DNA from: a virus
Virus record (IMG/VR): IMGVR_UViG_3300031972_000354
Location: 1-27,884 of that record
Direction: 5' to 3' (one strand)
DNA length: 27,884 nt
Numbering within the stretch: the first letter of the stretch is position 1; each line of letters opens with the position of its first letter. This document shows, piece after piece, positions 1 to 27,884 of the stretch. Position numbers and translations under genes: made by a program. Below the pieces are notes generated by a model. That model was not told the DNA's origin and did no database searches. It was given only the letters and a program-made list of their open reading frames with translations.

Positions 1-2
1 TT

Positions 3-2396
3 CTAAATGATTTAAAAAAAGAAGTAGGCGTAGTAATAGACGAAGCTGAGTTCTCAAGAATAGCTAATGAAGTAACATCATTTGCTAGACCAACTGTAGA
101 AAGTGCTAAAGACATAGCAAAAAATACATTATTTAAAGCAGCATCTATAGGTGGTGTTGTAGGTACAGCACAATTTTTAACAGCTGATGATGAAAAATTT
201 GTAGCAACAGCTAAAGGATTTGCAGCAGGTGTAGGTATATATGCAGCAGCTAAAGCAGCTACAATGTATTTTGGTAGAAGTAGAGTACCTTATCAAAGTG
301 CAGAAACAAAAGTAGAATCAGCATTAGATGCAGCACAATATTCTACTATTAAATATAATTCATACGCACAAGAACTAGCAAACAAAATTAAAGATACATT
401 ACCAGATCAATTAGATTCTAGACGTAAAGTATTCTATTATCTAACTGGTGCTACAGTAGATGAGAACTTTAGATTTAATAAAAATGTAAAGCCTTTTAAT
501 AAAGGTTTATTATCAGATGCAGAACTTAATGCAGCTAATGACATCTCTAAAATATTTAACGAATTTTATGAAATGTTTAATACGCAGGGTGCAGGTATAG
601 TTAAATATAAAAAATCTAACTATTTACCTCTACTATGGGATGGCTATAGAAGTAAAACAGGTGAACTGTTTAGTTTTACCAATAAGTTTGAAACAGCTAT
701 TACTGGAGATAATCCTAAGTTTAAATTTAGTAGATCTAGAGTTTTTGAAGATATTAACCAAGGTCTAAGAATGGGTTATAAAATTAGACCAGGTATGGAT
801 GATCCTGCAGAGTTAATGAGATTGTATTTACAGTCAGCTGGTAAAGCACTAACTACACAAAATGTATTACGTTTTTTAGAAACTAATTACATAGGTAGAA
901 GTACAGATATTTTAACTAAACCTTTTCTTGCTAGAACTAGAAAACAAGCTGCGTTTATAGACCCTTCAGAAAAAGTTAATTATACAGAATTTAATCACCC
1001 TTTCTTTTCAGGAGATAAAGGGTTTGTACCATTAATACATAAAGGTATAGAACCATCATTACGTATGGTGTTTGATGCAACAACTGAACAACAGTTAATG
1101 ACTGCATTATTTACTACTAACCTTATGATGAAACGATTAGCTGTAGGCTTTTCATTCTTTCATGCTGGTGCATTAGTAGAATCTTTATGGTTTGCAGGTG
1201 CTAAGTTTAAAACTATAGGTAAGTTTTTAAGTCCTAAAACTAAACCAGAAGTATTAAAACAATTACAAGATCCAGGTTATTATCTTACAGATTATCCACA
1301 CGCTATTAAACAACTAAGAGCTCAAGGCTATGATGATGTAGTTAGATTTGGACAAGGTAGTGGTTTAGAAATATCAATGCCTGAAGATGTTGGTTATGAT
1401 AGATTTTATCAAAACATAAGAGGTGTAGATACTTTTCTTAAAAGACATTTTGGTATAAGTCAAACAGGTAATATTGAAAGAACATTTAAATTTTTTGATA
1501 GAATTACTTGGGATAGAATATTTACTTCTGCTAAATTACATACATTTCTTACATCATTAAATAAAGGTAAGAATGCAATACAGCCTGGCGACACACAAGA
1601 ACAGTTATATAAAAAAGCTAGGAGAGCTGCACAATTTACTAATGATGCATATGGTGGACAAAACTGGGCACAAGTTACACAAAGAATTGAAAATAAATTT
1701 ATTAAAAATTTAGCACAAACTACACTAACTCCAGGATCTAGAGGTTACTTACAATTATTATTGTTTGCACCAGACTGGACAATATCTAACATAAGAATTA
1801 TAGCTAAGTCATTACCAGGATTTGAAAGTGATCCTATGGCTAGAAGGTTATATCAATACTATTTTGCTAGAGCTGCACTTACATATGCAGTAGCAGGATC
1901 TGCACTAAATCATATGTTCTCAGGACATGGTATATTAGAAAACACAGATCCAACAAGAATTGACTTAGGGAATGGTGAAGTATTAACTTTCTCTAAACAA
2001 TTAATGGAACCTTTTCATTGGATTACAGCACCTCAATCTACAGGTCTTAAAAAAATTGGTTCTCTACCTAGAACAGTTATAGAAGTATTAACTAATAAGT
2101 CATACTTAACTACTAAGTGGAGTCCCAATATGACTAAAAAAGATGATGAAGCCATTGAAAAAGCATTAAAAATAGGTGGTCATGTTGGTAAAAGATTTTT
2201 ACCTATTTGGCTGCAACAAGCAACAGCATCAATAGAACAAGGTTTGTTAAAAGAAGGTCTATCGTTAGACTTAGCTGCAGACACTTCTGTTGATTTTGTA
2301 CTAGGGCAACTAGGTCACCCTAGATACCAAGGGCCTAGATACACACAATACAAAACGAAAGGGTTAGTAAGGTCTCCTTACGAAACATTATTCTAA
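3..2396 (+). CDS. Large virion-associated protein, C-terminal part (5' end outside window)
   Basis: The frame is open from the first complete codon at position 3 and no start is needed inside the window, so this is the C-terminal ~797 residues of a longer protein. The first ATG in view (264) is internal. The protein is mixed alpha/beta with Lys/Arg-rich stretches. It has two hydrophobic segments, one after the LMMKRLAVGF motif near residue 380 of the visible part and one around YYFARAALTYAVAG. Size, position at the end of the late operon and the hydrophobic patches fit a very large internal or ejected virion protein of podovirus-like phages. I see no catalytic motif. The stop overlaps the next ATG by one base (TAATG). 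The virion role is inferred from context. Confidence 0.7.
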   Translation, partial: LNDLKKEVGVVIDEAEFSRIANEVTSFARPTVESAKDIAKNTLFKAASIGGVVGTAQFLTADDEKFVATAKGFAAGVGIYAAAKAATMYFGRSRVPYQSAETKVESALDAAQYSTIKYNSYAQELANKIKDTLPDQLDSRRKVFYYLTGATVDENFRFNKNVKPFNKGLLSDAELNAANDISKIFNEFYEMFNTQGAGIVKYKKSNYLPLLWDGYRSKTGELFSFTNKFETAITGDNPKFKFSRSRVFEDINQGLRMGYKIRPGMDDPAELMRLYLQSAGKALTTQNVLRFLETNYIGRSTDILTKPFLARTRKQAAFIDPSEKVNYTEFNHPFFSGDKGFVPLIHKGIEPSLRMVFDATTEQQLMTALFTTNLMMKRLAVGFSFFHAGALVESLWFAGAKFKTIGKFLSPKTKPEVLKQLQDPGYYLTDYPHAIKQLRAQGYDDVVRFGQGSGLEISMPEDVGYDRFYQNIRGVDTFLKRHFGISQTGNIERTFKFFDRITWDRIFTSAKLHTFLTSLNKGKNAIQPGDTQEQLYKKARRAAQFTNDAYGGQNWAQVTQRIENKFIKNLAQTTLTPGSRGYLQLLLFAPDWTISNIRIIAKSLPGFESDPMARRLYQYYFARAALTYAVAGSALNHMFSGHGILENTDPTRIDLGNGEVLTFSKQLMEPFHWITAPQSTGLKKIGSLPRTVIEVLTNKSYLTTKWSPNMTKKDDEAIEKALKIGGHVGKRFLPIWLQQATASIEQGLLKEGLSLDLAADTSVDFVLGQLGHPRYQGPRYTQYKTKGLVRSPYETLF

Positions 2397-2596
2397 TGAG
2401 TAGACATACAGAAAATAAAGAAGAACTTCTTAAGGTTCACAATAGAATAGATCTTATTGATCAAAAACTAGATACGTTAGAAAATAATCATTTAGCTCAT
2501 ATGCAAAAAGATATAGATAGAATTATATATATTATATCAGCTATTGGATTAGGTTTATTAGGACAATTTTTATATTTATTAACTAAAAATTTGTAA
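2396..2596 (+). CDS. Small coiled-coil protein with C-terminal membrane segment (XhlA-like)
   Basis: This 66-residue protein begins with a charged heptad-like helix (residues 1-42, with the pattern RIDLIDQKLDTLE) and ends with one hydrophobic segment (about 43-62, IIYIISAIGLGLLG). That design resembles the XhlA/haemolysin-type accessory proteins found in phage lysis modules, although the similarity is one of architecture only. Its start overlaps the previous stop by one base and its own stop overlaps the next ATG, so it is translationally coupled on both sides. It could be a lysis accessory or a virion-associated membrane protein. Confidence 0.7.
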   Translation: MSRHTENKEELLKVHNRIDLIDQKLDTLENNHLAHMQKDIDRIIYIISAIGLGLLGQFLYLLTKNL

Positions 2597-2817
2597 TGAA
2601 ATATGTTCTGATACTATGGATATGCAGTAGCGTACCAGGTAATGAATGTAAACTTTTTCAAACACCTGAATATTTGTTTGAAGATGCATACGATTGTACT
2701 GTTTATGGGTATAGTTTTTCTCATGAATTAATATCAGAATTTAGTAGAGAGTTTGTTAATGAATATGGTGCATACACAAAGTTTATGTGTGAGATAGATG
2801 ATAAAACATCTACATAA
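2596..2817 (+). CDS. Small Cys-containing protein with hydrophobic N-terminus, unknown function
   Basis: The 73-residue product starts MKYVLILWIC, a short hydrophobic stretch too small to be a confident signal peptide. It carries four cysteines (about residues 10, 18, 34 and 65). The LWIC sequence is not a good lipobox because position -1 is Ile, so I do not call it a lipoprotein or an outer spanin. It is coupled to the gene upstream by a TAATG overlap. It is not recognised beyond that. Confidence 0.6.
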   Translation: MKYVLILWICSSVPGNECKLFQTPEYLFEDAYDCTVYGYSFSHELISEFSREFVNEYGAYTKFMCEIDDKTST

Positions 2818-2870
2818 AGTTGTACCTTAGATGCTAGACTAATTCGCCAAATACTTGTAAAAGATATAAT

Positions 2871-3575
2871 ATGCTTCGCAAATCAATACTTGTTATAAGT
2901 GATCAACACGCACCATATCATCATATAGATACACTTGACTTTTTAAGTGCAATCAAAGAAAAATATAAACCTGACTGTGTAGTAAACATAGGTGATGAAA
3001 TGGATTGGCACAGTATATCATTCCATGATTCACATCCTGGTTTATACTCACCTAGTCATGAGCTTGTAGTTGCTAAGAAATTTTTTACTGACTTAGAAAA
3101 ATTATTTCCTAAGCAATACATCATGGATTCTAATCATGGTAGTTTAGTTTTTAGAAAAGCTACTAAACATGGATTACCTCATGAGATCTTTAAGTCATAT
3201 AATCATATGCTTGGAGTAGGTAAAGGTTGGTCATGGCACGAAGATTTGGTTATTAAAGCATCTAATGGTCAAAAAATTTACTTCTGTCATGGTAAATATA
3301 AAGACGTACTAAAAGTTGCACAGCAATATGGTATGTGTACTGTCCAAGGACATTATCACACATCATTCAAAATAGATTATTGGAGCAATCCTAATGAACT
3401 ACTTTGGGGTATGCAAGTTGGATGTTTAATTAACATGAAAAGTTTAGCTTTTGAATATAATAAATTACAAAAGTCTAGACCAGTAATAGGAACAGGAGTT
3501 ATCATTGATGGGTTACCAATATTAATCCCAATGGTTTTAGATAAAAATGGCAGATGGAATAGAAAAATTACCTAG
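2871..3575 (+). CDS. Calcineurin-like metallophosphoesterase
   Basis: All the metal-ligand motifs of the calcineurin-like phosphoesterase fold appear in order in this 234-residue protein: SDQH (D11, H13), GDE (D42), SNHGS (N88, H89), FCHG (H140) and GHYH (H161, H163). The fold uses two metal ions to hydrolyse phosphomono- or phosphodiesters; the substrate here cannot be told. The protein is cytosolic, with no signal peptide. It lies in the late operon among membrane and lysis genes rather than with replication genes. Its last 29 bases overlap the start of the muralytic gene. No strong Shine-Dalgarno precedes ATG 2871, but the SDQH motif sits right at the N-terminus, so the start is sound. Confidence 0.88.
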   Translation: MLRKSILVISDQHAPYHHIDTLDFLSAIKEKYKPDCVVNIGDEMDWHSISFHDSHPGLYSPSHELVVAKKFFTDLEKLFPKQYIMDSNHGSLVFRKATKHGLPHEIFKSYNHMLGVGKGWSWHEDLVIKASNGQKIYFCHGKYKDVLKVAQQYGMCTVQGHYHTSFKIDYWSNPNELLWGMQVGCLINMKSLAFEYNKLQKSRPVIGTGVIIDGLPILIPMVLDKNGRWNRKIT

Positions 3576-3993
3576 AGGTATAAGAAATAAAAATCCAGGC
3601 AATATTAAATTAGGTACTGATTGGGATGGACTGGCAGATGAACAATCTGATCCAGTTTTTTGTGTATTTAAAGAAGCTGTATGGGGTATTAGAGCATTAG
3701 TTAAAATACTTTTAACATACAGGTTTCACCATAAAAGATTTACAGTAGAAAACATCATTGAAAGATGGGCTCCACCAAGCGAAAACGATACAGATGCTTA
3801 TATAGTATTTGTATGTAAACGACTTGATGTTAATCCTACTGATGAACTAAACAATACTATTGAAGATTATTTACCATTAGTAAAAGCAATTATACAAATG
3901 GAAAATGGTATGCAGCCATACGATGATGAGCTGTTAGTAGAAGGGATGTACAAAGCATGGGAAGGTTTACCGACAGATTCTACAGCTTCGTAG
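3547..3993 (+). CDS. P5-like structural/muralytic protein (putative endolysin or virion lysozyme)
   Basis: The N-terminus carries the signature of the phage 'structural protein P5' family: RGIRNKNPGNIKLG near residues 10-23, then a Trp-Asp-Gly, VFCVFKEAVWGIRAL (about 37-51) and IIERWAPPSENDTDAYI (about 70-86). In related proteins this fold is associated with cell-wall degradation, either in the particle or as an endolysin. That activity is inferred here. The length (148 residues) suits a single catalytic domain with no binding domain and no signal peptide, so release would need the holin candidate just downstream. ATG 3547 lies within the end of the phosphoesterase gene. Confidence 0.82.
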   Translation: MADGIEKLPRGIRNKNPGNIKLGTDWDGLADEQSDPVFCVFKEAVWGIRALVKILLTYRFHHKRFTVENIIERWAPPSENDTDAYIVFVCKRLDVNPTDELNNTIEDYLPLVKAIIQMENGMQPYDDELLVEGMYKAWEGLPTDSTAS

Positions 3994-4082
3994 AAAGTAT
4001 AGCTATTAAAATTAAAGTTTGGGCTTGGCATAGACGTGTCAACAGACTTTGGATAGAACGAAAAAAGAAAGGTATTAAATAA
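3957..4082 (+). CDS. Very small basic protein (41 aa)
   Basis: This short frame begins MGRFTDRFYSFVE inside the end of the muralytic gene and ends GIK. Its TAA overlaps the ATG of the holin candidate (TAATG). It fills the otherwise empty 88 bases between the two genes and is rich in Arg, Lys and Trp, with an amphipathic look. The coupling to the next start and the fit to the gap are the main support. It may act with the neighbouring lysis genes or simply couple translation. Confidence 0.55.
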   Translation: MGRFTDRFYSFVESIAIKIKVWAWHRRVNRLWIERKKKGIK

Positions 4083-4462
4083 TGTGGTTTAATTTATTAT
4101 CTATGGGTGTTAAGACTGCAAGTCATATATACCAAAACAAACAAAAAACTAAACAATTAATGTCAGATGCTCAAATGAGACATGCTGAGAAAATGAGTAC
4201 AGGTCAAATTGAATATAAAGCGAAAGTTATTGAGAGTAATGATAAGGGCTGGAAGGATGAGTTCGTATTGGTTCTTGTTTCCCTTCCTATTCTTGTACTG
4301 GTCTACTCTATTTTCACTGACGATCCTGAGATTCGTAATAGATTAGATATGTTCTTTGAATATTTTAAAGAACTTCCTTACTGGTATCAGGCAATATTTA
4401 TAGGAATAGTTAGTGCCATTTATGGTCTTAAAGGTGCTGACATAATGCGTAAACCTAAATAG
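4082..4462 (+). CDS. Putative holin / small membrane protein with two C-terminal segments
   Basis: Residues 1-58 are charged and helical. Two hydrophobic segments follow, about 60-78 (EFVLVLVSLPILVLVYS) and 100-118 (WYQAIFIGIVSAIYGL), with a basic tail (MRKPK). The arrangement recalls the GTA-type holin family, in which a soluble N-terminal helix precedes closely spaced membrane segments. A location three genes after the P5-like muralytic gene fits a holin role. An AAAGG site lies about ten bases before the ATG. The function is inferred from topology and neighbours, not from a decisive motif. Confidence 0.65.
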   Translation: MWFNLLSMGVKTASHIYQNKQKTKQLMSDAQMRHAEKMSTGQIEYKAKVIESNDKGWKDEFVLVLVSLPILVLVYSIFTDDPEIRNRLDMFFEYFKELPYWYQAIFIGIVSAIYGLKGADIMRKPK

Positions 4463-4464
4463 TT

Positions 4465-4665
4465 ATGGATAGAGCAGACTACCAAGACATTATTAATGAG
4501 TACAAAGAACAAGTACGTACTCTAAAAGCACAAATTTCAGAATTAGAAGATGCATGTAAATCAAAAGATGCAGCACTTAAAAGATCTTTACAAAAACTTG
4601 AGTATACAGCTCAAGATTTAGATAAAGCTAATGATGAAATCAATGCAAAAAAACAATCAGAATAA
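4465..4665 (+). CDS. Small coiled-coil protein
   Basis: The 66-residue protein is almost entirely a predicted coiled coil (heptad-like run from about residue 8 to 60, with TLKAQISELED and LQKLEYTAQDLDKA). It has no membrane segment or signal. It starts two bases after the stop of the holin candidate, with no Shine-Dalgarno, so it is probably translated by re-initiation. It is not a spanin by itself because it lacks an anchor. A partner could be one of the anchored coiled-coil proteins downstream. Confidence 0.6.
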   Translation: MDRADYQDIINEYKEQVRTLKAQISELEDACKSKDAALKRSLQKLEYTAQDLDKANDEINAKKQSE

Positions 4666-4882
4666 AGTAGGTAACTGTAAATGGTGTAGTAAAGATATTT
4701 TTACTAACGAACCATATATGATTGTTCAACAAGAATACTCTTGTGTTAAATGTTTTAAAAATTCAGGACATATGTTACCTTTTTGGGATAAAAATAATAG
4801 GTTTAAAGATGAGAGACACAAAATTATTAGAACAACACGTAAAAAAATTAGAATACAAAACAAAAGAGATGATGCTGTTTAA
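4631..4882 (+). CDS. Zinc-ribbon microprotein
   Basis: An 83-residue protein with two Cys pairs, CKWC and CVKC, about 20 residues apart, spacing typical of a zinc ribbon. A basic tail rich in Lys and Arg follows. Three in-frame ATGs (4631, 4634, 4643) all lie before the first Cys pair, so the start is uncertain by up to four codons. The 5' end overlaps the coiled-coil gene and the 3' end overlaps the following gene by 74 bases in another frame. A nucleic-acid or protein-binding role is possible. Nothing shows a catalytic function. Confidence 0.55.
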   Translation: MMKSMQKNNQNKVGNCKWCSKDIFTNEPYMIVQQEYSCVKCFKNSGHMLPFWDKNNRFKDERHKIIRTTRKKIRIQNKRDDAV

Positions 4883-4973
4883 GCAGCTAAAAAAAGAAGT
4901 ACAAACAAATGCTCATGGAACTAGAGAATACGTTATTAAAAAAGGTATTAATAAAGGTAAAATTGCTAAATGA
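4809..4973 (+). CDS. Small basic protein, unknown function (54 aa)
   Basis: The frame is open further upstream, but the N-terminal part there looks like out-of-frame reading of the zinc-ribbon gene. ATG 4809 gives a plausible Lys/Glu-rich protein starting MRDTKLLEQHVKKLEY, with no hydrophobic segment. Its TGA overlaps the next ATG in an ATGA tetranucleotide, as in other coupled genes here. It is not recognised. Confidence 0.5.
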   Translation: MRDTKLLEQHVKKLEYKTKEMMLFKQLKKEVQTNAHGTREYVIKKGINKGKIAK

Positions 4974-5608
4974 AAACATTATTTATAATTATATTCTGTC
5001 TGTTTTCTACTGCGTTATACGCAGGTAGCACTCAAACTAATACATCTGGATCTAACACAGCAATTGAAGGTGGATATACTGGTGGGGCAACCACATACGA
5101 ATCTGGGTCTACCAGCACAACAACTTCAACAAACAGTTCTACATCAAATATTAGATCTGCACCTCCTACTGCATCAGCACCTTCATACAATAGTATGACA
5201 CAAGATGTATGTAGTACAGGAGCTTCAATAGGAGTTCAAACATTTGGAATAGGTGTTAGTGGTGGAAAACATTTTATAGATAAAAATTGTGAAAGATTAA
5301 AACTAGCTAGAATACTTAATGACTTTGGAATGAAAGTAGCAGCAGTAGCTATACTTTGCCAAGACGAAAGAGTATTTGAGTCTATGATTCAAGCTGGTAC
5401 GCCATGTCCTATAGATGGACGTATTGGAAGTAAGGCTATGGAGTTATGGTCTTTATATGATCATGAACGACCAGACTATAAAACATATGTTAAACGTATG
5501 AAAAAACGTGAAGTAATAGACAAAGAAATACAAATAGAAGAATTAAAAAAAATTAATTCTGAAGTAATATTACCATTACCTAAACCAATACATGACAAGA
5601 AAAACTAA
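4970..5608 (+). CDS. Exported protein with Ser/Thr/Gly-rich N-terminus and Cys-containing C-terminal domain
   Basis: Residues 1-19 form a clear Sec signal peptide: MKT, a hydrophobic core (LFIIIFCLFSTAL), then a likely cleavage after LYA. Residues 20-75 are of low complexity (Ser, Thr, Gly, Asn), as in surface or adhesive proteins. From about residue 80 to 165 there is a compact domain with four cysteines (DVCSTG, KNCERLK, ILCQDE, TPCPIDG) that could form two disulphides in the periplasm. The tail is Lys/Glu-rich. It sits beside a second exported protein and an anchored protein, all coupled by overlapping starts and stops, which suggests a joint role at the envelope. No function is known to me. 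Confidence 0.75.
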   Translation: MKTLFIIIFCLFSTALYAGSTQTNTSGSNTAIEGGYTGGATTYESGSTSTTTSTNSSTSNIRSAPPTASAPSYNSMTQDVCSTGASIGVQTFGIGVSGGKHFIDKNCERLKLARILNDFGMKVAAVAILCQDERVFESMIQAGTPCPIDGRIGSKAMELWSLYDHERPDYKTYVKRMKKREVIDKEIQIEELKKINSEVILPLPKPIHDKKN

Positions 5609-5777
5609 TACAGCATTAATAGCATTATTAGGAACTATATTAATGGGTTTAAGTACTTGGGTTCTTATTACTCTAATTGAATTACAAACAATTGTTGCAA
5701 TGATGCAGCAAGAGTTATTATCTTTAGACAAAGTTTTTGGACGTATATATGCACATATGGATAGATTAGCACAATGA
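5592..5777 (+). CDS. One-pass membrane protein with short coiled coil (61 aa)
   Basis: After a basic start (MTRKTN) there is one membrane segment (about residues 8-30, ALIALLGTILMGLSTWVLITL), then an amphipathic helix. The positive-inside rule puts the C-terminus in the periplasm. It overlaps the exported-protein gene upstream by 17 bases and the next gene by ATGA. It lies between two genes for exported proteins and may anchor them. Confidence 0.65.
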   Translation: MTRKTNTALIALLGTILMGLSTWVLITLIELQTIVAMMQQELLSLDKVFGRIYAHMDRLAQ

Positions 5778-7240
5778 AATGGTGGTGTTTTATAATATGG
5801 GGAGCATTATTATGGTTAATGTTATCTTGGTTTGCAAGTTCTGTTGGATTAGCAGAAAATAATGACACAGCATTTAGTACAAATATATTACCAAACGCAG
5901 GTACAACAACATCAAGTAAAACTAATTCTAATTTAGATGGTGTTCAATCTGGATCTACAGGTAATCTTACAAACAATTCTACACACAATGGATTTACAAT
6001 AACTTGCGAAACGCAAGTAAGCAATGCTTGTGGTCGAGCTTTTAATGGTGAGCTAGAAGCATCACATGATATGACTGTAACAGCTACTGGAAGTTTAGTT
6101 GGAATAGAAGGAACAAGCACCCCTGATGGCGTATCTCATACTTCTACACAAATAAAACTTAATGGTGGTATTAATCTTACAAGTTCTATTGCAGTACAAA
6201 GTTGTGAACATAATGCATCTAATTTTACGTGTGGTAATTCTACTGGAGCAGTAGACTCTTATACTTTAGTTATGAAAGTTAAAGATTCTAATGGAAATAC
6301 TCTAGCTACATCTACACAAATTAGAACAACTGATTCTGGTTACAATGCTAATGAAAGAGTTTGGAATGATAATTTACATTACAATGGAGTTCATGCCAAT
6401 CAATACGAATGGTCTTGGACTGGAGTAGATGGATCTCAAAGTACATCTACAGCTACACTTGGCCCTAATTTATTAGGAGCTGAAATGGCATTAGATTTTC
6501 CTACAGAAGATTATGAACCTTTATCTGCACAAGAAATTAAAGATATGAACGAAGGATTAGGTACTGCTAATTTAAATGAATCTGAAATTTGGAATGTAAT
6601 ATCAGGATTAGAAGAAAGTATTGGTGAAAAATTAAACTTAGAAACTGGTGGAGCAGTTACAAGCGTAGAGCTTACAGAAGAATTTAAAATAGTTGTATAC
6701 ACAGCACCAGAAGCTAAACCTAAAGAAGTTGCTAAAGTACAAGAAGTTGTACAAACAATGAATAAAAGTAAAACTGTAGAAACTTTAAAACAAGAAGTTA
6801 TTAAAGAAGTTATTAAAGAATCAAAAACAACAACTACAGAAGTAGTTAAGAATAATTCTAAACAAGAAGTAGTTAAGAACAGTTCTAAACAAGCAATAAA
6901 AGAAAAAACTGTAAAATCTAAACTAGCATTAACTATGGATAAAATAGATGCTAAAGTTAAAAATCCTGTTAAAAATTTACAGCTTAAAAATTTAGTAAAA
7001 ATAGATGCTATGACAGAAGCTCAAGGATCTTTAGCTAGTTACAATATAGTTTTTTATGCTCCAAAAGATATTTATTTAGATCAAATTAACATTACAGATA
7101 ATAGATTAATATACAATGGTGTTCAATTAGTTAGCTATATAAACAATGATACTATTGGAATTAAAGAAAGAACATTAAACGAACTAAACATAAACAAACA
7201 AAGAATATTACTAGAACTTAAGGAGTTACAAAATGGATAG
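5774..7240 (+). CDS. Large exported protein (488 aa) with Cys-rich domain and Lys/Glu/Val repeats
   Basis: The N-terminus (residues 1-27, MKWWCFIIWGALLWLMLSW...VGLA) is a signal peptide or signal anchor. Residues 28-75 are Thr/Ser/Asn-rich. About 75-230 is a beta-rich region with four cysteines in two pairs (C78/C86 and C144/C153). About 250-300 is acidic and helical. About 311-380 is a Lys/Glu/Val-rich segment containing two exact-length copies of EVVKNxSKQ, and the last ~90 residues look folded again. A periplasmic or surface protein is the best reading, and the charged repeat region could span part of the periplasm. It is neither an obvious tail fibre nor an enzyme. The stop overlaps the next gene by 8 bases. 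Confidence 0.75.
   Translation: MKWWCFIIWGALLWLMLSWFASSVGLAENNDTAFSTNILPNAGTTTSSKTNSNLDGVQSGSTGNLTNNSTHNGFTITCETQVSNACGRAFNGELEASHDMTVTATGSLVGIEGTSTPDGVSHTSTQIKLNGGINLTSSIAVQSCEHNASNFTCGNSTGAVDSYTLVMKVKDSNGNTLATSTQIRTTDSGYNANERVWNDNLHYNGVHANQYEWSWTGVDGSQSTSTATLGPNLLGAEMALDFPTEDYEPLSAQEIKDMNEGLGTANLNESEIWNVISGLEESIGEKLNLETGGAVTSVELTEEFKIVVYTAPEAKPKEVAKVQEVVQTMNKSKTVETLKQEVIKEVIKESKTTTTEVVKNNSKQEVVKNSSKQAIKEKTVKSKLALTMDKIDAKVKNPVKNLQLKNLVKIDAMTEAQGSLASYNIVFYAPKDIYLDQINITDNRLIYNGVQLVSYINNDTIGIKERTLNELNINKQRILLELKELQNG
6839..6892 (+). repeat. 27-bp in-frame tandem repeat (two units) inside the exported-protein gene
   Basis: Two adjacent 27-base units, 6839-6865 and 6866-6892, differ at two positions and encode EVVKNNSKQ and EVVKNSSKQ. 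A shorter 12-base duplication (gaagttattaaa twice, 6794-6817) lies just upstream. Both are in frame, so slippage here would lengthen or shorten the charged linker without breaking the gene. Confidence 0.85.
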
Positions 7241-7523
7241 TATTAAAAAAAACTTAACTAACATAGTAGTTATTATAGGTTTAATTGGTTCTATTGGAGC
7301 TGGTTTTACTAAATATGGAGAACTAACTACTAAATTAAATGAATTAGAAAGTAGATCTACTATTGATTATTCTGCACAAATTGCTGTACTTGAACAAAAA
7401 GTTGAAGCATTAAGTGAACAACATGGTCATATGAATATTCAAATTAATAAAAAAGAAATAGAACTGTTGAAAGTACAATTGCAAGAACTAAAGATAAGCT
7501 CATCAAATCCATTATCTCAATAA
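7233..7523 (+). CDS. Membrane-anchored coiled-coil protein (possible inner-membrane spanin-like protein)
   Basis: The 96-residue product has a basic start (MDSIKKN), one membrane segment (about residues 8-25, LTNIVVIIGLIGSIGAGF) and a long coiled coil (about 30-90). This N-in, C-out anchored coil is the layout of an inner-membrane spanin, but no lipobox-bearing partner is visible nearby, so the spanin label is only a possibility. AAGGAG stands seven bases before the ATG. It is the last gene of the rightward block, and its stop overlaps the end of the convergent DUF3310 gene by 7 bases. Confidence 0.7.
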   Translation: MDSIKKNLTNIVVIIGLIGSIGAGFTKYGELTTKLNELESRSTIDYSAQIAVLEQKVEALSEQHGHMNIQINKKEIELLKVQLQELKISSSNPLSQ

Positions 7524-7723
7524 TCTCTTTCTATTATCATTTCAATAAAGTGTATAGCTTTTAACAAATCATCTTTACCACCTTTGTCCTGGTGTCTAAT
7601 TATATACTTAATTGCACACCCTTCAGGAAATAGAAGTTTGTTTTCTACTACAAATTTACTTGGTTGAATTTTATATTTTTGGTAGTGACTACCTTTAATC
7701 TGTTTGTTCCAAACTTTGCTCAT
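7517..7723 (-). CDS. DUF3310 family protein
   Basis: The 68-residue protein shows the pattern I associate with phage DUF3310: GSHYQKYKIQPSKFVVEN near the start, then FPEGCAIKYIIRHQDKGGKDDLLKA and a final helix. Proteins of this family are usually 60-100 residues and lie in phage early regions. Their role is unknown, although some annotations tie them to nucleotide metabolism. The start overlaps the upstream gene by 29 bases. It closes the leftward block and converges with the exported-protein cassette. Confidence 0.85.
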   Translation of the reverse strand: MSKVWNKQIKGSHYQKYKIQPSKFVVENKLLFPEGCAIKYIIRHQDKGGKDDLLKAIHFIEMIIERDY

Positions 7724-8027
7724 TAAATGTTAACCTGTATTTACCTTTATGTTTATATTCTTTTCTTGGTTTACTCAACACTCTATTTTGATCTTCTTTT
7801 AAAGCATATAGATCTAATTTCATAGCAGCAGTAAATTTTCTACAAGCTCTTTCAGGATCTATGTCTGCATAATGACATATAGTTCTAAAGTCTATTGAGT
7901 TACCAATAAGCCACTCTATAGCACTACGTTTATCTATAATATAATATTTGTTTAAACCATCATACATTGCATCATGTATTGCCTGATTAATTACAGCTCT
8001 AAATAATATTAACTCAGGACTTTTCAT
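7695..8027 (-). CDS. Conserved-looking phage early protein, unknown function (110 aa)
   Basis: A well-formed protein with the compact segment SAIEWLIGNSIDFRTICHY followed by ADIDPERACRKF (about residues 34-65), which I take to be a folded helical domain, possibly HTH-like. The C-terminal third is basic (KPRKEYKHKGKYR). The start overlaps the preceding gene by 14 bases. I do not know a function. DNA binding is a guess from the basic tail. Confidence 0.65.
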   Translation of the reverse strand: MKSPELILFRAVINQAIHDAMYDGLNKYYIIDKRSAIEWLIGNSIDFRTICHYADIDPERACRKFTAAMKLDLYALKEDQNRVLSKPRKEYKHKGKYRLTFNEQSLEQTD

Positions 8028-8196
8028 CTATAACTTCATACGTCATTCGCTGCTCTACTGAGTCAGCTTCTTGCCAGTTTAAAGTTGTAGTATCTATAGC
8101 ATTTAAAATTTTTAATGCTTCTTCGTCTGACGTTGCATTGACAAATATTTCTGTATAAGCAGGAAGTATAATCCATTTCTTAAACTTATAAATCAT
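8014..8196 (-). CDS. Small hypothetical protein (60 aa)
   Basis: Starts with an ATGA overlap with the gene upstream and reads MIYKFKKWIILPAYTE, then a helix with TSDEEALKILNAID and an acidic C-terminus. The layout (strand, loop, helix) resembles short phage early proteins, but I do not recognise it. Support is coupling and codon use in line with neighbours. Confidence 0.55.
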   Translation of the reverse strand: MIYKFKKWIILPAYTEIFVNATSDEEALKILNAIDTTTLNWQEADSVEQRMTYEVIDEKS

Positions 8197-8519
8197 ATAT
8201 TGTTTTTACGTCTACTCGCTTCTAATGTTCTAAAGAGATCTATAATAAGACCTTCTTTATCACGTTTGTTTTCTAATGTAGAAGATTTAACTTCTGCTTC
8301 AAACAATTCATTTACTGCAGATTTATATATATCACTTGCATAATACGATTGTTCTTTAGCAGATATACTTTTATCTTCTGAATTACCAGTTATATGTAAT
8401 GCTTTTTTACGTTTAAGTAATCTATCAAGATACTTAACATTAGCATTAGCTTGTGCATTACTCTCATCTGTTTCAGATAAAAATGCTAACGCTTTTTCTA
8501 ATCTTTGTTCTGTAATCAT
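8193..8519 (-). CDS. Helical hypothetical protein (108 aa)
   Basis: Highly charged and almost fully helical: it opens MITEQRLEKALAFLSETDE, has AQANANVKYLDRLLKRKKAL (about residues 22-41) and ends with EASRRKN. A good AAGGAG site precedes ATG 8519, which also forms ATGA with the upstream stop. Proteins of this look recur in phage recombination or replication clusters, and it lies downstream of the SSB-like and exonuclease genes. The link is by position only. Confidence 0.62.
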   Translation of the reverse strand: MITEQRLEKALAFLSETDESNAQANANVKYLDRLLKRKKALHITGNSEDKSISAKEQSYYASDIYKSAVNELFEAEVKSSTLENKRDKEGLIIDLFRTLEASRRKNNI

Positions 8520-8773
8520 TCATTCTCCTTAGTTGGTTTACAATATGTTAACATAACTTGGTATTCTTCTTTATCTATTTTATAATACATATGTCCCCAT
8601 ACTTCTCCATTACCTACTTTGTAATTTGGATTTTCTTTAAAATAAGTATTCTGTTCAACATATTCATCACAAGATTTATAGTCAATAAATTTCTCTTTAA
8701 GAATATATTTCATACCTAATTTTTCTGGACTTATTTCTTGTGGTATCATTAACATCATTAATAATTCAAACAT
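8516..8773 (-). CDS. Hypothetical protein (85 aa)
   Basis: Starts MFELLMMLMIPQEISPEK, a short hydrophobic lead that is too brief and broken for a confident membrane segment. A Tyr/Lys/Glu-rich body with two cysteines follows (SCDEYVEQ and LTYCKP). AAGGA lies four bases before the ATG. It is the first gene after the terminator at 8782-8836, so it is expressed by read-through or from its own promoter. Not recognised. Confidence 0.55.
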   Translation of the reverse strand: MFELLMMLMIPQEISPEKLGMKYILKEKFIDYKSCDEYVEQNTYFKENPNYKVGNGEVWGHMYYKIDKEEYQVMLTYCKPTKENE

Positions 8774-8781
8774 AAATTCCT

Positions 8782-8836
8782 TATAAATAAAAAGGCACTA
8801 CTACATAGGTCTTTAACCACTTTGTAGCAATGCCTT
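8782..8836 (-). terminator. Rho-independent terminator, leftward
   Basis: Read on the minus strand, AAGGCATTGCTACA (8836-8823) pairs with TGTAGTAGTGCCTT (8805-8792). All 14 positions pair, two of them as G-U wobbles, around a 17-base loop, and a T-rich run (TTTTTATTT) follows at once. The two wobbles would be A-C mismatches in the plus-strand RNA, so the structure is directional and serves leftward transcripts. It stands after the SSB-like gene and should reduce expression of the five genes beyond it. Confidence 0.8.
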
Positions 8837-8866
8837 ATTTTCTAACTCAAGGGAGTAAAGAAACTG

Positions 8867-9349
8867 TTAAAATGGTGCGTCATCCGATAGCATTTCTTCA
8901 ACACTATTGGCTTTAGCTTCTAATACTTTTCTTACCAGATTATCAATTTGTTGAAATTCTGATTCAGTTGGTATTTTGCCACCTGACATATAAGAACCTA
9001 TTAGATTACTCATAGTTAATCTGTATTTTTCTGAAAATTGATCAACAACATTTCTAACTGATTGAACTCCAGTAGCACTAACTATATTTGGTGCAGCATT
9101 AGAATTATCTGATACTTCACTTAAACATTCTATTCTACTTGCAGTTTGATATTGTTTACCAGTTTTACTTGTTCTTACTGGCTGTGCATCAATTTTAAGT
9201 CTTGCTCCCTTCGGCCATCTTGATGAGCCTAAAGCTTCACCATATATAGTCATGTCTGTACCATCATCTTTAGTGATGTAAACAGTAACTTGACCATCAT
9301 CTTTCTCAAATGCTTTTTTAAATGAGCATTCAAATGTCTCGTGTTCCAT
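8867..9349 (-). CDS. Single-stranded DNA-binding (SSB-like) protein
   Basis: From ATG 9349 (with AAGGA seven bases upstream) the protein has 160 residues. The N-terminal part (about 1-75) alternates strands (QVTVYITKDDGTDMTIYGEA, RLKIDAQPV) as in an OB fold. The middle is a linker. The last residues, SDDAPF, match the acidic Pro-Phe tail by which bacterial SSBs recruit partner proteins. Its neighbour is a PD-(D/E)XK exonuclease, so the pair probably works in phage DNA replication, repair or recombination. The frame is open to 9397, but the added residues lack a ribosome site. The family is inferred from fold pattern and tail, without a sequence match. Confidence 0.72.
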   Translation of the reverse strand: MEHETFECSFKKAFEKDDGQVTVYITKDDGTDMTIYGEALGSSRWPKGARLKIDAQPVRTSKTGKQYQTASRIECLSEVSDNSNAAPNIVSATGVQSVRNVVDQFSEKYRLTMSNLIGSYMSGGKIPTESEFQQIDNLVRKVLEAKANSVEEMLSDDAPF

Positions 9350-9411
9350 ATTTGTCCTTTTGTTTATTTGTTTTATTATATTTCCAAACTTTTGCATTTA
9401 CATTTTATAAC

Positions 9412-10179
9412 TTATTTCCAAGTATCTTGCCATACTTTTTTTGCAAATACTTTAATTGGATCATTGTCGCCTTTACCCCATCTAAAGTTATCCATAACTA
9501 AAGGGTACATTTTTACAATATCCTCTTTAGTTTTGGCTATATCCAAGATATGTTCTATAATACTCATAGCTTGTATAATGGTCTCTAAATGACCCTCTCT
9601 GCCCTCCATATCCACGCTGTAAACGTCCTTGATAGAACAATAGAGCAATGCAGTCGGTTTATTGAAAAGGTCTTTGTAAAGGGCTTGTTGACGCAAATCA
9701 GCGTCTTTTGGATACCATCTGCTATCAATAGCACCAGATTTAAGTCTTTTAATGTAAGCAGTAGCTTTAGTATCTATGATTACATCATCAAACTCAAAGT
9801 CAGTTTTACCTATAACGTCATACTTTAATCCATATTTTTCGCCAGGTATTTGTTTTTCATTTTGATAAGAAACAATTTTTCCAAATTGTGGAAGTTCTTT
9901 AACAAACTGAGTAGCAATTATACCAGACCAAAGGCATTCGTCATCTGACTCATCACCATTATTTTTTAGGTATTCGGTTTTTGCATAATCTATGATAACT
10001 TCATCATCAGTGATTTGGTTTTGCAAAGCGTGTTCTGCTGCAGCTTCAGCAGTACTACCCATTATCATTCTGGCATTAGCTTTAGAATCAAAATCATATA
10101 AATTATTTATAATCCAATGAGGTGGACTATCAATAAAACTATTAGTTTTTGAAGCACTATGTCTATATTCAATCTTCAT
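9412..10179 (-). CDS. PD-(D/E)XK exonuclease, RecB/Cas4-like
   Basis: From ATG 10179 (AAGGAG seven bases upstream) there are 255 residues. The RecB-type nuclease core is clear: SASKTNSFIDSPPHWII at residues 8-24, GSTAEAAAEHAL (41-52), then GKTD (D127), IIDTKAT (D136, K138) as the D-x-K catalytic pair, and a QQALY motif (164-168) as in RecB-family Q-x-x-x-Y. Such enzymes process DNA ends. It probably produces single strands for the SSB-like protein encoded directly downstream. No helicase motif is present. The frame extends ten codons further upstream (10209), but the ribosome site selects 10179. Confidence 0.85.
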   Translation of the reverse strand: MKIEYRHSASKTNSFIDSPPHWIINNLYDFDSKANARMIMGSTAEAAAEHALQNQITDDEVIIDYAKTEYLKNNGDESDDECLWSGIIATQFVKELPQFGKIVSYQNEKQIPGEKYGLKYDVIGKTDFEFDDVIIDTKATAYIKRLKSGAIDSRWYPKDADLRQQALYKDLFNKPTALLYCSIKDVYSVDMEGREGHLETIIQAMSIIEHILDIAKTKEDIVKMYPLVMDNFRWGKGDNDPIKVFAKKVWQDTWK

Positions 10180-10191
10180 GTTTATCTCCTT

Positions 10192-10500
10192 ATGGTTAAT
10201 AATATTCAAAAGTATTGTAGTTCATCTTATAATGTATCTGTAGATATATTAAAAGGTAAAAGAACTGTTGGTAATAGTAACGAATATAAAATATATAATT
10301 TATGTATTTTACTTTCTTGGCTATTGCACCCTACACAAGTGTATGGGTGTAAGAGCACTATTGCTCGTTTACATAATTGTAATAAAAACAGAGTTTATAG
10401 ACTTAATAATCTATACAATAAAAACAAAAAATTTAGATCTTTTGTTGATAATGCAATAGAAGATTATAAAATATCTTATGCGTCAAATAGAAAAGCCTGA
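10192..10500 (+). CDS. Small basic, possibly helix-turn-helix protein
   Basis: A 102-residue frame. The conserved-looking core near LSWLLHPTQVYGCKSTIARLHNC, then NKNRVYRLNNLYN, could form a helix-turn-helix unit. The start is doubtful: ATG 10192 has no ribosome site, lies only 12 bases from the start of the divergent exonuclease gene, and is upstream of a promoter-like sequence at 10205-10233. There is also ATG 10159, inside the exonuclease gene. Its end overlaps the next gene by 23 bases. It is the first gene of a short rightward island and may be regulatory. Confidence 0.55.
   Translation: MVNNIQKYCSSSYNVSVDILKGKRTVGNSNEYKIYNLCILLSWLLHPTQVYGCKSTIARLHNCNKNRVYRLNNLYNKNKKFRSFVDNAIEDYKISYASNRKA
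10205..10233 (+). promoter_or_regulatory. Sigma-70-like promoter candidate, rightward
   Basis: TTCAAA (10205-10210), a 17-base spacer and a perfect TATAAT (10228-10233). It is well placed to drive the rightward island (10478-11908). It lies inside the proposed 5' end of the first gene, so either that gene starts elsewhere or the match is chance, which is a real risk in such AT-rich DNA. Confidence 0.35.
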
Positions 10501-10978
10501 ACTAATATCTACAATTCTAGACAAACGTAAAGTATGGTTAAATATACGTGAGTCTCGTTTAATGTATATGTTTCATAGAAAGCTTATATCTATTGAAGAA
10601 TATGAGGCTGGATCTAGGTATCGTCTTATGTGTGAACTTCAAGGTGGTGGTACTGGCAATGTTCTAAAAGAACGTATTGATGGCACCAACACAGATTTTA
10701 TTACATCATCTCTTGGAGCTGCATTAGCAGTCAAAGATGTTGATGATGAGATAGGCAAAAGATTATCTAAAATTATGAAGTTGTTTTGTCATTTTAATTT
10801 TGGTATCATTGAGATAGCATATAATTTAAATATGTCAGAACGCAGAGCATCTAACAACGTACATGAAGGACTATCTAGTTTAGCAATTTATTATGGCTAC
10901 AAAAAAGTGCACAATACTATCAGAGGACAAGGTACAAAGAATCAAAGACAAAGAGTACCTAAAATGGGTAGCATCTAA
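10478..10978 (+). CDS. DUF6456-like protein (putative regulator)
   Basis: The 166-residue protein follows the DUF6456 pattern: EEYEAGSRYRLMCELQGG (about residues 40-58), a variable linker with RIDGT, then DEIGKRLSKIMKLFC (about 90-104) and an HTH-like end, IIEIAYNLNMSERRASNNVHEGLSSLAIYYG (split about 110-122 and 123-140). I know this domain mainly from Alphaproteobacteria, where its role is unclear but the C-terminus looks DNA-binding. In a phage it may regulate transcription, for example late genes. Its last 86 bases overlap the HNH gene in another frame. The family call rests on remembered pattern, not on a search. Confidence 0.62.
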   Translation: MRQIEKPELISTILDKRKVWLNIRESRLMYMFHRKLISIEEYEAGSRYRLMCELQGGGTGNVLKERIDGTNTDFITSSLGAALAVKDVDDEIGKRLSKIMKLFCHFNFGIIEIAYNLNMSERRASNNVHEGLSSLAIYYGYKKVHNTIRGQGTKNQRQRVPKMGSI

Positions 10979-11315
10979 TCCATGTATACTTTGTCAAAAT
11001 ACTCAAAGCCAAGCTCATCATGTTACATTTGCTATGCCTAGAGGTTTCTCACAGAAAGTTGGAGACCAATATACTGTACCTCTTTGTTATAAACATCATC
11101 ACCAATTACATACAAATGGTATGAGTGAAAAAGATTTTTGGCTTAAATTAGACATAAATGCTGTTGATATATGTGGTAAATTTTACAATCATTACCATGA
11201 TATGTGGAAAAATAAGAACTTTTTTTATGATGATTCTATGCTTTGGCGTACTGTTTATGACGAACTTGTACCTAAGATACAAAATAACATTGATTTTTTA
11301 CTGCAACCCAAATAA
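10893..11315 (+). CDS. HNH-type nuclease (Ref/DUF968-like)
   Basis: A 140-residue protein with CILC (C31, C34), AHH (H42, H43), KVGDQYTVPLC (C65) and KHHHQLHTNG (H68-H73), followed by FWLKL. Cys pairs plus a His-rich core and the phrase VPLC-x-x-HH-x-x-LH are typical of the DUF968/Ref group of phage HNH nucleases, which nick or cut DNA with one metal ion. In related phages they act in recombination or packaging-associated cleavage; the role here is open. ATG 10893 lies inside the preceding gene, and the first Cys pair needs a start upstream of residue 31, which this provides. Confidence 0.82.
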   Translation: MATKKCTILSEDKVQRIKDKEYLKWVASNPCILCQNTQSQAHHVTFAMPRGFSQKVGDQYTVPLCYKHHHQLHTNGMSEKDFWLKLDINAVDICGKFYNHYHDMWKNKNFFYDDSMLWRTVYDELVPKIQNNIDFLLQPK

Positions 11316-11349
11316 CTAATATAAATATCCTCGCCAGAGGTACGTAATT

Positions 11350-11634
11350 ATGACTAAGATTTTAAAGTTTCCTAAAAGAATTAAACCTTATTCAGAAACT
11401 TTTTTGACTAATGTAAAACCTGCAGCTATTGGAGATTTTATTAAAGGTCAACACCCTGATATGTCAGTTAGAGCTGCCGATGCTATGGCTCTTGCAATTA
11501 TTTACAGCACATACCTACAATTAGTATTTGATGAAGAAGGTCACAAAGTACCTGACAACATCATGGATGCATTAGACGAAAACGATCATTCAACATTTAT
11601 ATGGGCTGCACATGACAAAAAAACGTTACACTAA
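11350..11634 (+). CDS. Hypothetical protein (94 aa)
   Basis: Starts MTKILKFPKRIKPYSE after an AGAGG site and contains the helical core AADAMALAIIYSTYLQLVFDEEG (about residues 42-64), then an acidic tail. The core is compact and alanine-rich but I see no motif. Its end overlaps the next start by 23 bases. Confidence 0.6.
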   Translation: MTKILKFPKRIKPYSETFLTNVKPAAIGDFIKGQHPDMSVRAADAMALAIIYSTYLQLVFDEEGHKVPDNIMDALDENDHSTFIWAAHDKKTLH

Positions 11635-11908
11635 AAAGAAAATATCTTTCTCACAAGATTCTCATACATTACCTTATGACAAATACAGAGTTGAGTGGGT
11701 TGACTGTGTAAGTGATTCAGGTTGGGCAGAAAAAAAAGAATTTACTAATATGAAATTAGCTAATCCTGTTAACGAAGGTTGGCTGTTCTCTAAAGACAAA
11801 CACTCTATTAAATTGTTTGCAGCATATATTGAAGAAGATGGATCTTATACTTATGGAGATCGTACTAATATTCCTACATCTTGGATTGTAAAGATGACTA
11901 AAATCTAA
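11612..11908 (+). CDS. Hypothetical protein (98 aa)
   Basis: A basic start (MTKKRYTKKKISF) leads into a body rich in aromatic and charged residues, with YRVEWVDCVSDSGWA and a pattern of short strands. It has two tryptophans in the middle and one near the end (TSWIVKMTK). Probably a small beta protein. It is the last gene of the rightward island and is followed by an intergenic stretch with stem-loops. Not recognised. Confidence 0.6.
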   Translation: MTKKRYTKKKISFSQDSHTLPYDKYRVEWVDCVSDSGWAEKKEFTNMKLANPVNEGWLFSKDKHSIKLFAAYIEEDGSYTYGDRTNIPTSWIVKMTKI

Positions 11909-11973
11909 CCTACTCCTCCTTGGGCCTTTATCTAGTATAGGTACACTTACAGAATCTTAAACTAGAAATACCA

Positions 11974-11987
11974 TTGTAAGTTTACAA
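11974..11987. promoter_or_regulatory. Short palindrome, operator-like
   Basis: TTGTAA-GT-TTACAA is a perfect 6-base inverted repeat with a two-base centre. A partial copy (TTTACAAG) occurs near 12008. It lies in the gap between convergent gene blocks, so an operator role is doubtful; it may be part of a folded 3' end. Confidence 0.3.
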
Positions 11988-12013
11988 GTCCGAATAAGCA
12001 GGTTAAATTTACA

Positions 12014-12037
12014 AGCCAGACAGTCTCCCATCTGGCT
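12014..12037. other. Stem-loop between convergent gene blocks
   Basis: AGCCAGA (12014-12020) pairs with TCTGGCT (12031-12037) around a 10-base loop. No T-run follows on either strand, so it is not a classical terminator by itself. It stands 17 bases before the next hairpin. Confidence 0.45.
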
Positions 12038-12053
12038 CTATCTAAAATAGGTA

Positions 12054-12077
12054 AAAGGTTGCGAACCTTTCTTTATT
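12054..12077. terminator. Probable bidirectional terminator between convergent operons
   Basis: AAAGGTT (12054-12060) and AACCTTT (12064-12070) form a perfect 7-bp stem closed by a GCG loop. The rightward transcript then reads CTTTATT, and the leftward one TTTT. It is placed exactly where the rightward island (ending 11908) meets the end of the leftward operon (ending 12099). Confidence 0.6.
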
Positions 12078-12098
12078 ATCAAAACCTAATCAGAATTT

Positions 12099-12398
12099 TT
12101 AAATACCTTTTGTAGTATACATATCATTTACTTTATTAGCTTCTTGCTGAGCTTTAGATCTTAATGGATCTGTGTATACTTCTTCTACTTTAATAGTAGA
12201 GTTTTCAATAATACGTTTTCGTGTAGCAGCTATTTCTGCTTTAACATGATCTTTAGCGTGTTCTAATACTTCAACTAATTTAGGAAAGTTAGTTTGATAA
12301 ATTCCATAGATAGTCAAATCATTAATTGCTGTCGCTACTCTTTGTAGACCTCTTTGACGTTTTTCTAGTCTCAGAATCTCGCTGTCTGGCATTATCAT
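12099..12398 (-). CDS. Hypothetical helical protein (99 aa)
   Basis: Last gene of the leftward operon. ATG 12398 has AAGGAG ten bases upstream. The product is helical and charged, with KRQRGLQRVATAINDLTIYGIYQ (about residues 12-34, in parts), then a Lys/Glu-rich helix and a Lys-rich tail. No known motif. Its 5' end overlaps the 3' end of a small coiled-coil gene in another frame. Confidence 0.6.
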   Translation of the reverse strand: MIMPDSEILRLEKRQRGLQRVATAINDLTIYGIYQTNFPKLVEVLEHAKDHVKAEIAATRKRIIENSTIKVEEVYTDPLRSKAQQEANKVNDMYTTKGI

Positions 12399-12486
12399 TT
12401 TCTTCCATCTCCTTTATTGTACGTTTTAGTTTATCTATTTCTAATTGCTTTCCAGCAAGTATCATTTTAAGTGCTCTTTCATCCAT
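12322..12486 (-). CDS. Very small coiled-coil protein (54 aa)
   Basis: ATG 12486 overlaps the stop of the upstream gene (ATGGATGA) and has GAGGT nine bases before it. The first 30 residues (MDERALKMILAGKQLEIDK...) form a coiled coil; the rest is Arg/Lys/Ser-rich and overlaps the next gene by 77 bases. The ribosome site and coupling support translation. The polar tail may be constrained by the overlap. Confidence 0.5.
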   Translation of the reverse strand: MDERALKMILAGKQLEIDKLKRTIKEMEENDNARQRDSETRKTSKRSTKSSDSN

Positions 12487-12724
12487 GGTCTCTTACCTCT
12501 GTTAAATGTGTGTCTAATTGTTCAGACAATTGTTCATATTCTACAATCCATTCTTGCAAAATCAAGGAATGTTTATCATGTAAAAATCCACACTCTATAG
12601 CATTTCCAAGCATAGCTATTGATTCTTTAGCATCAGATAACTGTTCTACCATTTTATCTATTTCATGTTTTTTAGCTTTATTTTTAGATATAACTTCTAA
12701 ATGTTCTTCTTTAAGTTCTGTCAT
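12479..12724 (-). CDS. Small coiled-coil protein (81 aa)
   Basis: Almost entirely helical, with heptad-like repeats (KAKKHEIDKMVEQLSDAKES, residues 16-35) and a second helix near the C-terminus. The start overlaps the upstream stop in an ATGA. Three coiled-coil genes in a row (12721, this one and 12322) suggest they may associate with each other, which is inference. Confidence 0.58.
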   Translation of the reverse strand: MTELKEEHLEVISKNKAKKHEIDKMVEQLSDAKESIAMLGNAIECGFLHDKHSLILQEWIVEYEQLSEQLDTHLTEVRDHG

Positions 12725-13002
12725 TTTACATCCTTTTTATATACAGGTTCATCAGCTGCTATTTCAACAGCAGCTCTAGCAGCATTAAGTTTATCATTTA
12801 AAACTGTATCTAAATTATTTTTTATAGATTCATATTTTAATTGAGTTAGCTGATGTTCTTCTTTTTCTAAATCTAAATCTTTACGAAGTTTTAATACTTC
12901 ATCAATTTGAGATTTAAGTTTTACTCTTAGATTTTCTACTAATTGATTACATTCTTGTAACATAGTATCTAACTTTATTTCTTTATCATCACGTAGTTTC
13001 AT
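12721..13002 (-). CDS. Coiled-coil protein (93 aa)
   Basis: From ATG 13002, with AAGGAG five bases upstream, the protein is a long coiled coil (about residues 8-70, including LQECNQLVENLRVKL and LRKDLDLEKEEHQLTQL) with an alanine-rich end. The frame is open seven codons further up, but only 13002 has a ribosome site. It overlaps the gene upstream by 14 bases. Confidence 0.6.
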   Translation of the reverse strand: MKLRDDKEIKLDTMLQECNQLVENLRVKLKSQIDEVLKLRKDLDLEKEEHQLTQLKYESIKNNLDTVLNDKLNAARAAVEIAADEPVYKKDVK

Positions 13003-13321
13003 TTTGCTCCTTTTGTATAACACATACTATACCATGTAATACAGATCCTGGCAATGCCATATGACCTGTTTTATCTTGCCATTTTTTCCAAGCTACAGTA
13101 GCTCCTATATTTGGTTTAGCAGATTCTTTCATAAGAAATTCTTCGTCAAAATATATATCTACATATCCATCTTTTCTGTTAGAATAATGTGGATAATAAG
13201 CTTTAGACATTTCAATCATTTCACAACTTATGTGTGAATACATATCTTGAAATGTAGGTTTTTGTTTATAATCAAATGATACAACTGTATTATCTGGTTC
13301 TATTACGTGTAATTTATACAT
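12989..13321 (-). CDS. DUF3846-like small protein (110 aa)
   Basis: Begins MYKLHVIEPDNTVVSFDYKQ with AGGA upstream. The second half has the run YVDIYFDEEFLMKES, then PNIGATVAW and LPGSVLHGIVCVI, an order (Asp-Glu, Pro-Asn, final Gly-rich strand) that recalls the DUF3846 family of phage and plasmid early proteins, whose function is unknown. The resemblance is weak and from memory. Confidence 0.5.
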   Translation of the reverse strand: MYKLHVIEPDNTVVSFDYKQKPTFQDMYSHISCEMIEMSKAYYPHYSNRKDGYVDIYFDEEFLMKESAKPNIGATVAWKKWQDKTGHMALPGSVLHGIVCVIQKEQNETT

Positions 13322-13324
13322 TAT

Positions 13325-13528
13325 TTATCCTGCTGGTTGGTTAGCTAATTCTAAAAATATTTTCCATTCTGATCTATTTTCAAACGCACATGAATCAAAT
13401 ATGTTATATACTTCATCTGCACCACACGCATCTACAAATAAACTTATTTTGTTTTTAGTATTATAAAATATATAAACACTATCATGTGTAGCTTCTGGAG
13501 CTATATTTACTATTTTTGATTTTTTCAT
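13325..13528 (-). CDS. Small hypothetical protein (67 aa)
   Basis: ATG 13528 has AAGGA six bases upstream and overlaps the previous stop by one base. The product opens MKKSKIVNIAPEATHDSVYI and looks like a small alpha/beta protein with two cysteines (DACGADE, DSCAFEN). Not recognised. Confidence 0.55.
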   Translation of the reverse strand: MKKSKIVNIAPEATHDSVYIFYNTKNKISLFVDACGADEVYNIFDSCAFENRSEWKIFLELANQPAG

Positions 13529-13695
13529 TATTTATCCTTTATTATTTGTTTAATTAAATCTTCTTTTAATTTTTTATGTAACATATTTTGTATTTGTTTA
13601 TCTTCATTTTTTTCTTTTTTAGTTTTTTTTTTAGAACTAAAAGTTTCAAAATGTACATGATTTTTCATCCATTTATCTAATTTATCTGTTTTCAT
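13528..13695 (-). CDS. Very small Lys-rich protein (55 aa)
   Basis: This gene fills the 168 bases between two neighbours: it starts one base after the upstream stop and its TAA overlaps the next ATG. The product opens MKTDKLDKWMKNHVHFE and is very rich in Lys and Glu, likely helical. No ribosome site stands out, so translation is probably by re-initiation. Confidence 0.5.
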   Translation of the reverse strand: MKTDKLDKWMKNHVHFETFSSKKKTKKEKNEDKQIQNMLHKKLKEDLIKQIIKDK

Positions 13696-13696
13696 A

Positions 13697-13855
13697 TTAA
13701 TTTATCCATTTAGTTAATTGTTTGCTTACTAACTCTACATATCTAAACCATTCTAGTATAAAATTACGTTTTTTACCTGCACGTTCTTTAGTTACTTGTT
13801 TGATAGCTTTGTTAGTAGCCTTATCTAGTAAGTCTGTTTGTTCTTTAAGATTCAT
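13697..13855 (-). CDS. Small basic protein (52 aa)
   Basis: The frame is open to 13900, but GAGG sits nine bases before ATG 13855 (or three before ATG 13861), which fits a start overlapping the end of the upstream gene. The product (MNLKEQTDLLDKATNKA...) is basic, with a Lys/Arg block (ERAGKKRN) and a C-terminal amphipathic helix containing two Trp. Not recognised. Confidence 0.5.
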   Translation of the reverse strand: MNLKEQTDLLDKATNKAIKQVTKERAGKKRNFILEWFRYVELVSKQLTKWIN

Positions 13856-14129
13856 CTGCATATACCTCATCATCTTCTTTGTTGTATTTAATTTCTGCAA
13901 TAACTTGCGTTTTACCTAATTGCGTATAATCTTTTACATAAGAACATACACAGTCTTTACCATCTTCAGTTACTAAATCTTGTTTGTTTTCTGCTAACCA
14001 AGTATTAAATGCTTCGTTTTCATCTTCAGCAAGTACTTGCCATTTAGTAACATATGTTGCTTCGTATTCTATTTCGTAAACTTTTTTACCTACATCTTTT
14101 TCAAAGAAGTATAATGCTTCATCTACCAT
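13845..14129 (-). CDS. Acidic hypothetical protein (94 aa)
   Basis: ATG 14129 has AAAGGT four bases upstream and follows a strong stem-loop. The protein is acidic, with KKVYEIEYEATYVTKWQVLAE (about residues 15-35, strand-rich) followed by DENEAFNTWLAEN, and it ends in a run of Asp and Glu. That strand pattern plus helix resembles small antirestriction or host-takeover proteins, but I have no motif to support such a role. Confidence 0.57.
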   Translation of the reverse strand: MVDEALYFFEKDVGKKVYEIEYEATYVTKWQVLAEDENEAFNTWLAENKQDLVTEDGKDCVCSYVKDYTQLGKTQVIAEIKYNKEDDEVYADES

Positions 14130-14145
14130 AATTACCTTTCTGTTA

Positions 14146-14180
14146 GGCATAGCCCTGACACATGAGTGCCGGGCTTTGCC
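14146..14180. other. Strong stem-loop just upstream of a leftward gene
   Basis: GGCA (14146-14149) pairs with TGCC (14177-14180), AGCCC (14151-14155) with GGGCT (14171-14175), and CAC (14159-14161) with GTG (14166-14168). That is 12 pairs broken by one mismatch and a small internal loop. No T-run follows on the minus strand, so it looks like a processing or translation-control element rather than a terminator. It ends 17 bases before ATG 14129. Confidence 0.5.
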
Positions 14181-14188
14181 AATATTAT

Positions 14189-14788
14189 TTATTTAGTTAT
14201 AGCTAAGAACTCAGGTTTAGGAATAGTATTAGTATTAATCTTTTCCTTACCCATTTCTGTATTAAGTACACCCCATACAGTAGTCAAAGACTGACCTGCG
14301 TTAAGTAAATTTTTACAATACTCTTTAGACATATCTAACATTTGTATTGCTTTACCTCTTGGGCCTCCATAATAATCACGTTCTGTTTCTTCATGACATA
14401 ACTTTTTAAGGAGTCTATCTAACTCATCAGGTTCTTTGATTAACGATCTCTCTATATCGTTTTTCCACTTTCTGATTTTTTTCCATTGATCAAGTTTATC
14501 TTCTAAAACATTGATTGCATTATCTAATTTACCTTTTTTCTCAAGTAAAATAGAATCCATTTCGTTTGCAAACTTTTTATGATCTTCATATAAAGTTCTA
14601 ACTTCATCGTGCATTTTAGTAATTTTAAGTTTATCTTTAAACGCCTCGAAGTTATCTTCTGCTTCTTTGTCAATGGTATCTTGCATTTCAGTTTTTAAAA
14701 CATTTTTTCTATCGTCATATTTTGTTTCAATGAAATGGTCTAGATAGTCTTTCTCATCTTGTCTTATAGGTGTTTTACTACTACTCAT
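14189..14788 (-). CDS. Long helical protein, unknown function (199 aa)
   Basis: The largest product of this operon. ATG 14788 has AAGGA eight bases upstream. The protein is highly charged and mostly helical or coiled coil up to about residue 135 (HKKFANEMDSILLEKKGKLDN is one stretch). A different C-terminal part with RDYYGGPRGKAIQMLDMSK follows. It has no membrane segment and no enzyme motif. It could be a scaffold-like or DNA-associated early protein; this is a guess. Confidence 0.6.
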   Translation of the reverse strand: MSSSKTPIRQDEKDYLDHFIETKYDDRKNVLKTEMQDTIDKEAEDNFEAFKDKLKITKMHDEVRTLYEDHKKFANEMDSILLEKKGKLDNAINVLEDKLDQWKKIRKWKNDIERSLIKEPDELDRLLKKLCHEETERDYYGGPRGKAIQMLDMSKEYCKNLLNAGQSLTTVWGVLNTEMGKEKINTNTIPKPEFLAITK

Positions 14789-15056
14789 TTACAGCTTTCC
14801 TTTCTTCAGTTGCTTTACTAATATCTTGTAATGTTTCTGCAGATTTTCTAGCGTCTCTGCTTTTATCTAAAGCATTGTTAGTTGCTATAATCACAGTAGC
14901 TATACAAGATGTTTGGTTGTATGGTGGCAACGCTTTAAACCTTGGATCTGATGACATCAGTTGAAAAGTTTGAAAGTATTGTTCTACAAACCATTTAGTT
15001 AGTGGCATTACTTTAGTAGCTACTCTTTCATTAATTGGTGCTTTTACTGTCTCCAT
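14781..15056 (-). CDS. Hypothetical protein (91 aa)
   Basis: The frame extends to 15137, but AAAGGAGG sits seven bases before ATG 15056, which is chosen. The product opens METVKAPINERVATKVM and has MSSDPRFKALPPYNQTS with a helical ATVIIATNNALDKSRDA stretch, resembling small helical proteins that accompany phage recombination genes. I cannot name a family. Confidence 0.58.
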   Translation of the reverse strand: METVKAPINERVATKVMPLTKWFVEQYFQTFQLMSSDPRFKALPPYNQTSCIATVIIATNNALDKSRDARKSAETLQDISKATEERKAVNE

Positions 15057-15204
15057 TGTTTTCCTCCTTTCTTTTAATTTCAATTGGTACTTCAATCTTT
15101 TCAGGCATATTAGCCTCAACAGATTTCCATGCACCAATACATATTCTTAATGGTAATGTAATAGTCTTAACTATTACTTCTCCTATTTTTTCTATACGCT
15201 TCAT
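15031..15204 (-). CDS. Very small protein (57 aa)
   Basis: AAAGGAGG lies a few bases before ATG 15204, one of the best ribosome sites in the window. The product begins MKRIEKIGEVIVKTITLP, with an amphipathic start and a Lys/Glu-rich end. It overlaps the gene upstream by 38 bases and the gene downstream by 26, both in other frames. Confidence 0.58.
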   Translation of the reverse strand: MKRIEKIGEVIVKTITLPLRICIGAWKSVEANMPEKIEVPIEIKRKEENNGDSKSTN

Positions 15205-15385
15205 GTTCCTCCTTTAGTTTGGTTAATCGTATGTATTTACTTTTTGTTTGATAATATTCATTATCAAATTCTTGACTTCCAGGAATTGGATCGACATCTT
15301 CGATGAGCCAATTCCAAGCTTTCCTGATGGCTAAACCACCAATAGTATAAGTAACAAATCTAACAACAGAAATAATTCCATTCAT
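15167..15385 (-). CDS. Small protein with hydrophobic N-terminus (72 aa)
   Basis: GAGAGGAG precedes ATG 15385, which overlaps the stop of the regulator gene by one base. Residues 1-22 are moderately hydrophobic (MNGIISVVRFVTYTIGGLAI) and could lie at the membrane. The remainder is charged and helical, ending RKNRRSNS. Not recognised. Confidence 0.57.
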   Translation of the reverse strand: MNGIISVVRFVTYTIGGLAIRKAWNWLIEDVDPIPGSQEFDNEYYQTKSKYIRLTKLKEEHEAYRKNRRSNS

Positions 15386-15810
15386 TAATCTCCTCTCATT
15401 TGGTTTAATAGTATTTTATATTTAGGATTAGTTTGTCTAGTTAAGTAGTTATGTTTACCTACATTATCTATCTTTTCCCAAGCTCTTGTTATCTGAGATA
15501 TACGTAGTGGGTATGGACTATCATCCTCAAAAGGATCTATAGTTTTCATCCACTCATCAAATATTGCTTCTGGTTTAGTAACAGCAAACAAATTTAAATC
15601 CCAACGTTTTTGGTTACATATATCTATTAGATGATCTCCAGGTAATCTGTTAATACATCTTTCATATTTTTGTATTTGTTGGAATGTTACTTCTATACAT
15701 TGTGCTATATTTTTTTGTGTATAACCATTCCACACTCTATGTAATGTCAATATTTTAGCAATATTAGCATTTATATCACCTTTGTGTGGTGTACGTTTAC
15801 ATTTACCCAT
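15385..15810 (-). CDS. XRE-type helix-turn-helix regulator
   Basis: From ATG 15810 (GGAGG five bases upstream) the protein has 141 residues. The Cro/C1-type HTH is clear: NIAKILTLHRVWNGYTQKN with IAQCIEVTFQQIQKYERCIN (about residues 16-54), where the Gln-Gln-x-Gln-Lys-Tyr-Glu stretch is typical of the recognition helix. The C-terminal 80 residues are not a known sensor or protease domain. Because it lies inside the early operon, it is a good candidate for the protein that controls the divergent region at 17.9 kb. The frame extends four codons further to 15822 without a better site. Confidence 0.82.
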   Translation of the reverse strand: MGKCKRTPHKGDINANIAKILTLHRVWNGYTQKNIAQCIEVTFQQIQKYERCINRLPGDHLIDICNQKRWDLNLFAVTKPEAIFDEWMKTIDPFEDDSPYPLRISQITRAWEKIDNVGKHNYLTRQTNPKYKILLNQMRGD

Positions 15811-16105
15811 TGTTACCTCCATATATTTTATTTAATACCAGCAGCTCACGCTTGTCGGAGCCTGATGGTATGGTTACTACTCTAATTGATAGTTTCTTAT
15901 CTCTATATATTTTAACTATCTGTATATATCCTCTCTTTGGATATAATATTGGCAGGTGGATTACTTTAAGAAAGTATTTTTTCCACCACAGTATGTTCTC
16001 TAGTCTTATTGAGCCTGTAAAGTCTTGGTTATACAGCAGCTTTACTGCTCTGCTTAGATTTATTGGATTTTCTCGAAACTTGTTTTCTAGTATTACTCTG
16101 AACAT
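15803..16105 (-). CDS. Basic hypothetical protein (100 aa)
   Basis: ATG 16105 has AGAGGT five bases upstream and is preferred over an ATG ten codons earlier. The product is basic and strand-rich, with LENILWWKKYFLKVIHLP and GYIQIVKIYRDKKLSIRVV. It has no membrane segment. It overlaps the start of the regulator gene by 8 bases. Not recognised. Confidence 0.55.
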   Translation of the reverse strand: MFRVILENKFRENPINLSRAVKLLYNQDFTGSIRLENILWWKKYFLKVIHLPILYPKRGYIQIVKIYRDKKLSIRVVTIPSGSDKRELLVLNKIYGGNNG

Positions 16106-16202
16106 AATTAACCTCTTTATTGTTAGTAAATCCACTTATCCATAGCATATGTTCTGCCCATGCTTTAGCTGTCCAATGTTTAGGTGTTTTAGTTTTTTTC
16201 AT
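16029..16202 (-). CDS. Very small basic protein (57 aa)
   Basis: AAAGGAG stands seven bases before ATG 16202, which also overlaps the upstream stop in ATGA. The first half (MKKTKTPKHWTAKAWAEHM) looks folded and Trp-rich; the second half is Ser/Lys/Arg-rich and overlaps the next gene by 77 bases. A nucleic-acid-binding role is possible. Confidence 0.57.
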   Translation of the reverse strand: MKKTKTPKHWTAKAWAEHMLWISGFTNNKEVNYVQSNTRKQVSRKSNKSKQSSKAAV

Positions 16203-16372
16203 TTACACTCCTTTGCAAATTTATTTCTATCTTTTTCTAAAGCGAAATAAGTCATATTTTCATGTCTTAAAGTATGATTAATTCTATTTAATAAAGTTTG
16301 AAGTCTTATTCTTTTTTTTCTTTGCATTTCATTATCCCATATCCATATGGTACAATCTACTTTATCAGTCAT
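16199..16372 (-). CDS. Very small protein (57 aa)
   Basis: GAGGAA precedes ATG 16372, and both ends overlap neighbours as ATGA. The product begins MTDKVDCTIWIWDNE and continues with a basic helix (MQRKKRIRLQTLLNRIN). Two cysteines lie near the ends. Not recognised. Confidence 0.57.
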   Translation of the reverse strand: MTDKVDCTIWIWDNEMQRKKRIRLQTLLNRINHTLRHENMTYFALEKDRNKFAKECK

Positions 16373-16611
16373 GCTTTCCTCACTCTCATTACTCTATATT
16401 TGCTATCCCAATAGGCATCTTCTTTGCCCATCATTTGCATAGCAAACTTTTTTTCTACATTTCTGTGATTACGCCAGTAACCATCTGTTTGGTCTACTTC
16501 ATCAGGTGTCATAACTATTCTTTTAGTTCTAACGAATCTACCTGTCTGGGTGTTGTAATCTTCGTGTCTATTAACATAATCAACTTTATATACTATTAAG
16601 TTTCTAGTCAT
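16369..16611 (-). CDS. Basic hypothetical protein (80 aa)
   Basis: AAAGGAGG stands four bases before ATG 16611; the frame extends 23 codons upstream, but those codons overlap the previous gene. The product is rich in Arg and Lys, with NTQTGRFVRTKRIVMTPDEVD and ending in YWDSKYRVMRVRKA. It could contact nucleic acid. No motif is known to me. Confidence 0.58.
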   Translation of the reverse strand: MTRNLIVYKVDYVNRHEDYNTQTGRFVRTKRIVMTPDEVDQTDGYWRNHRNVEKKFAMQMMGKEDAYWDSKYRVMRVRKA

Positions 16612-16825
16612 TGTCCTCCTTTGGTATGGGTATATCGCCCAATTTTTGAGCCATAAGCATAATTGATGCTTTACACTCACTAGCTGTTAATAAATCAAAC
16701 GCAGCCATTCTATATAGTAATGAGCACTCTCGTTTATCAAAGTCGTATTCTATACTATCCATTAGCTTTACTCTAAGGTTATCAACCTCTGATGGTGTAG
16801 CATTTACTATTTGTGATATATTCAT
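16604..16825 (-). CDS. Small helical protein (73 aa)
   Basis: AAGGAA stands a few bases before ATG 16825, which forms ATGA with the upstream zinc-ribbon gene. The product begins MNISQIVNATPSEVDNLRVK, is helical and has a hydrophobic core (YRMAAFDLLTASECKASI) and an acidic tail. Not recognised. Confidence 0.57.
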   Translation of the reverse strand: MNISQIVNATPSEVDNLRVKLMDSIEYDFDKRECSLLYRMAAFDLLTASECKASIMLMAQKLGDIPIPKEDND

Positions 16826-16986
16826 ATAGTTTCCTTATTTTGACATTTGTTACAAATAAAACCATACATACCTGGTACACCATGCTCTTGTTTACACTCA
16901 TGGCACAATACTATGGGTATATATTTACTATATACATCACTCCAGGCACATATTTTATTGTCAATTAATTTTAATTCATTAAACAT
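16822..16986 (-). CDS. Zinc-ribbon microprotein (54 aa)
   Basis: AAAGGA lies four bases before ATG 16986. Two Cys pairs, CHEC (residues 28-31) and CNKC (45-48), 13 residues apart, form a compact zinc ribbon in a protein of only 54 residues. Such proteins often bind host RNA polymerase or nucleic acid, but nothing here proves it. The stop overlaps the next ATG as ATGA. Confidence 0.65.
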   Translation of the reverse strand: MFNELKLIDNKICAWSDVYSKYIPIVLCHECKQEHGVPGMYGFICNKCQNKETI

Positions 16987-17016
16987 AATATCCTTTCAGT
17001 TAATATATATTTATAA

Positions 17017-17048
17017 GGTAATCCCCCTTACTAGAAGGGGGGTGTACC
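17017..17048. other. G/C-rich stem-loop between early genes
   Basis: GGTA (17017-17020) pairs with TACC (17045-17048), and CCCCCTT (17023-17029) with AAGGGGG (17035-17041), around a 5-base loop, giving 11 pairs with a small internal loop. It stands out in AT-rich DNA. There is no T-run on either side, so it looks like an attenuator, processing site or mRNA stabiliser rather than a simple terminator. It follows the stop at 17056 and precedes the zinc-ribbon gene. Confidence 0.55.
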
Positions 17049-17055
17049 CAATTAT

Positions 17056-17241
17056 CTACTTTTTAGCTAAGATTTCATTCATCTTGCTATCTAAAGTTTC
17101 AATCTTGTTATGTAAACTTTTAACAAGATCATACTGTGCTTTAGGCATATACTTGTGAGGATTAGCCTTAACGTAAGCTATTCTGTCCTCAACTGATTTA
17201 GATTCAGTATATGGTATAAACGATTGTTGTTCAGTTGTCAT
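17056..17241 (-). CDS. Small hypothetical protein (61 aa)
   Basis: AGGAG stands six bases before ATG 17241. The protein opens MTTEQQSFIPYTESKSVED, then a helix with ANPHKYMPKAQYDLVKSLHN and a Lys-rich coiled end. It has no membrane segment. Not recognised. Confidence 0.6.
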   Translation of the reverse strand: MTTEQQSFIPYTESKSVEDRIAYVKANPHKYMPKAQYDLVKSLHNKIETLDSKMNEILAKK

Positions 17242-17250
17242 AATTAACTC

Positions 17251-17439
17251 CTATTGTTGACAATTATTATTATTACTTGTTGTAATAATAATTGGTTTAT
17301 TTAATATTCTATTCATTTCTTTATCTCTCTCTATTAGAACAGAATTTTCTGGAAAAGGGAACTCATACTGAATAAGCTTATAATTACTATGTTTCTCAGT
17401 ATCTCCCTCTATTCTTTGCATAACTTCGTATGTTATCAT
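17251..17439 (-). CDS. Small hypothetical protein (62 aa)
   Basis: GAGGAG lies two bases before ATG 17439, with a further coupling to the upstream stop (ATGA). The product begins MITYEVMQRIEGDTEKHSN and ends in a run of Ser and Asn. It is soluble and looks like a short alpha/beta protein. Not recognised. Confidence 0.57.
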   Translation of the reverse strand: MITYEVMQRIEGDTEKHSNYKLIQYEFPFPENSVLIERDKEMNRILNKPIIITTSNNNNCQQ

Positions 17440-17606
17440 ATCTCCTCATTTGTTCGTGGTAAGGCTCTTAGTAAACAAACCATACCTGTTATTGTTAATA
17501 ATAAGCCAGTCCAAAAGTCTAGATGTATCATTAAGATTACACCTAGAAAGGACATAACAAAGCTACTTAGTATAGCCAGTAGTCCTATCCATATGTGAAA
17601 TGTCAT
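17436..17606 (-). CDS. Tiny membrane protein with two segments (56 aa)
   Basis: The second gene of the leftward operon. Residues 4-27 (HIWIGLLAILSSFVMSFLG) and 29-47 (LDFWTGLLLTITGMVCL) are two hydrophobic segments joined by a short turn, and the tail is charged (RALPRTNEEI). The stop overlaps the next ATG as ATGA. Its early position suggests a host-membrane target, such as exclusion of other phages; that is inference. The ribosome site is weak. Confidence 0.65.
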   Translation of the reverse strand: MTFHIWIGLLAILSSFVMSFLGVILMIHLDFWTGLLLTITGMVCLLRALPRTNEEI

Positions 17607-17607
17607 A

Positions 17608-17730
17608 TTATTTCTGGGCTAGTTTAAAAGTATTGTATAGATTGTATGCTACTACACCACTTATTAACTGACCAATTATCATTATAGCTAACCATATACA
17701 TAGTAAGCTTATCATTATAGTACTTAACAT
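17608..17730 (-). CDS. Tiny one-pass membrane protein (40 aa), first gene of leftward operon
   Basis: AGGAG lies eight bases before ATG 17730, and the frame ends one base before the next gene. The product is a single long hydrophobic stretch (MLSTIMISLLCIWLAIMIIG, then QLISGVV) with a short polar end (NLYNTFKLAQK). Being first after the control region, it should be among the earliest phage proteins made. Function unknown. Confidence 0.65.
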   Translation of the reverse strand: MLSTIMISLLCIWLAIMIIGQLISGVVAYNLYNTFKLAQK

Positions 17731-17905
17731 ATCTTATCTCCTATTGGTTAAGCTATACACACACACATTAATATGTCTGGATATAGCACTTATTTATGTT
17801 GCTATTAATATTACTAACAATCAGGTTATTCAGTAATATCAACAGGTTAAATCATTATCGGTAATCAACTAATCAATCGACAAGCGAGAGTTAGTCAACT
17901 ACCAA

Positions 17906-17934
17906 TATATAATAACAACTTATAACGCTGTCAC
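17906..17934 (-). promoter_or_regulatory. Leftward sigma-70-like promoter candidate
   Basis: On the minus strand GTGACA (17934-17929) is separated by 17 bases from TATATA (17911-17906). Transcription would start near 17899 and give a leader of about 170 bases before ATG 17730. The -35 element lies inside the left arm and loop of the inverted repeat at 17922-17950, where a bound repressor would block it. Confidence 0.4.
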
Positions 17935-17950
17935 TTGCGACAGCGATTAT
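17922..17950. repeat. Inverted repeat, operator- or origin-like
   Basis: CGCTGTC (17926-17932) and GACAGCG (17939-17945) are perfect complements around ACTTGC. Pairing continues with ATAA (17922-17925) against TTAT (17947-17950), leaving one bulged A, 11 pairs in all. It overlaps the leftward -35 and lies just before the rightward TTGACA. That fits an operator for a dimeric repressor such as the XRE-type protein at 15385-15810, though an origin hairpin is an alternative. Confidence 0.6.
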
Positions 17951-17953
17951 CAG

Positions 17954-17982
17954 TTGACACAACAGAACTAAATTAATAACAG
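17954..17982 (+). promoter_or_regulatory. Rightward promoter candidate
   Basis: A perfect TTGACA (17954-17959) is followed after 17 bases by TAACAG (17977-17982), a weak -10. It would serve the rightward structural operon with a leader of about 130 bases. The poor -10 suggests that an activator is needed or that the match is chance. Confidence 0.3.
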
Positions 17983-17997
17983 CGAGCAACAGCGAGC
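17978..17997 (+). repeat. Perfect 10-bp tandem repeat
   Basis: aacagcgagc occurs twice head to tail (17978-17987 and 17988-17997). The shared word AGCGA also occurs at 17883 and 17942, in and near the inverted repeat. Two copies one helical turn apart could be protein-binding sites, such as iterons or activator sites. Confidence 0.7.
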
Positions 17998-18048
17998 TGA
18001 GAACATAACAACAATAAGAAAAACCAGGGGTTTTACAATCACCCCTTC

Positions 18049-18075
18049 GTCATGATAGTCGTAGAACTATCTGAC
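18049..18075 (+). promoter_or_regulatory. Leader hairpin of the rightward operon with competing C/G-rich partners
   Basis: GTCA-t-GATAGT (18049-18059) pairs with ACTATC-TGAC (18066-18075) around CGTAGA: ten pairs with one bulge. It is flanked by AGGGG (18026-18030), CCCC (18042-18045), a run of six G (18080-18085) and AAGGGG (18108-18113, next to the ribosome site). The single C-run can pair with any of the three G-runs, a design seen in attenuators and translation-control leaders. No T-run follows directly after the hairpin. Confidence 0.45.
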
Positions 18076-18121
18076 AATAGGGGGGTTTTGTACAGCACCA
18101 TAACAAGAAGGGGCTATCATT

Positions 18122-18385
18122 ATGATACCAGCAGTAGCAGCAGGGACTATGGGATTAAGAATCCTTAAGACCCTATACAAAGGCAAAAAAAAGATAGGTG
18201 CAGCGTCTAAAATGGCAGCTGACAAAGCAGGAAAAGCAGGATTCACAGGTACTAGCAAAGCTATTACAGGTGCATCTAAGAAAATACACTCAGGATCAAG
18301 ACAAGTAGGCAAATTCGTTAAGAAAAACCCTAAAACGTCATCATTTGCAGGTGGTGTAGCGACTATATCCTTCCTTGACGATTAA
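18122..18385 (+). CDS. Small basic Ala/Lys-rich protein (87 aa), first of the basic-protein cassette
   Basis: A GAAGGGG site eight bases upstream selects ATG 18122. The product has a hydrophobic start (MIPAVAAGTMGLRILKTLY), then a long Lys/Ala/Gly-rich body (KAGFTGTSKAITGASKKIHSG) and a mildly hydrophobic end. It resembles small virion-associated or membrane-active phage proteins. It leads the structural operon, so it is likely made late. Function unknown. Confidence 0.65.
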   Translation: MIPAVAAGTMGLRILKTLYKGKKKIGAASKMAADKAGKAGFTGTSKAITGASKKIHSGSRQVGKFVKKNPKTSSFAGGVATISFLDD

Positions 18386-18387
18386 TA

Positions 18388-18522
18388 ATGGCTAAGCAAA
18401 AGTTTACCCATTTCGTACCTAGGGAAAAACCTAAGAAAAGACGTGGAATCCACAAAAAATCGAAATCGAAATCGGAAAAACTACAGCAAAAGCTAACAAG
18501 ATACAAAGGACAAGGCAGATGA
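18388..18522 (+). CDS. Tiny basic protein, FVPR-KPKKRRG type (44 aa)
   Basis: The product reads MAKQKFTHFVPREKPKKRRG, then a Lys/Ser-rich middle and ends with RYKGQGR. I recognise this as a tiny protein type that recurs in marine phage genomes beside the terminase genes, always without a known role. About 40% of residues are Lys or Arg, so DNA or RNA binding, perhaps in the virion, is a fair guess. Its stop overlaps the next ATG as ATGA. Confidence 0.75.
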   Translation: MAKQKFTHFVPREKPKKRRGIHKKSKSKSEKLQQKLTRYKGQGR

Positions 18523-18665
18523 AAAGTAATTATCTAAAACTACCCATATTTAAAATTGACATTAAGAAGCAATTAGATAAAAGAAAGCAGTTTAGTAAAG
18601 ACTTGAAATCTAAAAAATTTCGAAAGTCGAATAAAATAATAGAATACACTAAAAGGTTTATATAA
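18519..18665 (+). CDS. Tiny basic protein (48 aa)
   Basis: Starts in an ATGA overlap and reads MKSNYLKLPIFKIDIKKQL, then a strongly Lys/Arg-rich remainder. It fills the gap to the next gene, whose ATG follows two bases later. No family known to me. Confidence 0.58.
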   Translation: MKSNYLKLPIFKIDIKKQLDKRKQFSKDLKSKKFRKSNKIIEYTKRFI

Positions 18666-18667
18666 TT

Positions 18668-18814
18668 ATGGCTAAAAAAGGATTATACGCTAACATTCAC
18701 GCAAAGCGAAAGAGAATTAAGGCAGGATCAAAAGAAAAAATGCGAAAAAGAGGTGCCAAAGGTGCACCAACTGCATCTAACTTTAGGAGAGCAGCTAAGA
18801 CTGCTAAGAAATAA
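18668..18814 (+). CDS. Tiny basic protein, KGLYANIHAKRKRI type (48 aa)
   Basis: The start MAKKGLYANIHAKRKRIKAG, then SKEKMRKRGAKGAPTASNF, is a sequence type found in very many phages and phage-like genomes, where it is an uncharacterised protein of 40-50 residues. No catalytic residues are evident. It lies upstream of terminase and its stop overlaps the next ATG (TAATG). Confidence 0.85.
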   Translation: MAKKGLYANIHAKRKRIKAGSKEKMRKRGAKGAPTASNFRRAAKTAKK

Positions 18815-19065
18815 TGGCAAAGACAGCAGCATGGCAGCGTAAAGAAGGCAAGAACCCAAAGGGGGGTTTGAATGCTAAAGGTCGTGCTAGTTATAAGAGA
18901 CAAACTGGGGGAACATTAAAAGCTCCTAGTAAAAAAGTAGGAAACAAACGTAGAGCTAGTTTCTGTGCTAGAATGAAAGGCATGAAACGTAAGCTAACTT
19001 CTGCTAAAACAGCGAGAGATCCTAATAGCAGAATAAATAAATCACTAAGAGCATGGAATTGTTAA
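18814..19065 (+). CDS. Small basic protein of the KNPKGGLNAKGR type (DUF6321-like)
   Basis: Its ordered motifs are AAWQRKEGKNPKGGLNAKGR (about 5-24), TGGTLKAPSKK (about 32-42), RRASFCARMKGMK (about 46-58) and a C-terminal NSRINKSLRAW. I associate this protein with the DUF6321 group, spread across tailed phages and always tiny and basic. The role is unknown; the wide conservation points to a structural or packaging function. The DUF number is from memory. Confidence 0.82.
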   Translation: MAKTAAWQRKEGKNPKGGLNAKGRASYKRQTGGTLKAPSKKVGNKRRASFCARMKGMKRKLTSAKTARDPNSRINKSLRAWNC

Positions 19066-19068
19066 CAT

Positions 19069-19197
19069 TTGAATAGAAAAACTTCTTTTATATTTAGACT
19101 TAAATGTATTATAAAAAAATGTAGAGAATGTGGATTATTTGATATAGCAATTAAACTTAAAAAAAAATATGACAAAAAGATTAGAAAAATTAGCTGA
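19069..19197 (+). CDS. Possible tiny basic protein with TTG start (42 aa)
   Basis: Between two genes an open frame begins with TTG and encodes a Lys/Arg-rich peptide containing KCIIKKCRECGLFD, whose three closely spaced cysteines suggest a metal site. There is no good ribosome site and it overlaps the next gene by 29 bases. Composition matches its neighbours, but the start codon and length leave it uncertain. Confidence 0.3.
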   Translation: MNRKTSFIFRLKCIIKKCRECGLFDIAIKLKKKYDKKIRKIS

Positions 19198-19420
19198 TGA
19201 AATGATGAGGTTGACTCCAGAAGAAGGAGAACAACTAGCATTAATCATTAAAGCAAAGGTTATGCCAGAGATGGCTAAGCAACAACAGCAACAGGGTTTG
19301 TTACAGCAGCAAAATCCTCAAGCTCAACAGCAAATGGCTATGATGGGTAAAAGACCACAACAAGGTCAAGTACCTATGCCTAATGCAAGACAAGCTGCAC
19401 AACAAGGATTATTAAAATGA
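19169..19420 (+). CDS. Gln/Met-rich small protein (83 aa)
   Basis: Residues 1-33 form a charged amphipathic helix (MTKRLEKLADEMMRLTPEEG). The rest is very rich in Gln, Met and Pro (QQQQQGLLQQQNPQAQQQM), a disordered low-complexity tail. Such Q-rich small proteins recur just upstream of terminase in marine phages. It ends in an ATGA overlap. Function unknown. Confidence 0.7.
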   Translation: MTKRLEKLADEMMRLTPEEGEQLALIIKAKVMPEMAKQQQQQGLLQQQNPQAQQQMAMMGKRPQQGQVPMPNARQAAQQGLLK

Positions 19421-19590
19421 AAACACCCAAGCTAAGAGAAAGTTTAAGACGTAAAGTTTTTGGAACTGGTAATAAAAGATTAAAAACAATGAGAAAATTC
19501 TTAGGCCCAAAAGCATTAGGTGTTGGAGTTTTAGCATACGCAGGTAGTGTTGTTTATAAAAAGAAAAAAGAAAAACAAAATAAAGGATAA
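19417..19590 (+). CDS. Tiny basic protein with central hydrophobic segment (57 aa)
   Basis: ATGA coupling defines the start. The protein is basic at both ends (MKTPKLRESLRRK and KKKKEKQNKG) around a moderately hydrophobic centre (PKALGVGVLAYAGSVV). That layout suits a peptide that touches the membrane or packs inside the particle. Not recognised. Confidence 0.62.
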   Translation: MKTPKLRESLRRKVFGTGNKRLKTMRKFLGPKALGVGVLAYAGSVVYKKKKEKQNKG

Positions 19591-19595
19591 TTATT

Positions 19596-19700
19596 ATGCC
19601 AATGGTTGGAAAGAAAAAATACCCATACACTAAAGCTGGTAAAAAGAAAGCTAAGATGGCTGCTAAAAAAAGTGGCAAGAAAGTTAAGAAAGGTTACTAA
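19596..19700 (+). CDS. Tiny Lys-rich protein, MPMVGKKKYPYTKAG type (34 aa)
   Basis: Only 34 residues, with MPMVGKKKYPYTKAGKKKAK followed by a further Lys-rich end. It matches a peptide type I recognise from many marine phages beside terminase genes. About half of its residues are Lys. Its TAA overlaps the next ATG (TAATG), so it is certainly in register with the operon. Role unknown. Confidence 0.78.
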   Translation: MPMVGKKKYPYTKAGKKKAKMAAKKSGKKVKKGY

Positions 19701-19936
19701 TGGTTAAAGGTGGAGATAAAGGTTTTACAAAAACACCAAAGAAGAAACCTTCTATATTAAAAAAAGCAGCTAAAACTATAGTCAAAAAAGGAATTAAATT
19801 TGCAGTAAGTCCATTAAGTCTTGGATTAGCTGCTGGTACTGTAGCTTTTAAAGGTATTAAAAAAGCTGGTAATGCTCCTGGTATAAAATTTTCTCAATAT
19901 AGACAATTTGATAAAAGGGGCAGAAAGATAATTTAA
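19700..19936 (+). CDS. Small basic protein (78 aa)
   Basis: Starts and stops by one-base overlaps. Residues 1-35 are Lys-rich (KGFTKTPKKKPSILKKAAK), a short hydrophobic stretch follows (SPLSLGLAAGTVAF) and the end is basic (FDKRGRKII). It shares the basic-hydrophobic-basic pattern with the 57- and 87-residue proteins upstream, so they may descend from one another or act together. Confidence 0.65.
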   Translation: MVKGGDKGFTKTPKKKPSILKKAAKTIVKKGIKFAVSPLSLGLAAGTVAFKGIKKAGNAPGIKFSQYRQFDKRGRKII

Positions 19937-20256
19937 TGGTTGAAGAAGATAAAACATACGAAAACGAAGTTAAAGCAGAAAACCATGGTGGTAAAAGACC
20001 TGGAGCTGGTAGACCTGCTGGTGCAAAGACTAAAAAGAATTGGAAGTCTATGGAAGAAATGGCTGTAAAATACCAACATTCTCCTTTGGATTACCTATTA
20101 GCTGTGTTAAACAATCCTATGAGCTCACCTGAACGTAAAATGTATGCAGCCGAAAAAGCAGCACCATTTGTTCATCCAAGGTTAGCATCAACAACATCTA
20201 AAATAGGAACAGATGAACCAATTGCAATCAAAGTCTCCTGGCAAAAAGACGACTAA
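19936..20256 (+). CDS. Probable small terminase subunit
   Basis: The 106-residue protein has the AT-hook-like GGKRPGAGRPAGAKTKK (about residues 18-34), then SPLDYLLAVLNNPMSSPERK (about 50-69) and AAEKAAPFVHPRLAS (about 72-86). This order is typical of a phage protein commonly annotated as small terminase, which recognises the packaging site and recruits the large subunit. The location, overlapping the start of the large terminase by 44 bases, supports it. The subunit label is by family pattern and neighbour, not by a structural proof. Confidence 0.75.
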   Translation: MVEEDKTYENEVKAENHGGKRPGAGRPAGAKTKKNWKSMEEMAVKYQHSPLDYLLAVLNNPMSSPERKMYAAEKAAPFVHPRLASTTSKIGTDEPIAIKVSWQKDD

Positions 20257-21526
20257 GAAAAAAGTCACTCAAGTAGAAATACCATATAAGCCTAGACCTT
20301 ACCAACAAGACGTACATAATTCACTTAAAAGATTTAGTGTTCTAGTATGTCATAGAAGATTTGGGAAATCAGTACTAGCTATTAACGAATTAATTAAAAC
20401 AGCAGCAGACAAACCAAGATCTTTATGTGCATTTATAGCACCGACTTATCGTCAAGGTAAAGCAATCGCTTGGGAATATTTAAAATTTTATACAAAACCA
20501 TTAATGCAATTTGGTGGTAGTAGAAATGAAACAGAATTAAGAATAGATCTATTTAATGGTGCACGTATACAAATATTTGGTGCAGATAATCCTGATAGTA
20601 TTCGTGGTATGGGGTTTGATAAAGTTGTTATGGACGAATACGCAATCATGTCTCCTAGAGTGTGGACCGAAATTGTAAGACCAGCAGTATCAGATAAATT
20701 AGGATCAGTTTTATTTATAGGTACGCCAATGGGACATAACCAGTTTTGGGAAGTATTTGACTTTGCACAACGTGGTCATAAAGATTGGTATGGTAAGTTA
20801 TATAGAGCATCTGAAACACAAGTAATACCAGATGACGAGTTAGAACAAGCTCGTGCTATAATGACTGAAGAACAGTATCAGCAAGAATTTGAATGTTCAT
20901 TTACAGCAGCAGTATCAGGAAGTTATTATGGAAGATTAATAACTAAAGCAGATAAAGAAAAAAGAATTGGTGAAGTACCTGTAGATGATTCAGTTGGAGT
21001 AGAAACTTGGTGGGATCTCGGAATTGGAGATTCAACTGCAATATGGTTTGCACAAAGAGTTGGAAGTGAAATTCATTTGGTAGACTATTACGAAACTTCA
21101 GGAGAATCATTAGCACACTACGCAGATATATTAATGGAGAAAGACTATGCTTATAGCAGACATATAGCTCCACATGATATAATGGCACGTGAGCTTGGAA
21201 CAGGTAAGTCAAGATTAGAAGTTGCAAATGAATTAGGTATTGACTTTGAAGTAGCACCTAGACTAGAAGTAGATCATGGAATTGAATCTGTGAGAAATAC
21301 TTTAAAAGATTGTTATTTTGATAGAGTTAAATGTAAAACAGGATTAGATGCTTTGAGACAGTATCGAAAACAATGGGACGATAAGAACCAAGTGTTTAAG
21401 AATAAACCTCTCCATGACTGGTGTTCTCACGCAAGTGATGCATTTAGATATGGGTGTGTACATGATCCTATTGATACAACAGAATGGGATAAACCAATTA
21501 ATATAGATACAAAATACGTAGTATGA
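20213..21526 (+). CDS. terL: Large terminase subunit (packaging ATPase/nuclease)
   Basis: The ATPase half shows Walker A CHRRFGKS (residues 46-53), Walker B VVMDEY (138-143, catalytic E) and the coupling motif FIGTPMG (168-174). The nuclease half has an RNase H-like set of acidic residues: D268 in WWDLGIGD, D322 in APHD, and D402/D409 in HDWCSHASDAF. The length (437) is typical. With the small subunit and the portal it translocates DNA into the prohead and cuts it. ATG 20213 lies within the small-subunit gene, and the stop overlaps the portal start as ATGA. Confidence 0.96.
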   Translation: MNQLQSKSPGKKTTKKKVTQVEIPYKPRPYQQDVHNSLKRFSVLVCHRRFGKSVLAINELIKTAADKPRSLCAFIAPTYRQGKAIAWEYLKFYTKPLMQFGGSRNETELRIDLFNGARIQIFGADNPDSIRGMGFDKVVMDEYAIMSPRVWTEIVRPAVSDKLGSVLFIGTPMGHNQFWEVFDFAQRGHKDWYGKLYRASETQVIPDDELEQARAIMTEEQYQQEFECSFTAAVSGSYYGRLITKADKEKRIGEVPVDDSVGVETWWDLGIGDSTAIWFAQRVGSEIHLVDYYETSGESLAHYADILMEKDYAYSRHIAPHDIMARELGTGKSRLEVANELGIDFEVAPRLEVDHGIESVRNTLKDCYFDRVKCKTGLDALRQYRKQWDDKNQVFKNKPLHDWCSHASDAFRYGCVHDPIDTTEWDKPINIDTKYVV

Positions 21527-23670
21527 AAAAATCAAATCAAGAAATATTATCAGTTTTAAGTAGAGAAATACATAATGCATCAGGTTATATAGGTGGTGAA
21601 TTAGTAGCTAGAAGAAAAAAATCATTAGAATATTATTTAGGATCACCTCTTGGAAATGAACAAGAAGGTAGATCTCAAGTAGTATCTAACGATGTTTTAG
21701 ATACAGTAGAAAGTTTAATGCCATCATTGATGAGAATATTCACATCAGGTGATAATGTATTTAATTGTGAAGGCATGGGGCCTGAAGATGAAGAAATAGC
21801 TAGACAATGTTCTGACTATTTAAATTACATATTTTACAAAGAGAACGATGGCTTCTTAGCTTTATATACAGCATTTAAAGATGCACTAATCCAAAAGAAT
21901 GGAATCCTAAAAGTATATTGGGATGATGCACAGAAAATTGAAAGAGAAGAATACTCAAGATTAACTGATGATGAGTTTAATGACTTAGTCTCTATGGATG
22001 AGATTAAAGTTAAAAACCACACAGAGTATGAAGAAAAAATTACTGACGAAGCAGGTAAAGAGATAGATGCAATTAAACTACATGATGTAGTTATTCATAG
22101 AACAAAAATTCATGGTAAAGTAAAAATAGAACCAGTACCACCTGAAGAATTTTTAATTGAAAGAAGATGTAAGTCTATTGATACTGCAAACTTTGTTTGT
22201 CACAGAGTGAACAAAACAAGAACAGAATTAGTTGAGATGGGTTACGATAAAGATTTAGTAGACTCACTACCAACAGGTGATGGAGATTATTATACTGAAG
22301 ATAAATTTACTAGACACCAAAGCGTAGATTTTTCACATGGAGAATCTGATGGTGATAAAAGTACACAAGATGTTTTAGTTCATGAATGTTATGTAAGAAT
22401 GGATGTAGATGGTGATGGTAAAGCAGAACTATTAAAAATTTGCGTAGCTGGTGATGCTAAAAAATTACTTGATATAGAAGAAATAGACACAATGCCTTTT
22501 ATATCTATGACTCCAGTTATTATGCCACACAGATTCTATGGAAGAAGTGTAGCTGAATTAGTTGAAGATATACAATTAATTAAATCTACTGTAATGAGAC
22601 AAATGTTAGATAATATGTATCTAACAAATAATAATAGAGTTGCAGTACAAGATGGACAAGTTTCTATGGATGATCTTTTAACAAATCGTCCTGGAGGAAT
22701 TGTAAGAACAAAACAACCTCCTCAAAATGTTATGATGCCTATACAGGCACAACCGATTACTGAACAAGCAAGTGGTATGTTAGCCTACCTAGATTCTGTT
22801 AAAGAAACTAGAACAGGTGTTACAAGACAATCACAAGGGCTAGATGCAAACACATTAAACAATACAGCAACTGGCCAGAACCAAATTCTGACACAATCAC
22901 AAATGAGAATGGAGTTAATCGCCAGAATCTTTGCTGAAACTGGTGTAAAAGATCTAGCCTTAAAAATGTTTGAACTTACTTGCAAGTACCAAAATAAAGA
23001 AAAAATTGTAAGAATCAGAGGTAAATACATACCTATGAGACCTTACGAATGGAAAGACAGAGTTAATATAACAGTTTCTGTAGGATTAGGAACTGGATCA
23101 AAAGAACAACAGTTGATATTAATGAATGCAATATTAGAAAGACAAATGTCTGCAATTAATTTACAACAGAATGTTCATGGCCCAATGGTTAATCTTAGAA
23201 ATATTTATAACTCTTTGAAAAAATTAGTTGAAAACGCAGGTCTAAATAGTATAGAACCTTACTTTATGGATCCACAAGTCGGAGCAGCTCAAATGCCACC
23301 ACTACCTCCTAAACCACCAACTGAGTTTGAGAAGGTAACTTTAGCCCAAGTACAAGGTGAAAACCAACGTGCACAGTTAAAAGCTGAAACAGAAGCTAAA
23401 GGTTTGGAAGGCAAAATGAGACAAGCACTTTTAGATTACGAACTAGCAATCAAAGAAATGGAATTGAAATACAATACTAAGATTGATGAACTAGAACTTA
23501 AACGAAGATCCATGTTAGAACAAACTGATTTACAAAAATCAGGAGATTTAATGGGACAAATAGTAAGAGGACAAAAACAATTCTTTAATAATGGACAAGG
23601 AAATATTGATAAGGGAGGGCAAGAGAGCCCAGCAGCTGCTGGACGATCCCCTTCTAAAGACAGCATTTAA
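21523..23670 (+). CDS. Portal protein, P22-like
   Basis: A 715-residue protein directly after the large terminase. The N-terminal region has NDVLDTVESLMPSLMRIFTS (57-76) and CSDYLNYIFYKENDGFLALY (96-115), the typical portal segments of P22/HMO-2011-type phages. The central part contains PVIMPHRFYGRSVAELVEDI, as in portals, and an Asp-rich loop (VDGDGKAEL, about 295-303) of unknown meaning. From about residue 590 there is a Pro-rich stretch, then a long coiled coil and a Gly/Ser-rich end. It forms the dodecameric ring through which DNA passes. Coupled to terminase by ATGA. Confidence 0.93.
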   Translation: MKKSNQEILSVLSREIHNASGYIGGELVARRKKSLEYYLGSPLGNEQEGRSQVVSNDVLDTVESLMPSLMRIFTSGDNVFNCEGMGPEDEEIARQCSDYLNYIFYKENDGFLALYTAFKDALIQKNGILKVYWDDAQKIEREEYSRLTDDEFNDLVSMDEIKVKNHTEYEEKITDEAGKEIDAIKLHDVVIHRTKIHGKVKIEPVPPEEFLIERRCKSIDTANFVCHRVNKTRTELVEMGYDKDLVDSLPTGDGDYYTEDKFTRHQSVDFSHGESDGDKSTQDVLVHECYVRMDVDGDGKAELLKICVAGDAKKLLDIEEIDTMPFISMTPVIMPHRFYGRSVAELVEDIQLIKSTVMRQMLDNMYLTNNNRVAVQDGQVSMDDLLTNRPGGIVRTKQPPQNVMMPIQAQPITEQASGMLAYLDSVKETRTGVTRQSQGLDANTLNNTATGQNQILTQSQMRMELIARIFAETGVKDLALKMFELTCKYQNKEKIVRIRGKYIPMRPYEWKDRVNITVSVGLGTGSKEQQLILMNAILERQMSAINLQQNVHGPMVNLRNIYNSLKKLVENAGLNSIEPYFMDPQVGAAQMPPLPPKPPTEFEKVTLAQVQGENQRAQLKAETEAKGLEGKMRQALLDYELAIKEMELKYNTKIDELELKRRSMLEQTDLQKSGDLMGQIVRGQKQFFNNGQGNIDKGGQESPAAAGRSPSKDSI

Positions 23671-23851
23671 AGATCTCTTAGAAATTTATAGACAAGAGAT
23701 TTTTAATACATCTTTCGCAGATGATGACAAGCGAAGAAACCTTTGGGTAGCCTTTAATATGGTAGAAAAAATCCAAGGGCATTTACTTAGCGTCATGTCT
23801 AGTGGAAAACTTGCTCAAGTAGATCTTGAGAATCTAAATAAACGAAGTTAA
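23591..23851 (+). CDS. Small head-module protein, unknown function (86 aa)
   Basis: The 5' end overlaps the portal gene by 80 bases in another frame. The product has REGKRAQQLLDDPLLKTAF (about 8-26) and ends EKIQGHLLSVMSSGKLAQ, a pattern of a small helical phage protein often found between portal and scaffold genes. It could aid head assembly. The function is not known. Confidence 0.7.
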   Translation: MDKEILIREGKRAQQLLDDPLLKTAFKDLLEIYRQEIFNTSFADDDKRRNLWVAFNMVEKIQGHLLSVMSSGKLAQVDLENLNKRS

Positions 23852-23893
23852 TCTAACGAAACTTCAATTTCGTCAACCAATGAAAGGAACGAT

Positions 23894-24874
23894 ATGGCAG
23901 AAACAATAGAAGGTGCAGCTAATAAAATTTCAGGAATACTGAATCCTACAAAGGACACTCAAGTACCAGAAACTAAAGCAGAACCATCAGAACCAACTCC
24001 TGAGAAACAGGAAGTTCAAGAGAGTCAATCTGAGTCGAATGAAACTCCAGAAGAACAGGTTACTGAAAATACTGAGACAACAGAAGAAACACCAACAGAA
24101 TTAGAGACACCAGAGCTCCACCGAGTAAAAGTAAGTGGTCAAGAGCTTGAGGTGAGCCTCGATGAACTGAAGGCAGGATATTCTAGAGACTCGGATTATA
24201 GACAAAAAACTCATACTTTAGGAATGGAAAAGAGAGATCTTGAAACTCAAAAGAATAGTTTGCGTCAAACTTACGACACTCGTTTATCAGAACTAAACGA
24301 TTTAATTTCGACAGCTGATCAATTTGTACAACAAAAACAAGGTGGACAAGATCTTGCTAAACTTTATCAAGAAGATCCAACTGAAGCTGCTAAACTTGAC
24401 TTTCAATTAAGACAAGAAAAGCAACACATTGAATCTTTAAAAGCAACTGCAAGACAAGCTCAGAACAAACAGTATGAGAATTACCTTGAAACACAAAAAG
24501 AATTAGCTGCAACAAAAATACCAGAGTTTAGCGATCCAAATAAAGCTGACTCTTTTAAACTTAATTTACGTAATTCGTTACGTGATTATGGTTTTAATGA
24601 CCAAGAGATAGGTAGCCTTGCAGACCATAGATTTTTAATGGTAGCAAAAGACGCTATGAGTTTTAAGTCTCAAAAAGACAAAAGACCTATAGTATCTAAA
24701 AAGGTTGCTAATGCTCCTAAAGTTTTAAAAGCTGGTGTTGCTAAATCGAATGTTAGTTCAGGTAGAGAGGAAGTAAGAAATAAAATCAATACGCTAAGAA
24801 AGTCTGGTCATATAAGAGATGCCCAGTCTGCTATAGCCGATATGATTAATCTTAAATCTCAACAAAGGAAATAA
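23894..24874 (+). CDS. Scaffolding protein
   Basis: AAAGGA lies six bases before ATG 23894. Residues 20-72 are very rich in Glu, Pro, Thr and Gln, a disordered acidic arm. The segment HRVKVSGQELEVSLDELKAG with YSRDSDYRQKTHTLGMEK (about 75-115) is the hallmark of scaffolds in this phage group. A coiled coil follows to about residue 215, then a basic C-terminus that should bind the capsid protein. The gene precedes the major capsid gene by three bases, as expected. Proteins like this guide assembly and then leave the prohead. Confidence 0.87.
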   Translation: MAETIEGAANKISGILNPTKDTQVPETKAEPSEPTPEKQEVQESQSESNETPEEQVTENTETTEETPTELETPELHRVKVSGQELEVSLDELKAGYSRDSDYRQKTHTLGMEKRDLETQKNSLRQTYDTRLSELNDLISTADQFVQQKQGGQDLAKLYQEDPTEAAKLDFQLRQEKQHIESLKATARQAQNKQYENYLETQKELAATKIPEFSDPNKADSFKLNLRNSLRDYGFNDQEIGSLADHRFLMVAKDAMSFKSQKDKRPIVSKKVANAPKVLKAGVAKSNVSSGREEVRNKINTLRKSGHIRDAQSAIADMINLKSQQRK

Positions 24875-24877
24875 ACA

Positions 24878-25822
24878 ATGGCACAACCAACTAATACGTT
24901 TGACACGTATGATTCAGTAGGCGAAAGAGAAGATCTTTCTGACGTTATCTACTCAATCTCACCAACAGATACGCCCTTCCTTAGTTCTGCAGCTAAAACA
25001 AAAGCAACTGCTGTAGTTCACGAATGGCAAACAGACTCACTTGCAGCAGCATCATCAAGTAATGCTGTTATTGAAGGTGACGAAGCAACTTTAGACGCAA
25101 CAACTGCAACAGTTAGACTTTCTAACAGTTCTCAAATTATGGATAAAACTGTAGTTATTACTGGAACTCAAGAGTCTGTTGATAAAGCAGGTAGAGCATC
25201 TGAAATAGCTTACCAAATCGCTAAAAAAGCTAAAGAGCTTAAAAGAGATATGGAAGCAATGCTTACAACTAACAATGCAGAAGTTGCAGGAAATGCTACA
25301 ACTGCTAGAGAAATGGGTTCTTTAGGAGCTTGGGTTATCACTAATGATAACAAAGCTGCTGATGGAACTACAGGATCTGGTATTGGAAACACTGCTAGAA
25401 CTGATGGAACTCAAAGAGCTTTCACAGAATCACAATTAAAAGATGTTATCAAATCAGTATGGAATGCTGGTGGAGATCCATCTATGATTATGTGTGGCCC
25501 TTTCAATAAGCAAAAACTATCTGGCTTTACTGGTAATTCTACTAGATTTGACGCTGGTGCAGATGCAACTTTATACACTTCAGTAGACGTGTACGCATCT
25601 GACTTTGGTCAATTACAAGTAGTACCTAACAGATTCTCTAGAGATAGAGATGCTTATGTATTAGATATGGAATACTTCGGTGTTGCATTCTTAAGAGACT
25701 TCTCTATGCATGAACTTGCTAAGACTGGTGACTCAGAGAAAAGACAGCTTCTTGTTGAAGCAACTCTAGAATCTAGAAACGAAGCAGCTTCAGGATTAGT
25801 AGCAGACTTAACTACATCATAA
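24878..25822 (+). CDS. Major capsid protein, SU10/DUF5309 type (HK97-fold)
   Basis: The 314-residue protein starts MAQPTNTFDTYDSVGERED and has LSDVIYSISPTDTPFLSSA (about 20-38) and HEWQTDSLAAASSSNAV (48-64), then the long helix KAGRASEIAYQIAKKAKELK and VVPNRFSRDRDAYVLD (about 249-264), a pattern I associate with the SU10 capsid family (DUF5309). AAAGGAA precedes the ATG. It makes the icosahedral shell. Its following terminator should help give it a high mRNA level. Confidence 0.93.
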   Translation: MAQPTNTFDTYDSVGEREDLSDVIYSISPTDTPFLSSAAKTKATAVVHEWQTDSLAAASSSNAVIEGDEATLDATTATVRLSNSSQIMDKTVVITGTQESVDKAGRASEIAYQIAKKAKELKRDMEAMLTTNNAEVAGNATTAREMGSLGAWVITNDNKAADGTTGSGIGNTARTDGTQRAFTESQLKDVIKSVWNAGGDPSMIMCGPFNKQKLSGFTGNSTRFDAGADATLYTSVDVYASDFGQLQVVPNRFSRDRDAYVLDMEYFGVAFLRDFSMHELAKTGDSEKRQLLVEATLESRNEAASGLVADLTTS

Positions 25823-25836
25823 TAAATACACGTATA

Positions 25837-25877
25837 TAGGGGAGTAACCTCAATACTACTCCCCTAGTACTTTTAAA
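25837..25877 (+). terminator. Rho-independent terminator after the major capsid gene
   Basis: TAGGGGAGTA (25837-25846) pairs perfectly with TACTCCCCTA (25857-25866) around a 10-base loop, and then comes GTACTTTTAAAA. The 10-bp G/C-rich stem is the strongest in the right arm. Two small virion genes follow, so some read-through or a second promoter is needed for the rest of the operon. Confidence 0.72.
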
Positions 25878-25925
25878 ACATTGAAGATCAGAGAGGGGTT
25901 ATGATCGGAACAATGAGGAAACAAA

Positions 25926-26273
25926 ATGAGAACATTAAACGACTATTTTATAACAGCAAAAATTGCAGACATTAGTACTGCATCAAGTACATTTGTACCA
26001 ATCCCTGATGGTGGAAAAGTAATAAAAATTATTACTGCATTACAAGGTGCAATTGGCACAGCTAATGGAGGAATCACTTTTGAAATAGGTGGAACTGCTA
26101 TTACAAATGGTGGAATTACTGTAACACAATCTGGTTCAGCAGCTGGAGATGTAGATACAGCAGTACCTACAGCAGCTAATGACGTTGCAGAAGGTGGTAC
26201 TATCGAAATGATTACTGATGGTGCTTCAACTAATGCAATTGTACTTTACGTTACATTTGTAATTAGAAGATAA
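25926..26273 (+). CDS. Putative capsid decoration or head-associated protein (115 aa)
   Basis: GAGGAA stands six bases before ATG 25926. The protein is beta-rich and Gly/Thr/Ala-rich with no charge clusters (IGTANGGITFEIGGTAITNGG). Position right after the capsid gene, size and composition fit a small decoration protein, but I have no motif match. It is flanked by a terminator before it and a GNRA hairpin after it. Confidence 0.6.
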   Translation: MRTLNDYFITAKIADISTASSTFVPIPDGGKVIKIITALQGAIGTANGGITFEIGGTAITNGGITVTQSGSAAGDVDTAVPTAANDVAEGGTIEMITDGASTNAIVLYVTFVIRR

Positions 26274-26281
26274 TTAATTAT

Positions 26282-26299
26282 GGGGATGGTAACATCCCC
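26282..26299 (+). other. GNRA-capped hairpin between two small head genes
   Basis: GGGGATG (26282-26288) and CATCCCC (26293-26299) form a perfect 7-bp stem capped by GTAA, a GNRA tetraloop in RNA. The T-run needed for a terminator is missing; AACAAAAGGAAC follows, which holds the ribosome site of the next gene. It may protect the mRNA or shield a site. It is the second G/C-rich stem within 470 bases. Confidence 0.65.
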
Positions 26300-26317
26300 T
26301 AACAAAAGGAACAAAAC

Positions 26318-26596
26318 ATGAACTATGGATTAAGACATGGAGTTACACTTAAATTAACTTCAGGATCATCAAACACTAGAAGTGATGCTTTTACAGATGG
26401 AACAGAATATGTTAGAGTAGTTAGTACTATTGCTTGTCACATAGCAGTAGGTGTAGCTCCAACAGCTGCAGTTACTACACCATTATTACCAGCAAATGAA
26501 GTTGAAATTATTAAAGTATCAGCTGGAGAAAAAATAGGTGTATTAAGAATTGGTGGATCAGATGGAGAATTATACGTTACAGAACTAACTGAATAA
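26318..26596 (+). CDS. Small beta-rich virion protein, possible decoration protein (92 aa)
   Basis: AAAGGA stands seven bases before ATG 26318. The protein reads MNYGLRHGVTLKLTSGSSN, then strand-rich segments (YVRVVSTIACHIAVGVAP, EVEIIKVSAGEKIGVLRIGG). It is short, compact and all-beta, like the preceding gene product. Both could decorate the head. The role is inferred only from position and fold class. Confidence 0.58.
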   Translation: MNYGLRHGVTLKLTSGSSNTRSDAFTDGTEYVRVVSTIACHIAVGVAPTAAVTTPLLPANEVEIIKVSAGEKIGVLRIGGSDGELYVTELTE

Positions 26597-26599
26597 TTT

Positions 26600-26938
26600 A
26601 TGGGTAAAGTAAGATCAGTTGAATATGATGCAGGTGTAAAGACTAAATACATCCAAGAGTCTGATGGTCAATTAACTATTAATAACTCTCAAGATGTAAA
26701 CCCTTTATTAAAAAGAAATAAAGCATTATACAATCACGACTCTGGTTATATTTCTGGTGCTAAAGAAATGAAAAGAGTAGCAAGTATACCACCTTTAATA
26801 CTTTCTATATGGGCTAAAGAATATAATGGAACTAATAACTGGTTTCAATTACCTAAAGATATACAAAGAAAAATTATGAGAACTAAACTAAACAGTAATG
26901 AGTTTAGATATTTTAGAACAGCTGAAGGAAATTTATAA
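26600..26938 (+). CDS. Head-associated protein, unknown function (112 aa)
   Basis: The protein contains YIQESDGQLTINNSQDVNPLL (split about 17-37), then GYISGAKEMKRVASIPPLIL (49-68), and ends FRYFRTAEGNL. I have seen the order 'YIQE..DG', 'QDV-P-L-RNKAL', 'RVASIP' and the final 'RTAEG' in many podovirus-like head modules just before the adaptor gene. It may help head-tail joining. The start has no clear ribosome site, and the stop overlaps the next ATG (TAATG). Confidence 0.7.
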   Translation: MGKVRSVEYDAGVKTKYIQESDGQLTINNSQDVNPLLKRNKALYNHDSGYISGAKEMKRVASIPPLILSIWAKEYNGTNNWFQLPKDIQRKIMRTKLNSNEFRYFRTAEGNL

Positions 26939-27600
26939 TGGCATTAACAACATTTTCAGGATTAAAATCATCTATAGCAGATTGGTTAAATAGATCTGAT
27001 TTGACAACTCAAATTGCAGATTTTATTGCACTAACTGAAGCTGACTTTAATGCTAAACTAAGAATACGACAGATGGAACAAATAGATGCTATTACAATAG
27101 ATTCTGAAACAGAATCTGTTCCTACTGGTTTTATAGGTGTAAGATCTTTTTATATACTATCAGCTAGTACCAAATATGCTTTGGAATATATAACTCCACA
27201 TAATATGTTTGAGATTAAAGCTGGATCAACAACTGCTAGACCTAGAGTCTATACAATTGAAAGTGATAATGAAACAGAAACTTTACGTTTTGGGCCTTCC
27301 CCTGATTCTGCTTATACTGGGTACTTATCATATTATAAAAGTTTTGGAGCTCTTAGCGATTCTAATACAACAAATTACATTTTAAATAATCATCCAGGAA
27401 TATATTTATATGGTTCATTATACCATGCAGCTAACTTTTTAGGTGGTATAGATCCTAACCAAGTACAACAATGGTTACAGATGTATATTGCAGCTATGGA
27501 AAGATGTGAAAATAATGACAAACAAGATTCGTATGGTGGAGCACCTGTTCAACAAAGAACAGATGTACAAACAGACTTATCATTTTATAGAGCTAGATAA
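26938..27600 (+). CDS. Head-tail adaptor-like protein
   Basis: A 220-residue protein that begins MALTTFSGLKSSIADWLNRSD, has ADFIALTEADFNAKLRIRQME (about 26-46) and, in the middle, IGVRSFYILSASTKYALEYITP. It ends with a Trp/Tyr-rich helix (VQQWLQMYIAAMERCEN). This matches the adaptor-type protein of SU10 and podovirus-like phages that sits under the portal ring and receives the tail. The match is from pattern and place (after portal, capsid and head genes). Confidence 0.75.
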   Translation: MALTTFSGLKSSIADWLNRSDLTTQIADFIALTEADFNAKLRIRQMEQIDAITIDSETESVPTGFIGVRSFYILSASTKYALEYITPHNMFEIKAGSTTARPRVYTIESDNETETLRFGPSPDSAYTGYLSYYKSFGALSDSNTTNYILNNHPGIYLYGSLYHAANFLGGIDPNQVQQWLQMYIAAMERCENNDKQDSYGGAPVQQRTDVQTDLSFYRAR

Positions 27601-27746
27601 TGATTGATAAAAAAGAAAGAAAACAATTAAAAAAAGCATCAGCTCATCATTCTAAAAAACATATGAATATGATGGTTAAAGATATGAAAGCTGGTTTAAG
27701 TTTTAATAAAGCTCACAAAAAAGCTGTTAAAAAAGTAGGAAAATAA
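27600..27746 (+). CDS. Tiny basic protein, HSKKHM type (48 aa)
   Basis: Starts with a TAATG overlap and reads MIDKKERKQLKKASAHHSKK, then HMNMMVKDMKAGLSFNKAH and a final KKVGK. The phrase HSKKHM...AGxSFxxAH...KKVGK recurs in many tailed phages, always as a Lys/His-rich protein of unknown function. Here it is inserted between the adaptor-like gene and a tail gene, away from the cassette at 18.1-19.9 kb. Confidence 0.75.
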   Translation: MIDKKERKQLKKASAHHSKKHMNMMVKDMKAGLSFNKAHKKAVKKVGK

Positions 27747-27884
27747 TGCAAATACCTTTTGGAGAATGGCTACCTGATCAACCAGCACATGGTATGAAAG
27801 GTGCTAACGTAGCAACTAATGTTTATCATGCTTTGGGATCTTACAAAAGATTTCCATCATTAGTATCATATTCAGGTACATCAA
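27746..27884 (+). CDS. Tail-associated virion protein, N-terminal fragment
   Basis: Only the first 46 residues are in the window. The start MQIPFGEWLPDQPAHGMKG, then AxNVYHALGSYKRFPSLVSYSG, is the common beginning of a family of long tail or stopper-type proteins in podovirus-like phages ('PFGEWLPDQP...NPG'). The rest lies beyond the right edge. The start overlaps the previous stop (TAATG). Confidence 0.7.
   Translation, partial: MQIPFGEWLPDQPAHGMKGANVATNVYHALGSYKRFPSLVSYSGTS

Follow-up and report, generated by a model that had tools for sequence, protein, structure and literature searches.

A conserved module of exported and membrane-anchored proteins in SAR11 phages, roseophages and freshwater phages

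Introduction

SAR11 are the commonest bacteria of the ocean, and the locus described here bears on how their phages get through the outer membrane or remodel it. Spanins cannot be recognised in about 13% of surveyed phage genomes, many of which belong to marine cyanophages (PMC6139136), and the presence of curli genes in SAR11 phages is unexplained (PMC7029224, PMC9004378, PMC9599517). The window, meaning the whole stretch of DNA analysed, is a linear virus contig of 27,884 bases. A first-pass annotation had singled out within it a cassette of two exported and two membrane-anchored proteins, next to the lysis genes and lacking a lipobox, and had interpreted this as an envelope complex for outer-membrane disruption, superinfection exclusion or the release of an adhesive product. 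Three of the four genes belong to a conserved module for which phage curli genes are an alternative and which stands where relatives have spanins, and this joins the outer-membrane-breach and curli questions in a concrete gene set, including a version in CRP-207 from a cultured Roseobacter host.

The cassette and its surroundings

The cassette (4970-7523) closes a rightward operon, which converges at 7517 on genes running leftward; the terminase, portal and capsid genes lie 3' of the cassette. Upstream are a lysozyme/endolysin-like gene (3547..3993, + strand; phrog_873 'endolysin', E 2e-49) and a gene for a holin-like small membrane protein (4082..4462, +; phrog_2524, a family of unknown function, E 1e-30), whose relatives adjoin lysis genes in HTVC019P and HTVC010P and which is presumably the holin. 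A small ORF ending in ...GTREYVIKKGINKGKIAK follows (4809..4973, +), its stop overlapping the start of P1. Since the same protein sits before a stand-alone gene for a transmembrane (TM)-coiled-coil protein (phrog_20984) in HTVC019P, the module occupies a known insertion slot. The ORFs, signals, TM segments, cysteines and overlaps of the cassette are as first described, the overlaps being an ATGA at 4970-4973 between the upstream ORF and P1, 17 nt between P1 and P2, 4 nt between P2 and P3, and 8 nt between P3 and P4. Elsewhere in the window, a small membrane protein of tail-anchored type (2396-2596) precedes an exported protein of 73 aa that contains Cys (2596-2817; phrog_19893), and similar small genes lie near tail genes in HTVC010P and HTVC019P.

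Searches of the window proteins against Pfam, NCBIfam and PADLOC returned no named family, weak coiled-coil matches in the latter two being set aside, and a PDB sequence search with P1 and P3 returned no family either. A lipoprotein scan of both strands of the window found no credible lipobox protein.

The first gene, P1 (4970..5608, +), encodes an exported protein of 212 aa with a Sec signal (MKTLFIIIFCLFSTALYA/GS) that matches phrog_20531, of unknown function, at E 2e-12. It consists of a Ser/Thr/Asn/Gly-rich region, free of curlin repeats, and a conserved helical domain with four cysteines (81, 107, 130 and 146) that are invariant in 46 relatives. The second, P2 (5592..5777, +; 61 aa, one TM segment; phrog_33111), is optional, being found in 28 of about 120 loci, and it is only in this close group of 28 that all four genes occur together.

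The third gene, P3 (5774..7240, +), encodes an exported protein of 488 aa whose signal extends to about residue 27 (GLA/EN). The mature protein comprises a predicted jelly roll of sugar-binding type (27-244), a Lys/Glu-rich linker and a conserved helical C-terminal region; two of its four cysteines (86 and 153) are invariant, and the other two (78 and 144) are at least 90% conserved. A lipobox-like Cys near the signal occurs in 8 of 61 sequences and is ambiguous, and P3 was rejected as a lipoprotein. Structure prediction, which the first-pass annotation had proposed as a check, was informative for one of the two exported proteins. The AF2 model of P1 was poor (pLDDT 54) and was left out of fold claims, while that of P3 reached a pLDDT of 80-95 across most of 31-243. 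In this model, residues 27-244 resemble the sugar-binding domain of Fbs1 (2rj2; VIA Z 15.1, 163 aligned residues, rmsd 2.8), with further structural matches to CBM61 (Z 11.7) and CBM4-2 (Z 11.5). The region is thus predicted to be a jelly roll nearest to sugar-binding domains, a statement of fold and not of binding. It would share the jelly-roll fold of CBM4/9-like modules but has no sequence match at family level: the best member match scores 16.8 bits, below the family cut-off of 25.9, and P3 of the window gives no match.

Foldseek also returns tail-spike and receptor-binding jelly rolls for P3, and these could be taken to mean that it is a virion component, such as a tail fibre or adhesin, with an incidental signal sequence. 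This is highly improbable, as P1 and the middle protein carry predicted cleavable Sec-type signals family-wide, the obligate partner P4 is predicted to be membrane-anchored, the middle protein of roseophages is unrelated in sequence, and these phages have separate tail-fibre genes.

The fourth gene, P4 (7233..7523, +), encodes a 96-aa protein with one N-terminal TM segment, a coiled coil and the C-terminal end ...SSNPLSQ. Judged by its sequence, this topology of a single N-terminal hydrophobic segment and a following coiled coil would be that of an inner-membrane type II protein with a periplasmic coiled coil, as in two-component spanins. Profile matches are weak (phrog_20984, E 5e-5; the Rz-like spanin family phrog_739, E 0.065).

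Conservation and distribution of the module

Relatives were sought among phage isolates and IMG/VR, where P1 alone has 577, far above chance. P1 is present in every module found, and its Cys domain is common to all phage groups (hhalign probability at least 99%). Wherever P3 has 2.5 kb of upstream sequence, P1 is present there (75/75). On the other side, a protein ending in NPL comes next in 84 of the 87 cases with a complete P3 gene. More broadly, such a protein lies 3' of P1 in 229 of the 231 P1 loci with enough flank (two isolates being counted twice), the two exceptions ending in KPL and NPM. Outside NPL, P4 cannot be aligned between most host groups, and the shared NPL end is therefore the conserved point. 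The interval from P1 to P3 ranges from overlap to 2 kb owing to the entry of other genes, and in phages that are unrelated the order P1, middle protein, P4 holds even as unrelated genes are gained and lost in between. On these sequence grounds, P1, the exported middle protein (component E, here P3) and P4 are a conserved module; of the four genes, these three thus travel together and P2 does not. No earlier description of the module as a unit was found in searchable sources.

Carriers include SAR11 podo-, sipho- and myophages, roseophages and freshwater phages. Examples are the podophages Baldr, HTVC033P and HTVC023P, the siphophage-type HTVC202P, the T4-like myophage Mosig and the Autographiviridae genome S28-C10. 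A cellular origin was rejected: 84,980 genomes gave six hits, all on MAG contigs, and those that were read carry phage genes. Component E falls into classes with no detectable relation to one another: that of P3 (SAR11 phages, S28-C10 and others), a Cys-/Pro-rich class in freshwater phages and a third in roseophages. Homology among these classes, or of P4 across groups, went undetected except between SAR11 phages and S28-C10. HTVC033P, infecting SAR11, and CRP-207, infecting Rhodobacteraceae, are both HMO-2011-type phages (PMC9038755) and differ in E class and lipoprotein, a difference that adaptation to the host envelope could explain.

Proteins of the phrog_20984 family, found in HTVC010P, HTVC019P and about 40 SAR11 phages, share the topology, size and genomic slot of P4 but differ from it in having no C-terminal NPL and in following an Rz1-like lipoprotein or a holin-like gene. 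Because the two often co-occur, they are not the same gene. A strict either-or between them was considered and dropped: it holds in all isolates seen but HTVC115P, and metagenomic loci often have both. The family was seen in 45 phage records, directly after the Rz1-like lipoprotein in T4-like SAR11 phages. It is accompanied by a small secreted protein (phrog_24646 in HTVC019P) at L206:38973-39547, in L431 and at L299:4617-5380. Three existing annotations of P4-type TM-coiled-coil proteins are unsupported by Pfam, namely 'DUF2730' in S28-C10 (L009:7740-7964), 'putative lysozyme' for CRP-207 gp73 (L010:3292-3873) and 'lysozyme' for CRP-810 gp51 (L011:7204-7626).

Genomic setting

As a rule, the module is found in the lysis/terminase region. 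Among loci with adequate flank, an endolysin-type gene is near it in 13 of 16 SAR11-type and all 23 freshwater loci, and a holin-like gene in 8 of 16 SAR11-type, 23 of 23 freshwater and both S28-type loci. With the seed families used, roseophage-type loci have a holin-like gene nearby in only 4 of 23 cases and an endolysin in none of 23. In S28-C10, CRP-207, Baldr and HTVC202P, the module precedes TerS/TerL, and T7 keeps Rz/Rz1 in the region before these genes. Proximity to lysis genes, as first proposed, is therefore true of the window but not of Baldr and HTVC202P, in which the module is just before TerL and away from the endolysin. No credible canonical spanin is hidden elsewhere in Baldr, HTVC202P, most of HTVC033P, HTVC010P or HTVC019P, and a 54-aa lipobox ORF in the early region of Baldr (37082-37246, minus strand) was judged an unlikely spanin. 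HTVC010P and HTVC019P, which are without credible o-spanins, also lack the module.

Small phage lipoproteins such as T5 Llp and phi80 Cor can exclude superinfection, and it is conceivable that exported P1 and E, together with the roseophage lipoprotein described below, mask receptors or block the uptake or injection of competing phages. An exported, variable E with a predicted fold of sugar-binding type would suit such a role. It is nonetheless unlikely, given that in the window and in isolates the module lies in the late region among lysis, terminase and structural genes, that PADLOC gives no match, and that a three- to four-gene make-up with an inner-membrane coiled coil would be unusual for such a system.

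Alternation with curli genes in T4-like SAR11 phages

The gene order in T4-like SAR11 phages is Rz, Rz1-like lipoprotein, phrog_20984 protein and small secreted protein, followed by either P1-P3-P4 or csgF-csgG-curlin. Downstream of the Rz1-like lipoprotein, 17 of 80 loci have P1, 30 have csgF/csgG and none has both (hypergeometric 1e-4, or 2e-6 for loci of at least 9 kb, in each case ignoring kinship). The identity of csgG is secure (PDB CsgG, E 8e-47). Mapped on the lipoprotein tree, the two states have switched at least nine times, at least four of these switches being forced by well-supported branches, and in the sister pairs L461/L468 and L460/L482 one set is exchanged for the other between near-identical flanks. 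Isolates show the same pattern: csgG without P1 in HTVC008M and Melnitz, and P1 without csgG in Mosig. Phage csgF, csgG and curlin profiles gave no hits in P1 loci, and Pfam gave no match of this kind among the window proteins. The alternation favours outer-membrane disruption or an adhesive product. In the same phages, an exported protein with a ADCTGCGDDGHQ.CP motif adjoins the spanin/curli/P1 locus (L461, +1130 from the Rz1-like gene; L299:5380-5904).

The phage curli (type VIII secretion) set has been read as adhesive, a means of 'sibling capture' (PMC7029224, PMC9599517), and the module could be its counterpart, placing on the surface of the infected cell an adhesive or aggregating structure, with E as a glycan-binding adhesin, that captures neighbours or protects the infected cell. 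Beyond the exclusion and the repeated switches, this is in keeping with the resemblance of the modelled E jelly roll to carbohydrate-binding domains, the swapping of E classes and the Ser/Thr/Asn/Gly-rich composition of P1. The idea is possible though doubtful: no outer-membrane channel, CsgG/CsgF or curlin-like sequence occurs in module-bearing loci, the P4 anchor is of inner-membrane type, and small phages keep the module by lysis genes and not by regulators. Moreover, the shared slot has been described as hypervariable (PMC7029224), so use of the slot, more than function, may lie behind the exclusion.

For CsgGF, a part in lysis has been suggested too, namely that of a timer (PMC9004378). 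P4 and P1 could sense the state of the envelope and hold or release the holin, much like T4 RI, and the holin-like genes close by in many loci and a predicted periplasmic disulphide domain would fit. Such a timing role is quite improbable, as it would leave the long linker and the sugar-binding-type domain superfluous, and unrelated holin-like genes are found with one and the same module.

Finally, Rz/Rz1-like spanins and the P1 module occur together in T4-like SAR11 phages (e.g., L299, L431, L460 and L461), and the module is therefore not merely a substitute spanin.

The roseophage lipoprotein and the place of spanins

Roseophage cassettes open with a short lipoprotein of outer-membrane type (LIP), which overlaps P1 and carries P1's four-Cys domain; a profile made from SAR11 P1 sequences alone recovers 71 of 81 roseophage LIPs and no unrelated ORF. 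LIP is present in 65 of 69 roseophage loci, and no credible lipoprotein was found in 70 freshwater loci. The first-pass remark that a lipobox is absent is thus accurate for the window and does not extend to roseophages. Another lipoprotein of 51-53 aa (SACSVGKKC... or similar) adjoins P1 in a small number of loci of SAR11 type (L042:5792-5947, with similar ones in L044, L068, L078 and L083).

CRP-207 and CRP-345 have in common a gene encoding an EF-hand and two TM segments. Beside it, CRP-345 has an endolysin and a lipoprotein with a C-terminal TM segment (gp68, annotated as spanin2 family), and CRP-207 has LIP-P1-E-P4 and no u-spanin. Across 130 loci with this gene, the module is found in 37, a u-spanin in 13, both in none and neither in 80, and the u-spanin profile matches no P1 locus. 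This pattern is no more than suggestive (hypergeometric p 0.01 for all loci and 0.05 for well-flanked ones, ignoring kinship). In L415, Rz (phrog_739, 2e-10) and Rz1-like (phrog_812, 5e-9) genes occupy the module's place by the same gene. A u-spanin or Rz/Rz1 in the module's place in these relatives favours outer-membrane disruption. The EF-hand and two-TM family itself (L010:3870-4226; L303:5917-6237, minus strand; L304-L428; at least 595 IMG/VR relatives) is holin-like, is often beside a spanin, an endolysin or the P1 module, and may represent a calcium-linked holin.

A candidate trans-envelope function

The function common to the spanin and curli comparisons is probably a late one at the outer membrane, and gene position suggests that the module is expressed late. 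Our tentatively preferred reading, at somewhat less than an even chance, is that the cassette is one late trans-envelope module of the exit programme, anchored on the inner side by P4 and serving to weaken or permeabilise the outer membrane. P4 would be held in the inner membrane with its NPL tip docking on P1 or E, the disulphide domain of P1 would lie on the outer-membrane side, and E, through its domain of sugar-binding type and a linker of periplasmic length, would grip envelope glycan in a host-specific way. Once assembled, the complex would weaken or permeabilise the outer membrane from inside as holin and endolysin act, a spanin-like working for which the module is a candidate.

Counting for the exit-programme reading are the P1-E-P4 linkage, the lysis-locus setting, LIP, the spanin/module pattern at the EF-hand/two-TM gene, and the lysis role proposed for CsgGF, the module's T4-like counterpart (PMC9004378). 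Counting against it are the missing lipoprotein in the window and the lack of a clear lipobox in P3, which leave the outer-membrane anchor putative, together with the co-occurrence with Rz/Rz1, the placement in Baldr and HTVC202P, the absence of an endolysin of the seed families near the module in all 23 roseophage-type loci, HTVC010P and HTVC019P, which lack both the module and credible o-spanins, and the no more than suggestive strength of the u-spanin exclusion. What survives of the first-pass envelope complex is a conserved set of proteins, some exported and some membrane-anchored, that is placed at a lysis locus and belongs to no known family; the T4-like co-occurrence tells against a plain spanin. 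A bolder proposal, which we regard as doubtful, is that P1-E-P4 (with LIP in roseophages) constitutes a new envelope machine with a constant core of disulphide domain and NPL coil and a host-tailored exported arm. It would have spread horizontally among phages of SAR11 and Rhodobacteraceae and those of freshwater, performing at the outer membrane a task that in other phages falls to curli genes or spanins.

Comparison with known systems

Two-component spanins (lambda Rz/Rz1; PHROG 739 and 812) resemble the module in the N-terminal-TM coiled coil of P4, the Cys-bearing partners, the roseophage LIP, the lysis-locus position and the Rz/Rz1 pair at the same place in L415. They differ in that the module has two large exported proteins, has no lipobox protein in the window and no credible one in complete SAR11 isolates, has a P4 not recognisably Rz, with a borderline match to phrog_739 (E 0.065; none for P1-P3), and co-occurs with Rz/Rz1-like genes in T4-like phages. 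Because the defining lipoprotein was sought in the window and not found, the cassette is not to be classed as a spanin. Unimolecular spanins (T1 gp11 type; CRP-345 gp68) are an alternative beside the same EF-hand/two-TM gene in roseophage relatives, but no module protein combines a lipobox with a C-terminal TM segment. The cassette should not be filed as curli either, because the P1 module has no homologue of CsgG, CsgF or curlin, nor an outer-membrane channel. What it does share with the phage curli module of HTVC008M and Melnitz is the slot downstream of the spanins in T4-like SAR11 phages, a multi-gene exported make-up and movement between phage families.

Follow-up and report, generated by a model that had tools for sequence, protein, structure and literature searches.

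An inverted repeat between divergent phage operons as a likely part of two folded leader RNAs

What does the inverted repeat in the gap between the leftward and rightward genes of this phage do? The whole stretch of DNA analyzed here (the window) is a linear virus record of 27,884 bases with a GC content of 0.26-0.38 in 1-kb windows. A run of small genes reads leftward from 17730, and the genes for the small and large terminase subunits and the portal read rightward, right of 18122; judging from this gene content, the left genes are probably early and the right genes late. The preliminary description of the locus had proposed a possible lambda-like switch in the gap, in which the XRE-type protein of the leftward operon could bind the inverted repeat and choose between early and late transcription. 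Its view of the gap as a control region, with the leftward small-gene set on one side and the rightward terminase/portal/capsid operon on the other, is right in outline. Instead of serving as a repressor switch, the marked repeat most likely belongs to a pair of divergent folded RNA leaders, whose features are collected in Table 1. The first leftward gene, which has the ribosome-binding site AGGAG at 17742-17738, had been absent from the list of open reading frames because that list used a 50-aa cut-off. The slot of the first late gene (18122-18385) is variable, and several relatives have other small basic proteins there, some with an LYKGK motif. No integrase had been visible, and none was found among the 23 distinct window proteins scanned, the window being a linear fragment. 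By terminase, the closest named phages are Pelagibacter phage HTVC106P (48.9%) and Methylophilales phage Venkman (47.5%); the nearer relatives are IMG/VR contigs, of which 80 were kept of 412 (terminase identity 84-100%). The host is presumably a SAR11-type marine bacterium.

Table 1. Coordinates of the features discussed, with the evidence for each (positions of the window).
Feature	Position	Strand	Evidence
XRE-type gene named in the preliminary description	15385..15822	-	HTH_3 in 5/7 homologues above cut-off
First leftward gene, 40 aa	17608..17730	-	ORF and homologues in relatives
Third hairpin of putative leftward leader	17752..17787	-	fold; moderate support
Domain 0, second hairpin of putative leftward leader	17802..17845	-	strand test, pairing count
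Domain A, first long hairpin of putative leftward leader	17856..17907	-	strand test, covariation
AT-rich core between the folds, possible site of both promoters	17904..17915		sequence; inferred
HP1, marked inverted repeat, first hairpin of putative rightward leader	17916..17956	+	z -6.5; arm swap; of 24 cores, 15 favor plus and 1 minus
HP2, tandem repeat, small hairpin with GA/GA mismatch	17980..17999	+	covarying inner pairs
60-nt element GGGTTT...CACCC...TAGGGGGGTT	18028..18087	+	72/73 viral pattern matches exactly 60 nt; 42 distinct cores
P2, hairpin within the 60-nt element	18049..18075	+	z; arm swap, 11 sequence classes; no strand preference
First rightward gene, small basic protein	18122..18385	+	ORF; related or unrelated small proteins in relatives

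The leftward GTGACA-17-TATATA pair on which the switch was built is present (TGTCAC at 17929-17934, with TATATA 17 bases on at 17911-17906), as are the bulged inverted repeat (ATAACGCTGTC at 17922-17932 and GACAGCGATTAT at 17939-17950) and the 10-base tandem repeat (17978-17997). The outer pair GTCAACT (17894-17900) and AGTTGAC (17952-17958) exists as well, but the best outer pairing according to the fold is another, CAACT (17916-17920) with AGTTG (17952-17956). The rightward TTGACA is likewise found at 17954-17959 but has no good -10 element at 16-18 bases, and the promoter scan of the window listed none at this site; the leftward pair went unlisted because the scan demands a T at the last -10 place. 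Among 35 aligned rows (window included, several near-duplicates, mostly close), the leftward GTGACA-16..18-TATATA was kept in 24, so that a leftward promoter may lie there, the rightward TTGACA was kept in 3, and the letters of the tandem repeat were kept in 2. The marked repeat persists in relatives as a hairpin whose letters change, completely so in some of them. The intergenic alignment, from which L001, L081, L093, L036, and L021 were omitted as duplicates and L011, L057, L012, L091, L090, L087, L073, and L055 were skipped as homologues starting right of the region, contains conserved blocks flanking a stretch of changing letters, and there the hairpin still forms.

The XRE-type gene is real, with coordinates of 15385-15822 rather than the 15385-15810 given earlier: the window protein is below the Pfam cut-off (HTH_3, E 0.051), and the assignment is sound because five of seven homologues exceed it. 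The proposal that the inverted repeat is the operator of this protein was not supported, as repeat and protein vary independently in sequence among the 17 rows that have both. The stretch FQQIQKYERCINR is common to the XRE proteins of 15 of these rows. L086 encodes an XRE protein 97% identical to that of the window, with the same FQQIQKYERCINR, and has a hairpin of unrelated sequence; conversely, L033, L035, L044, and L045 encode XRE proteins of 57-59% identity and carry the window hairpin letter for letter. The likeness to a lambda-type switch lies in the divergent operons, the leftward of which includes a genuine XRE gene, and in the leftward promoter-like pair. A lambda-type operator, however, is conserved with the recognition helix of its repressor, whereas the marked repeat varies independently of the XRE protein; of the opposed promoters with -35 and -10 elements that such a switch has, the leftward pair is kept here in most rows, and the rightward TTGACA is seldom kept and lacks a good -10; and HP1 has the strand bias described below. 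We therefore consider it very unlikely that an XRE repressor on this repeat chooses the direction of transcription. The XRE protein may bind elsewhere in the region.

The HP1 hairpin is beyond chance. As plus-strand RNA, 17900-17965 folded with -18.9 kcal/mol in comparison to a shuffled mean of -5.2 kcal/mol (z -6.5), and none of 200 shuffles was as good; shuffles kept dinucleotides in the fold-energy tests and single-base composition only in the scripted tests. When 5' halves from 15 sequence classes were joined to foreign 3' halves, the mean energy went from -15.6 to -6.6 kcal/mol, and 10% of the swaps still reached the worst natural energy. A count of wobble combinations (16 GT, 15 AC) gave no answer as to the strand and was replaced by strand energies on 24 trimmed cores, close relatives among them: with a margin of more than 0.5 kcal/mol, 15 cores favored the plus strand and 1 the minus strand, or 14 to 1 without the L139 core, which is probably not HP1. 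Ten leaders (L006, L012, L021, L036, L088, L089, L099, L101, L105, and L121) were omitted from this count because the anchor missed HP1. The strand z-scores (plus -4.3, minus -2.3, n 36) are subject to base-composition bias and mis-anchored rows and were not relied on. In these sequence comparisons, the marked repeat has the behavior expected of a stem in a rightward RNA. The tandem repeat corresponds to HP2, in which the inner pairs vary together in relatives (GC/GC, AC/GT, GT/AC) and the GA/GA mismatch stays. Right of HP2 lies a variable run of small hairpins, with 2.67 per leader versus 0.72 in shuffles and a number above that of the shuffles in 40 of 42 rightward leaders; these small hairpins have no clear strand preference (plus in 8 and minus in 4 of 45). 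The plus-strand fold of 17904-18121 gave a z of -7.0 (0/200 shuffles). Plus-strand folding of the right side is less strongly supported than the fold on the left.

The minus-strand fold of the left side is the strongest result of the analysis. The block left of 17907 looks like an imperfect dyad on the plus strand, and the minus strand turns most of its mismatches into G-U pairs. With rows outside 44-48 nt dropped (48 of 52 kept), domain A folded better as minus-strand RNA in 39 of 39 distinct sequences and domain 0 did so in 39 of 40, the last one being even. The third hairpin had a mean z of -1.9 and, among 41 relatives, folded better on the minus strand in 25 and on the plus strand in 10. 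Over 17731-17916, the minus strand reached -51.1 kcal/mol (z -5.7, 0/200 shuffles) and the plus strand -29.6 kcal/mol (z -2.3). RNAalifold found domain A unaided, with 21 pairs of which 11 were changed on both sides; it did not add domain 0, whose arms were defined by folding the window-type sequence. In 45 sequences, 90.1% of the cells of the left fold were paired versus 81.3% in shuffles, 123 cells were changed on both sides versus 40.9, and covariation was 0.347 versus 0.192, with each value reached by 0 of 500 shuffles; sliding the fold lowered the covariation to 0.106 or less. By domain, the paired cells amounted to 97.8% for domain A and 77.8% for domain 0. The number of pair types (46 versus 40.4) was reached by 7 of 500 shuffles, and the pairs with two-sided change were in modest excess (16 versus 13.0, reached by 25 of 500). 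A covariance model of the left leader, R1, matched 39 of the 42 loci bearing the 60-nt element described below, including five (L029, L006, L114, L102, and L045) that were absent from its building. No match was obtained for L012, L057, and L151 because these loci start 79-166 nt before the element and the region is missing, and five weak matches on the opposite strand arose because the left fold is partly symmetric. Among six loci of isolates, the best R1 score was 16.8 bits (E 2.4). Compensating changes thus preserve the folds in dozens of relatives, with minus-strand folding on the left and a conserved position, although the sequences are related, so that the events counted are not independent. 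L091 and L161 (a much longer contig of 88,284 bases) likewise carry the left leader together with the 60-nt element, either from a larger phage or through an assembly join.

The 60-nt element was defined by a pattern with free gaps of 6-10 and 20-50 that matched 73 viral stretches; the single exception in length, L109 (63 nt), was probably matched by chance and was excluded from the 60-nt set. A looser pattern gave the same length in the loci, save in L109 and in matches counted one G earlier. The six matches of the same pattern in bacterial genome contigs measured 52, 53, 62, 65, 67, and 74 nt, none of them 60, and look like chance. An ATG reading frame of at least 40 codons follows the element after 23-98 nt in 41 of 42 cases and at 0 nt in the remaining one, perhaps a chance start there, and in 40 of 42 loci it is followed further downstream by the terminase gene, reading the same way; in the other two the terminase gene is outside the locus. 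The hairpin P2 had a z below -2 in 42 of 42 distinct cores (mean -4.8), which form 11 classes at 70% single linkage; its mean energy of -11.5 rose to -4.3 when arms were swapped, with 6% of the swaps reaching the worst natural energy. P2 showed no strand preference (plus in 6, minus in 11 of 36), so that its RNA nature rests on its position and its neighbors. A further hairpin, P1, upstream of GGGTTT was set aside as weak (z below -2 in 10 of 42), and a coding function of the element was rejected because it has in-frame stops in relatives (noted by reading, without a count). The element was not found in HTVC106P or Venkman, both searched whole, or in the searched parts of Greip and HTVC024P. 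In HTVC106P, the sequence TTAGGGGGGTTTTG (L163:1868-1890), immediately ahead of the terminase gene, resembles the end of the element, without the rest.

It is unusual for an RNA to keep one length while its bulges shift freely, and this combination could reflect a spacing rule at the DNA level. The corresponding alternative is a DNA-level element, an origin or packaging site, whose hairpins would form in cruciform or single-stranded DNA and whose 60-bp spacing would be set by bound proteins. Besides the exact length, the nearly all Watson-Crick pairing of P2 with no strand preference would fit such an element, as would an enrichment of contig ends just upstream: among the 53 of 73 contigs whose locus is the whole contig, 15 ended within 400 nt versus about 3.5 expected. 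The G-U pattern of the left fold, however, points to RNA, the contig ends are scattered instead of falling at one base and perhaps reflect assembly breaks or terminase selection, and the GC skew tracks the direction of the genes throughout the window, so that it offers no independent sign of the origin suggested in the preliminary description. We regard a DNA-level element as distinctly improbable, and a cos or packaging site was rejected on account of the scattered ends. These contig ends lie about 100-400 nt left of the element in relatives and represent either a biological end or places where hairpins broke the assembly. The element was also considered as an attenuator, in which its CACCCY would pair with either an upstream GGG or a downstream GGGGGG, the latter pairing making an intrinsic terminator. 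Either pairing could form, and in the 42 cases CACCC is followed by C (28) or T (14), both of which can pair with G. An intrinsic terminator consists of a G+C-rich stem directly followed by a U run, but relatives do not preserve the T run that follows GGGGGG and the terminator scan lists nothing at the element, and a terminator at this site was rejected. The invariance of the G and C tracts, which arose partly because the search pattern demanded them, also speaks against attenuation, which we hold to be highly doubtful.

The reading that we favor, and think probable, is that the region encodes a divergent pair of structured leader RNAs that are transcribed from near the AT-rich core and act in cis. 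Two transcripts, both of which we infer to start near 17904-17915, would run away from each other out of the core, and each would have a long hairpin at its 5' end or close to it. The leftward leader would carry the long hairpins 17907-17856 and 17845-17802 and the weaker third one (17787-17752), followed by the first leftward gene; the rightward leader would begin with HP1 and continue through the variable small hairpins on A-rich linkers to the 60-nt element shortly before the first late gene. The folds would act in cis on their own operons. The predicted starts conflict with full stems, as the start expected from GTGACA-17-TATATA is near 17899, inside the domain A stem, and the covarying pairs reach 17907.

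HK022 put RNA uses the beta-prime zinc-binding domain to suppress termination and pausing. According to the portions of PMC9378689 consulted, HK022 putL and putR are folded RNAs of about 70 nt with two stem-loops, located downstream of divergent phage promoters and acting in cis on RNA polymerase; putL anti-pausing is lost by insertions or deletions between putL and the pause site. They are the closest precedent found: predicted structured RNA likewise lies on both sides here. Whereas putL and putR resemble each other and lie on early transcripts, the two leaders here are unlike each other by R1, which had no match in 17959-18121 at E up to 5, and one of them precedes late genes. By this analogy, action on the elongating RNA polymerase is our leading guess, offered tentatively, with control of translation or of mRNA stability as alternatives. 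A bolder and rather unlikely proposal is a hub without a dedicated regulator protein in a group of uncultivated marine phages, in which two different nascent RNAs would run both operons by modifying RNA polymerase in cis; each would fold on leaving the polymerase, and the late one would act via a ruler-like element of exactly 60 nt placed after a fast-changing hairpin array. If true, this would extend put-like RNA control beyond lambdoid phages and to late genes. At bidirectional promoters, divergent starts lie 7-25 bp apart and the -10 element is shared. The sections of PMC10268837 consulted describe this sharing and a usual distance of 18 bp between starts. The AT-rich core between the divergent units would allow such a promoter here, but starts 18 bp apart cannot yield both stems complete.

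Phage leader RNAs are known, and RNA-level control occurs in marine phages such as Melnitz and Mosig, whose glutamine riboswitches, in phages of streamlined marine bacterial hosts, belong to what the consulted part of PMC9004378 calls a rare feature in phages. RNA-level control would be common to those phages and this one, but Rfam release 15 (riboswitches included) gave no match at the gathering score in the window and five relatives, and weak matches appeared only at E of at least 0.25, to unrelated families. A comparison of 17770-18140 with 50,697 phage records, from which records very near the window were possibly left out, yielded no DNA match, and no description of these leader RNAs was found in the literature searched. 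The pair is new in that it is filed in no database or literature searched. It is conserved across the phage group at the hinge between early-type and late genes, and it combines clear left-strand covariation with a length-invariant element whose hairpin is freely rewritten. If the favored reading is true, the locus would provide a testable model of gene timing in phages whose bacterial hosts have few regulators, and it would add two new RNA families that could be sought in other genomes.

Two other parts of the window are of separate interest. The DNA of the 83-aa gene region 18814-19065 is unusually well kept across phage groups: blastn matched it in 231 phage records, and most of the matches listed bear the names of Synechococcus, Prochlorococcus, and Pelagibacter phages; eight PHROG families of function not known match it, seven of them at the C-terminal end or as a whole. 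Tandem repeats of 12, 18, and 27 bases occupy 6713-6893, within the 488-aa gene 5774-7240.
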